Assembly: GCA_028874905.1 (NCBI GenBank)
Contig: JAPPGZ010000097.1
Location: forward strand, 1-54,863
Direction: 5' to 3'
DNA: 54,863 bases
Source: Gemmatimonadota bacterium
GTDB taxonomy: Bacteria > Gemmatimonadota > Gemmatimonadetes > Longimicrobiales > Gaopeijiaceae
Part shown: positions 1-54,863 of the stretch, piece by piece
Numbering within the stretch: the stretch's first letter is position 1
How the letters are laid out: the number at the start of each line of letters is the position of its first letter
The notes under the pieces: model-generated
What the model saw: the letters and a program-made list of their open reading frames with translations, nothing else
What the model was told of the DNA's origin: nothing
Databases searched by the model: none
Made by a program: the position numbers and the translations under genes

Positions 1-38
1 GATCTCCTGCCGTAATTTGAGCCTCGGACGTTCCGCAT

Positions 39-91
39 ACCCCGTGTATAACACGGAGGCTGACGAGGGGCTCCGCCCCCTCGACCCCCGG
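39..91 (+). repeat. hairpin repeat, copy A (inverted partner at 2829-2887)
   Basis: This copy has two consecutive hairpins: CCGTGT/ACACGG around a 3-base loop, then GAGGGG/CCCCTC. The same two-hairpin unit occurs in opposite orientation at 2829-2887, just beyond the two propeller genes. The loops and the second stem differ between copies while pairing is kept, which suggests the structure matters. No inverted copy was noticed elsewhere in the window. It could be a REP-like element, a structured 5' region or the edge of a mobile cassette. Confidence 0.6.
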
Positions 92-196
92 AATGTCCCG
101 CACCGAAGCGCGCGGGGATCGCGGGCGGGGCTTTCTCCCTTCCCCCGTGGCGGCACGTGGGCGGTCGTGGCATGGCAGGACGAGGTCCGCGAGCCG

Positions 197-204
197 TATC
201 TTTG
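197..204 (+). promoter_or_regulatory. possible Bacteroidota-type -7 box for the propeller pair
   Basis: The sequence TATCTTTG matches the TAnnTTTG -7 element known from Bacteroidota promoters and sits about 55 bases before the first start codon. A matching upstream TTG element at the usual distance is not evident, so this is only a candidate. Confidence 0.28.
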
Positions 205-259
205 GTACTCCCGTATCGATTCGGGCGTTCGCTGCAAACTCCAGTCGGAAGGGTCGGAC

Positions 260-1501
260 ATGTTCCGTCACAAGCCGCCCTCTACAGGCCCCGTCCCGCC
301 CATCATTCTCGTCCTCGCGCTGTTTGCCGCACTCACCTCCTGCGAACCGGAACCGGCATCCGACAACCCGACTCGCGAGACACTTCCGAGCGGTGCCGTC
401 CTCGTTCGCTACCCAACACTCCCCGCCGTGGACTCCGTCGGCCCGGAAGTCATCGAGGCGCGCGTGGACCTCAAGTTCGGATCCCTTGAAGGAGAAGACC
501 TTAACGTGACCTTCGGTGACGTTCGAGGCGTCCAGGCGGCCAGCGACGGCACCATCTACGTGCTGGACGAACAGGCCGCGGAAGTCCGCGTCTTCGATTC
601 CAACGGCGAGTACCTGCGGACGATCGTGCGGCGCGGCGAGGGACCGGGCGAGGTCGGGAGCGCCAACGGGATACGCCTTTCCGGAGACACTCTCCTGTGG
701 ATACACGATACCAGGCAGTGGGCGATCATGGGCGTTGACCCCACGGGTGAGGAGGTCCGCCGGTTCACCAAGCCCGTCATGAGCTACCGATACATCTGGG
801 ACGGCGTGTTCGACGATCGGGGCCGCTACTGGCGGGCGACCACGCACGGAGACGACGATCCGGGCTACCCGCCCCCGCCGGGCCTGAGTCTGTGGAGCGA
901 GCGGCGCTACTACAAGTCCTACGAACTGTCCACCGGGGCCACCGACTCCGTGTACGTCGGTGATGCCAGCTTTCGGTCGTACGGATACAGCACGCCTGCG
1001 GGCTGGGGGTTCCTGCCGCTTCCGTTCGAGGTGGCCGAGTTGATCGAGCTCAATCCTTCCGGTGGTTTCTGGCGCGCACACAACGCGTCGTACCGGATCG
1101 TCCGAACGGGCGAGGGCGGCGACACGCTGGTGGTCATTGAAGCCGGGCTGCCCGTGCAAAGGGTCACGGACGAGGATCGCGATGCCTACGTCGAGGGCAT
1201 CGTCGACGACAGCCCCGAGCTCAGGCGGGAGGCGGAGGAGGTGGCTTCCCTGACCCCGGACGTCAAGCCCATTCTTGAGGGTCTCTTCGTGGACGACGAA
1301 GGACGACTCTGGGTCGAGAGAGTCACGCCGAGGGACGCGCCCGCCTTCTACGACCGGTATTCGGAGGACGGCGACTACTTGGGATCCGTTCGCCTCGCGT
1401 TCGACGCGGCAGGCCCCATCTGGGTCCAGCACGGCAGCATCTACGCACGGGTTGTCGATGAGTTCGGAGTCCACTACGTCGTCAGGGCATCTCTGCCATG
1501 A
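260..1501 (+). CDS. six-bladed beta-propeller lipoprotein
   Basis: Predicted secreted lipoprotein of 413 residues. The ATG at 260 follows a strong ribosome site (GGAAGGG, 6-base gap). It gives a signal peptide ending in a lipobox with Cys28 (ALTSC). The open frame continues upstream through repeat copy A but without a plausible signal sequence, so the later start is preferred. The body has propeller-type repeats: DGTIYVLDEQAAEVRVFD near 95-112, and later blades with DDEGRLWVERV. This matches the 6-bladed propeller family common in Gemmatimonadota and Bacteroidota, whose function is mostly unknown. Its stop overlaps the start of the next gene (ATGA), so the two are translated together. No catalytic residues were recognised; a binding or scaffold role at the cell surface is inference. 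Confidence 0.85.
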   Translation: MFRHKPPSTGPVPPIILVLALFAALTSCEPEPASDNPTRETLPSGAVLVRYPTLPAVDSVGPEVIEARVDLKFGSLEGEDLNVTFGDVRGVQAASDGTIYVLDEQAAEVRVFDSNGEYLRTIVRRGEGPGEVGSANGIRLSGDTLLWIHDTRQWAIMGVDPTGEEVRRFTKPVMSYRYIWDGVFDDRGRYWRATTHGDDDPGYPPPPGLSLWSERRYYKSYELSTGATDSVYVGDASFRSYGYSTPAGWGFLPLPFEVAELIELNPSGGFWRAHNASYRIVRTGEGGDTLVVIEAGLPVQRVTDEDRDAYVEGIVDDSPELRREAEEVASLTPDVKPILEGLFVDDEGRLWVERVTPRDAPAFYDRYSEDGDYLGSVRLAFDAAGPIWVQHGSIYARVVDEFGVHYVVRASLP

Positions 1502-2742
1502 GAAGGAACCGAGCCGGGTGGCCGGAGAGACTCGTCATCGTCGTCGCAGTCTCCGCCATGCACCTCGGCTGCGAGGATCGATCGACCGAATCGGTGAGCA
1601 CGGGCGCGGTCGCCGTCGATCCGGCCGACGAGGACATCGTGCGGATCTCCGATGTGCACGCGCTGGATCTTCCCTTGGTCGAACTACGCCTGATCCATTC
1701 GACGGCTGCTCTGCCGGACCTTCATCTCGACCGGGTCGCGGGAGCCGTTTTCCTGCCGGATTCAGCCTTGGTCATCGGGGACGGCGGTACGCGCGAGCTG
1801 GTTTTCCTTGATCGCGACGGGAGTATTCGGGTGCGCTCGGGTCGTGACGGGGAGGGGCCGGGGGAGTACAGATGGATCGAGCGGATCGGAGTCGGCACGG
1901 ATGGCATTCCGTTCGTGTTCGACCGTCGTCTGCGGCGTTTCACCTTCCTGAACGCGCGGGGGGAAGTGACTCGCATCCAACGGCTGGATCAGGGAGCCGG
2001 ACTCGGTGCGGCCGTGCCTCTCAGTCGTTTCGAGAACGGCGAGGTCTTGGCGGCTCTGGAGACGCGGCCGATCCTGCCTCCGGGGTTGCAGCGGGGACCG
2101 GTCTTTCTGGTCCTGAGCAGCGACTTGGGGGAAATCGTGGACACGCTGGGCGAATGGGCCGGCAAGGAGCGCTACGTCACCGACGAATGGCTTCCGGTCG
2201 GATTCGCGCAGACCGCACTCTTCGCGGGCCGGGGACGCCACGCACTCGTGGGCACCAACGATTCTATCGACCTGACGCTCTACCGGGGGATGGACCCGGT
2301 CACTCGCTTACGCGGCGGATATTTCCCACGCAGGGTCACCGCCCAAGAGAAGGAGGAGTGGACCGAGCGCTTCCTCGCGATGTTCCCCGAAGACTATCGA
2401 GCGGGTTGGCGACGCCGGTTGGAGCGCTCCACGATCCGGGATTCCTATCCCGCCTACGGAGCGGTCAAGGTCGATGCCGATGGCAGGATCTGGATCGGAG
2501 ATTATCCCAAGTTGGCCGACGAGTTGCGCCGGTGGACGATCATCGAGCCGGACGGGACGCCCGTCGCGGCAGTCAATCTCCCGGTTCTGTTCCCCTTGTG
2601 GCTCGAAGACACGGTCGCCGTGACGAGCCAGCCTGTCGAGTTGCTCGACGTGGCTCACGGGAGAATCGCGGTGCTGCGCCGCGACGAGTTCGATGTCGAG
2701 GTCGTCGAGGTGTACGAAATGGGCAGCAACCGACCACAATAG
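1498..2742 (+). CDS. six-bladed beta-propeller lipoprotein, paralogue of preceding gene
   Basis: 414-residue lipoprotein starting at the ATG that overlaps the upstream stop by 4 bases. An N-terminal basic and hydrophobic stretch ends at Cys25 (MHLGC). Propeller-like repeats follow, for example DRDGSIRVRSGRDGEGPGEY, which parallels the RRGEGPGEV segment of the upstream protein, so the pair probably arose by duplication. The end carries another blade (KVDADGRIWIGDYPK). The two genes form a closed unit bracketed by inverted hairpin repeats. Function is not known. Confidence 0.85.
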   Translation: MRRNRAGWPERLVIVVAVSAMHLGCEDRSTESVSTGAVAVDPADEDIVRISDVHALDLPLVELRLIHSTAALPDLHLDRVAGAVFLPDSALVIGDGGTRELVFLDRDGSIRVRSGRDGEGPGEYRWIERIGVGTDGIPFVFDRRLRRFTFLNARGEVTRIQRLDQGAGLGAAVPLSRFENGEVLAALETRPILPPGLQRGPVFLVLSSDLGEIVDTLGEWAGKERYVTDEWLPVGFAQTALFAGRGRHALVGTNDSIDLTLYRGMDPVTRLRGGYFPRRVTAQEKEEWTERFLAMFPEDYRAGWRRRLERSTIRDSYPAYGAVKVDADGRIWIGDYPKLADELRRWTIIEPDGTPVAAVNLPVLFPLWLEDTVAVTSQPVELLDVAHGRIAVLRRDEFDVEVVEVYEMGSNRPQ

Positions 2743-3243
2743 CGCGAAGCAGCCCGAATCGTGGACACTCCGGTGACGGGATTCGTGAGTTGCTCACGCG
2801 CTGACCATACTCGCAGCAGTGCAAAAAGCCGGGGGTTCTGAAGGGGGGTGCGGCCCCCCTCGCCAGCCTCCGTGTTCAACACGGGGTCGGCTGGCTCATG
2901 ACCACTGACGGGGTCAGGAGCCAGCGTTGGCCGTCCGAGCCGAACCATGCGCGCACGTTGTCGATGGAGCCACCGGGGCAAGCTCGGGGTGGAGCCTCAC
3001 GATGGAGGTGGCATCCCCACGGATGCGGTCCCGCTGGAGCCCTTCGCCGTTGCGGCTTCGGCAAGGACCGAATACGATCCATCCGTAGGCCATTCCCACC
3101 ATGTCAACGCTGCGCGCCGCGGCTCCCTTCACGCACCAGAGAGAGATGCTCCTTCCCACCATATCCGACCGTCCAGTTCGGACACTTGACCATCCCCGAA
3201 GTGCTCGACGATATGACACCGGCGCAGGAGAGGTCTGGCGATC
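2743..3243. other. 501-base intergenic region without a recognised gene
   Basis: It contains hairpin repeat copy B near its start. Open frames exist on both strands (for example 2898-3263 plus and 2914-3219 minus), but none shows a recognisable motif, signal peptide or good ribosome site. They may be decayed remnants. The last bases carry the ribosome site (AGGAGAGG, 3226-3233) for the GTG start at 3244. Confidence 0.5.
2829..2887 (-). repeat. hairpin repeat, copy B (inverted partner of 39-91)
   Basis: Read on the minus strand it matches copy A: ACCCCGTGT, a 3-base loop, ACACGGAGGCTG, then a G-run/C-run hairpin, ending in CCCCCGG in both copies. The first stem is identical and the second is longer here (GGGGGG/CCCCCC). 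It lies about 90 bases after the second propeller gene and may act as a terminator for it. Confidence 0.6.
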
Positions 3244-5052
3244 GTGGAGGTAAAGCTACGTGACCTCACCCGTCTCTTCGTTCACCCGGCCCAATACGAG
3301 ATTCCGAGGTTCCAGCGCCCCTACGTATGGACCCGTGACAAGCAGTGGGTGCCACTCTGGGACGACGTTCAGCACACGGCCGAACGCATTCTCGCGGCAC
3401 AGCGTGAAGGCTCGCCGCCACCTCAACCCCATTTCATGGGCGCGGTGGTTCTGCAGCAGATTGCCAACGTCTCCGGCTCGCTCGCACGACGAATCGTGGT
3501 GGACGGGCAGCAGCGCTTGACCACTCTCCAACTGCTCTTGGACGCCGCGCAGGAAGTCCTTGAACGAATGGGGATCGACGGTCCCGCCGCGCGCCTCGAA
3601 GATCTGGTCTTGAATCAACCCAAATACCAAGGCGGCTGCGCGGATAACGCGTTCAAGGTGTGGCCCACCGATGCTGACCAAGAGGCGTTTCGGCACGCGA
3701 TGGTCAACGGCCTGTCGGGAGGCGGATGGAGCGAGTCGCGAATCGTAAAGGCTCACGAGTTCTTCAGGGATCAGATAGAACAGTGGGTCGGCGAAGACGA
3801 AGGGCCGAACGAGGATGCCAACGAACGGGCCGAGGCGCTGGAGAAGGCCCTGTCGCAGCAGTTGGAATTGGTCGTCATCGACCTCCGCTCATCGGACAAC
3901 CCCCACATCATCTTCGAGACGCTGAACGCCCGAGGCACGCCGCTTCGACAGTCTGACCTGATGAAGAACATGATCCTGCACGAGGCGGAAAAGACCGGTG
4001 ACGGGGCCGGAGTGCCTTGGCCATTCGAGGGCGCATGGTGGGATCAGGACATCCGTCAAGGACGATTGTACCGCCCTCGCATCGACGTGTTCCTGAACTA
4101 CTGGCTGGCGATGAGGACACTCCAGGAAGTTGGAGTGTCCGACATGTTCGTGGCGTTCCGACGGCACTACGAACGGGGTGAACATGGCGCGATTGGCGAT
4201 ATCGCGGCGGACATCGCAAACGTCGGCTCGGCATATCGCCGCCTCGAAACTGAGGAACTGGGCGGGGTGTGGGCGGCGTTCGCTCCTCGGTGGAAGGTTA
4301 TGCAAGCGGCGGTCGTGACGCCCGTTCTGCTGTGGTTGCTTTCGTCCGAAGCGGAGCCGGGCCAAGTGTTCAGGGCCATCAAGGCACTGGAAAGCTACTT
4401 GGTGCGGCGAATGGTGTGTCGTATGACCACCCGAGGCTACAACAGGATGTTCGTTGACCTCGTGAAGCGGCTGGAGCACACAGGGTCGGCGAAAGCGGGC
4501 GACACCGTCATCGGATTCCTCGGCGAGCGGGAAGCGTATAGCACGATCTGGCCCAATGACAAGTGGGTGTTGGATGCCATATCCACTAAGCCCCTTTACC
4601 GGCTGCTGACGCGCGGACGGCTGAGAATGGTCCTTGAGGGCGTCGAGGAGGAGTTGCGGACCACCAAATCCGAGGGAATGGGGGTTCCCCCCGAGTTGAC
4701 GATTGAGCACATCATGCCGCGGAGCTGGCGGGGGGCGTGGCCGGGGCCGGAGACTGGGCTTGGTCCGGAGAGCCCGGAGGAGAGAAGGGATCGGCTGCTT
4801 GACTCGCTCGGGAACCTAACGCTCGTCAACCAGCCGTTGAACTCTGCGCTATCAAACGGACCTTGGCCAAGCAAGCGGAAGGGGCTGGCGGGGCACAGTA
4901 CGCTGTTCCTAAACAAGGATCTCTTGGACCACTCCCAAGACCGCGCGTGGGACGAAGAAGCGATCCGAGCAAGGGCGATGCGCCTCCACAAGTTATTCGT
5001 CAAGGCGTGGCCGCACTCCACCGACATTGGCACTGGATCGGAGGCGGCGTGA
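3244..5052 (+). CDS. GmrSD-type restriction protein (DUF262 + DUF1524)
   Basis: 602-residue single-chain protein that joins the two halves of GmrSD-type, modification-dependent defence nucleases. The N-terminal DUF262 half has the canonical IPRFQRPYVW at 20-29 and the DGQQRLTTL nucleotide-binding loop at 87-95. The C-terminal DUF1524 half has the His-Me (HNH-like) nuclease core: IEHIMPRSW near 486-494, then LGNLTLVNQPLN with NS and PWPSKRK near 521-546. All hallmark residues appear intact, so it is probably active. Known GmrSD enzymes use NTP and cut phage DNA carrying glucosylated hydroxymethylcytosine; the modification read here cannot be told. The start is GTG after AGGAGAGG. Base composition looks less GC-rich than the surrounding genes, consistent with acquisition. 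A GIY-YIG protein follows on the same strand. Confidence 0.88.
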   Translation: MEVKLRDLTRLFVHPAQYEIPRFQRPYVWTRDKQWVPLWDDVQHTAERILAAQREGSPPPQPHFMGAVVLQQIANVSGSLARRIVVDGQQRLTTLQLLLDAAQEVLERMGIDGPAARLEDLVLNQPKYQGGCADNAFKVWPTDADQEAFRHAMVNGLSGGGWSESRIVKAHEFFRDQIEQWVGEDEGPNEDANERAEALEKALSQQLELVVIDLRSSDNPHIIFETLNARGTPLRQSDLMKNMILHEAEKTGDGAGVPWPFEGAWWDQDIRQGRLYRPRIDVFLNYWLAMRTLQEVGVSDMFVAFRRHYERGEHGAIGDIAADIANVGSAYRRLETEELGGVWAAFAPRWKVMQAAVVTPVLLWLLSSEAEPGQVFRAIKALESYLVRRMVCRMTTRGYNRMFVDLVKRLEHTGSAKAGDTVIGFLGEREAYSTIWPNDKWVLDAISTKPLYRLLTRGRLRMVLEGVEEELRTTKSEGMGVPPELTIEHIMPRSWRGAWPGPETGLGPESPEERRDRLLDSLGNLTLVNQPLNSALSNGPWPSKRKGLAGHSTLFLNKDLLDHSQDRAWDEEAIRARAMRLHKLFVKAWPHSTDIGTGSEAA

Positions 5053-5221
5053 AGCAGGGATCCTATGGGAGCTCCCCCGCAAGGCTCGTAATGGTAGACC
5101 TCGTGCGTGGCACGATCATCCGCCCCTACACCGGGGAACCGTGCGCTCGAAGGCTGCGGTTCGCGTGACGACCCCTCCGCGCCTTCTCGGCGTCCGCTCA
5201 CACATCGGGCGATTGCTGGCA

Positions 5222-5641
5222 ATGACACCGGTTCCGTTTTCGATTGCCCGCAGGACCGCTCCCCCGAGATTCGGCGTCTACATGTTCCGTGCTCCTGATG
5301 GCGCGGCGCTCTATGTTGGAGAGTCGGGTGGGGGACCACGGGGTTTACGTGGCCGGATCGGGCAGCACGTACCAGCCAAGAGGGAAACGAGGGAGAAGTT
5401 TCGGCGTGGTGGCAGGCCCAAGGGCGGAGCGTGTGAACTCGCGGTGCGGATTGCTTGTGAAGAATTGGGAATCGCCAAGGCGGATTGGAGTTCTTTGTTG
5501 TTTCGTGACACGCTGGACCGTGCCTTCGAGAGCGTTGAAGAGACAGAAATCCAATGGGTCGAGGTATCCGAAGCTCGATGCCGTCAGGCCGTCGAGAAAT
5601 GCGCTATCCACGTAGTCGATCCTAGGCACAACCGCCCGTGA
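5222..5641 (+). CDS. GIY-YIG nuclease-like protein
   Basis: Short protein (139 residues from the ATG at 5222) with the GIY-YIG signature GVYMF then LYVGES about 10 residues later. These are followed by LRGRIGQH, which supplies the conserved Arg, and an acidic segment (EETEIQWVEV) that could supply the metal-binding Glu. The frame stays open upstream to a TTG at 5027 inside the DUF262 gene, with a GTG at 5165. ATG 5222 was chosen because it lies just before the domain, but no clear ribosome site supports it. It lies 169 bases after the GmrSD-like gene on the same strand, so a two-gene defence module is possible. Alternatively it is a solo repair-type nuclease domain. Confidence 0.7.
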   Translation: MTPVPFSIARRTAPPRFGVYMFRAPDGAALYVGESGGGPRGLRGRIGQHVPAKRETREKFRRGGRPKGGACELAVRIACEELGIAKADWSSLLFRDTLDRAFESVEETEIQWVEVSEARCRQAVEKCAIHVVDPRHNRP

Positions 5642-5823
5642 TCTTCGGTGCGAAGCGAGACGGAGGTAACGTAAGGAGCCGCTGGCGTCGCTCGGGGTCG
5701 ACGGTTCCTCTGGCGCTCATGGATCCACAACGGCGTGCGCAGGTGCGCGAGGTCCGGGGTCCGGCAACTTCCGCCAACGTCGAACGGAATCCCGTTTGGG
5801 AATGGGGGTGAAAAAAGGGGATG

Positions 5824-5891
5824 AGCGCTACATCAAATGACATAAACCATTGCAATATATACATCTTACGAAATTTCCGCAGAATAGCGCT
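5824..5891. other. AT-rich patch framed by a 7-base inverted repeat
   Basis: AGCGCTA at 5824-5830 and TAGCGCT at 5885-5891 frame 54 bases in which only 17 are G or C, a sharp break from the surroundings. It could be a promoter region, a recombination or attachment site, or a remnant of acquired DNA. No flanking integrase was seen. Confidence 0.35.
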
Positions 5892-5940
5892 GCTACTGGC
5901 CCTTCGTCGCGCCTTGCCGGCCCGGCGCCTCGCCGCTCTC

Positions 5941-5970
5941 GGTGCTCGGGCGGCTTTGCCCACGGACTGC
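5941..5970 (+). repeat. REP-like repeat, single unit
   Basis: The 28 bases at 5941-5968 match 34298-34325 with one difference (C for T). Here it is a single unit about 30 bases beyond the stop of the S9 peptidase gene, whereas the other locus has two units in inverted orientation. This single-versus-paired pattern is typical of REP/REPIN elements. Confidence 0.55.
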
Positions 5971-5997
5971 TGAGGCCGCGAGCGCCCTCCGCGCCGG

Positions 5998-8586
5998 CTA
6001 CATCCCGGAAACCGTAGCCGGGTCGTCGCCGCGCCCCTTCACGAACCGGTCGAACCACTCGATCCAGCGGGCCCACATGTCGAGGTTGCTCTCGATCGCG
6101 CGGGGCGTGTGCGACTCGAAGGGGTACTCGTACAGCACCGCCGTCTTGCCGAGCCCGGTCAGCGCCTGGATCAACCGCTGCGACTGGATGGGGTACGTGC
6201 CCGAGTTGTTGTCGTCGGCGCCGTGGTAAAGCAGTAGCGGGGTGTTGATCTGGTCGGCCTTGTAGAACGGCGACATCTCCATGTAGATGTGCGGCGCCTC
6301 CCAGATGTCGCGCGGTTCGGCCTGGAATCCCATCGGCGTAAGCGACCGGTTGTAGGCGCCGTTGCCGGCGATCCCGGCCTTGAAGAACGGCGTGTGCGCG
6401 AGGAAGTTGGCGGTCGCAAAGGCGCCGTAGCTGTGGCCTCCATGCCCGATCCGGTCCATGTCGATCACGCCCAGGCCGTCGACGGCGCGGATCGCCGCGT
6501 ACATCCCGTCGACCATGTTGGAGATATAGTAGTCGTTGTAGTTCTCACCGACGATCGGGATGTCCGGATACACCAGCGCGTATCCCTGGGTGAGCCAGGT
6601 GTCGGACCAGCGCAGCCACGTAAGGCGTGTGTGCGCGTTGTGGTTGCGCGCGCGAATGGTGGCGTTGGCGAAGTCATCCTCGCTCCGGTACTCGCGCGGA
6701 TAGGTCCAGAAGATGGCGGGCACCTTCGTCCCCTCCACGTAGTCGACCGGAAGCGAAACCCGTCCCTGAATCTCGAGGCCGTCGCGGCGGGTGAAATCGA
6801 AGTCGATGCGGCGAGCGGCCGTCAGTTGCGGGAACGGATCGACGTTGCGGGTCAGGTTCTCCATCGACCCGCCGGTGTCTGCGCCGCCTGCGCCCCGCGT
6901 CCACAGGTGGCTGTCAGGGAACAGGTTCTTCCCCTCGCGGCTGACGATCATGCGCTCCAGATCCGGATCGAGCGGCACCAGCGGCTGGTCGAAGGTGTCG
7001 CGCGAGCCTTCGAAAAGCCGCTCCGTGGTGCCGTCGGCGATTGACAGGCGGTCCACGAAGGGCTGCGGCCGCAAGTCCTCTCTCCAACCGTCGCCGCGCA
7101 GATACGCGCTCTCTCCGGCCGATGACATCCAGGCATGCTCGATCCCGTTGCCGGTGCGGGCGGTCAGCAGGTCGCCGGGATGTGCCAGGGCGTCGCCCGG
7201 GTCATGGAACGGCACCAGCCTGCGGCCCTCGGCTGGCGCAGGCCGGTTGCCTTCCGGATCCAGCGCGTAGTGGACGATCGCCTCGTCGCCCTCGTGGCTG
7301 ACCGACGCGAAAGCGTGACGCCCGTCGAGCGAGTAGGCGACCGAGGTGATGCGGTGCTCGCTTCGTGCGACTTCGGTTGCATCCCCGTCCCCGAAGGGTG
7401 TGGAAAGGAGCATGATGCGGTCCGCGCGGGGCCCCTCCGCGCCCTGGGCCTCGTCATCACCGGCGGCCTCGTCGTCGCCCGCAGCGACGCGGTGGAGGTA
7501 GGAGATCCCGCTGCCGTCGGGACGCCAGCGCCAGTCGCGCGGGCCATCCTGCGACCCGCCGCCCCGGCCTTCACGCAGCTCTCGCTCCTCCAGTGTTGCC
7601 ACCACCTCGCCCGTCGCGACATCCAGCACCTCGGTCACGCGCGGAAACCCGGTGTAGCTGTTGATGAAGGTGAAGGGACGGTCGATCCGTGTGGCAATGA
7701 GGTGACGTCCATCCGGGCTCAGCGAGATGGCCTCGTACATCCCCACCTCGCCGATCGGACGGGCGGGCTGTCCAGGGACCAGCTCCACGATCTGGCTGCG
7801 CGTGTAGTGCTCGAACAGGTCTGCTTCGTGGTCGTCCCGCAGCAGGAAGGGCATGGTGCGATTGGGCGTAGCCTCTGCGCGGGTGTGCCGGATGGTCGGA
7901 CCCCCGGGCACGGCGGGCGGCGGGGGCGGGGATCGGCGGTCGGACGGTGCGGCCAGCGTGATGATCGAACCCGACGGCGTCCACTGTAGCATGCGCGAGG
8001 ACTCGGTGCCCTGGCCGCGTGACGAGGTGCCGATCGTCGTGATGACGTGGGTGTCGCCAGCCGGGCGGACCGAGCCGTCGCGGGGCGAAGCGATCCAGAC
8101 CTGCGTGGCGTCTTGGAGGTGCGCCAGGAAGGCAAGCTGCGACCCGTCCGGCGACCACATGAGGTCGCTGATGTAGATGCCGTCTGGAAGATCGACATCG
8201 GTGAACGAGCGCGTGGAGAGCGAATAGAAGCGGAGACCGTACAGGCCGTAGATGTCGAGGTGCCACGGCCGGTCGGTGCGGGGGCGGATCTCGAGCATCC
8301 CGAGTCGGAGGGTCTCCTCTCCGACTTCCTCCAGAGTGGAAAGCTCGGTGGAGAGCGGGATGACGAAGCGGTCGCCGTCCGGGCTGATATGATTCAGGGT
8401 GGCGAAATTGGGATCCGTGGCGAACAGGCCGGCGACAGGGTCGGGCGGCAGGATGTAGCCGGGTTCGGGATCAAGGCGCTCGCCCGGCGGGTTCGGGTTC
8501 TGCGCGGACAGCGCGGTCGCAACGAAGAGCGGTACCGTGACGGGAAGCAGGCGTGGAGGAATGCGAAGGCCTTGGAGCGTGGTCAT
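5998..8586 (-). CDS. S9 family prolyl oligopeptidase-like secreted peptidase
   Basis: 862-residue exported serine peptidase. The N-terminus (MTTLQGLRIPPRLLPVTVPL) is a signal peptide cleaved near ALSAQ. The middle is a propeller with WD40-like repeats such as DLMWSPDGSQLAFLAH and SLSPDGRHLIATRI. The alpha/beta-hydrolase end holds the nucleophile motif GHSYGAF (Ser near 718), an Asp in HGADDNN (near 790) and the His of FESHTPR (near 826), so the triad is complete. These enzymes release di- or oligopeptides in the periplasm; the substrate here is unknown. It starts 47 bases from the divergent flavoprotein gene, so the two must share a very short promoter region or have promoters inside each other. 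Confidence 0.93.
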   Translation of the reverse strand: MTTLQGLRIPPRLLPVTVPLFVATALSAQNPNPPGERLDPEPGYILPPDPVAGLFATDPNFATLNHISPDGDRFVIPLSTELSTLEEVGEETLRLGMLEIRPRTDRPWHLDIYGLYGLRFYSLSTRSFTDVDLPDGIYISDLMWSPDGSQLAFLAHLQDATQVWIASPRDGSVRPAGDTHVITTIGTSSRGQGTESSRMLQWTPSGSIITLAAPSDRRSPPPPPAVPGGPTIRHTRAEATPNRTMPFLLRDDHEADLFEHYTRSQIVELVPGQPARPIGEVGMYEAISLSPDGRHLIATRIDRPFTFINSYTGFPRVTEVLDVATGEVVATLEERELREGRGGGSQDGPRDWRWRPDGSGISYLHRVAAGDDEAAGDDEAQGAEGPRADRIMLLSTPFGDGDATEVARSEHRITSVAYSLDGRHAFASVSHEGDEAIVHYALDPEGNRPAPAEGRRLVPFHDPGDALAHPGDLLTARTGNGIEHAWMSSAGESAYLRGDGWREDLRPQPFVDRLSIADGTTERLFEGSRDTFDQPLVPLDPDLERMIVSREGKNLFPDSHLWTRGAGGADTGGSMENLTRNVDPFPQLTAARRIDFDFTRRDGLEIQGRVSLPVDYVEGTKVPAIFWTYPREYRSEDDFANATIRARNHNAHTRLTWLRWSDTWLTQGYALVYPDIPIVGENYNDYYISNMVDGMYAAIRAVDGLGVIDMDRIGHGGHSYGAFATANFLAHTPFFKAGIAGNGAYNRSLTPMGFQAEPRDIWEAPHIYMEMSPFYKADQINTPLLLYHGADDNNSGTYPIQSQRLIQALTGLGKTAVLYEYPFESHTPRAIESNLDMWARWIEWFDRFVKGRGDDPATVSGM

Positions 8587-8633
8587 GCTGGCAGTCCTGA
8601 CAAAGGGGCTGGGCGAGCGTGGCTGATCGACCT

Positions 8634-9710
8634 ATGACCGCAAACTACGACATCGCCGTCATCGGTGCCGGGTTCGCCGGGCTCGCGTGCGCCCGCCGGG
8701 CAGCGCAGCGCGGGCTCTCCGTTGTGGTCCTCGAGCGCAAGACGGAGCCTGGCGAGCGGATCCACACGACGGGGATCCTGGTCCGGGAAGCGTGGGAGGA
8801 GTGGGCCGCTCCCAGCGCCCTGGTGCGCCGGATCAACCGTGTGAGAGTCTACACGCCCAGCCACCGCTTCGTCGAACTCAACGGCGACCGCTACTTCTTC
8901 ATGGCGACGGATACGGCGCGGTTGATGCGGCATCTGGTCGATGAGACCCGGCGCTCCGGTGCCGAGGTCCGGTTCGGAGAGAGGTTCCGGGGGGTGGGGT
9001 CCCCGGGCGACCGGCGTACGGAAAACGGGCTTTCGCTCAAGGACTCCGGAGTCGACTGCCGTTTCCTGGTCGGGGCGGACGGTGCCCGTTCGCGTGTAGC
9101 CGAGAGCTTCGGGCTTGACTGCAACCGCCGGCTGCTCAAGGGAGTGGAATGGGAGTTCGAGCCGTTGAGCACCACCGGGGACTGCCTGCATTGCTTCATC
9201 GATTCGAAGTATGCACCCGGGTACATCGGGTGGGTGGTGCCGGGAGTGGCCGCGACCCAGGTTGGCCTCGCCGTCCATCGCCACCGCCGCGCCGACATGC
9301 CGGGCTTCATCCGCAGAATCGATTCGCTGTTCGGGTTGTCGGGAAAGCGTGTGCTGGAAAAGCGTGGCGGAGTGATCCCGATCGGTGGACTGCTGCGGAA
9401 CATCCATGGTGAAGACGTGGTGCTGATCGGAGATTCGGCCGGCATGGTGTCCCCGCTGACCGCCGGCGGCATTCACAACGCCTACCGGTTCGGCAGGCTC
9501 GCCGGCGACGCCATCACGGACTATCTCGAGAGAGGCGGGCCGCACCCGGGCGAGGTCATACGCGGAGCATATGCCAGGGGGAGGTGGAAGCACGCCGCCC
9601 GCTGGAGCTACGACCACCTGCCCGTGGGCAGGGCTCTGGACACCGGACTGGTGACGTGGGGGACGTTTCGCAGACTGGCAGGCGCGGTTTTCTTCGATCG
9701 AATGGGATAG
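8634..9710 (+). CDS. FAD-dependent oxidoreductase, geranylgeranyl reductase family
   Basis: 358-residue flavoprotein. The N-terminal Rossmann motif (VIGAGFAGLACARRAAQRGL, then VLERK) binds the ADP part of FAD. The segment LIGDSAGMVSPLTAGGIHNA near 270 is the second FAD motif typical of geranylgeranyl-reductase and related group A flavoproteins. Such enzymes reduce double bonds of isoprenoid chains or hydroxylate aromatics; the substrate cannot be inferred. The ATG at 8634 was chosen; an in-frame GTG at 8619 would add five residues and has a G-rich stretch before it. No isoprenoid or menaquinone gene lies nearby. Confidence 0.85.
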   Translation: MTANYDIAVIGAGFAGLACARRAAQRGLSVVVLERKTEPGERIHTTGILVREAWEEWAAPSALVRRINRVRVYTPSHRFVELNGDRYFFMATDTARLMRHLVDETRRSGAEVRFGERFRGVGSPGDRRTENGLSLKDSGVDCRFLVGADGARSRVAESFGLDCNRRLLKGVEWEFEPLSTTGDCLHCFIDSKYAPGYIGWVVPGVAATQVGLAVHRHRRADMPGFIRRIDSLFGLSGKRVLEKRGGVIPIGGLLRNIHGEDVVLIGDSAGMVSPLTAGGIHNAYRFGRLAGDAITDYLERGGPHPGEVIRGAYARGRWKHAARWSYDHLPVGRALDTGLVTWGTFRRLAGAVFFDRMG

Positions 9711-9839
9711 GCCGCGGATCGCACGTGTCCGGCGGGTGTCGCGTTGCGGACCGGAACCGCTGAAGACCGTTTCCCTTGTTGGTCGCGGAGAGTCGTGACT
9801 AATGTCCAGCTACACTTTGAATGACCAAGGAGACGCGAT

Positions 9840-11216
9840 TTGCAGCACCCTGTGAATGGTCGCGCAATTGTCCTCCGGCTTCCGCCGTTGTTGGTCGTGT
9901 GCGTGGCCGCTGCCTGCAGCGGCGGTGACAGCGGCACCGAGCCGACCGATAGCAACCAGGCGCCGGTAGCGGTGGGCTCGATCCCGGCCCAGACCGTAAC
10001 GGCCGGCGAGGTCGTCTCCCTCGATGTGGCATCGTACTTCAGCGACCCCGACGGTGACGCGCTGAGCTATGCGGCGTCGACTTCCAGCCCCGCAATCGCG
10101 TCGCCGACGGTTTCCGGCAGCACGTTGACGATCGCGGGAGTGTCCGACGGCGCGGCGACGGTGACGGTGACGGCGCGTGACCCGGGAGGTCTCACGGCGA
10201 CACAGAACGCCTCGGTCACGGTGGAGCGGCCGAACGCGCCGCCGATGCCCGCCGGCTCGATCCCCGCCCAGGTCGTCGAGGCCGAAGAGGAGGTCTCCTT
10301 CAACCTCGCGGAGTACTTCGCCGACCCGGACGGGGACGCGCTGACCTTTGCGGCTTCGTCGTCCAACACGGACGTGGCTACCACGCAGATTTCGGGCAGC
10401 CTCCTGACCATTACCGGCGTGGCGCCCGGGGACGCGACGATAACCGCTACGGCCACCGATCCGGGCGACCTGTCCGCGGAACAGGCGATCACGGTCACCG
10501 TGGAAGAAGCGTCCATGGACCGGGAGATTCTGACCGCCTTCTACATTGGAACGGACGGCGCGGGCTGGAGAAACAACACCAACTGGCTGAGCGAGGGGAC
10601 GCTCGGCGCCTGGTATGGAGTCACAACGGACGATCGCGACCGGGTCACGCACCTGGAGCTGCCCGACAACTACCTGAGAAATGCGATTCCGCGGGAACTC
10701 GGCGGCCTGAAGAAGCTTGTGCGTCTGGATCTCAACGAGAACTCGTTCCTGGAAGGCATGATTCCACGAGAACTGGGCGATCTTGAGAACCTGGAGTGGC
10801 TGGACCTCAGTGAAACCCTCTTCTTCGCGCGCGGCACGCTTCCTCCCGAGATGGGGAAGCTGAAAAAGCTGAAACACCTCGACCTCAGCGAGATCAACTG
10901 GTGGTTGACCGACGATCCGACGATTCCGTCGGAATGGGGGAACATGGAGAGTCTGGAAACCCTGAACCTTAGCCACGTCGGACTCACGGGCAGACTCCCT
11001 CCCCAGCTCGGCAATCTGACAAACCTCAAGCGCCTCGACATCAGCTACAATGTGTTCGAAGGGTCGATCCCGCGTGAATTCCTGAATCTCAAGCTTGACA
11101 GGTTTCACTGGGTCGCGACGCAGCAGCTCTGTGCTCCCGCCGACGACGAGTTCCAGGCGTGGCTCAACGCGATTCCCGACCAGAAGGGCCACCGGACCTG
11201 TGCGTCGGGTGGATAG
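9840..11216 (+). CDS. lipoprotein with two Ig-like repeats and plant-type LRRs
   Basis: 458-residue lipoprotein. It uses a TTG start, supported by AAGGAG at 9827-9832 (7-base gap). The signal peptide ends at Cys26 (VAAAC). Residues about 40-125 and 128-222 are two Ig/cadherin-like repeats, each with YFSDPDGDAL or YFADPDGDAL and a closing DPGGL or DPGDL segment. From about 225 follow leucine-rich repeats of the plant type (IPRELGGLKKLVRLDL, IPRELGDLENLEWLDL), capped by a Cys pair (QLCAPADDEF, HRTCASGG). The role is probably surface binding or adhesion. The next gene is a close paralogue whose start lies inside this one. Confidence 0.88.
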   Translation: MQHPVNGRAIVLRLPPLLVVCVAAACSGGDSGTEPTDSNQAPVAVGSIPAQTVTAGEVVSLDVASYFSDPDGDALSYAASTSSPAIASPTVSGSTLTIAGVSDGAATVTVTARDPGGLTATQNASVTVERPNAPPMPAGSIPAQVVEAEEEVSFNLAEYFADPDGDALTFAASSSNTDVATTQISGSLLTITGVAPGDATITATATDPGDLSAEQAITVTVEEASMDREILTAFYIGTDGAGWRNNTNWLSEGTLGAWYGVTTDDRDRVTHLELPDNYLRNAIPRELGGLKKLVRLDLNENSFLEGMIPRELGDLENLEWLDLSETLFFARGTLPPEMGKLKKLKHLDLSEINWWLTDDPTIPSEWGNMESLETLNLSHVGLTGRLPPQLGNLTNLKRLDISYNVFEGSIPREFLNLKLDRFHWVATQQLCAPADDEFQAWLNAIPDQKGHRTCASGG

Positions 11217-12564
11217 GGCGACGAGATTCGGCCCGGTCCTGCTGTGGGTCGGGTGGATGGTCGCCTGCGGCGGCGACGGCGGCGGTACGGCACCGTCCGA
11301 CGACAACCGGGCCCCGACGCCCGTGGGCACGATCCCGGCGCAAACGGTCACGGCTGGGGAGATCGTGTCCCTCGATGTTACCTCCTACTTCAGTGATCCG
11401 GACGGCGACGCGCTGACCTACGCGGCCGCAACGTCCAGCCCCGCGGTCGCGTCGCCGACGGTTTCGGGCACGACCCTGACGATCGCGGGAGTGTCCGAGG
11501 GTTCCGCGGCGGTGACCGTCACGGCCAGCGACCCCGGGGGACTCACCGCGACGCAGAACGTCTCCGTGACGGTGCAGCGGCCCAACGAGGCTCCGACAGT
11601 TACCGGAACAATCCCTCCCCGGATCATCGAGGCCGGTGGCGAAGTCTCCGTCAACCTTGCGGACTACTTTGGCGATCCCGACGGGGACGCGCTGATCTAT
11701 TCGGCCTCGTCGTCCAGCGTCACCGTGGCCACCGTGCGGGTTGCGGGCAGCATCATGACCATCGCCGGGGCGGCGCCGGGCGACGCGACCGTGACCGCGA
11801 CCGCCACCGACCCCGGTGACCTCTCCGCGAGTCAGGCCGTGATGGTGACGGTCGAAGAGCCATCGATGGACCGGGAGATCCTGCGCACGCTCTTCATCAA
11901 CACGAGCGGCGCGAGCTGGACCAACAGCGGTGGCTGGCTGACCGACGCACCGCTCGACGACTGGTACGGCGTCAAGGCCGACGAGCGTGACCGCGTTACT
12001 GCGCTGGACCTGCCGGACAATTGGCTGCAGAACGAGATTCCGGGCGAACTCGGCGGACTGAAGCGTCTGGTCCGGCTGGACTTCAGCGAGAACAGCATGG
12101 AAGGCATGATCCCGCGCGAGCTCGGCGACCTGGCGAATCTCGAATGGCTGGACCTCAGCAACAGCCTGTTCTTCGCGCGCGGCACGATTCCGCCCGAGCT
12201 CGGCAACCTGAAGAAGCTGAAGCGGATGGACCTCAGCGAGACCAGCTTCTTCGGGCGTGACGCGCGTCTTCCGAGTGAGTTCGCGAATCTGGAGAGCCTG
12301 GAGCGACTGGACCTGAGAGATGCCTATCTGCATGGCAAACTTCCGGTGCAGCTGGGCGAGCTCAAGAATCTCAAGTGGCTGGACATCAGCCACAATTGGA
12401 TGGAGGGCGAAATCCCGCGCGAGTGGATGAACCTCGATCTCGAGTACTTCCACTGGAAGCCCATCCTGGACAGCGTCGACCTCTGCGCGCCCGCCGATGC
12501 GGCTTTCCAGGCGTGGCTGAGTTCGATTCCCGACCACGAGGGGGGCAAGACTTGCGGCGGATAG
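11200..12564 (+). CDS. lipoprotein with Ig-like repeats and plant-type LRRs, tandem paralogue
   Basis: 454 residues from a GTG at 11200 (second option GTG 11209), both overlapping the stop of the upstream gene. GAAGGG lies 11 bases before 11200. The signal peptide ends at Cys23 (GWMVAC). The architecture is the same as the upstream protein: two Ig-like repeats with FSDPDGDAL/FGDPDGDAL, then LRRs (IPGELGGLKRLVRLDF, IPRELGDLANLEWLDL, IPPELGNLKKLKRMDL) and the C-terminal Cys cap (DLCAPADAAF, GGKTCGG). It clearly arose by tandem duplication. The overlap chain continues into the amidase gene, so all three are likely one operon. The open frame extends upstream to 11095 without a signal peptide; that longer form was rejected. 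Confidence 0.88.
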   Translation: MRRVDRATRFGPVLLWVGWMVACGGDGGGTAPSDDNRAPTPVGTIPAQTVTAGEIVSLDVTSYFSDPDGDALTYAAATSSPAVASPTVSGTTLTIAGVSEGSAAVTVTASDPGGLTATQNVSVTVQRPNEAPTVTGTIPPRIIEAGGEVSVNLADYFGDPDGDALIYSASSSSVTVATVRVAGSIMTIAGAAPGDATVTATATDPGDLSASQAVMVTVEEPSMDREILRTLFINTSGASWTNSGGWLTDAPLDDWYGVKADERDRVTALDLPDNWLQNEIPGELGGLKRLVRLDFSENSMEGMIPRELGDLANLEWLDLSNSLFFARGTIPPELGNLKKLKRMDLSETSFFGRDARLPSEFANLESLERLDLRDAYLHGKLPVQLGELKNLKWLDISHNWMEGEIPREWMNLDLEYFHWKPILDSVDLCAPADAAFQAWLSSIPDHEGGKTCGG

Positions 12565-14177
12565 GTGGCGCACTCCGCCTCGCCACGGCCGTTGCGGTGA
12601 TCGGTCTGGCGGCCCCGGCGGCGCCGGATATCGGCGAGGCTGCTTTCGGCCAGTCGATCCCGCTTTCCGAGGCCACGATCGCCGACCTCAACGCCGCCTT
12701 TGCGTCAGGATCGCTCAGCTCCGAGCGGCTGGTCTCGCTCTTCCTGGCGCGCATACGGGCGTACGACGATCAGGGGCCGCGCCTGAACGCGATGATCGCC
12801 CTCAACCCACGCGCACTGGAAACCGCGCGCGCCCTCGACGCCGAGCGCCGGAGCAGCGGGCCGCGCTCGGCCCTGCACGGAATCCCGGTCATCCTCAAGG
12901 ACAACGTCGACACGCACGACATGCCGACGACCGCGGGCTCGATCCTGCTCCGTGGTTCGGTCCCGCCCGACGACGCCTTCATCGTGCGGAAGCTGCGCGA
13001 AGCGGGTGCGATCATACTCGGCAAGGCGAACATGAGCGAGCTCGCTTCGGGCGTGCAGATGAGTTCGATCGATGGCCCGATGCGCAACCCGCACAACCTC
13101 GACCGTACGCCGTCGGGGTCTTCCGGGGGCACCGGGGTGGCCATCGCGGCCTCGTACGCACAGCTCGGCATCGGTACCGACACGGGTGGCTCGGTCCGGG
13201 GGCCCTCCACCTCGAACGGCATTGCGGGGCTCAAGCCCACGCTGGGGCTGGTGAGCCGGGACGGGATCGTGCCCCTCGCCCTTTCCTTCGACACCGCGGG
13301 ACCGATGGCCCGGCATGTCTACGACCTGGCTGCCATGCTGAGCGCGATGGTAGGCATCGATTCCGCCGACCCGGCGACCGCTGCCAGTACCGGGCGCTAC
13401 CAGACCGACTACGTCCGGGCCCTCGACGACGGTGCCCTCGCCGGTGCCCGGATCGGCATCGCGCGCGACTTCCTCGGCTACGACACCGAGGTCGACTGGA
13501 TCGTGGAGGCCGCGCTCGACGCCATGCGCGAGGCCGGCGCGACGGTGGTCGACGTGCGCTATCCGCCGTGGCTTCTCGACGCGAAGGCCGAGTTCTACCA
13601 GACCATCCGCTTCCGCGAGTTCCCGGTGCAGATGGAGGAATACCTGGCCACGCTGTCGCCGGGCTATCCACGCACCCTGGAGGAGATGGTCGAGCGTGCG
13701 AAGAAGATCCTCGCTCCGCTCCCCGACGGCGGCAGGCCCAATCCCACCCGCTGGAGCTTCTTCGAGCAGGAACTCGATGGCGGGTCCCTCGACGACTCCG
13801 AGTACGCGGCCATGCGCGACCACGGTCTGCCGCTGGTGCGCGACCTTCTGGTCGGTGTGCTGGACGACAGCGACCTGGACGCGATCGTCTACCCCACCTC
13901 GCCTACGCGGCCCGGTCCCGCGGGCGTCTACCGCGGCTCGTCGGCGCCCAACCCGGCGCCCTCCGCCACCAATCTCGCCAACTTGAGCGGCCTCCCCGAC
14001 CTGATCGTGCCAGCCGGCTACACGGGCGACCGCCTCCCGGTCGGCATTTCGTTCCTGGGGCGCGAGTTCAGCGAGGCGCGGCTGTTGGCGCTGGGGTATG
14101 CGTTCGAACAGGCGACCCGCGTGAGGCGCGACCCGGTCCATGCGCCCGCGCTGCCCGGAGATACGATCCGGCGCTGA
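12552..14177 (+). CDS. secreted amidase (amidase signature family)
   Basis: 541-residue exported hydrolase of the amidase signature family. The start is a TTG at 12552, which overlaps the upstream LRR gene by 13 bases and is preceded by GAGGGGGG. It gives a signal peptide (MRRIGGALRLATAVAVIGLA) cleaved near FGQ. The Ser-cisSer-Lys triad is visible: Lys116 in ILKDNVDT, cis-Ser190 in SGSSGGT and nucleophile Ser214 in DTGGSVRGP, with the usual 24-residue spacing. Family members hydrolyse amides (GatA is a relative), but a secreted form near adhesin-like lipoproteins is not GatA; the substrate is unknown. A second secreted amidase lies at 44660. Confidence 0.92.
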   Translation: MRRIGGALRLATAVAVIGLAAPAAPDIGEAAFGQSIPLSEATIADLNAAFASGSLSSERLVSLFLARIRAYDDQGPRLNAMIALNPRALETARALDAERRSSGPRSALHGIPVILKDNVDTHDMPTTAGSILLRGSVPPDDAFIVRKLREAGAIILGKANMSELASGVQMSSIDGPMRNPHNLDRTPSGSSGGTGVAIAASYAQLGIGTDTGGSVRGPSTSNGIAGLKPTLGLVSRDGIVPLALSFDTAGPMARHVYDLAAMLSAMVGIDSADPATAASTGRYQTDYVRALDDGALAGARIGIARDFLGYDTEVDWIVEAALDAMREAGATVVDVRYPPWLLDAKAEFYQTIRFREFPVQMEEYLATLSPGYPRTLEEMVERAKKILAPLPDGGRPNPTRWSFFEQELDGGSLDDSEYAAMRDHGLPLVRDLLVGVLDDSDLDAIVYPTSPTRPGPAGVYRGSSAPNPAPSATNLANLSGLPDLIVPAGYTGDRLPVGISFLGREFSEARLLALGYAFEQATRVRRDPVHAPALPGDTIRR

Positions 14178-14226
14178 GAGCCCATGTGAATTGCACGAGT
14201 ATGGGGGGCCGCGCCGAACGGGTCGC

Positions 14227-17200
14227 CTATTCCGCCCTGGCCTCTGCAATCATGACCAGCGACGGCAGCAGGTAGAGTATGAAAAAGCCGGAGAATACCA
14301 ATCCGCCGAGCATGCTCACAACGAATGGCACGAGAATCATCAGTTCCTCGCTCCGCACGTAGAGCAGTGGTGCGAGCGCCAGGATCGTCGTCAGGCTGGT
14401 CAGAAACACGGCCCGGAAACGATGGCGGGTTGCGGCGGATGCGGCGGCGATCGCCGGGATCATACTGCTCTCTCGACGCAGCACGTTGTAGCGATCCATC
14501 AGCACGAGCGCGTCGTTTACGATGACGCCCGCTACTCCGATCACCCCAAACAGCGACATGGCGCTGAAGTCCCATCCCAGGATCCAGTGACTCACGACCG
14601 CTCCCGAAAACGCGATCGGAATACCGACTACGGCGATCACGGGTTTCCAGTAGCTGCGGAGGAAGGCAGCGATCAGGACATACATTGCGATGAGCAGCAG
14701 GGGAATCAGCACGGCCAGGGTCCGAAGCAGGTTACCCTCGGTGCGGGCGCTGCCGTGGGGTTCGATTCGGAGATTCCGGTATCTCTCGAGCAGCTCCGGA
14801 ACGAAGCTCTCGCTTATTTCGCGCCTGGCCTGAAGGGGCGTCAGCAGTGCAGGGTCGGCTTCGGCGCTCACGAGGGCGGTCTGCTGGCCGTCGATGCTGA
14901 CCAGTGCAACCAGTTCGCGCCGCTCGCTCAGATCGGCCACCGTTGAGAGAGGGACCTCTCCTCCGGATGCCGGGGGGGTCGGGCTGGCGCGATTCTCCCC
15001 GGTGCCCGGCCGATGGATCCGTTCGCTCTCAAGCTCGCGCATGCTCTGGCGCCGTTCCCTGGGGTATCTCACCATCACCCTGATCTCATCGTGGCCGCGC
15101 TGAATGCGCTGGACCTCCGCTCCGTGGAAACTGGCACGGAGCTGTACCCCTATCCCCGCGGGCGTCAACCCCGCCGCCTTTCCCGCGGGAGTCAGTTCGA
15201 TTTCGAATTGGCGCTTGCCCAGCACCAGATTGTCGGAGATTCCGTACATCCCCGGCATGGATGCCATCGATGCGGTCAGCTCGTTCGTGGCGGCTCGCAG
15301 GCTGTCCAGGTCGTCGTGCTTCAGGGCGTAGGCCACACCCGACTCGGACTGCGTGCGCTGCGTGTAGTAGGCCACGCTTTGCAGGTACGACACATCACCG
15401 ATGTTCTCACGCCATTGACGCGTGACCCCCAGTATCGACGTGCGCCGGATCGGCCGCTCATTCAGATGGACCACTACGGATGCCAGGTGGCTTCTGTTGG
15501 GACCAGGTTCGGCTGTTCGCCGCGAGAGGACGTTGCCGGCCATGATGCTGACCGCCTCGACCGACGTTCCTTCGCTCTGATCATTCACCGCCAGTGCCGC
15601 GTCGGAGAATCGCTCCGCCGCGGCGAGCGTCACTTCGAACGGCGTGCCCACGGGCAGCGTGAGATCGGCCTGAATGTTCTCGGAGGCATTCAGCACTTCG
15701 TCGAAGTAGACGATGCGCACGACGTCGGCTCGGAGCAGCACGAGTGCGAACAAGACGAGCAGGGTTCCCAGGACGGGCGCAAACCAGAGGTGGCGAATGG
15801 ACCAGGAGACCGCGGGCACTACGACCATGTCGCGAAGCGACTGCAAGCGAACGTGTGCCCGATGCTGAAGGTCTGACAGCGGCGGCCGGCTCCAGCGCCC
15901 CGGGTGGGACAGGTGGGCAGGCAATATGAAGAATGCCTCGATCAGCGAGACCGTCAGTACAAAGAACGCCACATACGGAAACACGTTGACGATCTGGAGT
16001 CGAGGGGGTGTGATGAAGAGAAGCGGGATGAAGGCGAGCATTGTGGTTACCGCGCCGATCGTGATGGGCCCCACCATGGCGCGTGCGCCCGACACCGCGG
16101 CCTCAAGTGGTTCCTTCCCGCCCTCTCGTTCGGCCGCGATGCTGTCGCCGACGACCACCGCGTCGTCCACGACGATGCCCACCATGAGGAAGAAGGCGAA
16201 GATCGTTCCCAGATTGAGCGTGAGGCCACTCATTCCGAAGAAGATCAGGGAACCCACAAAGGACAGGGGAATGCCCAGGGTGACCCAGGTGGCCACTCGA
16301 AGGTCAAAGAACACGACAAGGCACAGCAGGACCAGTATCGTGCCCACCACTGCGTTTCCGACGATCGACGATATCGTGTCGACGGCATCGCCCGCCCGGT
16401 CGCTCCAGATGCCGATCTCGACGTTCGGAGGAGGTTGGTAGCTCGCAAGCCAGCTTCTGATGTCCTCGCCCATGGTCATGATCGACTGCTGCCCGGTCGC
16501 GTCGACGCGAACCAGTATGGCGGGGTCTCCATCAACCCGGGTGACGATGTCTTCATCCACGAACCCGTCACGAATCTCCGCAACCTCGCCCACCGTGAGA
16601 ATCGAGCCGTCGAGCCGCGTGATTACCGGAATGTCCTCGAACTCCTCGCCGAACTGCCGCTTTGAGACGGTGTGCAGCACGAGGCCTCCGGCGTCCGTAC
16701 GCAGTTCGCCGAAGGTCAAATTCAGGGAGGCGCGCCGAATCGCATCCGTGATCTGGTTGATGGAGAGTCCGTTGCGGCGCAGCTCCACCTCGCTCAGCTC
16801 GATTGAAATCTCGCGATCCCGCGTGCCGAGGAGCGTCACCTGGGAAACGGACGGCAGCTCGAGCAGCCCTTCCCGCAACGCCTGGGCGGCCAGCCGCAAT
16901 TCGTTCTCGGTGGCCGATGCGGACGAGACGGAGAGCGTCAGCACCTCGAGCTCTACCCGACTGTATTCGATCTCGGGCTGTTCCGCGGAAACCGGCGGAA
17001 AATTCTCGATGCGGTCCACTGCATTCTTGACGTCGTCCAGGACGGCGGGGGCGTCCGCAAAGGTGGCCAGTTCGACCGTGACCAGGGCAAGCCCTTCATA
17101 GGCCGTTGCAACGACACGCTCGACCCCCGGCAGACCGACGACGTTTTCCTCGAGCCGCCGTACGATGTCCTCCCGAACCTCCCTGGGCGAGGAACCGGGC

Positions 17201-17358
17201 GATCTTACAGAGACGGTGACGCTGCGGAGGTCGATCTCCGGAAAGTTCTGGACAGGGAGGTTGGAGCCCGCGATCAGCCCGCCGACGATGAAGAACACCA
17301 TAAGGAGGTTCGCGGCGACCGGATTCCCGGCGAAGTATGCGATCAGCCCGTTCTTCAC
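14227..17358 (-). CDS. RND efflux transporter permease (AcrB/MdtB type)
   Basis: 1043-residue inner membrane pump, the usual length for the HAE branch. The N-terminus (LIAYFAGNPVAANLLMVFFI) is the first membrane helix. The porter region follows with PGSSPREVREDIVRRLEE. The proton-relay motif GIVVDDAVVVGDSI holds the Asp-Asp pair near residue 397 in helix 4, and a matching segment in the second half (GVIVNDALVLMDRYN) is in place. Twelve helices and two periplasmic loops are evident by pattern. The adaptor gene lies just upstream in the same operon (42-base gap). No outer membrane TolC partner is in the window. Substrates (drug, bile salt or lipid) cannot be told. Confidence 0.94.
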   Translation of the reverse strand: MKNGLIAYFAGNPVAANLLMVFFIVGGLIAGSNLPVQNFPEIDLRSVTVSVRSPGSSPREVREDIVRRLEENVVGLPGVERVVATAYEGLALVTVELATFADAPAVLDDVKNAVDRIENFPPVSAEQPEIEYSRVELEVLTLSVSSASATENELRLAAQALREGLLELPSVSQVTLLGTRDREISIELSEVELRRNGLSINQITDAIRRASLNLTFGELRTDAGGLVLHTVSKRQFGEEFEDIPVITRLDGSILTVGEVAEIRDGFVDEDIVTRVDGDPAILVRVDATGQQSIMTMGEDIRSWLASYQPPPNVEIGIWSDRAGDAVDTISSIVGNAVVGTILVLLCLVVFFDLRVATWVTLGIPLSFVGSLIFFGMSGLTLNLGTIFAFFLMVGIVVDDAVVVGDSIAAEREGGKEPLEAAVSGARAMVGPITIGAVTTMLAFIPLLFITPPRLQIVNVFPYVAFFVLTVSLIEAFFILPAHLSHPGRWSRPPLSDLQHRAHVRLQSLRDMVVVPAVSWSIRHLWFAPVLGTLLVLFALVLLRADVVRIVYFDEVLNASENIQADLTLPVGTPFEVTLAAAERFSDAALAVNDQSEGTSVEAVSIMAGNVLSRRTAEPGPNRSHLASVVVHLNERPIRRTSILGVTRQWRENIGDVSYLQSVAYYTQRTQSESGVAYALKHDDLDSLRAATNELTASMASMPGMYGISDNLVLGKRQFEIELTPAGKAAGLTPAGIGVQLRASFHGAEVQRIQRGHDEIRVMVRYPRERRQSMRELESERIHRPGTGENRASPTPPASGGEVPLSTVADLSERRELVALVSIDGQQTALVSAEADPALLTPLQARREISESFVPELLERYRNLRIEPHGSARTEGNLLRTLAVLIPLLLIAMYVLIAAFLRSYWKPVIAVVGIPIAFSGAVVSHWILGWDFSAMSLFGVIGVAGVIVNDALVLMDRYNVLRRESSMIPAIAAASAATRHRFRAVFLTSLTTILALAPLLYVRSEELMILVPFVVSMLGGLVFSGFFILYLLPSLVMIAEARAE

Positions 17359-17400
17359 AGTGACTATCGGGTTCCTCTTGTCCTCGACAGGTGTGCGGCC

Positions 17401-18486
17401 CTAGGACCCTGCGCCCGCCAACTCGACCGCCAGTCCTTCCCGTGCTCCAGGCAGGGCGCCGATGACGATGCCGTCGGCCGCGTCAAATGCCTCGACCACC
17501 AGACCCTCGCTGGTCCACCCGATCGCCTTGGGGACAACCCGGCGCAGGGCGCCATTTTCGACGACCCACACGGCGTCGTCCTGCTGCAGAACCGATTCCG
17601 GTAGCAGATAGACGTTTCGGTGTGGGGGGCCCTCGATCTCAACTTCGGCGAAGGTGTTCGGCAGAGGCAGCGAGCTGGCGCGCCGAGCGGCCGGGAACCG
17701 CAGGAAGATCGTCGACAGACGCGTCCTCGGCGCAAGCACGGATGAGACACGGACAATCCTCGCGGCATGAACGCCCGACACCGTAGATACCCGGGCGGAG
17801 CGGCCGACTGCCGGGGCCAGATAGGCCAGGTCGGCCACTTCGATCGGTGCATTGACCTCCAGTGCTTCGGTGCTGTAGACGATGCCCAGAATCGCTTGGG
17901 TGCCGACAAGCTCCGGCGGGCCGACCAACTCACCCACGCTCACATCCGCGCTGATCACGCGAGCCTCGTAGGGCAAGGAGATTTCCGTGCGGCTGAGCGC
18001 GAGCTCGGCCAGGCGCAGCGCGGTTCGAGCGCTCTCGAGCGCGGCTGCGGATACGGGCCCCGGCTGTGTCGACAGTCGTGCCTCGGCCTCCGCAACCGCG
18101 TTTTGCGCGGCTTGTACCTCGAGCGAATACCTGGCCGTGTCAATCCTCACGAAGGGCTCGTCCGCCGCGAGCCTTCCCCCGTTGGTGAACTCCGGAGACA
18201 CCCAGGTCACGCGGCCTCCCACTTCGGCCATCACCGAGACGCGGTCCGCGAGTGTGACCGTGCCGGTCAGTTCCACGGTCATCGACACTTCGGTCACGAC
18301 CGGGTCGAATGTTCTGACCGTGGGCGTCCCGGATTCGACCGCGGCACTGGAACCCACTTCGACTTCGACTCGGGCAGGCGCCCGGGCCAGACGCAGGGCG
18401 ACTACGACCAGAACCGCGATGAGGAGCAGTTGCGCGTACCCACGCCACCTCGATCGAACATTTCCGTCAACAGAATCGCTTGGCAT
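17401..18486 (-). CDS. RND efflux periplasmic adaptor (HlyD/MFP family)
   Basis: 361-residue adaptor with one N-terminal membrane anchor (AQLLLIAVLVVVALRLA near 18-34). The order is barrel-sandwich hybrid (VMAEVGGRVTWVSPEFTNGG), a short helical hairpin rich in Ala/Glu (VAEAEARL to LRLAELALSRTEI), the second lipoyl half (PYEARVISADVSVGELV), a beta-barrel and a membrane-proximal domain (VYLLPESVLQQDD). It is the first gene of the operon with the RND permease and bridges the pump to an outer membrane channel. The short hairpin fits MexA-like adaptors. Confidence 0.9.
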   Translation of the reverse strand: MPSDSVDGNVRSRWRGYAQLLLIAVLVVVALRLARAPARVEVEVGSSAAVESGTPTVRTFDPVVTEVSMTVELTGTVTLADRVSVMAEVGGRVTWVSPEFTNGGRLAADEPFVRIDTARYSLEVQAAQNAVAEAEARLSTQPGPVSAAALESARTALRLAELALSRTEISLPYEARVISADVSVGELVGPPELVGTQAILGIVYSTEALEVNAPIEVADLAYLAPAVGRSARVSTVSGVHAARIVRVSSVLAPRTRLSTIFLRFPAARRASSLPLPNTFAEVEIEGPPHRNVYLLPESVLQQDDAVWVVENGALRRVVPKAIGWTSEGLVVEAFDAADGIVIGALPGAREGLAVELAGAGS

Positions 18487-18627
18487 CTCTCGACCATTGT
18501 GTCGTGAAGGGGTCGGACAGCCATCCTAACCGCTTGCGTGAATAACCACAAACTTCGCTCCACCCATCTGCCGCCAGCATCGCGCACGGAGTTCGCCGTC
18601 AGCGGTGTCGGCCCTTACCTTCCTGTA

Positions 18628-18656
18628 TTGACAGCTGGCCAAAAACGGCACCTTTG
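18628..18656 (+). promoter_or_regulatory. candidate promoter of the TonB-dependent receptor gene
   Basis: TTGACA at 18628-18633 is followed by CACCTTTG at 18649-18656, one base off the Bacteroidota-type TAnnTTTG -7 box. The spacing from TTG (18 bases) is in the range for that promoter class. No good sigma70 -10 box is present at 17 bases. It would give a leader of about 60 bases. Confidence 0.4.
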
Positions 18657-18725
18657 TGGGAGCCAAAGCAACAAGGTACCTGCGGATCCCACCGCATGCG
18701 GCGTACGACACGAGGATGGATTCGC

Positions 18726-21425
18726 ATGACAACCCCATCACGGCTCGAAGGTCTCGTTTTTGTCGTTTCCGCGTTTGCGTTCGCTGGAGCGAGTGTCATT
18801 CCGGCAGGCACCCAGGCCCAACAGGGGACGATCACGGGCCGGGTCACGGACGCCGAAACGGGAGCGGCCCTTGCCGATGCGGCGGTCGAGGCGCTTGGGG
18901 CGGCGGGGCCGATCGGGACCAACCAGGCAGGACGTTTCAGCCTTGGCGTGGCTCCCGGGTCACACACACTCGTGGTCACGCTGATCGGATACGAAACCAC
19001 GCGGGTCGATGGTGTCGAGGTGGTCGCCGGCGGCACTGCGGAAGTTTCCGTGTCGCTGCGCTCGCAGGCGCTGCTCCTCAATCCCCTCGTCGTCACGGCG
19101 TCGCGCCGTCAGGAGAAGGCACTCGACGCGCCGGCGTCGATTTCCACCGTTTCGTCCAGCGACGTGGCCCGAACGGCGGCGGTTACCGTAGCGGAACACG
19201 TGCGCACGCTGCCCGGGATCGACGCGGCCCAGACCGGACTGAGTCGGACAGCGGTTGTGGCGCGCGGGTTCAACAACGTGTCCTCCGGCGCGCTCCTGAC
19301 GATCATCGACAACCGCTATGCACGCATTCCTTCGCTTCGGTTCAATGCGTACAGCCTGTTCCCGACGACAGATCTGGACATCGAGCGAATCGAGGTCTCA
19401 CTGGGCCCGGGAGCCGCGCTCTACGGCCCGAACGCATCGAACGGCGTGATGCATATCATCACTTCGTCGCCACTCGACAAGCAGGGCTCCACCATTTCAC
19501 TGGCGGGAGGTGAACGTTCGGTCTTCCACGGTCAGTTCCGCTCCGCCCATGCTGCTTCCGAGAACTTCGGCGTCAAGATCTCGGGACAGTACCAGCAAGG
19601 GACCGACTGGGAGTATGACGATCCGTTCGAGATTGTCTCTCGCGAGTATGAAACGTCGCGATACAGTGCCGATGCCCGGTTCGACGTGCGCTTTGGCGAT
19701 GACGGCGCGTTCATCCTGAACACCGGAACCAGCAAGATCGGCAGCGGCATCTCAATGACGCGGATCGGTGGCAGCCAGGTGAAAAACTGGGGCTACAACT
19801 TCGTCCAGACCCGCCTGACGAAGGGTCGGCTCTTCGCGCAGGCGTTCCTGAACCAGACGAACTCCGGGAGCACTGCGACGGGGGGATCGGCTGAAACGGG
19901 AACATTCCTGCTGCGGACCGGCAACCCGGTGGTGGACCAGTCGCGTACCATGGCGGCCCAGTTCCAACACAGCTTCGATGTCGGACCCTGGCAGAGCTTC
20001 ATCTACGGCGTCGATTGGCAGAGGACCGAGCCGCGCACCGGGGGTACGATCTTCGGGCGGAACGAGGACGACGACATCGTCTCCGAAGCCGGCACGTATC
20101 TGCACTCGGAGACGTCTCTGGGCGACCGGGTGGACCTCGTCACGGCAATCCGCTTGGACGACCACAACCGCCTTGCCGACGTGAACATCTCCCCTCGCGC
20201 CGCCCTCGTGCTCCGCCCGGCCGACAACCACAACTTCCGCCTCACCTACAATCGGGCCTTCGCGACTCCGACCACCACCAATCTCTTTCTGGACATCATT
20301 GCCGGACAGATCCCCGTGGGCGGAGGCATCAGCTACAACATCCGCGCGCTCGGCGCGCCCCCGGGTGGCTTCACCTTCGGGGCTCGGTGCCCGGGCGGCG
20401 TCATGTCCTACTGCATGCGCTCGCCCGTGGTTGCCGGCCCTGTCCCTGCAAACGCCGCGTTGCTCTGGGAGGCGCTCCTCCAGATGCTGCCCTCGCTCGA
20501 TCCCCGGACGGCTCCGCTCGTCAATTTCCTGAAAGACCCGGGGGCCCGCCACGGGGATCCGGCGCTCGGGACGGTGTTCCGCCTCCTGGACCAGTCGGCC
20601 TCCGATCCCTCCATGAGGTTCCCGCTGAACAACTCGCCGCCGGGGAACACGACCGAACTCGCCCCGACCATCAACAACACCTACGAGGTCGGCTACAAGG
20701 GCCTGATCAGGAACAGGGTGCTCCTGTCCGTGGACGCCTACTTCAGCCGGGTGCAGAACTTCATCGGCCCGCTGCAGATCATCACGCCGAACGTGTTCCT
20801 CGATCCCGCCAGCACCGGGGCGTTCATCGTCCATCGCCTGACCCCGCTTATCCGGGCGGGCCGCATTACCCGGGAGAGTGCTCTGGGAATCGCCGAGCTT
20901 CTTGCTTCAGCGCCGCTGGGCACCGTCGTGCCGGATCAGTCGGAGTCCGCTGACCTCATCGTCACGTATCGGAACTTCGGCGAAGTGGATTTCTGGGGGG
21001 CGGACCTTGCGGCGCAGATTCTCGCATCGGACCGACTGCGGATCAACGCGAACTACTCCTTCCAGAGCGACGAATGCTTCGATTTCAACGAAGATGGACT
21101 GTGCACCAGTTCGGACGACATCGCGCTCAATGCCCCCAATCACAAGGGATCGGTGGGGTTTACGTTCGACGACCGGGCCGCAGGTTTCTCCTTCGGCGGA
21201 CGGCTGCGGATGACCACGGCCTTTCCGATGAACTCCGGCGTGTACAGGGGTGATGTGGACGGATACAGCATTCTGGATGTCCTGATCGGATACCGGCTCC
21301 CCTTCCAGCCGGACACGCAGGTTTCGCTGACGGCGAACAACGTCCTCAACAACCTGCACCAGGAGTTCGTAGGTGCGCCGGAGATCGGCAGGATGCTGTT
21401 GGCGAGGGTAAGGTACGACTTCTGA
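18726..21425 (+). CDS. TonB-dependent receptor with N-terminal carboxypeptidase-like domain
   Basis: 899-residue outer membrane receptor. The ATG at 18726 has GAGGA 9 bases upstream; an ATG at 18696 would add ten residues. The signal peptide ends near GTQAQQ. Residues about 30-115 are a carboxypeptidase-regulatory-like beta domain (GTITGRVTDAETGAALADA to VVAGGTAEVSVSL). The plug follows (NPLVVTASRRQEKALDAPAS, then VAEHVRTLPGID and GPGAALYGPNASNGV). The rest is the beta-barrel, ending in the terminal Phe expected for assembly (LARVRYDF). Two Cys in the long loop near 555-563 may form a disulphide. The ligand is unknown; no surface SusD-like partner lies next to it. Confidence 0.92.
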   Translation: MTTPSRLEGLVFVVSAFAFAGASVIPAGTQAQQGTITGRVTDAETGAALADAAVEALGAAGPIGTNQAGRFSLGVAPGSHTLVVTLIGYETTRVDGVEVVAGGTAEVSVSLRSQALLLNPLVVTASRRQEKALDAPASISTVSSSDVARTAAVTVAEHVRTLPGIDAAQTGLSRTAVVARGFNNVSSGALLTIIDNRYARIPSLRFNAYSLFPTTDLDIERIEVSLGPGAALYGPNASNGVMHIITSSPLDKQGSTISLAGGERSVFHGQFRSAHAASENFGVKISGQYQQGTDWEYDDPFEIVSREYETSRYSADARFDVRFGDDGAFILNTGTSKIGSGISMTRIGGSQVKNWGYNFVQTRLTKGRLFAQAFLNQTNSGSTATGGSAETGTFLLRTGNPVVDQSRTMAAQFQHSFDVGPWQSFIYGVDWQRTEPRTGGTIFGRNEDDDIVSEAGTYLHSETSLGDRVDLVTAIRLDDHNRLADVNISPRAALVLRPADNHNFRLTYNRAFATPTTTNLFLDIIAGQIPVGGGISYNIRALGAPPGGFTFGARCPGGVMSYCMRSPVVAGPVPANAALLWEALLQMLPSLDPRTAPLVNFLKDPGARHGDPALGTVFRLLDQSASDPSMRFPLNNSPPGNTTELAPTINNTYEVGYKGLIRNRVLLSVDAYFSRVQNFIGPLQIITPNVFLDPASTGAFIVHRLTPLIRAGRITRESALGIAELLASAPLGTVVPDQSESADLIVTYRNFGEVDFWGADLAAQILASDRLRINANYSFQSDECFDFNEDGLCTSSDDIALNAPNHKGSVGFTFDDRAAGFSFGGRLRMTTAFPMNSGVYRGDVDGYSILDVLIGYRLPFQPDTQVSLTANNVLNNLHQEFVGAPEIGRMLLARVRYDF

Positions 21426-21737
21426 GGGCAGTCGGCTCGACACCGAAGCAGCCACCCCTGCCACAACCGCCGCATTCGCCTTGAGCCGCTTCTTGCGCGG
21501 CCCGGAGTTCCTTGCGGCCGAGGTGGATCTTCCGCGCCGAGATGATACGATGTGCGGGCTCGGGATCGACGGTGGGCTGGTCAGCACTACGGGTCCTGTT
21601 CCCGGCGTCAGACCGCCCGCCACGTTCGATCGCGGGGCTGGCGGCCGCGTGGAAGAGCCGGCGCTGGAGCCAAGCTTGTCGCCAGGACTGCGGCTGCCTA
21701 CCGTGCCTGTCACAACTCACATCTCCCGGAGACACGA
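21426..21737. other. 312-base intergenic region without a recognised gene
   Basis: A plus-strand frame (21481-21741) and a minus-strand frame across it are open but show no motif. They are best read as chance frames in GC-rich DNA. The last bases carry the ribosome site (GGAGA) of the NHL-repeat gene. Confidence 0.45.
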
Positions 21738-22763
21738 ATGACCCGGACCAAGATCGCTTTCGGAGTCCTTGCCACCGCGGCCCTGGCCGCCGCCGCCCCC
21801 CTCCACGCCCAGCACGACACCAGCAATCCGTTCCGCCCCATCTACGGGTGGGGTGAACTCCCCGAGGGCCGCGAGTGGGGCTCGACCAGCGCCATCGAGA
21901 TCGCGCCGGACGGGAACATCTGGGTCGCGGAGCGCTGCGGCCGGAACACCTGCGTCGGCTCGGACGTCGATCCGATCCTGCTCTTCGACAAGGAGGGCAA
22001 CCTGCTGCGCAGCTTCGGCGGAGGGTTGATCGCGTGGCCGCACGGGATCGACATCGACCACGAGGGCAACGTCTGGGTGACCGACGCGTGGCGGACGGGC
22101 GCAACCACCACCGGCCACACGGTTCTCAAGTTCTCCCCCGAGGGCGAACTGCTGATGACGATCGGTACCCCCGGGGAAGCCGGCGACCCACCCACCCACC
22201 TTACCCAGCCCTCCGACGTGCTGGTCGCCCCCAACGGGCAGATCTACGTCGCCGACGCGCACGACCGCACTCGGGGCCGAATCGTCCGCTACGACGCCGA
22301 CGGCAACTACATGGAGACCTGGGGCGAACTCGGCTACGGGCCGAAGCAGTTCCGCGACCCCCATGCGCTCGCCATGGACTCGCAGGGCCGCATCTTTGTG
22401 GGCGACCGCTACAACAATCGCATCCAGATCTTCGACCAGGACGGCGAGTTCCTCGCGATCTGGACACAGTTCGGGCGTCCGAGCGGTCTCTACATCGACG
22501 CCGACGACAACATCTACGTAGCCGATTCGGAGTCGAGCCCGGCGCCCAACGATTTCACCGGACAGCGCAACGCCGGGTGGGAGAAGGGGATCCGCATCGG
22601 CGACGCCCGCATGGGGTGGGTGCACCACTTCCTGCCGGACGACCGCGCCAACGTCATGGGGTTCAGCGGCCCCGAAGGCGTAGCGGTCGATGACGAGGGC
22701 AACGTGTACGGCGCCGAGGTGTCCCAGCGGCGGATTACGAAGTGGGTGCGGTTCAGGCGGTGA
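21738..22763 (+). CDS. secreted NHL-repeat beta-propeller protein
   Basis: 341-residue exported propeller. The ATG at 21738 has GGAGA upstream. The signal peptide ends in PLHAQ. NHL-type blades recur: IEIAPDGNIWVAERCG, IDIDHEGNVWVTDAWR, LVAPNGQIYVADAHD, LAMDSQGRIFVGDRYNNRIQ and VAVDDEGNVYGAEVSQRRI. The sequence resembles bacterial proteins annotated as similar to the peptidyl-alpha-hydroxyglycine amidating lyase propeller, but catalytic identity cannot be claimed. Its stop overlaps the start of the M16 peptidase gene (GTGA), so the two products are made together and may interact. Confidence 0.87.
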   Translation: MTRTKIAFGVLATAALAAAAPLHAQHDTSNPFRPIYGWGELPEGREWGSTSAIEIAPDGNIWVAERCGRNTCVGSDVDPILLFDKEGNLLRSFGGGLIAWPHGIDIDHEGNVWVTDAWRTGATTTGHTVLKFSPEGELLMTIGTPGEAGDPPTHLTQPSDVLVAPNGQIYVADAHDRTRGRIVRYDADGNYMETWGELGYGPKQFRDPHALAMDSQGRIFVGDRYNNRIQIFDQDGEFLAIWTQFGRPSGLYIDADDNIYVADSESSPAPNDFTGQRNAGWEKGIRIGDARMGWVHHFLPDDRANVMGFSGPEGVAVDDEGNVYGAEVSQRRITKWVRFRR

Positions 22764-24778
22764 GGCACATTCGGGTCGCGGTCCCGGTCCTGCTGTTGGC
22801 CGCATCGGCGAGCGCCCAGGAGCCCGAATCCGCGTCATCCAACCCGTTTGCCGGCTTCCAGACGCATTATCTGTCCAACGGGGTCAAGGTCTGGTTCAAG
22901 CAACTGCCTGGTGTCCCCAACGTTTCGGTGAGCGCCGGCGTTCCGGTCGGATCCGACGCTGACCCGCCCGGCAAGGAGCAGTTGGCGCACTTCACCGAAC
23001 ACATGCTCTTCTCCGACCACGACGGGCGCACGGAGCAGGAGATCAAGGACGCGGTCGAGGGCATCGGCGGGCGGCGCAACGGCGTGACCTACCGCGATCA
23101 CACCTGGTACTACGTGACCATCGGCCGGGAGCACGGACTCTTCGCCATCGAATGGCTTGCCGGCATCCTGTCGCCGCACGCCATGGACCCCGCGGTGGTG
23201 GACCGGGGACGCCAGCCCGTGGAGAACGAGATCGGTGCCCGGCCCCGCGAGCTGTTCGATCACCTGGCTGCGCTCCTGACGGCTTCCTGGCTGGTCTCTC
23301 CGGACTTCTGGGAGGCCGAGTTCGGCATTCCGCGGTTGCGCGACCCGAATCACGACGAATGGCGCAGCCTGCAGGGAATCACCCCGGACGACCTGCGCGG
23401 CTTCTACGTGCGACACTACGCGCCGGGCCAGATCACGGTCACCATTGTCGGTGACCTCGACGCGGCCGACGCGCTGGCCGCCGCCGAGAGCACCTTCGGC
23501 AGCATCCCCGCCCGCTCATTCGAGCCCTGGACGATGCCGGTCGCGGATCCGGGACGGGGCAAGTCCACCTACGGCTGGGGCTTTCAGTCCACGGCCCGGT
23601 ACCAGTCGCGGCACAAGCTCTTCGACCCGACGGCCGACGACGTGCTCACGGCCCTGTTCATCCGGGACCTCCTGAACCGGCGGCTCAACCAGCGCCTCCG
23701 CTACGGCGAGCGCAAGGCCGTGTACGGCGCGAGTGCCAGCCTGACGAGACGCGGGGCGGCTGCGTATCTGCAGATCAGCAGCCGCATTGACGAGGACGAC
23801 TTCGATTTCGCGACGGGTGTGATCGAGGAGGAGCTCGAGTTCCTGCGGACGGGGTCCCTGGATCCCGCCGAGTTCGAGGCCGACCGCGCGGCGGTAGTGG
23901 CCAGGCTGCGCGGTTCCAACCAGACGGCGGAGTCGCTCAACTTCTGGACACGCACGACGTTCTACGATCCCGCGACCTTCACGGACTTCCCCGACGTGCT
24001 TTCCTTCTACGAGAACGTGACCCAGGGTGAGTTGGCGGCGTTCGCGGAGACGGCCTTCGACCCGTCGCGACAGGTACTCGACATCGACCGGCGGCAACCG
24101 GTGAGCCAGGGAACCATGGTCGTCGCGGTCGTGGTGCTGGTCGCGCTTACCCTGAAGGTGTTGAAGCGACTCCTCACGAAGCCGGTTCGGATGAGGGAGA
24201 TTCGCTACATCGCGCACTTCAAGCTGCCCGTCGCCTTGCGGACGGCGTACGTACTGGGGGTAGCGGGCGTGGCGGTGGCGGCAGTGGTGCTCGCGACGGT
24301 GGGCATTGATCGGCTCAGCGACCGATGGATCGAGAGCGTCGACAGCTACGTCTTCCAGTACGCATGCAACGCGGCCATCCTCGCTTTGGTCGTGGCGGCC
24401 CCGACGCTGATCGTCACGTCCTCGCCGCGCAAACTGCTCGTCTTCAGGGACCATGTGCGGATCAAGCGCCGTGCCTGGCGCTCGCGGATACTCAAGCGTG
24501 AGGACATCGCCGACATCTCGATCCGCCGGTTCCCGGGGGTCTGGCTGTCAAGCGAATTGCTCCGAGGCGCCCCGTTGACCTTCGGCTCCCTCCGTCCCGG
24601 CATCTACCTGCGTCCCGCAAAAGGCCGGAGCTACTTCTTTCGCAGCCGCGACACCGAGGAGCTTGCGGAAGTGCTACGCGAGTGGTGGGGAAGACCGGTC
24701 GCGGGCGGACCGGACAACGCTCCCGCGCGTGGGGCTGCGGTCATGCCCCCCGCACCGCCCGCTTCACCAGGTTCCTGA
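22760..24778 (+). CDS. M16 peptidase fused to membrane helices and a PH-like tail
   Basis: 672 residues from the GTG at 22760, which overlaps the NHL gene stop by 4 bases. The signal peptide is cleaved near SASAQ. The M16 N-terminal domain has the inverted zinc motif HFTEH (His77, Glu80, His81) and the distal ligand Glu157 in VENEIGARP, 76 residues on, so it should bind zinc. A second M16 domain follows to about 440. The end is unusual: a hydrophobic segment near 451-468, two more near 493-515 and 533-555, then about 110 residues (VFRDHVRIKRRAWRSRILKR) that look like a bacterial PH-type domain. It would be a periplasmic peptidase tethered to the inner membrane with a cytoplasmic tail. Its last 38 bases overlap the convergent FAD-subunit gene. 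Confidence 0.88.
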   Translation: MRHIRVAVPVLLLAASASAQEPESASSNPFAGFQTHYLSNGVKVWFKQLPGVPNVSVSAGVPVGSDADPPGKEQLAHFTEHMLFSDHDGRTEQEIKDAVEGIGGRRNGVTYRDHTWYYVTIGREHGLFAIEWLAGILSPHAMDPAVVDRGRQPVENEIGARPRELFDHLAALLTASWLVSPDFWEAEFGIPRLRDPNHDEWRSLQGITPDDLRGFYVRHYAPGQITVTIVGDLDAADALAAAESTFGSIPARSFEPWTMPVADPGRGKSTYGWGFQSTARYQSRHKLFDPTADDVLTALFIRDLLNRRLNQRLRYGERKAVYGASASLTRRGAAAYLQISSRIDEDDFDFATGVIEEELEFLRTGSLDPAEFEADRAAVVARLRGSNQTAESLNFWTRTTFYDPATFTDFPDVLSFYENVTQGELAAFAETAFDPSRQVLDIDRRQPVSQGTMVVAVVVLVALTLKVLKRLLTKPVRMREIRYIAHFKLPVALRTAYVLGVAGVAVAAVVLATVGIDRLSDRWIESVDSYVFQYACNAAILALVVAAPTLIVTSSPRKLLVFRDHVRIKRRAWRSRILKREDIADISIRRFPGVWLSSELLRGAPLTFGSLRPGIYLRPAKGRSYFFRSRDTEELAEVLREWWGRPVAGGPDNAPARGAAVMPPAPPASPGS

Positions 24779-25769
24779 GCAACGGGATCTTGAAGTGGTT
24801 GTAGTCGAGGGGATCGGCGCCCCTGACCGCCAGCTCACCGGCCATATCCGCCGTCGCTTCGTCGCGGGGACGCCCCCTCACCAGGTCCTCGACCGCGGTC
24901 AGGCGACGCGGGATGCACTGCACCGCCCCGGCGACGATACGGGCGTCCTCGATTACGCCCCGGCCGTTCCCGCTGCCGCTCGTCCGCACCGCCGCGGCCA
25001 CGCTCACCAGCGCGAAGTCCCAGGTCTTGCGGTCCGCCACCTTCTCGAAGCGGAAGTCGGCCCCCGCCCAGCGGTCCGGGATGCGGATCGCGGTGAGCAG
25101 GTCGCGCTCTCCCAGCACGGTCATGCGCGTGATGTCGATGCCGGGCGGCATGAAGAACTCCGCCGCCGGGACGATCTTCTCACGGCGGGCGCTCCGCACC
25201 ACCATCCCGGCGTCGAGCGCCACCAGCGCCGGGGCGACGTCGGACGGCGTGACGGCCACGCAGCGGTCCGCGCCGAAGATGGCGTGCTCGCGGTTCATCG
25301 CGCCCGTGGCTCCCGCATAGCAGGTGTTGCCGCCTGCACGGTAGCAGGTCATGCCGTAGCGGTAGTACCAGCAGCGCGTGTCCTGGCACACGTTGCCCCC
25401 GATGGTGCCCGCGTTTCGGATCTGGGGACTCGCGACCTGCGCGGCGGCGTCGGCCAGGAGCGCGTACCGTGAACGGATGAGGGGGTCGGCCTCCACCGCA
25501 GCCAGCGTGGTCATCGCGCCGATCTCGATGCCATCGGCGCCGCCGGGGCCGTCTCCGCCCTCCAACTCACTTACACCTCTCAGTTCAGCGATCCCCTCGA
25601 GATCGATCACGACGGCGGGCTGCTTGCCGCGGTTCTTGAACCAGTCGAAGCTGTCGTAGCCGCCGGCCAGCGGCCACGCATCGGCCCCGTGGCGGCTCAG
25701 CAAATCGAGCGCGCTGTCCAGATCGGCCGGCTGGAGCAGGTCGAAGTGGGTCATCATGTCGTTCATCAT
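24741..25769 (-). CDS. molybdenum hydroxylase FAD subunit with extra Cys loop (PaoB/HcrB type)
   Basis: 342-residue medium subunit of the xanthine dehydrogenase family. It has the FAD motifs PLAGGYDS near 33-40 and NAGTIGGNVCQD near 119-130. An inserted loop carries Cys128, Cys133, Cys142, Cys150 and Cys170, like the [4Fe-4S]-binding loop of 4-hydroxybenzoyl-CoA reductase beta subunit and E. coli PaoB. It passes electrons between the [2Fe-2S] subunit and the acceptor. GAGGAGG precedes the ATG; a 10-base gap follows the large-subunit gene. Last gene of the operon. The 3' end overlaps the M16 peptidase gene tail to tail. Confidence 0.9.
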   Translation of the reverse strand: MMNDMMTHFDLLQPADLDSALDLLSRHGADAWPLAGGYDSFDWFKNRGKQPAVVIDLEGIAELRGVSELEGGDGPGGADGIEIGAMTTLAAVEADPLIRSRYALLADAAAQVASPQIRNAGTIGGNVCQDTRCWYYRYGMTCYRAGGNTCYAGATGAMNREHAIFGADRCVAVTPSDVAPALVALDAGMVVRSARREKIVPAAEFFMPPGIDITRMTVLGERDLLTAIRIPDRWAGADFRFEKVADRKTWDFALVSVAAAVRTSGSGNGRGVIEDARIVAGAVQCIPRRLTAVEDLVRGRPRDEATADMAGELAVRGADPLDYNHFKIPLLRNLVKRAVRGA

Positions 25770-25779
25770 GGCCGCCTCC

Positions 25780-28179
25780 TCACTGCGTGTTGACCTCGAG
25801 CGGCCGGTGCGACTGGGCCTGCTCGGCGAGCACGTTCACGATCATGTCCGGGACGACCGGGGTGCGGTTGAAGTAATGGCCGTCGAGTGCGTCGGAGATG
25901 GCGCAGAGCAGCGCGGCCGCGGAGCATCCCATCAGTGGCTCGCCCACTCCCTTTGCGCCCACCGGGTTCTGGGGGTCGGCGATGTCGGTGGCGGCCCATT
26001 CGAGATGGGACGGAACGTCCAGGTACGACGGCGGTTTGGCCTGGTGGAAGCCGATGTTCCCGGCCACCCCGTAGCGTCGGTCGTAGACGTGACGCTCGAG
26101 CGCCGCCATGCCGAAGCCCATTACCGCGCCGCCCTTGACCTGGGCCGCGAGCCCCTGCGGGTGCACGACGGTGCCGCAGTCAGCGACGCCCAGGTAGTCG
26201 ACGATCTCGAAGGCGCCGGTCTCGACGTCGAGCTCGATCTCGATGAATCCGGCCGCGAGCGCGGGCACGGTGCCGTCGCGGGGCACGTTGTCGCGTGCGA
26301 CCCCGATTAGGCCGCTTCCCGCCAGGTTCGCGACCGCAGCCGCGGTGACCGGGTTCAGGTCGTCGGGTACGTCGTGCCCGCTGAAGCGCCCGCCCAGCCG
26401 GATCGCCCGCCCGGCCGCCCGCGCGTAGCTGATCCGGCGCGACGGGTCGGCGCGCGCGAAGACCGCCTCGCCGCCGATTTCGTAGTCCTCCGGCGAGCCG
26501 CCCAGCTCCATCGCCGCGATCGCCTTGAGCTTTTCGACCGCATCGGCCGCCGCCACGTAGGCGGCGCGCGTCATCGTGAAGGTGGTGTTGCTCCCCACCT
26601 GCGGGCTGGCCGACGCCAGGTGGCGCGAGGAATCCCCGCGCACGATGACGCAGTTCTCCCAGTCGTAGCCCAGCACCTCGGCCGCGGCGCGCGAGACGGC
26701 CGCATACGAGTACGTGCCGAGGTTCCCCACCCCGCAGTGGATGTGCAGTCTGCCGTCCGGCGAGATCCGCACGAGCCCGTCCTGCCCGCTCATCCCCGCC
26801 GAGTGGAAGGCCTGGCCGACCGCGACGCCGGTCACCTTCGAACCCCGCCGCACCCCGCTGCGAGCCAGCCGCTCGTCCCATCCGAACCTGCGGGCGCCCA
26901 GATCGAGTGCTTCGCGCAGATGCGCGCTCGTGACCGGGCCCTGGTTGCCGCCGTAGCGCGAATCGCTGTCGGGCGCGTTGATGCTCCGGATCGCGACCCG
27001 GTCGATCCCGAGCCGGGTAGCCGCCTTGTCGAGGAGCGGCTCCACTGCGCAGGCGATCTGATTCTGGCCCGGACCGCGCTGCGCCCCCCGCGCGGGGGTG
27101 TTCGTGAGCACCGGGATCCCGCGGAAACGCATGGCCAGGGGGGTGTAGACGATGGAGACGGCGCCCGCCGCGCTCCCGAGGTCGCCGAACCCGCTGTTGG
27201 GACCGTTTTCCTGCACGATGAAGAGGTCCACCGCGGTGATGCGGCCGTCTTCCCTGAACCCCATGCGGATCCTTCCCTGGAAGCCCGCCCGCGCCGACCC
27301 GATCGCGTATTCCTCAGCCCGGCTGATGCGCATCATGACGGGCCGACCGGTCTTGCGCGCCATGTGCGCCGGAATCGACATGACCGGGTACGCGCTTCCC
27401 TTGGACCCGAACCCGCCGCCGCAGAACTCGGCCACGAAGACCAGGTCGGACGGGTCGATCCCGATGTAGCGGGCCAGGCTGCCCAGCGTCGCGCTCTGGC
27501 TCTGACTCGAGCCGAAGACATGACACTTGCCGTTCTGCCAATAGGCCATCGCCGAACGCGGTTCCATGGAGTGGTGTGACGTGCCGGCCGTGACGAAGCT
27601 CTCGTCGAGCACGACCGCCGCTTCCCGGAAGCCGGCCTCGAGGTCGCCGTACGACCACTCGTTGTTGACCTCTCCCATCGGCAGCTTGCCGTCGGCCGCG
27701 GCGGCGAAGTCGTCGTCCGTCCACTTGATCTCGGAGACGCCCTCCCGGCGCACCACGGTGTTGCCGTCGAGGCGGGCGTTGGGGCCTTCCGGACGCAGGC
27801 TCTCGAGCGGGTCGAGCACGAACGGGAGCGGCTCGAGGTCCAGCTCGACCTTCCTGATCGCGTCCTGCGCGGTGGTCTCGTCCACCGCTGCCAGCGCTGC
27901 GACCGGCTCGCCCACGAAGTGCGGCGTATTGGTGAGGATGGGATTGCCCGGCGCGGGAATCTCGGGAACGTCGTCGGCGGTGAGGATCGCGACCACACCT
28001 TCCATCGCGAGCGCCTCCGAGGCGTCGATGCCTCGCACGCGCGCATGCGGCATGGGACTCGTGATGAGGCGGCAGAAGAGCATCCCGTCGGCGCGGAAAT
28101 CCTCGGCATATTTCGCGCGCCCGGTGACCTTTGCGATCACGTCCGGGGGCGTGAAGTCCTTCCCGATCAATTCAGGCAT
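25780..28179 (-). CDS. molybdenum hydroxylase large (molybdopterin) subunit, PaoC/CoxL-like
   Basis: 799-residue catalytic subunit of the xanthine dehydrogenase family. The N-terminal hammerhead segment (VTGRAKYAEDF) is followed by molybdopterin-binding segments such as FCGGGFGSKG and NTPARGAQRGPGQNQ. The catalytic Glu lies in GAKGVGEPLMG near residue 747, the position of the active Glu in this family, so it should be active. The substrate (aldehyde, N-heterocycle or other) cannot be read. It overlaps the [2Fe-2S] gene by 8 bases. No XdhC/PaoD-like cofactor-insertion factor is next to it. Confidence 0.92.
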   Translation of the reverse strand: MPELIGKDFTPPDVIAKVTGRAKYAEDFRADGMLFCRLITSPMPHARVRGIDASEALAMEGVVAILTADDVPEIPAPGNPILTNTPHFVGEPVAALAAVDETTAQDAIRKVELDLEPLPFVLDPLESLRPEGPNARLDGNTVVRREGVSEIKWTDDDFAAAADGKLPMGEVNNEWSYGDLEAGFREAAVVLDESFVTAGTSHHSMEPRSAMAYWQNGKCHVFGSSQSQSATLGSLARYIGIDPSDLVFVAEFCGGGFGSKGSAYPVMSIPAHMARKTGRPVMMRISRAEEYAIGSARAGFQGRIRMGFREDGRITAVDLFIVQENGPNSGFGDLGSAAGAVSIVYTPLAMRFRGIPVLTNTPARGAQRGPGQNQIACAVEPLLDKAATRLGIDRVAIRSINAPDSDSRYGGNQGPVTSAHLREALDLGARRFGWDERLARSGVRRGSKVTGVAVGQAFHSAGMSGQDGLVRISPDGRLHIHCGVGNLGTYSYAAVSRAAAEVLGYDWENCVIVRGDSSRHLASASPQVGSNTTFTMTRAAYVAAADAVEKLKAIAAMELGGSPEDYEIGGEAVFARADPSRRISYARAAGRAIRLGGRFSGHDVPDDLNPVTAAAVANLAGSGLIGVARDNVPRDGTVPALAAGFIEIELDVETGAFEIVDYLGVADCGTVVHPQGLAAQVKGGAVMGFGMAALERHVYDRRYGVAGNIGFHQAKPPSYLDVPSHLEWAATDIADPQNPVGAKGVGEPLMGCSAAALLCAISDALDGHYFNRTPVVPDMIVNVLAEQAQSHRPLEVNTQ

Positions 28180-28819
28180 GGGAGACCTCCGGGGTGGCGG
28201 TCGATCCCGTGCGCGCCGCGCGCATGACTCCGTTCAGGTAGTGGTCGTAGGCGCCGCAGCGGCAGAGGTTGCCGGACATCGCGCGGCGGGCCTCGTCGCG
28301 CGTGGGGTCCGGGTTGGCGCGGAGCAGCGCCGCGGCCGCCATCACCTGTCCCGGCGTGCAGAACCCGCATTGCGGGCCCAGCTCGTCGATGAAGGCGCGC
28401 TGAACGGGGTGCAACTCGCCGCCGGGGCCCTCCAACCCCTCGACTGTCGTGACCTCCCGGCCGCGCACCCGGTGCGTGAGTGTCGAGCAGGAATAGTGCG
28501 CCACACCGTCGATCATGACCGTGCAGGCCCCGCACTCGGCCCGGTCGCAGCCCAGCTTGGTGCCGGTCAGCCCGAGCTTGTAGCGCAGGGTCATGGCGAG
28601 CGTCTCCTGCGGGAGAACGTCGACACGGCGCGTGCGTCCGTTCACCTCCAGCGAGACCAGCCGGCCAACGGCGCCGCGCGCCGCCGGTTGCGGCCGTCCT
28701 GCGGTCGGCGCGGAGAACCACGACATCGCCGACACCGAGGCACCGGTCGCGATCACGCTCTTGATGAAACTGCGGCGCGATACGTTGCCGCGTCCTGGCA
28801 GCGGCGGGCCTTCGTTCAT
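28172..28819 (-). CDS. molybdenum hydroxylase [2Fe-2S] subunit with Tat signal (PaoA-like)
   Basis: 215-residue small subunit. The N-terminus has the twin-arginine motif SRRSFIK at 14-20 and a hydrophobic stretch, so the folded complex is exported. The plant-type [2Fe-2S] ligands are Cys91, Cys96, Cys99 and Cys111 (GCDRAECGACT). The helical second cluster uses Cys151 and Cys154 (CGFC) and Cys186 and Cys188 (CRC). All eight are present. The ATG at 28819 follows a ribosome site in GGGAATCACAGG; longer in-frame forms would bury the Tat signal. First gene of the operon, giving the order Fe-S, Mo, FAD, whereas E. coli paoABC is Fe-S, FAD, Mo. Confidence 0.93.
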   Translation of the reverse strand: MNEGPPLPGRGNVSRRSFIKSVIATGASVSAMSWFSAPTAGRPQPAARGAVGRLVSLEVNGRTRRVDVLPQETLAMTLRYKLGLTGTKLGCDRAECGACTVMIDGVAHYSCSTLTHRVRGREVTTVEGLEGPGGELHPVQRAFIDELGPQCGFCTPGQVMAAAALLRANPDPTRDEARRAMSGNLCRCGAYDHYLNGVMRAARTGSTATPEVSHA

Positions 28820-28931
28820 CCTGTGATTCCCTTTCCCGGAGCGCGTTCGCAAGTACGCGTTGATGGTACGCGACGGCCGATTTGCATACAACCGCAACGG
28901 GACCGGATCCACGGCGGTGCGCTCGAACCGG

Positions 28932-30299
28932 CTACCTGCGAAAGCTCCTGATGTCGACGGCGACGGGCCCGCCCGCCGAAGCGATGCTGTCGGCCAGCGT
29001 GAACGTCCCTGGCTCGTAGCGGAAGATCTGCGGCGGCAACCCCTCCCGCACACTCCCGAAGAAGGTCTGGTAGAGTGATCCGTCCGCGGCCGTGTGCGCG
29101 GCAAAGGCCCCCCGGCATCCGCCGCCGTCCAGGGGCGCGCAGATCGGATCGGTGGCGTCCCGCACAAACGCTCCCGTGGCCGTGTTCCAGGCGACCGTGC
29201 CCGCGAAGAAGGCCGACGCGAAGAGAATCCCGTCCCGCGAGACGTGCACGTGCCCCGAGCCCGAGGGGAATCCGCCGGCCAGGCCCACGCGCTCCAGCGT
29301 GACCGGATCGATGATCGCCACGGTCGATGGAGCGACATAGTCGCCCGTGTTCATCACATACAGCGTTCCGTCGGGCCCGACGGCGGCCAGTTGCGGATTG
29401 GTGCCCCCCGTCTCGATCTCGGCGGTCACGGTCATGGTGTGCGGATCGAGCACCGTCACCACCCCGTTGCCGGCGGGAGCGTAGCTGTCGTCCAGGTTCG
29501 CTGAAATCACGAAGGCGAGCGAGTCCGAAAACGGCACGATGCTCGTCGGGAACCGCGTCACCGAAACGAGGTCGGTAATCGTGCCTCCGCCCTGTCCGAG
29601 CGTGAACCTGCCCACTTCGTCGGTTTCCTGGTTGGCGACGAGCACCGTCCGGTCGTCCACGAAGGCCGAGCCGGTGGCGTTGCCGGACTGGAACAGGAAG
29701 TACGACGCGATTTGCCGGCTGCGAAGATCGATCGTCGCCACCGAGGCCGCGTTGCCCAGCGGCACCACCGCGGTCTCTCCGCGGATGCTGATCCCCGTAG
29801 CGGTCACGGCGCTCGAAGCACCCAGAGCGATATCGTGCCGCTCTTCCGGATCGCCCACCTGGAAGAGCCGTACCGCGTTGGCCAGCGAATGTACGACGAT
29901 CCCGATCTGCGGATCCCCGACGGTCCCGTCGAGAAACTCGAGCTCCTCGACCAGCAGCGAGACTGCGGCGTCGCCCGTGTTGCCGTCCGAATCCGTCGCG
30001 GTGAGCGTGATCGTATGGACGCCCGTCGACGGCAGGGTCACGTCCAGCGCCGAGCCGGTGCCGAGGGAGCCGTCGATCGAACTCGACCAGGCCAGGGCCG
30101 CGGCCCCGAGAGGACCATCCTGTGGATCGTCGGCGCTGCCGGCCAGCTGAATCGGCACGCCCTCCGGGAGCGTGATCCCGGATGCCGGCGACGTAATGAC
30201 GGCGGTCGGGGTGTTGGGCCCGGTGGGCGTTTCCTCGCTGCAGGCGGCCAGCCCGGCGAGGGCGATGAGGATGGTGGGGCGGAGGGCGGTGTGAGTCAC
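28932..30299 (-). CDS. surface beta-propeller lipoprotein, candidate BtuG-like corrinoid binder
   Basis: 455 residues from a GTG at 30299 (AAAAAGGACGAA upstream). The lipobox ends at Cys20 (GLAAC), followed by acidic and polar residues. About 30-125 is an Ig/PKD-like domain (TAVITSPASG to ITLTATDSDGNTG). The rest is a YncE-like propeller with blades such as STVAIIDPVTLERVGLAGG and GVVTVLDPHTMTVTAEI. It is 64 bases after the BtuB-like receptor gene, downstream of the same cobalamin riboswitch. In Bacteroides, BtuG is a propeller lipoprotein that sits on BtuB and captures B12. The equivalent role here is inferred from fold and position; no corrinoid-binding residues can be assigned. The longer upstream frame was rejected because the lipobox would be internal. 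Confidence 0.85.
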   Translation of the reverse strand: MTHTALRPTILIALAGLAACSEETPTGPNTPTAVITSPASGITLPEGVPIQLAGSADDPQDGPLGAAALAWSSSIDGSLGTGSALDVTLPSTGVHTITLTATDSDGNTGDAAVSLLVEELEFLDGTVGDPQIGIVVHSLANAVRLFQVGDPEERHDIALGASSAVTATGISIRGETAVVPLGNAASVATIDLRSRQIASYFLFQSGNATGSAFVDDRTVLVANQETDEVGRFTLGQGGGTITDLVSVTRFPTSIVPFSDSLAFVISANLDDSYAPAGNGVVTVLDPHTMTVTAEIETGGTNPQLAAVGPDGTLYVMNTGDYVAPSTVAIIDPVTLERVGLAGGFPSGSGHVHVSRDGILFASAFFAGTVAWNTATGAFVRDATDPICAPLDGGGCRGAFAAHTAADGSLYQTFFGSVREGLPPQIFRYEPGTFTLADSIASAGGPVAVDIRSFRR

Positions 30300-30363
30300 G
30301 AGATCTTCGTCCTTTTTGCAGTGAGGGTGAGGAATGGTGCTCGGTGCGGGGGAATGGCCATGT

Positions 30364-32547
30364 TCATCGCCCGGCTCCGACGCGTAGCCGGATCGACCAG
30401 CCACGGCCCGGCAGGGGATAGTCGGCGAGGAGCGCGGCGCGCTCGTCGAGGATGTTGTTCACCGCGAGGTCGAGCCGTCCGGATGCCTTTCCGAACGCGA
30501 CCGGAATCGCGACCCCGGTGTCGAACAGGGTGTAGCCCTCCAGTTCGTTCAGGCCCGAGCCGGGCACCGTGCGCCGTTCTCCGACGTGGGTCGCCGCCGG
30601 CGCGAGCGTGGCTCCGCCGGGAAGCGCGATCCCCAGCGAGAGGTCCGCGGTGAACCGGGGGCGGTAGGCGACCTGGCCGTCGAGCACGGGTCCGGTGTAC
30701 GCCACCTCCGACCAGGCGGCGTTCACGGTGATCGAGTGGTCCGCCTTGCCTGTGACCAGGTCGGCGGCGGCACCGACTTCGAGACCCCGGCGCGTCACGT
30801 CGTAGTTTTCGGGACTCCACACGAAGCGGTGGTCCGGAAACCAAAGGATCATGTCGTCCAGGTCCGCACGGTAGGCGGTTCCGCGAACCTGCCCGGCGGC
30901 TGGTCCCAGGGACCATGCATGCGACAGGGAAACGGAGAATTCCCCGCGAATGCGTTCCGGCCTGAGGTCCGGGTTGGGCTCGACGAGCACTCCTTCCTGG
31001 AAGAACAGGTCGCCGAGTCCTGGTGGCGAGAAGCCGCGTCCCCAGCGCAGGTCGGCAGTGAGGCCCGCGCGGGTCAGGACTGCGTCGACAGCAGGCGATA
31101 TGGTGGTGCCGTCGACGAGATCGTGGCGGTCCGCGCGGGCGGCGGCGCCCAGGTCGAAGCGGATGCCGTGCCCGAGCTCCCAGGTGCGCCCGGCCCGTGC
31201 CCACGCCCCGAACTCGCCAAGGTCGACCGCGGGGGACGCGAGTGCATTGGACGCAATGTCGAGCCGGGCGGCGTGAAGACCGGCCCGCAAGGAAGGCGCC
31301 TCCTGCCGCCACCATCCTTCCAGCGCGAGTTCGGCGCGGCGCACGCGGGTCCGGGTGTCGTAGGGGCGGCCGAAGGGAGGCGCCGGGTCGGCGAACTCGG
31401 CGCGCTGCCACTGGACCGCGGTGCGGGCCGTGCCGCCCAGGCCGGGGTCGCCGGGCTCGATTCCCGCGCTGACGCCCCAGCGCCGGTGGTGTTGACGGCC
31501 GCTCAGCGACGGCTGCGCTATCGTTCCCGGGCTGCCGCGCTCTGTATTGCTGATGTGGGTGCGCAGCGACGCGTTCAGTCCGCCCTGCCGCGTGACACGA
31601 ACATCGCCTCCCGCCCGAGTGTAGGCGGCGTTCTCGCGCGTCGTCTCGCCGCCGCCACGGAAGGCGGGCACGTCGTAGGTAAAGGCGCCGCCGGAATGTC
31701 GCCACCGTGCGGACGCGGCCACCGACCAGGCCATCCCCACTGGCCGCGACACCGTTGCTGCGGTCTCGGCGGAAGACCAGGAGCCTGTTCCGGCAGTAAA
31801 CGTGGCGGCTGCATGACCGGCGTCGCGGCTCTCCAGCAGTATGGCTCCCCCGAGGGCCCCGGGGCCATACTGCGTCGACTGCGCGCCCGGGATCACGACG
31901 ATGCGCGCCAAACCCTCGAGGTCCACGGTTCCGAGGTCCGCCTCACCGGTCAGGGGCGAATTGACAGGTGTGCCGTCGAGGAGGACCAGCACCTGGTCGC
32001 CGCCCGAGCCGCGGAGCTGCACGACGGCGGGCGCGCCCGGCCCCCCTCGCCGAACAACCGTCGCACCCGGGACGCGGTCGAGTGCGGCGGCCAGGTCCGC
32101 CACAACGGGAGGAAGGCTCGCCACATCCACGATTGTCGCCCGGCCCACCCCTTCACGGGAGGCGACCCGCACATCCAGCCCCGGGAGTCTCACGGGTGCG
32201 GGGTCGAGCACCACGCTCGCACGCGTCAACCGGCCGTTGACAGCTTCGACTTCGAGCGTGGCCTCCGCGAAGCCGAGCGCCGAGACGGTCACCGCGTGCC
32301 GTTCCGGCGGCAGGCCGCGCAGCAGGGCGCTCCCGCCAGCGTCGGTCAGCGCAGTGATGCCAGTGCCCAGCACGGTGACGGTCGCGCCCGCGACCGGGAT
32401 CGTCGTGGCCGGAACGTTGCCATGCCCGGCCGCTGGCGCGGCGGGTGCCGCAAGCACTGTCACGTGAACGGTTGCCCTGACCTGGGCACGCAGCTCCGCC
32501 GATGGGACCAGTATCGCGGCGGCGAGCAGCGTTGCGGCTCTTCTCAC
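30364..32547 (-). CDS. btuB: BtuB-like TonB-dependent cobalamin receptor
   Basis: 727-residue outer membrane receptor from a GTG at 32547. The signal peptide (MRRAATLLAAAILVPSAELR) is cleaved near RAQ. A carboxypeptidase-like beta domain (IPVAGATVTVLGTGITALTD) precedes the plug, which has the typical GATVVRRGGPGAPAVVQLRG, VLVLLDGTPVNSPLTGE and GALGGAILLESR. The barrel extends to LRVGAGR at the end. Ligand assignment rests on the cobalamin riboswitch immediately upstream and the divergent B12 operon; the plug also resembles BtuB-type receptors. The long upstream open frame runs through the riboswitch and was trimmed. Confidence 0.9.
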   Translation of the reverse strand: MRRAATLLAAAILVPSAELRAQVRATVHVTVLAAPAAPAAGHGNVPATTIPVAGATVTVLGTGITALTDAGGSALLRGLPPERHAVTVSALGFAEATLEVEAVNGRLTRASVVLDPAPVRLPGLDVRVASREGVGRATIVDVASLPPVVADLAAALDRVPGATVVRRGGPGAPAVVQLRGSGGDQVLVLLDGTPVNSPLTGEADLGTVDLEGLARIVVIPGAQSTQYGPGALGGAILLESRDAGHAAATFTAGTGSWSSAETAATVSRPVGMAWSVAASARWRHSGGAFTYDVPAFRGGGETTRENAAYTRAGGDVRVTRQGGLNASLRTHISNTERGSPGTIAQPSLSGRQHHRRWGVSAGIEPGDPGLGGTARTAVQWQRAEFADPAPPFGRPYDTRTRVRRAELALEGWWRQEAPSLRAGLHAARLDIASNALASPAVDLGEFGAWARAGRTWELGHGIRFDLGAAARADRHDLVDGTTISPAVDAVLTRAGLTADLRWGRGFSPPGLGDLFFQEGVLVEPNPDLRPERIRGEFSVSLSHAWSLGPAAGQVRGTAYRADLDDMILWFPDHRFVWSPENYDVTRRGLEVGAAADLVTGKADHSITVNAAWSEVAYTGPVLDGQVAYRPRFTADLSLGIALPGGATLAPAATHVGERRTVPGSGLNELEGYTLFDTGVAIPVAFGKASGRLDLAVNNILDERAALLADYPLPGRGWSIRLRVGAGR

Positions 32548-32551
32548 TTGA

Positions 32552-32572
32552 CCCCGTCTTCTCCAGACGGGG
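32552..32572 (-). promoter_or_regulatory. hairpin just upstream of btuB start (possible expression platform)
   Basis: A perfect 8-base stem (CCCCGTCT/AGACGGGG) with loop GGAGA ends 4 bases before the GTG start of btuB. It lies between the riboswitch and the gene and presents or hides the only ribosome-site-like sequence (GGAGA). This fits translational control, but alternative pairing with the aptamer was not computed. Confidence 0.4.
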
Positions 32573-32644
32573 AGAAGCACGGCCTGTCCGCGCCGTGGCG
32601 CAGACCAGGAACCCCGCCCTCCCTCGAGGGTGATGGTCGATAAC

Positions 32645-32850
32645 GACGGAGGAGAGGTCTCCTGGCTTGGGACGGATCCGCTCGCCTTCCCGGGCATCGC
32701 TGCCCAGTGGCCTGGTTGAGCGGGTCCCCACGGAATCGGAATCCCGTGTCCCTTTACAGTGGCGGGGCCGCGCCGGTCTTTCACCGGACTTCCGAGCGCC
32801 CCTCCGTCTGCGAGTTGTGAAGGAATGGGTAGTATCTCCGGCCTCCGTGC
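32645..32850 (-). promoter_or_regulatory. cobalamin riboswitch upstream of btuB
   Basis: Read on the minus strand it has the conserved elements in order: GGAAGTCCGGTGAAAGACCG, GCGCGGCCCCGCCACTGTAA, then GCCACTGGGC, CCCGGGAAGGCG, and the B12 box AGCCAGGAGACC (32659-32670). This is the standard cobalamin aptamer. Adenosylcobalamin binding would lower expression of the receptor and the propeller lipoprotein. The 5' end is approximate. A second copy is on the opposite strand for the B12 import and salvage operon. Confidence 0.93.
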
Positions 32851-32953
32851 GCAACGGACAGGGACTCCTGCACGCAAACGGATGGGGGCTTCCGGACACC
32901 ACCGGCGGGGGCCGGCCATGAGCGCACGCCGGCACGCGGAACGTCGGTCCAGG

Positions 32954-32982
32954 GTTGCTGTACGGTTCCGATGAGATTATCG
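32954..32982 (+). promoter_or_regulatory. candidate promoter for the B12 uptake/salvage operon
   Basis: TTGCTG at 32954-32959 and TATCGT at 32977-32982 are separated by 17 bases and sit just before the plus-strand riboswitch. Each box matches 4 of 6 consensus bases. Confidence 0.33.
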
Positions 32983-32987
32983 TGGCG

Positions 32988-33212
32988 CGCTGTAGCGAGG
33001 GGGCCACCGGAAGTCGGTCGGAAGCCGACGCGGCCCCGCCACTGTGGGAGGCCCGGATCCCGGACCGGATCCGGCTTGACGCGCTCGACAGCCACTGGGG
33101 TTTCCGTTGCGGGCCGATTGCCGCAGGCGGATGTGACGGACCGCCGTCACGGATTGCTGGCGCCCCGGGAAGGCGAGCGTCGTCGCCTCGAGCCAGGAGA
33201 CGCGGCGCCCTC
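32988..33212 (+). promoter_or_regulatory. cobalamin riboswitch upstream of btuF
   Basis: Conserved elements in order are GGAAGTCGG/CCGACGC, GCGGCCCCGCCACTGT, CAGCCACTGG, CCCCGGGAAGGCGAG and the B12 box AGCCAGGAGACG (33191-33202). It is the same aptamer family as the minus-strand copy, with a variable stem that looks longer. It should control the whole btuF-to-btuD operon. The 5' end is approximate. Confidence 0.92.
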
Positions 33213-33240
33213 GGCCTTACACCAACCTTCGAGGGAGGGG
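33208..33240 (+). promoter_or_regulatory. candidate ribosome-site-sequestering hairpin for btuF
   Basis: CCCTCG at 33208-33213 can pair with CGAGGG at 33230-33235, which is part of the strong ribosome site GAGGGAGGGG (33231-33240) before the GTG at 33246. The upstream arm lies right after the B12 box, so ligand binding could switch this pairing. Inference from complementarity only. Confidence 0.4.
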
Positions 33241-33245
33241 AACCG

Positions 33246-34151
33246 GTGTACATCGAAAACCGTCGGCCCGCGTTTCTAGTCCTCGCCGCCGTTCTCCCGC
33301 TGCTTGCCTCCTGTGCGCCGGCCGACGGTGCGAAACCATCGGCGCTTGCCGTCGCGGACGACACCGGACGCACCGTGTCGCTGCCCGCACCCGCCCGCCG
33401 GGTCTTCTCCGTCATCCCGTCGCTGACCGAATCGGTCACGGCGCTCGACCACGAAGTCCTCGTCGCCCGCACGCGCTTCGACCGGGCGCCCGAACTTGCC
33501 CACCTTCCTTCTCTGGGTGACGCCATCCGTCCAAACCTTGAGGCATTGGTGCGACTTGAACCCGATCTCGTCATCAGTTGGGACGATCCGGATCAGCGCA
33601 CCTTCGCCGACCAGGTCGCGGCGCTGGGCATACCGGTCTACCGTGCCAACGTGCAGACGATCGCCGACGTGCGCAGCCATTTACGGCGTCTGGGCGTCTT
33701 GCTGGGAAGGGGTGAACGGGCCGGGGCGCTGGTGGACTCGCTGGATCAGGCGCTTGCCCGCGTCGCCGCGTCAGTCCGGGGGCGCGACCGGGTGGCCGTC
33801 TACTACTCCGTCTGGCACGACCCGCCGCAGACCACCGGGCCCGGGACCTTCATCGACGAGGTCATCGAATACGCGGGCGGAAGGAATGTGTTCGGCGATG
33901 CCTCGAACGCCTGGCCGCTGGTGTCCCTCGAGGCGATCCTGCAGCGCAGTCCTGAAGTGCTGGTGATTGCCCGCCACTCGGAGGACCGGCCTGCGGCGCC
34001 CTGGCTCGACGGGCCCGGCTGGCGGGAACTGGAAGCCGTCCGCACCCGGCGGTATCTGCTGGTGGAGGGGGACCTGTTCAATCGCCCGGGTCCACGCGTG
34101 GCCGAGGCGGCCCGGCGACTGGCCCGCTTTCTGCACTTTGAGCGAGAATGA
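33246..34151 (+). CDS. btuF: BtuF-like cobalamin-binding lipoprotein of ABC importer
   Basis: 301 residues from a GTG at 33246 with the ribosome site GAGGGAGGGG. The lipobox ends at Cys23 (PLLASC), so it is membrane-anchored. The class III binding-protein fold is evident: VADDTGRTVSLPAPARRVFS, then IPSLTESVTAL, LVRLEPDLVISWDD, and a second lobe with GGRNVFGDASNAWPLVSLE. It delivers corrinoid to BtuC/BtuD, whose genes end the same operon. The identification relies on the cobalamin riboswitch and on the cob and btu genes downstream, because the fold alone would also fit siderophore binders. Confidence 0.9.
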   Translation: MYIENRRPAFLVLAAVLPLLASCAPADGAKPSALAVADDTGRTVSLPAPARRVFSVIPSLTESVTALDHEVLVARTRFDRAPELAHLPSLGDAIRPNLEALVRLEPDLVISWDDPDQRTFADQVAALGIPVYRANVQTIADVRSHLRRLGVLLGRGERAGALVDSLDQALARVAASVRGRDRVAVYYSVWHDPPQTTGPGTFIDEVIEYAGGRNVFGDASNAWPLVSLEAILQRSPEVLVIARHSEDRPAAPWLDGPGWRELEAVRTRRYLLVEGDLFNRPGPRVAEAARRLARFLHFERE

Positions 34152-34194
34152 CAGCCATGATTCCCGATTCGATCACACTTACAGGATCACCGCC

Positions 34195-35421
34195 ATGAGT
34201 GTCCCGCGTTCCACCCCCGCTCGTTCACCTCTTGGAGCCCGTGGACAAAACCCCGCCGGCATTCGAGCGGCGATGCATCCGGGCCGGACGCTAGGCCGGT
34301 GCTCGGGCGGCTTTGTCCACGGACTCCTTGCGGCCGCCGCCGTGGCTCTTTTGCTCGGCGCCCCTGCCGCGGCACAATCCCCCGAACTCGTGTTCCTGTC
34401 GAACATCACCGGCACGGTACGCGACGGTGCGGCGCTTGCGACCGTCGAGGAGCAGACCGCGGCCGCGCTGGACGCGCTCGGAAAGGAGCTGGGGGCGCAC
34501 GGGCTCGGCTACGAAGACGTCGTAGCGGTCAACGTGTTCCTGAGAGACACCCGGCACTTCCAGGCGATGAACGGGGTCTACCGCGGCTACTTCCCGGTCG
34601 ACGCGCCCACGCGTGCGACCGTCGAGGCCGATCTCCCCGACCGGGACGCGCACGTGCAGATCTCGGCGGTTGCCACACCGGACGAGACCGAGGTCATTTC
34701 GCCAGCGGGGCTGCAGTCACCGGCGCTCCCGTATTCCTGGGGCATCCGCGTGGGCGATGTGCTCTTCATCGCGGGCGCGACGAGCCGTGATCCAGAGACC
34801 TATCAACCCGTGGGAGGCGACGTGCAGGCCCAGACGCGGCGCGTCTTCGGGAACATCGGGATGATCCTGGAAGAGGCCGGAATGGGCTACGGTGACCTCG
34901 TGAGCTGCAAGGTCTTCCTGGACGACGTGCGCCTGTGGGGCGACATGAACGAGGCGTACCGCGAGTTCGTCACTGCGGAGGATCCGCCTGCACGGGCGGC
35001 GGTGCGCGGTGGGCTCATGAATCCGGCATTCCTGGTCGAGATCCAGTGCGTGGCGGAGCGGTCGGACGAACGCCGCGTTGTGCTGCGCGACGGTCAGCAG
35101 CGGGGACGGTCACCGCTGTCCCCGGCCATCGCGACCGCCGGGCGCGTCTGGCTAGCCGGTATGCTCGCGCGCGGGGAAGACGCGCGGGACGAGGCGCGGA
35201 ACACACTCGCCAGTCTCGAGGGAACGCTCGAGGCCGCGGGACTGGGGTTTGGGGACGTGGAGGACGTTTGGGTCTATCTGACCGACGTGCGCGATGCACC
35301 GGCCGTGCTGGAGGTACTGGCCGAGGTGATGCCGGGCGAAGTGCCGCCGGTGACCGTTGCGGGGCTGCCCCTGGTGGGTCGTTTGGGGGTGGAGATCCAG
35401 ATGACGGCGGTGGTGCGCTGA
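34195..35421 (+). CDS. secreted triple RidA-domain protein in B12 operon
   Basis: 408 residues from the ATG at 34195 (AGGAT upstream); an ATG at 34273 would leave a neater 35-residue signal peptide. The signal peptide core (GLLAAAAVALLLGAPAAAQ) starts right after a REPIN-like palindrome that encodes residues about 14-45. Three RidA/YjgF domains follow. Domain 1 (about 65-162) and domain 2 (about 180-288) keep the active-site Arg (Arg140 in PTRATVEA, Arg267 in PARAAVRG). Domain 3 (about 300-408) has PPVTVAGLPL and has lost it. RidA normally hydrolyses reactive enamine/imine intermediates in the cytoplasm as a homotrimer; a secreted single-chain trimer-like form is unusual. It lies between btuF and cobT, 7 bases before the latter. 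Confidence 0.85.
   Translation: MSVPRSTPARSPLGARGQNPAGIRAAMHPGRTLGRCSGGFVHGLLAAAAVALLLGAPAAAQSPELVFLSNITGTVRDGAALATVEEQTAAALDALGKELGAHGLGYEDVVAVNVFLRDTRHFQAMNGVYRGYFPVDAPTRATVEADLPDRDAHVQISAVATPDETEVISPAGLQSPALPYSWGIRVGDVLFIAGATSRDPETYQPVGGDVQAQTRRVFGNIGMILEEAGMGYGDLVSCKVFLDDVRLWGDMNEAYREFVTAEDPPARAAVRGGLMNPAFLVEIQCVAERSDERRVVLRDGQQRGRSPLSPAIATAGRVWLAGMLARGEDARDEARNTLASLEGTLEAAGLGFGDVEDVWVYLTDVRDAPAVLEVLAEVMPGEVPPVTVAGLPLVGRLGVEIQMTAVVR
34234..34327. repeat. REPIN-like palindromic repeat inside the 5' end of the RidA gene
   Basis: Two 19-base arms in inverted orientation, 34234-34252 and 34309-34327, match at 17 positions (GGAGCCCGTGGACAAAACC against the reverse complement of the right arm). 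They enclose about 56 bases. The right arm and its flank are the same unit as the single copy at 5941-5970. The RNA would form a long hairpin early in the coding region or, if the later start is used, in the leader. Confidence 0.6.
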
Positions 35422-35428
35422 GCCACTC

Positions 35429-36532
35429 GTGAGCACACCCGCCGCGCTGCTGGAGGGGGCGATCGGCCGTGTGGCGGCCGGTGCTCCGTCGGGGGACCCG
35501 GCCGCGGTCCAGGCGCACATCGACGCGCTGACCAAGCCGCCCGGAAGCCTCGGCCGCCTTGAGGAACTGGCGCTCCAGGTGGGTTGTGTGCTGGGCGATC
35601 CGCCGCCCTCCCTCGACCGCGCCGTCGTGTTCGTCTTCGCGGCGGATCACGGGGTCGTCGCGCGGGGGGTGTCGGCGTACCCGGCCGAGGTCACGGCGCA
35701 GATGTGCGCGAACTTCTCCGGCGGCGGCGCGGCGATCAACGTCCTTGCGCGTGCGTGCGGCACCGAGGTGCGGGTGGTCGACGTGGGCGTCGCGGCGGAT
35801 GTCGCCGGGTCGGAAGGGATCGAGCATCGCAAGGTCCGCGCGGGGACGGAAGATCTGTCTGCGGGTCCCGCGATGACGGCGGCCGAGGTCATGGCGGCGC
35901 TGGCGGTTGGGGTGGAGGTGGCGGCGAGTGCCGAGGCGTGGATCGTGGGCGTGGGCGAGATGGGTATCGGGAACACGACCGCGGCGGCGGCGGTGACGGC
36001 TTGCCTTACCGGGGCCGCGGTGCATGAGGTCGTGGGCCGAGGTACCGGGATCGACGACCATGGACTGGCCCGCAAGCGCGACGTGGTCAAGCACGCGATG
36101 GCACGGGTGGTTCGGCGCGACGACACCCGGGACGATGCGCTACAGGTGCTGCGCCAGGTGGGCGGACTCGAGATCGCGGCGATGGCGGGAGCCATGATCG
36201 GGACGGCGGCGCGGGGCGCGCTCGTGCTGGTGGACGGCTTCATCTCCTCGGCCGCGGCGCTGGCGGCCTGCCGCCTGTGCGCCGCCCTGCCGGCGTACCT
36301 TGTCGCGTCGGTCGCGTCGCACCGATCGACCGAGCCCGGCCACGCGGCGGTGCTCGACGCGCTCGGGCTGGTGCCCCTGCTCGACCTGGAAATGCGGCTG
36401 GGCGAGGGAACGGGGTGCGCGCTCGCCATCCCGATCGTGCAGGCGTGCGGTGCCCTGCTCGCCGAGATGGCGACATTTCAGTCGGCCGGGATATCGGGGC
36501 CGGACGGAAATGTGCCTGGAGGCGCTCCATGA
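35429..36532 (+). CDS. cobT: nicotinate-nucleotide--dimethylbenzimidazole phosphoribosyltransferase
   Basis: 367-residue cytoplasmic enzyme that makes alpha-ribazole phosphate, the lower-ligand nucleotide of cobalamin. The start is a GTG at 35429. Hallmarks are LTKPPGSLGRLEELA near 31-45, the FAADHGV segment, GEMGIGNTT near 178, VGRGTGIDD, and the catalytic Glu in LGEGTGCALA near 330. Length is typical. It overlaps cobU by ATGA. No bluB-type gene for making dimethylbenzimidazole is in the window. Confidence 0.95.
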   Translation: MSTPAALLEGAIGRVAAGAPSGDPAAVQAHIDALTKPPGSLGRLEELALQVGCVLGDPPPSLDRAVVFVFAADHGVVARGVSAYPAEVTAQMCANFSGGGAAINVLARACGTEVRVVDVGVAADVAGSEGIEHRKVRAGTEDLSAGPAMTAAEVMAALAVGVEVAASAEAWIVGVGEMGIGNTTAAAAVTACLTGAAVHEVVGRGTGIDDHGLARKRDVVKHAMARVVRRDDTRDDALQVLRQVGGLEIAAMAGAMIGTAARGALVLVDGFISSAAALAACRLCAALPAYLVASVASHRSTEPGHAAVLDALGLVPLLDLEMRLGEGTGCALAIPIVQACGALLAEMATFQSAGISGPDGNVPGGAP

Positions 36533-37062
36533 TGACGCTCATCGTGGTGACCGGAGGCGTCCGCTCGGGCAAGAGCCGGTGGGCGCAGGACGAAGCGCTG
36601 GCCCACGGAGGCGAAGAGGTCACCGTGATCGCGACCGCCGAAGCCGTCGACGACGAGATGCGTGACCGGATCGAGGCGCACCGCCGCAGTCGTCCCGCAG
36701 GGTGGCGCACCATCGAGGCGCCGGAGCGGGCGGGGGAGGCTATCCTGGCCGCCAGGACCGATACGGTCGTGCTGGACTGCGTGACCGTGCTCACCGGCAT
36801 GGCGATCGGGCGATCGGGCGCGCAGAGCGAGGCCCTGGCGTTGGAGGCGATGGCCGCCGAGATCGACGGGATCCTCGAGGCGAGTGAGGTGCGCGCCGGA
36901 GTACTCATCGTCGTGACGAACGAGGTGGGATGGAGCGTGCATCCGCCCACCGCGCTCGGACGCTGGTACCAGGACGGATTGGGCATTGCCAATCAGCGTC
37001 TCGCCGCCGCCGCGGACCAGGTGGTGCTCATGGTCTCCGGGCTGGAGACGCGACTCAAGTGA
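36529..37062 (+). CDS. cobU: adenosylcobinamide kinase / guanylyltransferase
   Basis: 177-residue bifunctional enzyme that phosphorylates adenosylcobinamide and then attaches GMP. The Walker A loop is GGVRSGKS at 9-16, followed by RWAQDEA. The switch region ATAEAVDDEMRDRIEAHRRS holds the His expected to carry the GMP intermediate. VVLDCVTVL and VVTNEVGWSVHP are the usual later motifs. The start overlaps the cobT stop (ATGA) and the end overlaps the cobS start (GTGA). Confidence 0.95.
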   Translation: MMTLIVVTGGVRSGKSRWAQDEALAHGGEEVTVIATAEAVDDEMRDRIEAHRRSRPAGWRTIEAPERAGEAILAARTDTVVLDCVTVLTGMAIGRSGAQSEALALEAMAAEIDGILEASEVRAGVLIVVTNEVGWSVHPPTALGRWYQDGLGIANQRLAAAADQVVLMVSGLETRLK

Positions 37063-37838
37063 GGACCGCTCTCCGGGGCGCGCGCGCCGCCTTCGTCTTC
37101 ATGACCCGTGTGCCGGTGGGCGGTTTCCCGTACTCGGCCCAGGAGTGGCGTTGGGCGTCGGCGTGGCTACCCCTGGTCGGGCTGGTCCTCGGGATCGTGT
37201 GCGCGGGGGTGTGGTGGCTGGCGGCTCCGATGGGACCGTGGGTCGCCGCGATCACCGTGCTGGTTGCGTCGATCCTGTTGACCGGCGCGTTCCACGAAGA
37301 CGGGCTGGCTGACACCGCCGATGCGCTGGGCGGAGCGCACGATCGAGCGAAGATCTTCGTCATCCTCAAGGACTCGCGGGTTGGTGCCTTCGGGGCGCTC
37401 GCTCTGATCGTCTCGATCGCGTTCCGGTTGGTGCTGCTCGCGCAGCTGACGGGCGCTGCGCCCTCCGCCCTGCTGCTCGCGCACTGCCTTGCGCGGGTCG
37501 GGCCCGTCTGGCTGATGGTCGCCATGCCCTACGTTGGCGACGCGGCGGCGAAGAGCCGTCAGATCACCCGTGCCGGGCCGGCCCAGGGCGTTCTCGCGAC
37601 CGCAACCGGCGTGGCCGTGGCCATGGGCGTGGCGCTGGCCGGGGGCGCGATCGACTCAACCGCCGCCCTCGCGGCATTTGCTGCGATGGCCCTCGCCACC
37701 GCCTTCTGCGGCTGGCGGTTCCGTGCGCGGGCGGGCGGATTGACCGGTGACTTCCTGGGCGCCGCGGAGCAGGTGAACGAGATCGTGATCCTCTTCACAA
37801 TTCTCGCGGTGCTGCAGGTGGCAGGGTTCGCCCCGTGA
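37059..37838 (+). CDS. cobS: adenosylcobinamide-GDP ribazoletransferase (cobalamin synthase)
   Basis: 259-residue inner membrane enzyme joining adenosylcobinamide-GDP to alpha-ribazole (phosphate). The family motif FHEDGLADTADALGG lies near 76-90. Several membrane helices are visible (WLPLVGLVLGIVCAGVWWLA, AITVLVASILL, ALALIVSIAFRLVLLAQL, GVLATATGVAVAMGVALAGG and the C-terminal IVILFTILAVLQVAG). The GTG start overlaps cobU; the stop overlaps cobC (GTGA). Confidence 0.95.
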   Translation: MRTALRGARAAFVFMTRVPVGGFPYSAQEWRWASAWLPLVGLVLGIVCAGVWWLAAPMGPWVAAITVLVASILLTGAFHEDGLADTADALGGAHDRAKIFVILKDSRVGAFGALALIVSIAFRLVLLAQLTGAAPSALLLAHCLARVGPVWLMVAMPYVGDAAAKSRQITRAGPAQGVLATATGVAVAMGVALAGGAIDSTAALAAFAAMALATAFCGWRFRARAGGLTGDFLGAAEQVNEIVILFTILAVLQVAGFAP

Positions 37839-38413
37839 TCCGCCTCCTCGCCATCCGCCACGCGCCCGTGACCGTCGAGCGGGTCTTCTACGGGCAGACC
37901 GATGTGCCCACGACCCTCGACGCCAGCGAGGCGACCGCGCGCATCGAGCACACCGTGGCCGAATTCGGCCCGGGCACCATCTGGTCGTCCGAAGCCGTTC
38001 GCTGCCGGGAGCCCGCCGCACTGCTGTCGAAGCGGCTCGGCGCGCCACACCGCGTCGACGAGCGGGTCCGCGAGATGTCCTATGGCGATTGGGAGGGTCG
38101 GGCCTGGGACGCCGTGCCGCGCGCCGAAGTCGACGAGTGGATGGCCGACTGGCAGACTCGATCCCCCCCGGGGGGTGAGAGTGTCACCGCGTTCACCGAA
38201 AGGGTCGCCACGTGGTGGCGGGAACTCGAGCCGGGACACCACTTCCTCATGGCCCACGCTGGAGTGGTGCACTGCCTCGATGTCGTCGCCGGCGGCCTCG
38301 CCTGGGAGAAGACCGTCGACCAGCGACTGGACTTCTTGCACGCCAAACGGTTCACGCGGGCTCGCTCGTCCCTGGCGCACCGTCCTTCGAGCGAGGGGAT
38401 CCGCCCCAAGTGA
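37835..38413 (+). CDS. cobC: alpha-ribazole phosphatase (histidine phosphatase family)
   Basis: 192-residue enzyme that removes the phosphate from alpha-ribazole or cobalamin 5'-phosphate. The phosphohistidine motif is IRHAP (His9), with Ala in place of the usual Gly after His. The CobC-like FYGQTDVP follows. Also present are the conserved Glu segment EMSYGDWEGR and the second His in MAHAGVVHC. The GTG start overlaps cobS and the stop overlaps btuC. Assignment over a general phosphatase rests on YGQTD and its place in the operon. Confidence 0.92.
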   Translation: MIRLLAIRHAPVTVERVFYGQTDVPTTLDASEATARIEHTVAEFGPGTIWSSEAVRCREPAALLSKRLGAPHRVDERVREMSYGDWEGRAWDAVPRAEVDEWMADWQTRSPPGGESVTAFTERVATWWRELEPGHHFLMAHAGVVHCLDVVAGGLAWEKTVDQRLDFLHAKRFTRARSSLAHRPSSEGIRPK

Positions 38414-39405
38414 CTCACGCACCCCGTCGGCTTGCCCTCCTCGCGCTCGTCCTCCTGGCCGCGGTCGCGTTCAGCGTCTCCTTCGGCGCCTCCGGACTCG
38501 GCCCCGGCGACCTGTGGCGTGCGCTCTCGGCCGACGGCGACCCCACCGCGCGATCGATCCTGCTGCAGCTGCGGCTGCCGCGCGCCGCGCTGGCCGCGCT
38601 CGTCGGCGGCGCGCTTGGCCTAAGCGGCTGCACCTTTCAGGCACTCCTGCGCAACCCGCTGGCCGACCCGTACGTGCTCGGCGTGTCGGGGGGAGCCGCG
38701 GTCGGCGCGGTGGCGATCGTCGTGACCGGAATCGGCGTCGTTCTTCCCTGGGCGCTCCCGGTCGGCGCGTTCCTTGGTGCGGTGGCCGCGATGGCGCTCG
38801 TCCTGGAGGTCGCGCGGCGCGCCTCGCCCGGGGGGATGGACACGCGGGTCCTGATCCTCTCCGGGGTCATCATCGGCGCTTTCTTCAACGCCATCATCCT
38901 GCTCATGCTCTCGATCGCCGACGTCGAGTCCTTTCGCTCGGCCATCTTCTGGATGATGGGCAACCTGTCGGGCGCCGACTGGGGCTCGACATCGCTGCTG
39001 GCGGTGTTGCTCGTGCCGACGGGCGCCGCGGTGCTCTCGCTGGCTCGCGCCTTCAACCTCCTGTCGCGGGGCGAGGAGGTTGCGCACTACCTGGGCGCTT
39101 CGGTGCAGCGGGTGAAGCTGACTGCCTATCTGGCCGCGTCGCTGATGGTCGGCGCGGCGGTCGCGGCCGCTGGCGTGATCGGCTTCGTCGGACTGATCGT
39201 GCCGCACGCGGTGCGACTCGCATGGGGGAACGATCACCGCCTGCTCCTCCCCGCGTCGTTCCTGGCCGGGACGACGTTCCTCCTGGTGGCGGACACGGTG
39301 GCGCGGCTGGTCGTTGCACCGGCCGAGCTGCCGACCGGAGTGGTCACCGCTGTGGCCGGGGTGCCCTTCTTCGTGGCGCTGCTGATGCGCGGAGGGCGGC
39401 GGTGA
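38410..39405 (+). CDS. btuC: cobalamin ABC transporter permease
   Basis: 331-residue FecCD-type permease with about ten membrane helices. Signatures are QLRLPRAALAALVGGALGLSG, FQALLRNPLADPYVLGVSGG and the coupling segment AAAGVIGFVGLIVPHAVRL. The GTG start overlaps cobC (GTGA) and the stop overlaps btuD (GTGA). Substrate is inferred from riboswitch control and the neighbouring btuF and cob genes. Confidence 0.94.
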   Translation: MTHAPRRLALLALVLLAAVAFSVSFGASGLGPGDLWRALSADGDPTARSILLQLRLPRAALAALVGGALGLSGCTFQALLRNPLADPYVLGVSGGAAVGAVAIVVTGIGVVLPWALPVGAFLGAVAAMALVLEVARRASPGGMDTRVLILSGVIIGAFFNAIILLMLSIADVESFRSAIFWMMGNLSGADWGSTSLLAVLLVPTGAAVLSLARAFNLLSRGEEVAHYLGASVQRVKLTAYLAASLMVGAAVAAAGVIGFVGLIVPHAVRLAWGNDHRLLLPASFLAGTTFLLVADTVARLVVAPAELPTGVVTAVAGVPFFVALLMRGGRR

Positions 39406-40220
39406 CCGCCGACGGGCGCCCCGTGCTGCAGGGCCTCGGCCTGACCTTCACGCATCCGCGCGCGGAAGAGCCCGCCGTGCGTGACATCTCGGTGGCCGTG
39501 AATCCCGAGCAACTTCTCGCCGTCGTCGGCCCGAACGGTGGGGGAAAGACCACGTTGCTGAGGCTCCTCACCGGCTCGCTGGCGCCGCAGCAGGGTGAAG
39601 TGCGGCTCGGAGACCAACCCCTAGGCGAACTCGACGACCGTGAGCGGGCCCGTGCGCTCGCGGTGGTGCCGCAATCCGAGTTCTCGCCGTTCCCCGTTAC
39701 GGTACGGGAGATGGTGGGGATGGGGCGCTACGCGCACCTCGGCCCGTGGGAGCGCACCGGCGCGCACGACCGGGCCGTGGTGGAACGCGCGCTGGAGCGG
39801 TGCGCCGTCGCCGAGTTCGCCGAGCGTCAGCTCGGTGAGCTCTCCGGAGGTGAACGCCAGCGTGCCCGCATCGCGCGGGCGCTTGCTCAGGAAGCCCCCA
39901 CGCTGCTTCTTGACGAACCCTCGGCCGGACTCGACCTGCGCTACCGCATGGAGCTCTTCCACCTGCTTCGGGAACTGCGCGCCGAGGGACTTGCCGTGCT
40001 CGTCATCACTCACGACCTGAACCTCGCGGCTCGTTTCGCCGACCGTCTGCTGCTCCTCGACCGCGGTCGGGCAACGGCCCGCGGGGCCCCCGAAGACGTG
40101 CTCTCACGCGAGGCTTTGGAGGCCGTATACGAATGGCCGCTCCGGCTCGTTCCGCACCCCGGACCCGGGAGCGACACCGGCGCGCCGCAGACGATCCCGC
40201 TCAGGAGGGACGATCCGTGA
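39402..40220 (+). CDS. btuD: cobalamin ABC transporter ATPase
   Basis: 272-residue ATPase. Walker A is GPNGGGKTT at 43-51, the Q-loop is VVPQSEFSPF, the signature is LSGGERQRARIARAL near 147-161, Walker B is TLLLDEPSAGLD, and the switch His is in VITHDLNLAARFAD. Start is a GTG overlapping btuC. Last gene of the operon; its 3' end overlaps the convergent Ig-like lipoprotein gene by 20 bases. Confidence 0.94.
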   Translation: MTADGRPVLQGLGLTFTHPRAEEPAVRDISVAVNPEQLLAVVGPNGGGKTTLLRLLTGSLAPQQGEVRLGDQPLGELDDRERARALAVVPQSEFSPFPVTVREMVGMGRYAHLGPWERTGAHDRAVVERALERCAVAEFAERQLGELSGGERQRARIARALAQEAPTLLLDEPSAGLDLRYRMELFHLLRELRAEGLAVLVITHDLNLAARFADRLLLLDRGRATARGAPEDVLSREALEAVYEWPLRLVPHPGPGSDTGAPQTIPLRRDDP

Positions 40221-40914
40221 CGGACGAGCGCTGCAGCGCTACCATGACCCGCACGCCATCCAGCGGGCGCTGCTCGTACGTTGTCGCAGCCGCCTGTTCG
40301 AGCCGGGCATTGTACTCGTCGATGCGACCGCGGTCGTCGGTCCAGAAGGTGAGTAGCGCACCCGATTGCGGGATCGCGCCGGCGACGAAAGCCCGGAGAC
40401 CCCGATCGGTGTTCACGCCGTACAGGATCAGGTCCGGCGCTGCCTTCACGGAATCGATCTGCGGGCCCTCCACCGCAAGCACCAGGGCGCCCAGGTCGAA
40501 CTGATCGTGCTGGATCACGACCTCCACGTAGCCGAACCTGTCGTCCACATCGACTCCCATCTGCTGCTCGGCCGACAGTCCCCCCGGGTCGCGGGCCGTC
40601 ACCGTCACGACTGTGCCACCGCTTGCCAGGCCGGTCACCGTGAGAAAACTGCCCGAGACCGTCACCGTCGCGATCGAGCTGTTCGACACGGTGGCGGTGT
40701 AGGTCAGGCGGTCGTTATCCGGGTCGCTGAAGTAACCGGTCAGGATCACCGTCACAGTATCGCCGACGAGCATCCTGGCGGCGGGAATCGTACCCGTCGC
40801 CACCGGTGGACGGTTGGTCGGCGGCGGGGGCGCCACCGGTGCGTCTTCGCCGCCACAGGAATGGACGACGACCGCCGCCAATGCGGCCAGGATCAGCAGA
40901 GCACCCCTCTTCAC
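40201..40914 (-). CDS. Ig-like repeat lipoprotein coupled to Asp-box protein
   Basis: 237 residues from a GTG at 40914 with AAAGGAGC 6 bases upstream. The lipobox ends at Cys20 (VVHSC). Residues about 38-125 are one Ig/cadherin-like repeat (GYFSDPDNDRL to ARDPGGLSAEQ), the same type as in the two LRR lipoproteins at 9840-12564. The C-terminal 110 residues (from DDRFGYVEVVIQHDQFDLGA) are not recognised. The start overlaps the stop of the large Asp-box gene by 4 bases, so the two are made together. Its own 3' end overlaps btuD tail to tail. Confidence 0.85.
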   Translation of the reverse strand: MKRGALLILAALAAVVVHSCGGEDAPVAPPPPTNRPPVATGTIPAARMLVGDTVTVILTGYFSDPDNDRLTYTATVSNSSIATVTVSGSFLTVTGLASGGTVVTVTARDPGGLSAEQQMGVDVDDRFGYVEVVIQHDQFDLGALVLAVEGPQIDSVKAAPDLILYGVNTDRGLRAFVAGAIPQSGALLTFWTDDRGRIDEYNARLEQAAATTYEQRPLDGVRVMVALQRSSVTDRPS

Positions 40915-43900
40915 GGCCGCTCCTTTCTGCCCGCTCGCCCGGATCCCCGCGGAATCGGGTCCGAGGACGATGCCCTTGTTGCCGGTGTCTCCGTCGCCGG
41001 CCCCTCGTCGCCCGGCCGCGTCCCGCAGCCGGACCCTTCGCCGCCCGCAGCGCAGTGATCGAGCCACCGCAGCACGTCGCCCGCGTTCAACGTTCCATCG
41101 TGGTTGCCGAACCAGTCGAGGAAGCGTTCCTGTCCCGGCTGGAGCCGCTCCTCCCCGAGGAGGTGGTGCGCCGCTTCCTCGACCGTCAACGGGGCCACCA
41201 CCTCGAGGCGGTCCACGATCAGGCCCACCAGGTACGGTCGACCCGGAACCCGGATCACGATCGTGTCCTCATGCATGCCGGGATCCAGAGCCTCCGAGGA
41301 ACGTGACCAGACCACCGGGATCTCGCTGTCGCCGGCCGTCTGTTCGAGCGTCAGCCACTCCGAACCGCTGGAGGCCGTCCACGCCGCCGAGGCGGCGCCG
41401 AAGCGGGTCAGTCCGGATGGCAGCGAGTCCAGGGTGACGAAGGACCAGCCTGACACCCCATAGGCCGAGGTGAGACGCAGTGCCGGAAGCGATAGCGGCG
41501 GTTCGACCGACAGGCTGTACATCAGCGTCGCGGGGCTTCCCGTTGCCAGGGGGGCCACGACCACCAAGGAGTCCACGTGGATGCCCTCGGGCAGGCTATC
41601 CGGATCGATCGTCCATCGGACCACGGCGCTTCCGACCCCGGAGGTGTCGATGAGTTCGAGCCAGCTGGTACGTCCCGGATGACTGGCGGTCCAGGCCGCT
41701 GTTGCCGCCTGCGGGCCTTCGAAGTCGACTGCCACCGAATCCGTGAACGCTTCCGTGCTGTCCTGCAACACCGAGGTCATCGTTTCGGTGCGGCCCAGAG
41801 TCATGTGACCCTTGGGCACGGCGCTGTGAACGGCTACCGGAACCGTGACGCCTTCGACCACGCCGGCAACCGTCACCCGGATGATGGCCGTGTGGTCGCC
41901 GGGGGGAAGATCGGTGGCGGCAATGCGGTAACCGAATCGCCCGCGCCCGGCTCCAGACGCTCCCTGAAGGGTCATCCACGGAGCGTCGGAGGCGGTTGCC
42001 GTCCACATGGCGAGATGATCGTCCCGACCTCGGGGCGCCACGATCACCTGACCCTCGGCCAGAGCGTCCACGCCGGCGAGGATCGTGTCACTGAGGGCCG
42101 AGGGCCGCGTCCGTGCCGTTAGCGAAACGTCGATAGGAATCTCGAACATTCCCCGGCCGTGTGTGGCGGCGAGCAGCCTTCCCGTCCCGGGACTGGCCGC
42201 GATGTCGAAGACCGCAGCCATCGGCAGGCCGCTGTCGAGCATGTCCCATGCGTCGCCTCCACGGGGCGAGTGGAACACGCCCAGGTCGGTCCCGATATAC
42301 ACCCCGTCGGGATTCTCCGGATCGTAAAGGACTGCGTTGACGGGGTGGTCGGGGAGGTTGCCCGTGCGGTCACGCCATGTGCGTCCGCCGTCCATGGTCT
42401 GGAAGACGTGACCGGTTCCGAAACCGCCGGCCACGGCGTAAGCCACGTCCGAGTCGTCCGGATGCACCGCGAGGTCACCGATGTAACGGTTTGCAGGAAG
42501 CCCCTCGGCGGGCCCGACGATCGACCAGGCCGCCCCCGCGTCGCGCGTAACCGCTACACCCCCGAGGCTGAGGGAGACGTACACGGTATTGGGGTCGGAC
42601 AGCGACGGGGCGATCGCTGCGATCCTGCTGTACCAGGCCCGTCCAGGGAAGGTTTCCGACACCCGGATCCACTCTTCAGCCGCATTGTCGGTACGATAGA
42701 GCCGCCGGGTACCGAAGTAGAGCCTCTTCGAGTCGATCGGATCCATCACGAGAGGGGGGAGGAATGCGGCGTCTTCACCCAGGTCGATCCCGGATATCCG
42801 CCGCTCGCCCGATCTTCGCGGCCCGCCGTATGGCGGTTGCCATTGTGTCTCGGCGTACCAGATGTCGCGGTTCTCGGCATCGATGGCCGTGAATCCACCG
42901 TCTCCGCCAAGCACCTTTGTCCATGTGGTTGTCCCGGCCGCGGACCGCAGAGTGCCGTGATCCTGAGTTCCCCCAAGGGCCACGGCCGGATCGGACGGAT
43001 GTGCGGTGATGCCCGGATAGTACTGCGCCAGGGCCAGGTTGGTGGCCAGCGAGGTCCAGCTCGTGCCGGCGTCAGGGGACCGGTACACGCCGCCGTCGTT
43101 GGCCAGGTAGAGGACGTCCGGACCGCTCAGCGTGTCGAAGACCAGCAGGTGTTGGTCCACGTAGAGGTTGCTCGGGTGGATTTCCCGAAAGGTCCGGCCG
43201 CCATCGATGGAAGCCTGCAGGATGATGGCGCCCAGGTAGAGCCTGTCCGGGTCCAGCGGGTGCGCCGCCAGGGTCATGTCGTACCAGCATTGGTGATGGC
43301 AGGTTGCGCCCTCGGCATCGAGTTCCTGCCAGGTCGCGGCGCCGTCATCGCTGCGGTACAGCAGCAGGCCCTGTCGAGTCTCGCGGTCGTCTCCCACGTT
43401 CACGACGCCGGCATACAGGGTCTGGGGTGCGGAAGGGGCGATCGCCAGATTGACGCGCCTGATATCGGTATCGCGGAGACCTGCCGAGGCCTGCATCCAC
43501 GAGCGGCCGCTGTCGCTGGATTTGTGGATGCCCCAGTTGCCGTATCGCGGATCTGAATAGAATGCCGCGTACAGCACCGAGGGCTCGGCGGGATCCATGA
43601 CCAGATCGGTGGCAATGCCGCGCCTGACGAGGGTCCAGCTGCGGCCGCTGTCCGCCGAACGAAACAGCCCGAAGTCCGTGGCCGCCAGCACCGTCGTCGA
43701 GCCGAGTGATCCGGCGGTCACCGGGTCGATGACCACGCGGGAAATCCGCGCCCCCCTGTTCCCCGGTATTCGGAAGACGTTGGCCCCCTGCTCTTCCCAC
43801 GTCATGCCCCCGTCCGCCGACCGCAGCATTCCGCAACCGTAGTAGCTGTCTCCCGAGAAGTGCTGCTCGCCGGTGCCCGCGTAGATGATGTCGGGATTGA

Positions 43901-44378
43901 CCGGGTCAATGGCGATCGAACCCATTGCCAGCGAACACTGGTAGTCGGTGAGGGGCGTCCAGGACAAGCCATGGTCCTCCGACTTCCACACCCCGCCCTG
44001 AGCCCCGCCGATGTAGAGAACGGCCGGGTTGTGCGGATGAATCGCGATCGCCGACACACGTCCGGCCACGGGCCCGGCCCAGGGGTCGGCGATCCGTTCA
44101 GGTCCGATGAAACGCCACGTCGCGCCGGGGCCGCGCGCCCGCCGGGGCCCGAACGCGCGCATGGCCATGACCTGGCGTCTTGCGACCTGGAGGCGGGCAG
44201 CGAAGTCCACGGCGCCGCCCGAGTAGAGTCGTACGCCCTCGTATTCGATGCGGCCGCGGAGTTGCTCCTCCTCCTGGGCGGCGCCGCCGGAAGAGAGTAC
44301 CATGGCCGCCAGGCCCGGCAGGAATATGGTGGGCCCCCATCGCGCAAACCGTCTGGCGCGCGCGCACCTTCTCCTCAT
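40911..44378 (-). CDS. large secreted Asp-box (sortilin/VPS10-like) protein with dockerin-like end
   Basis: 1155 residues. The signal peptide (LPGLAAMVLSSGGAAQ) is cleaved near GGAAQ. Residues about 85-755 form Asp-box propellers with repeated S-x-D-x-G-x-x-W motifs (SEDHGLSW, SADGGMTW, SADSGRSW, SSDSGRSW, SPDAGTSW, TMDGGRTW). The family includes BNR/sialidase-like and xyloglucanase-like folds, but no catalytic pair was assigned. Three beta-sandwich-like segments follow, with recurring W-T-A or AAW patterns (AAWTASHPGRTSW, AAWTASSGSEW). The end has a Ca-binding, dockerin-like loop, DWFGNHDGTLNAGDVLRWLD. It is co-translated with the Ig-like lipoprotein, which might anchor it. Confidence 0.88.
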   Translation of the reverse strand: MRRRCARARRFARWGPTIFLPGLAAMVLSSGGAAQEEEQLRGRIEYEGVRLYSGGAVDFAARLQVARRQVMAMRAFGPRRARGPGATWRFIGPERIADPWAGPVAGRVSAIAIHPHNPAVLYIGGAQGGVWKSEDHGLSWTPLTDYQCSLAMGSIAIDPVNPDIIYAGTGEQHFSGDSYYGCGMLRSADGGMTWEEQGANVFRIPGNRGARISRVVIDPVTAGSLGSTTVLAATDFGLFRSADSGRSWTLVRRGIATDLVMDPAEPSVLYAAFYSDPRYGNWGIHKSSDSGRSWMQASAGLRDTDIRRVNLAIAPSAPQTLYAGVVNVGDDRETRQGLLLYRSDDGAATWQELDAEGATCHHQCWYDMTLAAHPLDPDRLYLGAIILQASIDGGRTFREIHPSNLYVDQHLLVFDTLSGPDVLYLANDGGVYRSPDAGTSWTSLATNLALAQYYPGITAHPSDPAVALGGTQDHGTLRSAAGTTTWTKVLGGDGGFTAIDAENRDIWYAETQWQPPYGGPRRSGERRISGIDLGEDAAFLPPLVMDPIDSKRLYFGTRRLYRTDNAAEEWIRVSETFPGRAWYSRIAAIAPSLSDPNTVYVSLSLGGVAVTRDAGAAWSIVGPAEGLPANRYIGDLAVHPDDSDVAYAVAGGFGTGHVFQTMDGGRTWRDRTGNLPDHPVNAVLYDPENPDGVYIGTDLGVFHSPRGGDAWDMLDSGLPMAAVFDIAASPGTGRLLAATHGRGMFEIPIDVSLTARTRPSALSDTILAGVDALAEGQVIVAPRGRDDHLAMWTATASDAPWMTLQGASGAGRGRFGYRIAATDLPPGDHTAIIRVTVAGVVEGVTVPVAVHSAVPKGHMTLGRTETMTSVLQDSTEAFTDSVAVDFEGPQAATAAWTASHPGRTSWLELIDTSGVGSAVVRWTIDPDSLPEGIHVDSLVVVAPLATGSPATLMYSLSVEPPLSLPALRLTSAYGVSGWSFVTLDSLPSGLTRFGAASAAWTASSGSEWLTLEQTAGDSEIPVVWSRSSEALDPGMHEDTIVIRVPGRPYLVGLIVDRLEVVAPLTVEEAAHHLLGEERLQPGQERFLDWFGNHDGTLNAGDVLRWLDHCAAGGEGSGCGTRPGDEGPATETPATRASSSDPIPRGSGRAGRKERP

Positions 44379-44659
44379 TCGACAGGCGGATGGCCATCGG
44401 AGCGCTGCATCAGTCGGTCTCCCGTCGTCACGCCGCGGCCTGGCGGTTTGCGATCACGAATGCCGGGCAACCGTAAGCGACGTCACCCCTTGTGGCAACA
44501 CTCCCGGAATCGTCCTGCAAGGGTTTGCGCCTGCCCGAATACCGGGCGGACTCGACCTCGCGGACGGTGCGAGCCGGACGACTGCGGCTTATTGTCCCAA
44601 ACCCGCAAGACCCTTTGAAGCTTGCACGAGGCACCATTCCGAGAACAGCGAGCCGGACC

Positions 44660-46246
44660 ATGAAGACCGAGACCCACCGACGAGGGACACGGCACGCTAC
44701 CCGTGCCACGACCATCGTCTCTGCCCTTGTAGCTTTCGCCTCCGCGTGCGACCGCCCGGCCCCAGCCCCCATCCCCGTTGTCGAGGCCACCATCGCCGGC
44801 GTCCAGGAGGCCATTTTCTCCGGCCGGACCACCTGCCGCATGGTCGTACAGGCCTACCTGGACCGGATCGACGCCTACGAGGAGCGGATCAACGCGATCA
44901 CCGTAGTCAACCCGGCCGCCCTCGACCGCGCCGACGAACTCGACGCCGCGCTGGGCGCCGGCGACGAACCCGGCCCCCTCTTCTGCGTGCCCATGCTCGT
45001 CAAGGACAACTTCGACACCCAGGACATGATCACCACCGCGGGCTCGATCGCGCTGGCGAACAGCATCCCCCCTGACGACGCATTCATGGTGCGGCGCATC
45101 CGCGAAGCGGGCGCCATCGTGGTCGCCAAGACGAACATGGCCGAATGGGCCTTCAGCGCGCGCCAGTCGGTGAGCTCGTCTTTCGACACCACCCGCAACG
45201 CCTACGCCCTGGACCGCGTGCCGGCGGGCTCCAGTGGGGGCACGGCCTCGGGTGTCGCGGCCAACTTCGGGCTGATCGGCCTGGGCAGCGACACGGGCAA
45301 CTCGATCCGCGGGCCATCGTCCCGGCTGGCCCTCGTCGGCATCCGCTCCACCATCGGGCTCACCAGCCGGGACGGGGTCGTCCCACTTTCGTTCGATCGC
45401 GACATCGCCGGACCGATGGGCCGCACCGTCGAGGACGTCGTCCGCGTCTTCAACGTGGTGGCAGGGTACGATCCCGCCGATCCCTACACCGAAGCCGGCC
45501 GCGGCCGCCAGGAGGACGACTACGCGACCTTCCTCGATGCCGACGGACTCCAGGGCGCCCGCATCGGCGTGCTGCGCGCGCTGGTCGACACGGAAGACGC
45601 CGACTCAGCCGTCGTCGCCGTCTTCGAGCAGTCGCTCACCGAACTTGCCGGGCTCGGCGCCGAAATCGTCGATCCCTTCGACTTCGACGTGCAGGCCCAG
45701 CTGGATCGCGAAAACATGTTCTGCAGCCGCTTCCGCTACGACATGCACGTGTACCTCGGCTCACTTGGCGACGCAGCCCCAATCACGGACGTTGTGCAAG
45801 TACTCGAGACGGGCCAGTACTCGGACTACGTCGAGAACTCGCTCCGCCGCGCCGAGGACTCACCGCTCGACGTGCATCCCGCCGACCGCGATCCGTCGTG
45901 CCCCGACTACCTCGAGAACGAGGGACGCCAGGCCTACCTCGCCGACCTGGTGGCAGCGATGGACGCCGCGGCAGTCGACGCGCTCGTCTACCCGTCCTGG
46001 CTGAGCCCGCCCGCGCACATCGACCGTGGGCGCGAGGAGTACAGCGGCGACAACTCCCAGCGCGTCGCCCCCGCCACCGGAATGCCCGCGATCACCGTGC
46101 CGATGGGCTTCACCGACGACACGCACCCCGCCGGGCTGCAGATCCTCGCCCGTCCCTGGGCCGAAGGCCTGCTCTTCCGTTTCGCCTACGCGTACGAGCA
46201 GGGGACCGGCCACCGGCGGCCGCCGCCGGGATTCCCCGAGCTGTAA
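44660..46246 (+). CDS. lipoprotein amidase (amidase signature family)
   Basis: 528 residues from the ATG at 44660. A signal peptide ends at Cys30 (AFASAC), so it is probably lipid-anchored. The triad is Lys115 (LVKDNFDT), cis-Ser191 (AGSSGGT) and Ser215 (DTGNSIRGP), again 24 residues apart. Asn replaces the usual Gly before the nucleophile. It is a paralogue of the amidase at 12552. The ribosome site is weak. The 281 bases upstream to the divergent Asp-box gene hold nothing recognisable. It ends 3 bases from the convergent Asp-box gene at 46250. Confidence 0.9.
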   Translation: MKTETHRRGTRHATRATTIVSALVAFASACDRPAPAPIPVVEATIAGVQEAIFSGRTTCRMVVQAYLDRIDAYEERINAITVVNPAALDRADELDAALGAGDEPGPLFCVPMLVKDNFDTQDMITTAGSIALANSIPPDDAFMVRRIREAGAIVVAKTNMAEWAFSARQSVSSSFDTTRNAYALDRVPAGSSGGTASGVAANFGLIGLGSDTGNSIRGPSSRLALVGIRSTIGLTSRDGVVPLSFDRDIAGPMGRTVEDVVRVFNVVAGYDPADPYTEAGRGRQEDDYATFLDADGLQGARIGVLRALVDTEDADSAVVAVFEQSLTELAGLGAEIVDPFDFDVQAQLDRENMFCSRFRYDMHVYLGSLGDAAPITDVVQVLETGQYSDYVENSLRRAEDSPLDVHPADRDPSCPDYLENEGRQAYLADLVAAMDAAAVDALVYPSWLSPPAHIDRGREEYSGDNSQRVAPATGMPAITVPMGFTDDTHPAGLQILARPWAEGLLFRFAYAYEQGTGHRRPPPGFPEL

Positions 46247-46249
46247 GCT

Positions 46250-49200
46250 CTACTCCGGAGGCCACCTCGGCAGCGCCCGCCCCGTCGTCCAAGGCACCCC
46301 CGCCTCTTCCAGCCGCGCCTCGAGCGCCGGCAGATCGGTCTCGACGAGCTGCCGCAGGTCGGGATACAACCCGCCGAACAGCCTCCGCGCGATCCGGTAC
46401 TGCTCGCGGTGCGTCTCCGTGGGCCCGTGCATGCCGTTCCAGTGCCCGCGCACGATCTGGTTCACCCTCCCCGTGATTCCCGGCAGGTCGGGCTCCGCAC
46501 GCGATGTCCGGGTCCGTGATCCTTCGAGGGTTTCCCGGAGGTCGAGAAGCCTGAGCTCCTGGGCCCGTGCCTCGTTGGCCAGCTCGACCGGCGCCGCTGG
46601 CCAGCGCTCCAGCGCCTGCTTGATGGCCGAGATCCGCAGTGCGGCTGCCGCGGCCACGCGCTGGCTCCCCGTGACCGCACGGAGCAGTTCGCCCGTCGCC
46701 CGCTGGAACGCGAGAATGTCCGCGCGGTCCCGTTGCGGGATCGCGGGCTCGTTGATCGGCGCGATCGTGAACGGCACCGGCCCGGCCAGCTCCGTCACCT
46801 CGCCGTCGACGCGCTGCGCGAGCGACACGGTGTAGTCGCCCGGGAGCGCCATCGGCCCGTTCCCGCCGCCGCCGAAGCCGCCAAAGCCGCCGAAACCGCC
46901 TCCCCCGCCGCCACCGGCGGTCACCGGGTTGTAGCCGGGGTAGCGGTAGTTCCACACAGCGCGGTGGACGCCCCGGCTCGTCGAGCCGCCCACGACGTTG
47001 ACCACGGCGCCCATCTCGTCACGGACGGTAAGGAACACGCGCGGCGCCTCCTCGCGATCCTCCTCCTCCAACTCCTCCCACGTCGGATACGGCGTGTCCT
47101 CGCCCGCACGCTGCGCTCTCCGCTCGGCCGCCCTTCTTTCCGCCTCACGCGTCCGCAGCGTCTCACCCATCCAATAGGTGAACGTCACGCCCAGCGGCGG
47201 GTTGTCGGCCTGGTAGAAGTCGCTGCCGTTCGCGCCGCCGGGGTTCCAGGGCACGTACATGTCTCCATCGGCCACCTCGAAGATGTGACCGCCGCTGGCC
47301 AGGATGTCGCTCGACGCGCGGGCCAGCTCGCGGAGCGGCGTGTAGTCGTCGACCACGTAGAAGCTGCGGCCGAAGGTTGCGGCGACCAGGTCGCCCTCGC
47401 GCTTCTGGATCTCGAGCTCGCGCACGGCGATCGTGGGCAGCCCACTGTCGAAGTCCATCCACGACTCGCCACCGTCGACCGAGACGAAGGCGCCGAACTC
47501 GGCGCCCAGGAAGAGCAGCCCCGGCTCGACGTGGTCCTGCACGATCGAGAACGACGGGCTGTTGTCGGGCAGACCGCCGGTAATCATGGTCCAGTCGACG
47601 CCCCGGTTCGTGGACTTGAGCACGTACGGCCGGAAGTCGTTGCGCTTGAAGTTGTTGACGACCACGAACACCTCGTCGGGGTTGTGCAGCGACGCCTCGA
47701 CGTCGTGGACGAAGCTCGTGTCCGGCACGCCCGGCAGGCCTTCGACGGCGCGCCAGTTCTCGCCCCCGTCCTCGGTAACCTGCACCAGTCCGTCGTCGGT
47801 GCCCGCGTAGATCAGCCCCTCGACGAGCGGCGATTCCGAGACCGCCACGATGTGCCCGAACGACGAGGTCGAGCGGTTCTTGGCGACCGCGTCCACGCTC
47901 CACACGCGCCCCATCACCTCGAGCTGGTTGCGGTCGATGTTGCGCGACAGGTCGCCCGAAATCGCCCGCCAGCTCGTCCCCTGGTCGTCGCTCTGGAAGA
48001 GGATCTGCGCGCCGAAGTAGATGCGGTTGTTGTCGTGCGGCGACATGTGCAGCCCGGCGTCCCAGTACCAGCGCAGCGGCGGCCCGTCGGGGTCCGGCTG
48101 CGGCTGGATGTCAAGGCGCTCCTTGCTGCTCCGGTCGAAGCGCGAGATCACCCCATATTGCAGCTGCGAGATGATGATGTCGGGGTTCTCGGGATCGATC
48201 ACCGGGTCGAAGCCGTCGCCGCCGAGGGTCACGTACCAGTCCGAATTGCGTATGCCGCCGCCCAGGGTCTGCGACGGTCCGCCCAGCGTGTTGTTGTCCT
48301 GCGTGCCGCCGTAGACGTAGTAGAACGGCTCGTCGTTGGAGGTGGCGACCTTGTAGAACTGGGTCAGCGGCAGGTTGGGGAAGAAGTGCCAGCTCTCACC
48401 GAAGTCGTGCGTCTCGTACAGCCCGCCGTCGTTGCCCAGGATGAGGTGCTCGGGGTCGTCCGGGTCGAAGGCGATCGCGTGGTGGTCGACGTGCACGCCC
48501 TGCGTGGGCAGCCGCCCCCACGTCTCGCCCCCGTCGTCGGACATCTGGACGAAGGTGTCGAGCGAGTAGATGCGGTCGAAGCGGTGCGGATCGGCGTAGA
48601 GTTCGTGGTAGTACATGGCCGCGCCGGACTGGTAGCGCGAGGTCCGGCTCCAGTTCTCGCCCATGTTCTCGCTGCGGAACGTGCCGCCGTTGTTCCCCGA
48701 CGCCTCGACGATGGCGTAGAGCACGTCGGGATTGATCGGCGAGATCGCCATCCCGATCCGCCCCTTGTCGCCTGATGGCAGCCCTCGGTTGATCGCGCGC
48801 CAGGTGTTTCCACCGTCCGTGGACTTGTGGATCCCGGAGCCCGGCCCGCCGTCGATCATCGTCCACTGGTGCCGGCGCCGCTGCCACGACGACGCGTACA
48901 TCACGTCCGGGTTGCGCGGGTCGAAGTAGACCTCGTTGACCCCTGTGTGCTCGTCGATTTCGAGCACGCGCTCCCACGTCTCGCCGCCGTCGGTCGTGCG
49001 GTACAGGCCGCGCTCGCCGCCTTCGGCCCACAGCGGCCCCTGCGCCGCGACGAACACCTTGCGCGAGTCGTCGGGGTGCACGGCGATCATGCCGATGTGC
49101 CGCGACGTTTCCAGCCCCATGTTCGTGAACGAGCGCCCGCCGTCGACCGACTTGTAGACGCCGTCGCCGTATCCTACCGAGCGCTGGCCGTTGTTCTCGC

Positions 49201-49642
49201 CGGTGCCGACCCACAGCGTGAGGTGGTCGTTCGGGTCGAGCGCGATCGCGCCAATAGAGTACGAGCCGTAGTTGTCGAAGATCGGCGTCCAGGTCGTCCC
49301 CGCGTTCGTCGTCTTCCAGACATTCCCCGACGAGGCCGCCACGTACCAGGTGCTGCGGTCGGTGGGGTCGACCGCGATGTCGGCGATGCGTCCCGAGGCC
49401 GTCGCCGGACCGATGCTCCGCCAGCGGAAGGAGGAGAGGAGGCCGGCGTTCAGCTCGGCGGGAGCGTCCTCGTCGCTGCCGGCACCGCCCCCGCGCTGCT
49501 GGGCGGGGAGGGTGGCGGGGATCGCGAGGGGCGCGAGCAGGGTCGTGGCGACCAAGGCCGCGAGGGTGAGTGTGCGGCCCGGCAGGCCGCGCGTGCGTGT
49601 GGCGTTGCCGCGAAGGGGCGTGCGTGTCCGATGGTCGTGCAT
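46250..49642 (-). CDS. large secreted Asp-box (sortilin/VPS10-like) propeller protein
   Basis: 1130 residues. The signal peptide is unusually long and basic (MHDHRTRTPLRGNATRTRG), cleaved near TLPAQQ. The two propellers are rich in Asp-box motifs (TTNAGTTW, SVDGGRSF, TTDGGETW, STDGGNTW, SDDGGETW, SDDQGTSW, TEDGGENW, SVDGGESW). After about residue 810 a charged, probably helical stretch (RTREAERRAAERRAQRAGED) is followed by a beta region (VFLTVRDEMG, RGVHRAVWNYRYPG) and a Gly-rich segment near 903-920. A C-terminal helical region ends at LPRWPPE. This type is abundant in Gemmatimonadota and often annotated as glycosyl hydrolase, but catalytic residues are not evident. Confidence 0.9.
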   Translation of the reverse strand: MHDHRTRTPLRGNATRTRGLPGRTLTLAALVATTLLAPLAIPATLPAQQRGGGAGSDEDAPAELNAGLLSSFRWRSIGPATASGRIADIAVDPTDRSTWYVAASSGNVWKTTNAGTTWTPIFDNYGSYSIGAIALDPNDHLTLWVGTGENNGQRSVGYGDGVYKSVDGGRSFTNMGLETSRHIGMIAVHPDDSRKVFVAAQGPLWAEGGERGLYRTTDGGETWERVLEIDEHTGVNEVYFDPRNPDVMYASSWQRRRHQWTMIDGGPGSGIHKSTDGGNTWRAINRGLPSGDKGRIGMAISPINPDVLYAIVEASGNNGGTFRSENMGENWSRTSRYQSGAAMYYHELYADPHRFDRIYSLDTFVQMSDDGGETWGRLPTQGVHVDHHAIAFDPDDPEHLILGNDGGLYETHDFGESWHFFPNLPLTQFYKVATSNDEPFYYVYGGTQDNNTLGGPSQTLGGGIRNSDWYVTLGGDGFDPVIDPENPDIIISQLQYGVISRFDRSSKERLDIQPQPDPDGPPLRWYWDAGLHMSPHDNNRIYFGAQILFQSDDQGTSWRAISGDLSRNIDRNQLEVMGRVWSVDAVAKNRSTSSFGHIVAVSESPLVEGLIYAGTDDGLVQVTEDGGENWRAVEGLPGVPDTSFVHDVEASLHNPDEVFVVVNNFKRNDFRPYVLKSTNRGVDWTMITGGLPDNSPSFSIVQDHVEPGLLFLGAEFGAFVSVDGGESWMDFDSGLPTIAVRELEIQKREGDLVAATFGRSFYVVDDYTPLRELARASSDILASGGHIFEVADGDMYVPWNPGGANGSDFYQADNPPLGVTFTYWMGETLRTREAERRAAERRAQRAGEDTPYPTWEELEEEDREEAPRVFLTVRDEMGAVVNVVGGSTSRGVHRAVWNYRYPGYNPVTAGGGGGGGFGGFGGFGGGGNGPMALPGDYTVSLAQRVDGEVTELAGPVPFTIAPINEPAIPQRDRADILAFQRATGELLRAVTGSQRVAAAAALRISAIKQALERWPAAPVELANEARAQELRLLDLRETLEGSRTRTSRAEPDLPGITGRVNQIVRGHWNGMHGPTETHREQYRIARRLFGGLYPDLRQLVETDLPALEARLEEAGVPWTTGRALPRWPPE

Positions 49643-49692
49643 TGTGGTTCCTGATTGGGTTGTGATGGTGCTGCGACGCTGGAATTCTACAG

Positions 49693-49734
49693 TTGACCCC
49701 GTGGCGGTTGCGAGTTAGTCATATTTCTGACTAA
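49693..49734 (+). promoter_or_regulatory. promoter/operator of the toxin-antitoxin pair
   Basis: A perfect inverted repeat, TTAGTCA (49715-49721) and TGACTAA (49728-49734) with a 6-base AT-rich spacer, ends 16 bases before the antitoxin start. TTGACC at 49693-49698 could be the -35 box, with the -10 inside the palindrome. Phd/YefM-type antitoxins repress their own operon at such sites, so this is the likely operator. Confidence 0.55.
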
Positions 49735-49750
49735 GCAACGGAGGGCCCTG

Positions 49751-49984
49751 ATGTCGACAGTCAACGTTCACGAGGCCAAGACCCACCTCTCTCGCCTTCT
49801 CGTGAGGGTGGAGGCGGGCGAGGAAATCGTGATTGCCCGGAGCGGCAAGCCGGTGGCACGCCTTTCGGGATATCGGAGCAGCCGTCCGGTCCGGCGCTTC
49901 GGCGCGCTCAGGGGACGACTCACCGTGGACGACAGCTTCTTCGATCCACTGCCGGAATCCGAGCTTGCGGCCTGGGAGGGCTGA
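49751..49984 (+). CDS. Phd/YefM-type antitoxin
   Basis: 77-residue antitoxin with GGAGGG before the ATG. The N-terminal part has the family pattern VNVHEAKTHLSRLLVRVEAG followed by EEIVIARSGKPVARL, a DNA-binding domain that dimerises on the palindrome upstream. The acidic C-terminal part (DDSFFDPLPESELAAWEG) is the usual toxin-blocking tail. The toxin gene starts 6 bases after its stop. Confidence 0.92.
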   Translation: MSTVNVHEAKTHLSRLLVRVEAGEEIVIARSGKPVARLSGYRSSRPVRRFGALRGRLTVDDSFFDPLPESELAAWEG

Positions 49985-49990
49985 GTCCGG

Positions 49991-50377
49991 GTGCGAGTCC
50001 TGGTGGATACACATGCATTCCTGTGGTGGCTGGCCGGCGACCCGAGACTGCCGGAGGCTGCCCGAAAAGTGATCGGCGACCCGGACAACGACGTCCTGGT
50101 GAGTGCTGCATCGGCGTGGGAGATCACCACCAGGCACCGGCTTGGCAGGCTCCCGGGCGCCAACGTCGTCGCAGGTGACGTCATGGCGGCGATCGAAGAT
50201 CATGGCTTTCAGCCGCTGGCCATCACGGTCGCGCACGCGGAGCGAGCGGGAAGGCTCCCGGGATCACATGGCGACCCCTTCGACCGGATGTTGATCGCCC
50301 AGGCCCTCGCTCACGACCTGCCGCTGGTTTCGAACGAATCGCTCTTCGATCGATATGGGGTGAGGCGGATCTGGTAG
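49991..50377 (+). CDS. vapC: PIN-domain toxin (VapC-like ribonuclease)
   Basis: 128-residue Mg-dependent RNase toxin. The acidic site is complete: Asp6 (VDTHAFLWWL), Glu44 (SAWEITTRHRLG), and Asp95 and Asp98 in HGDPFDRMLIAQA. GTG start at 49991. It belongs to the PIN branch usually paired with Phd-type antitoxins. The RNA target is unknown. It ends 29 bases from the convergent acyl-CoA oxidase gene. Confidence 0.93.
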   Translation: MRVLVDTHAFLWWLAGDPRLPEAARKVIGDPDNDVLVSAASAWEITTRHRLGRLPGANVVAGDVMAAIEDHGFQPLAITVAHAERAGRLPGSHGDPFDRMLIAQALAHDLPLVSNESLFDRYGVRRIW

Positions 50378-50406
50378 GCGGGCAACGCCAGAATCCCACG
50401 TCGCGG

Positions 50407-52749
50407 TCAGCTCCCCACCCCGATCGGCGCCCGAATCAGCTCGTCCGGGATCTGGAACGCATCCACCAGTTCCACCGCCCTCGGCGCCAGTTCGCGGCAC
50501 CGGCGGTTGACCTCGCTCCGCACGGCCTCGCTCTTGGCGGGCTCAAAGTAGCCCGTTTCGAGGTACCACGCGCGGTGCTTCTCGAGCGTGGCCAGACCGT
50601 AGAGGGTCACGACATCCGTCACCAGATCCTTGCCTTCGTCCTCCGGCGATCCCGCCAGCGCCGCCACCGATGCCTCCATCGCTATCCGGTCCACGTGGGC
50701 GCGCGCCAGCGTGATGAGGTGGTCCTGGCACTCGTTTACCGCCTCGAAGCTGTCCATGCCGCCGTCCATGCGCGACTTGAGGCGGCGGGCGGCGGAACGC
50801 AGCAGACGCTGCTCTCTGTAGCGAAGCGCGGACAGTTGGAACTCGCGGCTGGCCAGGTGCTCCGAATCGGTCCGGCGGGTCACCACCGGGTTCATGTCCG
50901 CCAGGCGGGTGCCCGCCAGCTCGGCCAGGTACCGCGCCATCCCCCACATGGTGAGGTCGCCGATGTGCCTGCGGTAGCGGGACAGCAGACCCTTGGCGAC
51001 GAGCTGCAGCAGAACGGGGTTGGCGCCCTCGAAGGTGACGAAGACATCCGTGTCGGCCATGACGCGGCCGAACTGGTTTTCGGCCAGGTACCCCTGGCCT
51101 CCGCACGCTTCTCTGCAGGCCTGCAGTGTATCGAGCGCATGGCGGGATGCGACCGCCTTCAGGGCGGCGGCCATGACCTCGAGCTCGCGGGGATCCGTCC
51201 CGGAATCGCCGTAGCGACGCGTCAGGTCACGAATCGCGAAGCCCAGGGCGTAGGTGGTTGCAAGCCGCGGAAGCAGCTCTCGCTGGAGGGCGAGGTGGTC
51301 CAGGACCGGTACCTCCGGACCTCCCGCAGGGCCGAACTGGCGGCGCCCGGCCGCATAGCGGATCGCGATGGTCAGCGCCTTCTTCGTCACGGCGTGCGAG
51401 GCCGCGGCGATGCTGATCCGGCCCGACACCAGGGTGCCCAGCATGGTGAAGAAGCGCCGCCCCGGACTCGGGATGGGGCTGTGATAGCCGCCGTCGGCGC
51501 TTACCTGGGCGAAGCGGTCCAGCAGGGCGTCCCTTGGGACCCGCACGCTGTCGAACCGGATCCGGCCGTTGTCCACGCCGTTCAGCCCCTCCTTGGCGCC
51601 GCAGTCCTCGATGCGGATCCCGGGCAGAGTCGCGCCGTGCGGGTCGCGAATGGGAACCAGGAAGGCGTGGACGCCATGGTCCTGCAGCGGCGAACCCGCG
51701 TTGGCGACCGCGTCACCGCGGTTGGGCATGCACAGCCGGGCGAAGACGGTCGCCGTCCGTCCGTGCAATGCGGCGTTGCCAATGTAGTCCTTCTGCGCGT
51801 CCTCGTCCGGGGTGTCGATCACGAACTCCCGCGCCGCGGTGTCGTAGGCGGCCGTCGTGCGGATGTCGCGGACGTTGGACCCGTGGCCGCGCTCGGTCAT
51901 GGCGAAGCATCCGGGCAGCTCCAGCGAGGCCACGCGCGGCAGGTACCGGCGGTGGTGCCTTTCCGTCCCAAGTTGCGCGATGCTGCCGCCGAACAGCCCG
52001 AACTGTACCCCGTACTTCACGAGGACGCTGAGGTCTCCCAGCGCGAGTTCCTCGAAGACGGCTACCGCGCCGCAGACGTCGCCCTGTCCACCGAACTCGC
52101 GCGGATAGGCGATCGCTCCCAAACCCTGTTCCGCCAGCACGCGCACCGCGGCGAGCGTCCGCTCCCGGTACTCCGCACGCGGGATTTCGTCGGGCATGGC
52201 CAGTTCGGGTCGAAGAAGGACCGCCCGCGCGCGCCGCCGGAGTTCGGCGTGGTCGCCGGCAATGAGAACCGCGATGCCGTCGGCCGGGCACGGTACTCGG
52301 GCTTCCGTCTCGAGCACCTCGGAACCGGCCCCGGTGATCTCCCGGAGGGCCTCGGCTCCTGCCAGTCCCAGTTCCAGTTCCACGCGTTCCAGCGTCGCCA
52401 GGGCGTCCCCGCGCCAAGGTACCTGTGTGCCCGGCGCACCCTGCACGTCACTCTCGGCGGCAGCCAGGCCGGCTCGAGTCAGCGTCAGGGCATCCATGCC
52501 GGCGGCCTCGCGAACCAGCGCAGTCGCTTCTCCGAAGACGGTGGGCGCCGGAGGCACGGACGGATCAAGCCAGTCCCGCACCCGCTCTCTGCCCTCGGGC
52601 GTCATCCAGTCCGCCCCCTGCAGCGCGCGAGTGATGGCGCTCAGTTCGTCGTCTTCCATCAACCCGTCCGCCCAGACCGCGCACAGCATGGGCAGGAATG
52701 CGAGGAAGGTCGGGTCGGTCGAGAGGATCGGCGGCGACAAGGCCGGCAT
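50407..52749 (-). CDS. acyl-CoA oxidase/dehydrogenase-like enzyme with N-terminal helical extension
   Basis: 780 residues from the ATG at 52749. Residues about 1-70 ([29 protein letters not shown]) look like a TerB-type helical domain. The acyl-CoA oxidase fold follows: [30 protein letters not shown] (FAD and substrate region), [20 protein letters not shown], and [14 protein letters not shown] near 545. The catalytic base is likely the Glu of [12 protein letters not shown] near 571, the oxidase-type position. A C-terminal helical oxidase domain completes it. It acts on fatty acyl-CoA in beta-oxidation, with oxygen or an electron carrier as acceptor. The frame stays open far upstream, antisense to purE and purK; that extension is spurious. 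Confidence 0.9.
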
Positions 52750-52889
52750 GGTGCGGGACTCCTTGAGGGATGATGCTGCCGAAAGATACCCGCAGGGCGC
52801 CGGCCGGGTGCACGGGAGCCCTCGCGCGCTCGTCCTGCCCGCCACCCTACATGTCCATGCCGCGCGCGGCCCTCCGGCCCGGCTACCCC

Positions 52890-52918
52890 TTGAAATCCGG
52901 CGCTCGCCACGGCAGAAT
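52890..52918 (+). promoter_or_regulatory. candidate purEK promoter
   Basis: TTGAAA at 52890-52895 and CAGAAT at 52913-52918 are 17 bases apart, about 45 bases before the purE start. The region between 52750 and 52963 holds no gene. No PurR-like operator or purine riboswitch was noticed. Confidence 0.4.
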
Positions 52919-52963
52919 CGACTCTTTCCTGATCCATCCATCCCCTTAAGCCGAACAGCGCCG

Positions 52964-53467
52964 ATGAGCCGACCTCTGGTGGGCGTGATCATGGGATCCC
53001 GCAGCGACTGGGACACCATGAGGCACGCGTGCGACACACTCGACGACCTGGGCGTGCCGCACGAGGCGAAGGTGGTGTCGGCGCATCGGACGCCGGACCT
53101 TCTTTTCGAATATGCGTCCAGCGCCGAGGAACGGGGCCTCAAGGTCATTATCGCCGGGGCGGGCGGCGCGGCGCATCTGCCGGGAATGGTGGCCTCGAAA
53201 ACGGTGCTCCCCGTGCTGGGCGTGCCGGTCCAGTCGCGCGCGCTGCAGGGGCTGGACTCGCTGCTGTCGATCGTGCAGATGCCGGGAGGCGTCCCGGTCG
53301 GCACGATGGCCATTGGCGTCGCCGGCGCGACCAACGCGGGCCTGCTCGCGGCCCGGATTCTGGGCGGCGACGACACCGCCATACGGGACGCGGTTCGCGC
53401 CTGGGCGAGCGCCCGCACGGAAGCGGTCATGGCGGACCCGGATCCGCGCCAGCCTCCCCCTCGGTGA
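52964..53467 (+). CDS. purE: N5-carboxyaminoimidazole ribonucleotide mutase
   Basis: 167-residue class I PurE, which converts N5-CAIR to CAIR in purine synthesis. Signatures are [13 protein letters not shown] near 7-19, VVSAHRTPD with the active-site His near 40-48, [15 protein letters not shown] near 65-79, and [16 protein letters not shown] near 123-138. Class I goes with PurK, which follows with a GTGA overlap. Confidence 0.97.
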
Positions 53468-54552
53468 GAGTCGGCGTTCTCGGCGGCGGGCAGCTGGCCC
53501 GCATGCTGGCGCTGGAAGGCATCCCCCTTGGGCACCGCTTCACCTTCCTGGAACCGGCCCCCGACCCGCCCGCCGGATCGCTCGGCAAGGTTGTGGACAC
53601 GGCATACGACGATCCGGCGGGCCTCGCGCGCATCGCCGCGGCCACGGATGTCGTCACCTACGAGTTCGAGAACGTCCCCGCCTCCAGCGCCGCCTATCTT
53701 GCCGCCCGGCTGCCGGTGCTGCCCCCCCCGGCCGCGCTGGAGGCCACGCAGGACCGCCTGGCCGAGAAGCGGCTGTTTCGGGAGCTGGACATTCCGACCG
53801 CCCCCTTCCACCGGTTCGACACGCCCGATGAACTCGACGCCGCGCTCGCCGTCGCCGGTCTCCCCGCCGTCCTCAAGACCCGGCGGTTCGGCTACGACGG
53901 CAAGGGGCAGGCGGTCGTCCATTCGCCCGAAGAAGCGGCGGCCGCGCTGGACGCCCTGGGACCCGGGCTTATCGTGGAGGGCTTCGTGGATTTCGCCAGG
54001 GAACTCAGCATCCTGGGCGTCGGTGGCCGCGATGGCGGGCGGGTTTTCTACCCGCTGACCGAGAACCACCACCGCGACGGCATTCTGCGTGTCAGCCTGG
54101 CGCCGGCGCCGGTCGTGACCCCGGAACTCCAGACCCGTGCGGAGAGACTTGCCGCCCGCGTCATGGACCGGCTCGGCTACGTCGGCGTGCTGGCCATCGA
54201 ACTGTTCCAGGTCGGCGACCGGCTGCTGGCCAACGAAATGGCCCCGCGCGTGCACAATTCCGGACACTGGACCCTGGACGGTGCGAGCGTCAGTCAGTTC
54301 GAGAACCACATTCGGGCGGTCACCGGGCTTCCCCTGGCGGAGCCATGCGTGCCCGGCCCCGCGGCCATGGTCAACATCATCGGCGAACTCCCCGATCCGG
54401 CCGCCGTCGCCGCGCTCCCGTTCGCGCACCTTCACCTCTATGACAAGGCGCCGCGCCCGGGGCGCAAGCTGGGCCACTTGAACATCACGGACCTGGGCCG
54501 GAACGGCGTCGCGGAAGGCATCCAGCGGGTCAGCGAATTGCTGCCTGGGTAG
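53464..54552 (+). CDS. purK: N5-carboxyaminoimidazole ribonucleotide synthase
   Basis: 362-residue ATP-grasp enzyme that carboxylates AIR with bicarbonate and ATP. The GTG start overlaps the purE stop. The N-terminal [16 protein letters not shown] is typical, followed by [21 protein letters not shown], the ATP-grasp segment [14 protein letters not shown], and [13 protein letters not shown] near 258-270, which carries the metal and substrate ligands. Confidence 0.97.
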
Positions 54553-54600
54553 CGACTCGGCGCCCACATGCCCGCACCCCCAACGCCCCACAAATCCGCG

Positions 54601-54633
54601 TTTGACATTTCAACCCCCTTCCCCTACCTTTTT
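54601..54633 (+). promoter_or_regulatory. candidate promoter of the rpsL (str) operon
   Basis: TTTGACA starts at 54601 and TACCTTTTT at 54625. Read as sigma70 it is TTGACA, 17 bases, TACCTT. Read as the Bacteroidota type it is TTTG, 20 bases, TAnnTTT, one base short of the full -7 box. Both readings give a start near 54640 and a leader of about 120 bases. Confidence 0.55.
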
Positions 54634-54682
54634 CAGGCTGTCCAGGAAACGTGCCTGGAGGGTTCCGCTTCCAGGCGACACG

Positions 54683-54710
54683 GCGCGCTTGATCGAACAG
54701 GCGCGCTTTT
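54683..54710 (+). terminator. terminator-like hairpin (possible attenuator) in the rpsL leader
   Basis: GCGCGCTT (54683-54690) pairs with AGGCGCGC (54699-54706, one G-U pair) around an 8-base loop and is followed by TTTT. It is nested inside an outer perfect stem, CCAGGCGA (54671-54678) with TCGCCTGG (54713-54720). A further CCAGG/CCTGG stem at 54642-54658 could pair alternatively with the outer arms. It could attenuate the operon. Confidence 0.45.
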
Positions 54711-54737
54711 GTTCGCCTGGTCGCTGGAGTCAACGAC

Positions 54738-54773
54738 ATGAACCTGCGGACCCGGGTCAGATGCCCACACTGA
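54738..54773 (+). CDS. 11-codon leader ORF overlapping the rpsL start
   Basis: The ATG at 54738 is preceded by GGAG (54726-54729, 8-base gap), a better ribosome site than rpsL itself has. It encodes [11 protein letters not shown] and stops at 54771-54773, 13 bases inside rpsL in another frame. This fits a leader peptide that couples translation into rpsL. It could also be chance. Confidence 0.4.
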
Positions 54774-54863
54774 ACCAACTGGTGCGAAAGGGGCGCGCGC
54801 GGCTGGCGAAGAAGAACAAGTCGCCCGCGCTCCAGAAGAACCCCCAGAAGCGGGGGGTCTGCA
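54761..54863 (+). CDS. rpsL: 30S ribosomal protein S12 (partial, runs off the window)
   Basis: The first 34 codons of S12 are present: [20 protein letters not shown], then [14 protein letters not shown], matching the conserved S12 N-terminus that begins [12 protein letters not shown]. S12 is part of the 30S decoding centre and the site of streptomycin resistance changes, which lie beyond the window edge. The ribosome site directly upstream is weak (GGGTCAG), consistent with coupling to the leader ORF. Genes for S7 and EF-G probably follow outside the window. Confidence 0.97.

Follow-up and report, generated by a model that had tools for sequence, protein, structure and literature searches.

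Within the window, i.e., the whole stretch of 54,863 nucleotides analysed here, the minus strand encodes a BtuB-type TonB-dependent receptor with an N-terminal carboxypeptidase-regulatory-like domain (30364..32547; Pfam Plug 7.6e-18, CarboxypepD_reg 2.2e-10). Its best solved relatives in the PDB search include a B12 TonB-dependent transporter of B. thetaiotaomicron (8bmx_C, 3.2e-13) and E. coli BtuB, and TIGR01779 (NCBIfam TonB-B12) was the top of 23 families, with 88.5 bits falling short of the equivalog cut-off of 599.7. The canonical cobalamin riboswitch that a first-pass annotation had placed ahead of the receptor was recovered on the same strand (32657..32793; Rfam RF00174, 69.4 bits, E 4e-15, gathering 31.5), so that a Plug domain, a BtuB-like sequence and a cobalamin riboswitch are all present (Pfam, PDB and Rfam, respectively). 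Judged from its sequence, the window receptor is a divergent, BtuB-like protein. The 64 bases that the same annotation had counted between receptor stop and lipoprotein start agree with the coordinates (30300-30363), and no promoter-like or terminator-like site was found in this gap.

The gene that follows (28932..30299, minus strand, GTG start) encodes a propeller lipoprotein of 455 residues, for which a single-chain model was predicted with a pLDDT of 93 and a pTM of 0.86. Its signal peptide (30240..30299, minus strand) ends in a lipobox whose lipid-anchor residue, Cys20, occupies the same position in close relatives, which bears out the lipoprotein status claimed earlier. The Ig/PKD-like domain and the propeller of that claim were likewise recovered. 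The former is predicted to span approximately residues 30-118 (29946..30212, minus strand), with confident model strands at residues 32-118, a solved bacterial Ig domain resembling residues 29-110 (E 0.0023) and Pfam PKD/Ig matches that remain under the cut-off (best 8e-4, residues 43-109). The latter covers residues 122-455 (28935..29936, minus strand) and relies on 28 model strands, read as seven four-stranded blades, together with invariant columns and Foldseek; the model of a second family member is also a seven-bladed propeller. Cys387 and Cys395 are invariant across the 58-row family alignment, and loops are more conserved on one propeller face than on the opposite one (0.77 vs 0.63, permutation p 0.003). 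Using our own pattern, a lipobox was identified in 49 of 53 survey proteins. In 31 of these 49 the +3 residue is acidic, which may or may not reflect a Bacteroidota-type lipoprotein export signal, as we know of no such signal defined for this phylum.

A second, divergent cobalamin riboswitch (33009..33201, plus strand; RF00174, 38.1 bits), which together with its B12 genes was absent from the first-pass annotation, heads a set of salvage and ABC-import genes on the plus strand. These are, in order, a btuF-like gene for a corrinoid-binding lipoprotein (33246..34151; Pfam Peripla_BP_2 7.1e-23; NCBIfam BtuF 5.5e-30, under the curated cut-off of that model), a triple RidA-like gene (34195..35421; Ribonuc_L-PSP in three stretches, 1.6e-55), cobT (35429..36532; DBI_PRT 2.3e-122), cobU (36277..37062; CobU 8.1e-48, the domain starting at about residue 89 of the open frame), cobS (36930..37838; CobS 4e-46), a phosphatase gene named cobC-like from its position (37835..38413; His_Phos_1 5.4e-26), the permease gene btuC (38404..39405; FecCD 3.4e-92) and the ATPase gene btuD (39420..40220, start not fixed; ABC_tran 2.9e-30). 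The genome-wide search returned two cobalamin riboswitches in total, both at this locus. The genome (94.8% complete) lacks any CobI/CbiL match and contains three matches to B12-binding domains, so the source organism probably depends on B12 uptake.

The lipoprotein family and its linkage to B12 genes extend phylum-wide. Twelve loci are 72-89% identical to the lipoprotein, of which eleven are titled Gemmatimonadota and the twelfth (L013) is labelled Acidobacteriota; the eleven titles are the grounds for placing the source organism in Gemmatimonadota. A lipoprotein profile match was obtained in 65 of the 200 genomes surveyed, and in 51 of these 65 the gene lies inside a btu cluster (after a TonB receptor in 39, after btuD in 11 and before btuF in one). 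Of the 54 genomes with the best matches, 41 have a same-strand riboswitch upstream of the lipoprotein gene, and six of the 13 loci without one are cut by contig ends; these counts were taken from Rfam, as a simpler pattern search missed some. Where the gene follows btuD, a riboswitch elsewhere heads the TonB receptor in 10 of 11 genomes. In one of these 10 (G008), a btuF-like gene intervenes between riboswitch and receptor.

In the receptor tree, 30 of the 37 lipoprotein-adjacent receptors form one group that has no partnerless member (support 93). A further, unrooted tree sets these receptors apart from both the E. coli-like BtuBs and the Bacteroidota BtuBs. The comparison rows comprised 27 partnerless and 10 split loci, the partnerless ones being hand-picked among the riboswitch matches listed and thus not a random sample. 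Locus L100 was counted as split since its genome (G107) has the lipoprotein elsewhere (L142), and its receptor falls in the E. coli-like group, which leaves the grouping result unchanged. The rows did not include the window's own receptor, the fragmentary receptor of L075 or loci L073, L074, L082, L083, L088, L090 and L094-L099.

The first-pass annotation had proposed a BtuB-BtuG-like pair outside Bacteroidota, and this proposal stands in part. Like BtuG of Bacteroidota (Pfam DUF5074), the product is a lipoprotein with a seven-bladed propeller (predicted here), and its gene adjoins btuB under cobalamin riboswitch control. Membership of the BtuG family did not hold, since the window protein scores 12.5 bits against DUF5074 (cut-off 27.2) and a NEGNF-type motif occurs in 3 of 53 family proteins vs 89 of 120 BtuG homologues, a comparison that covered this motif and not the aromatic residues of the BtuG corrinoid site named in PMC10404256. 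The window's subfamily differs from BtuG in its invariant motifs and in having a pair of cysteines, some members of the Gemmatimonadota family carry an Ig-like domain, and the family's receptors belong to another group than the Bacteroidota BtuBs. On sequence grounds, the lipoprotein is therefore apparently not a BtuG family member. The locus also resembles those of BtuH and DUF4465 (BtuJ), B12-binding lipoproteins that are likewise extra components of riboswitch-controlled B12 loci, whereas DUF4465 is a separate Pfam family to which the window lipoprotein gave no match. DUF4465 proteins were reported across eight clades in the part of PMC13398666 consulted, and ‘Gemmatimonad’ has no occurrence in its main text.

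Altogether, we favor, with moderate confidence, a lipoprotein dedicated to the import of corrinoids (vitamin B12), BtuG-like in its action and apparently outside the BtuG family. When B12 is scarce, the riboswitch would permit joint production of receptor and lipoprotein. Cys20 would tether the latter to the outer membrane, most likely to its outer side; surface exposure is likely, and corrinoid binding by the lipoprotein even more so. The propeller would bind corrinoids via conserved loops of one face and hand them to the neighboring receptor, possibly capping it in the way that BtuG caps BtuB; that receptor and lipoprotein form a stable complex is somewhat probable. The receptor would then deliver the corrinoid to BtuF and BtuCD, and incomplete corrinoids would be finished by CobU, CobT, CobS and the CobC-like enzyme.

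As for the origin of the system, we tentatively suggest, at somewhat less than even confidence, that a YVTN-type propeller, having a corrinoid pocket of its own, was recruited independently in Gemmatimonadota for B12 capture as a lipoprotein and co-evolved with a separate receptor lineage bearing the extra N-terminal domain. Within a single genus, species would exchange this lipoprotein-receptor module for a partnerless BtuB of the E. coli-like type that is controlled by a similar riboswitch. We know of no part in B12 uptake for YncE/YVTN-type bacterial propellers or the archaeal S-layer propeller 1l0q. Gemmatimonadota live in soils, waters, sediments and sponges. According to the parts of PMC6143338 consulted, a BlastP search over 313 genomes from the human gut placed BtuG exclusively in Bacteroidetes, and competition in the dense gut was considered when its origin was discussed. 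If Gemmatimonadota do have a widespread counterpart of BtuG, B12 capture with a propeller partner would be no gut speciality and may have evolved more than once. Module swapping within one genus would offer a natural experiment on why capture partners evolve, and closely related species that either have or lack the partner are available for comparison. A lipoprotein family that sources mostly list as hypothetical thereby also acquires a role that can be tested.

A different origin, compatible with the proposed import role, would be a true but extremely diverged relative of Bacteroidota BtuG, received or inherited with a BtuB, which we regard as possible but unlikely. The gene order is that of BtuG loci, and BtuG ranked first by Foldseek E-value for two family models; the structural comparison nevertheless does not choose between BtuG and other propellers, as BtuG is level with them by VIA-align Z. 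By sequence, hhalign aligned the two families with a probability of 94.7 over 148 columns, the family profile matched BtuG1 in the PDB at 3.1e-5, and DUF5074 was the propeller family matched most often, by 21 of 58 members with E-values no higher than 0.1 (8.2e-5 for the best). However, this support is removed because other Gemmatimonadota propellers score equally or better in both directions (on the BtuG profile, up to 75 bits vs 11.4 for the window protein). These controls were chosen by lactonase or DUF5074 matches and are thus not random, and L164 and L191 represent one gene. Inspection of 13 control loci, in short stretches of 2.1-3.5 kb, revealed neither btu genes nor TonB receptors nor riboswitch patterns. 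Locus L155, which holds a Bacteroidia BtuG, belonged to the control search set and not to profile G2, and PF16819 gave no match in the window's genome. Moreover, the paired receptors are not nested among the 17 Bacteroidota BtuBs, and those tested have the N-terminal domain that is absent from the single Bacteroidia BtuB tested. A Bacteroidota origin of these receptors was not retained, the unrooted tree being unable to tell which group is sister to which.

It is rather unlikely that the lipoprotein faces the periplasm, where it would take corrinoid from the receptor and pass it to BtuF without surface capture. Eleven genomes have the gene after btuFCD with no adjoining receptor, and a literature search for ‘lipoprotein export signal’ and Gemmatimonad gave no paper; we know of no surface-export machinery in the phylum. 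Surface capture is better supported by the 39 genomes in which the gene follows a receptor and by the one receptor group described above, and the stretch that follows the lipid Cys is different from its equivalent in the BtuF proteins of the loci compared. Riboswitch control by itself would also fit a non-corrinoid cargo, e.g., a cobalt chelate, but such a cargo is improbable given that the same family occurs inside btuF-btuC-btuD clusters and that genes for assembling the nucleotide loop of corrinoids are among the divergent ones. Finally, propellers are common (a lactonase-family match in 31 of 41 genomes), and the partnerless locus L076 has an unrelated six-bladed-propeller gene after its receptor; an incidental adjacency of an unrelated YncE-like surface protein nonetheless became very unlikely with the survey, in which linkage to btu genes spans several gene orders and families.

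In the window, a cobalamin riboswitch (32657-32793, minus strand, 69.4 bits) heads a BtuB-type TonB receptor (30364-32547, minus), and the 455-residue lipoprotein (28932-30299, minus) starts 64 bases past it, which bears out the arrangement described by the first-pass annotation. No terminator-like site was found in the gap between the two genes. A second cobalamin riboswitch (33009-33201, plus, 38.1 bits) points away from the pair, and the series under it comprises btuF, a triple-RidA-like gene, cobT, cobU, cobS, a cobC-like phosphatase gene, btuC and btuD. Note that the protein encoded between btuF and cobT (34195-35421, plus) holds three RidA-like (Ribonuc_L-PSP) stretches. Beyond these two, no cobalamin riboswitch was found in the window's genome (94.8% complete), in which CobI/CbiL gave no match at E 0.001 and B12-binding domains gave three; because of these last two results, the organism probably lives on imported corrinoid, as judged from its gene content.

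The expected linkage to riboswitch-headed btuB in relatives was borne out in a survey of 200 Gemmatimonadota genomes: 65 of them gave a profile match at E 0.001, and in 51 of the 65 the lipoprotein gene lies inside a btu cluster: 39 times after a TonB receptor (with a gap of 687 bases in one case, L070), 11 times after btuD and once just before btuF. We inspected 58 of the 65 (57 fetched loci and the window), the other 7 being weak matches with E 4.7e-5 or worse. Beyond the 51, two cases were undecidable at contig ends, four matches lying outside any btu cluster were weak (E 1.3e-5 or worse), and one was a fragment on the opposite strand beside btuFCD. At locus L068, the lipoprotein gene fragment (7528-7881, plus) is oriented convergently to a btuFCD cluster under a riboswitch and resembles the decayed remains of a copy. 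A same-strand upstream Rfam riboswitch was present in 41 of the 54 best-matching genomes, contig ends cutting 6 of the 13 misses. Three main gene orders emerged: riboswitch-receptor-lipoprotein, riboswitch-btuF-btuC-btuD-receptor-lipoprotein and riboswitch-btuF-btuC-btuD-lipoprotein. When the lipoprotein follows btuD with no adjoining receptor (loci L055-L059, L069, L135, L141, L142, L145 and L146), 10 of these 11 genomes have a TonB receptor headed by a riboswitch at another site (genome G008 has a btuF-like gene in between), and the eleventh, G119, has just one riboswitch, belonging to the cluster that holds the lipoprotein gene. As an example, the lipoprotein sits between btuD and recO in L057, a slot held by a partnerless receptor (btuB) in locus L102.

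The AlphaFold model of the window lipoprotein (mean pLDDT 93, pTM 0.86) shows an Ig-like stretch followed by a propeller, whose 28 strands we read as seven predicted blades. Structure comparisons with BtuG disagreed: in a Foldseek search of the PDB, BtuG chains fill ranks 1-14, and for another family member, which lacks the Ig-like part, they take 16 of the first 17, but VIA-align Z preferred an archaeal S-layer propeller (35.6), with BtuG1 (32.1) amid other generic propellers, and likewise for the second member. A profile aligned from 44 Bacteroidota BtuG homologues, which matches solved BtuG at 8.6e-102, gave 11.4 bits for the window protein, 52 at best for the wider family and up to 75 for other Gemmatimonadota propellers, used as controls and drawn from lactonase and DUF5074 searches; in the reverse direction, these controls equal or beat BtuG. 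None of 13 control loci checked had btu genes nearby. In addition, a NEGNF-type motif occurs in 89 of 120 BtuG homologues versus 3 of 53 family proteins. By genomic context and predicted fold, the lipoprotein would thus work like BtuG, but it cannot be filed as one.

Loops on one propeller face are more conserved than on the other (0.77 versus 0.63, permutation p 0.003, faces being our own assignment from the model's strand list), as would be expected of a ligand face. A lipobox was present in 49 of 53 family proteins, and an acidic +3 residue in 31 of these 49; among the BtuF lipoproteins encoded at the fetched loci, 6 of 43 have one (Fisher p 1.6e-6, too small since rows are related); this contrast hints at a sorting difference from BtuF and falls short of proving surface exposure.

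Concerning distribution, the homologue search, run on the 7996 candidates sharing most words, gave 365 proteins at E 0.001; among the 120 listed, every name that shows an organism points to Gemmatimonadota or a taxon within that phylum. Two short peptide patterns retrieved 22 loci from a species genome collection, several on the same contigs as in the 200-genome survey; 20 bear Gemmatimonadota-type names, and receptor precedes lipoprotein in all 21 once L024 (Bacteroidia), whose match is confined to the Ig domain, is excluded. The Acidobacteriota-labelled contig L013, another of these 22 loci, carries the pair at 72% identity, reflecting either transfer or a binning error. At L017 (66-3155), one receptor is followed by two family members in tandem. 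BtuG was stated to be exclusive to Bacteroidetes on the basis of 313 gut genomes (Wexler et al., PMC6143338), BtuB-BtuG complexes were described by Abellon-Ruiz et al. (PMC10404256), and two surveys inferred B12 import in Gemmatimonadota and mentioned btuB (PMC10581226; PMC10469786), their available text containing no mention of a lipoprotein partner. Our literature search, with most subscription papers outside its scope, returned no description of the family, an absence that is no proof.

The receptors themselves fall into groups. In a 75-row tree, 30 of 37 lipoprotein-adjacent receptors group together (support 93) with no partnerless row, joined at 99 by the sole Bacteroidia receptor on a long branch; every partnerless row and every split row lies on the opposite side, together with 7 paired rows that belong to a single family. 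A second tree, quickly built and with SH-aLRT support only, included E. coli BtuB and 17 Bacteroidota receptors. There the partnerless group falls in with E. coli BtuB, and of the 19 paired rows in that tree, 15 group apart from both that side and the Bacteroidota receptors. A carboxypeptidase-regulatory-like N-terminal domain was found in the window's receptor and 6 of 6 paired receptors tested, but in none of the 3 partnerless receptors tested, nor in the one Bacteroidia receptor tested. Lipoprotein and receptor identities covary (Spearman 0.68, 666 pairs, 37 loci), for which shared descent alone can be enough. Of 15 other genomes in the genus of the window's organism, 4 encode the lipoprotein; six of the eleven without it were placed in the tree, all with an E. 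coli-like receptor. No family lipoprotein was found after the receptor at partnerless loci. At L076, from the same genus, a partnerless BtuB is followed by a lipoprotein-like gene (6103-7431, plus) that is unrelated to the family and whose product matches the six-bladed propeller DUF5128 (E 4e-7); this was seen at that one locus.
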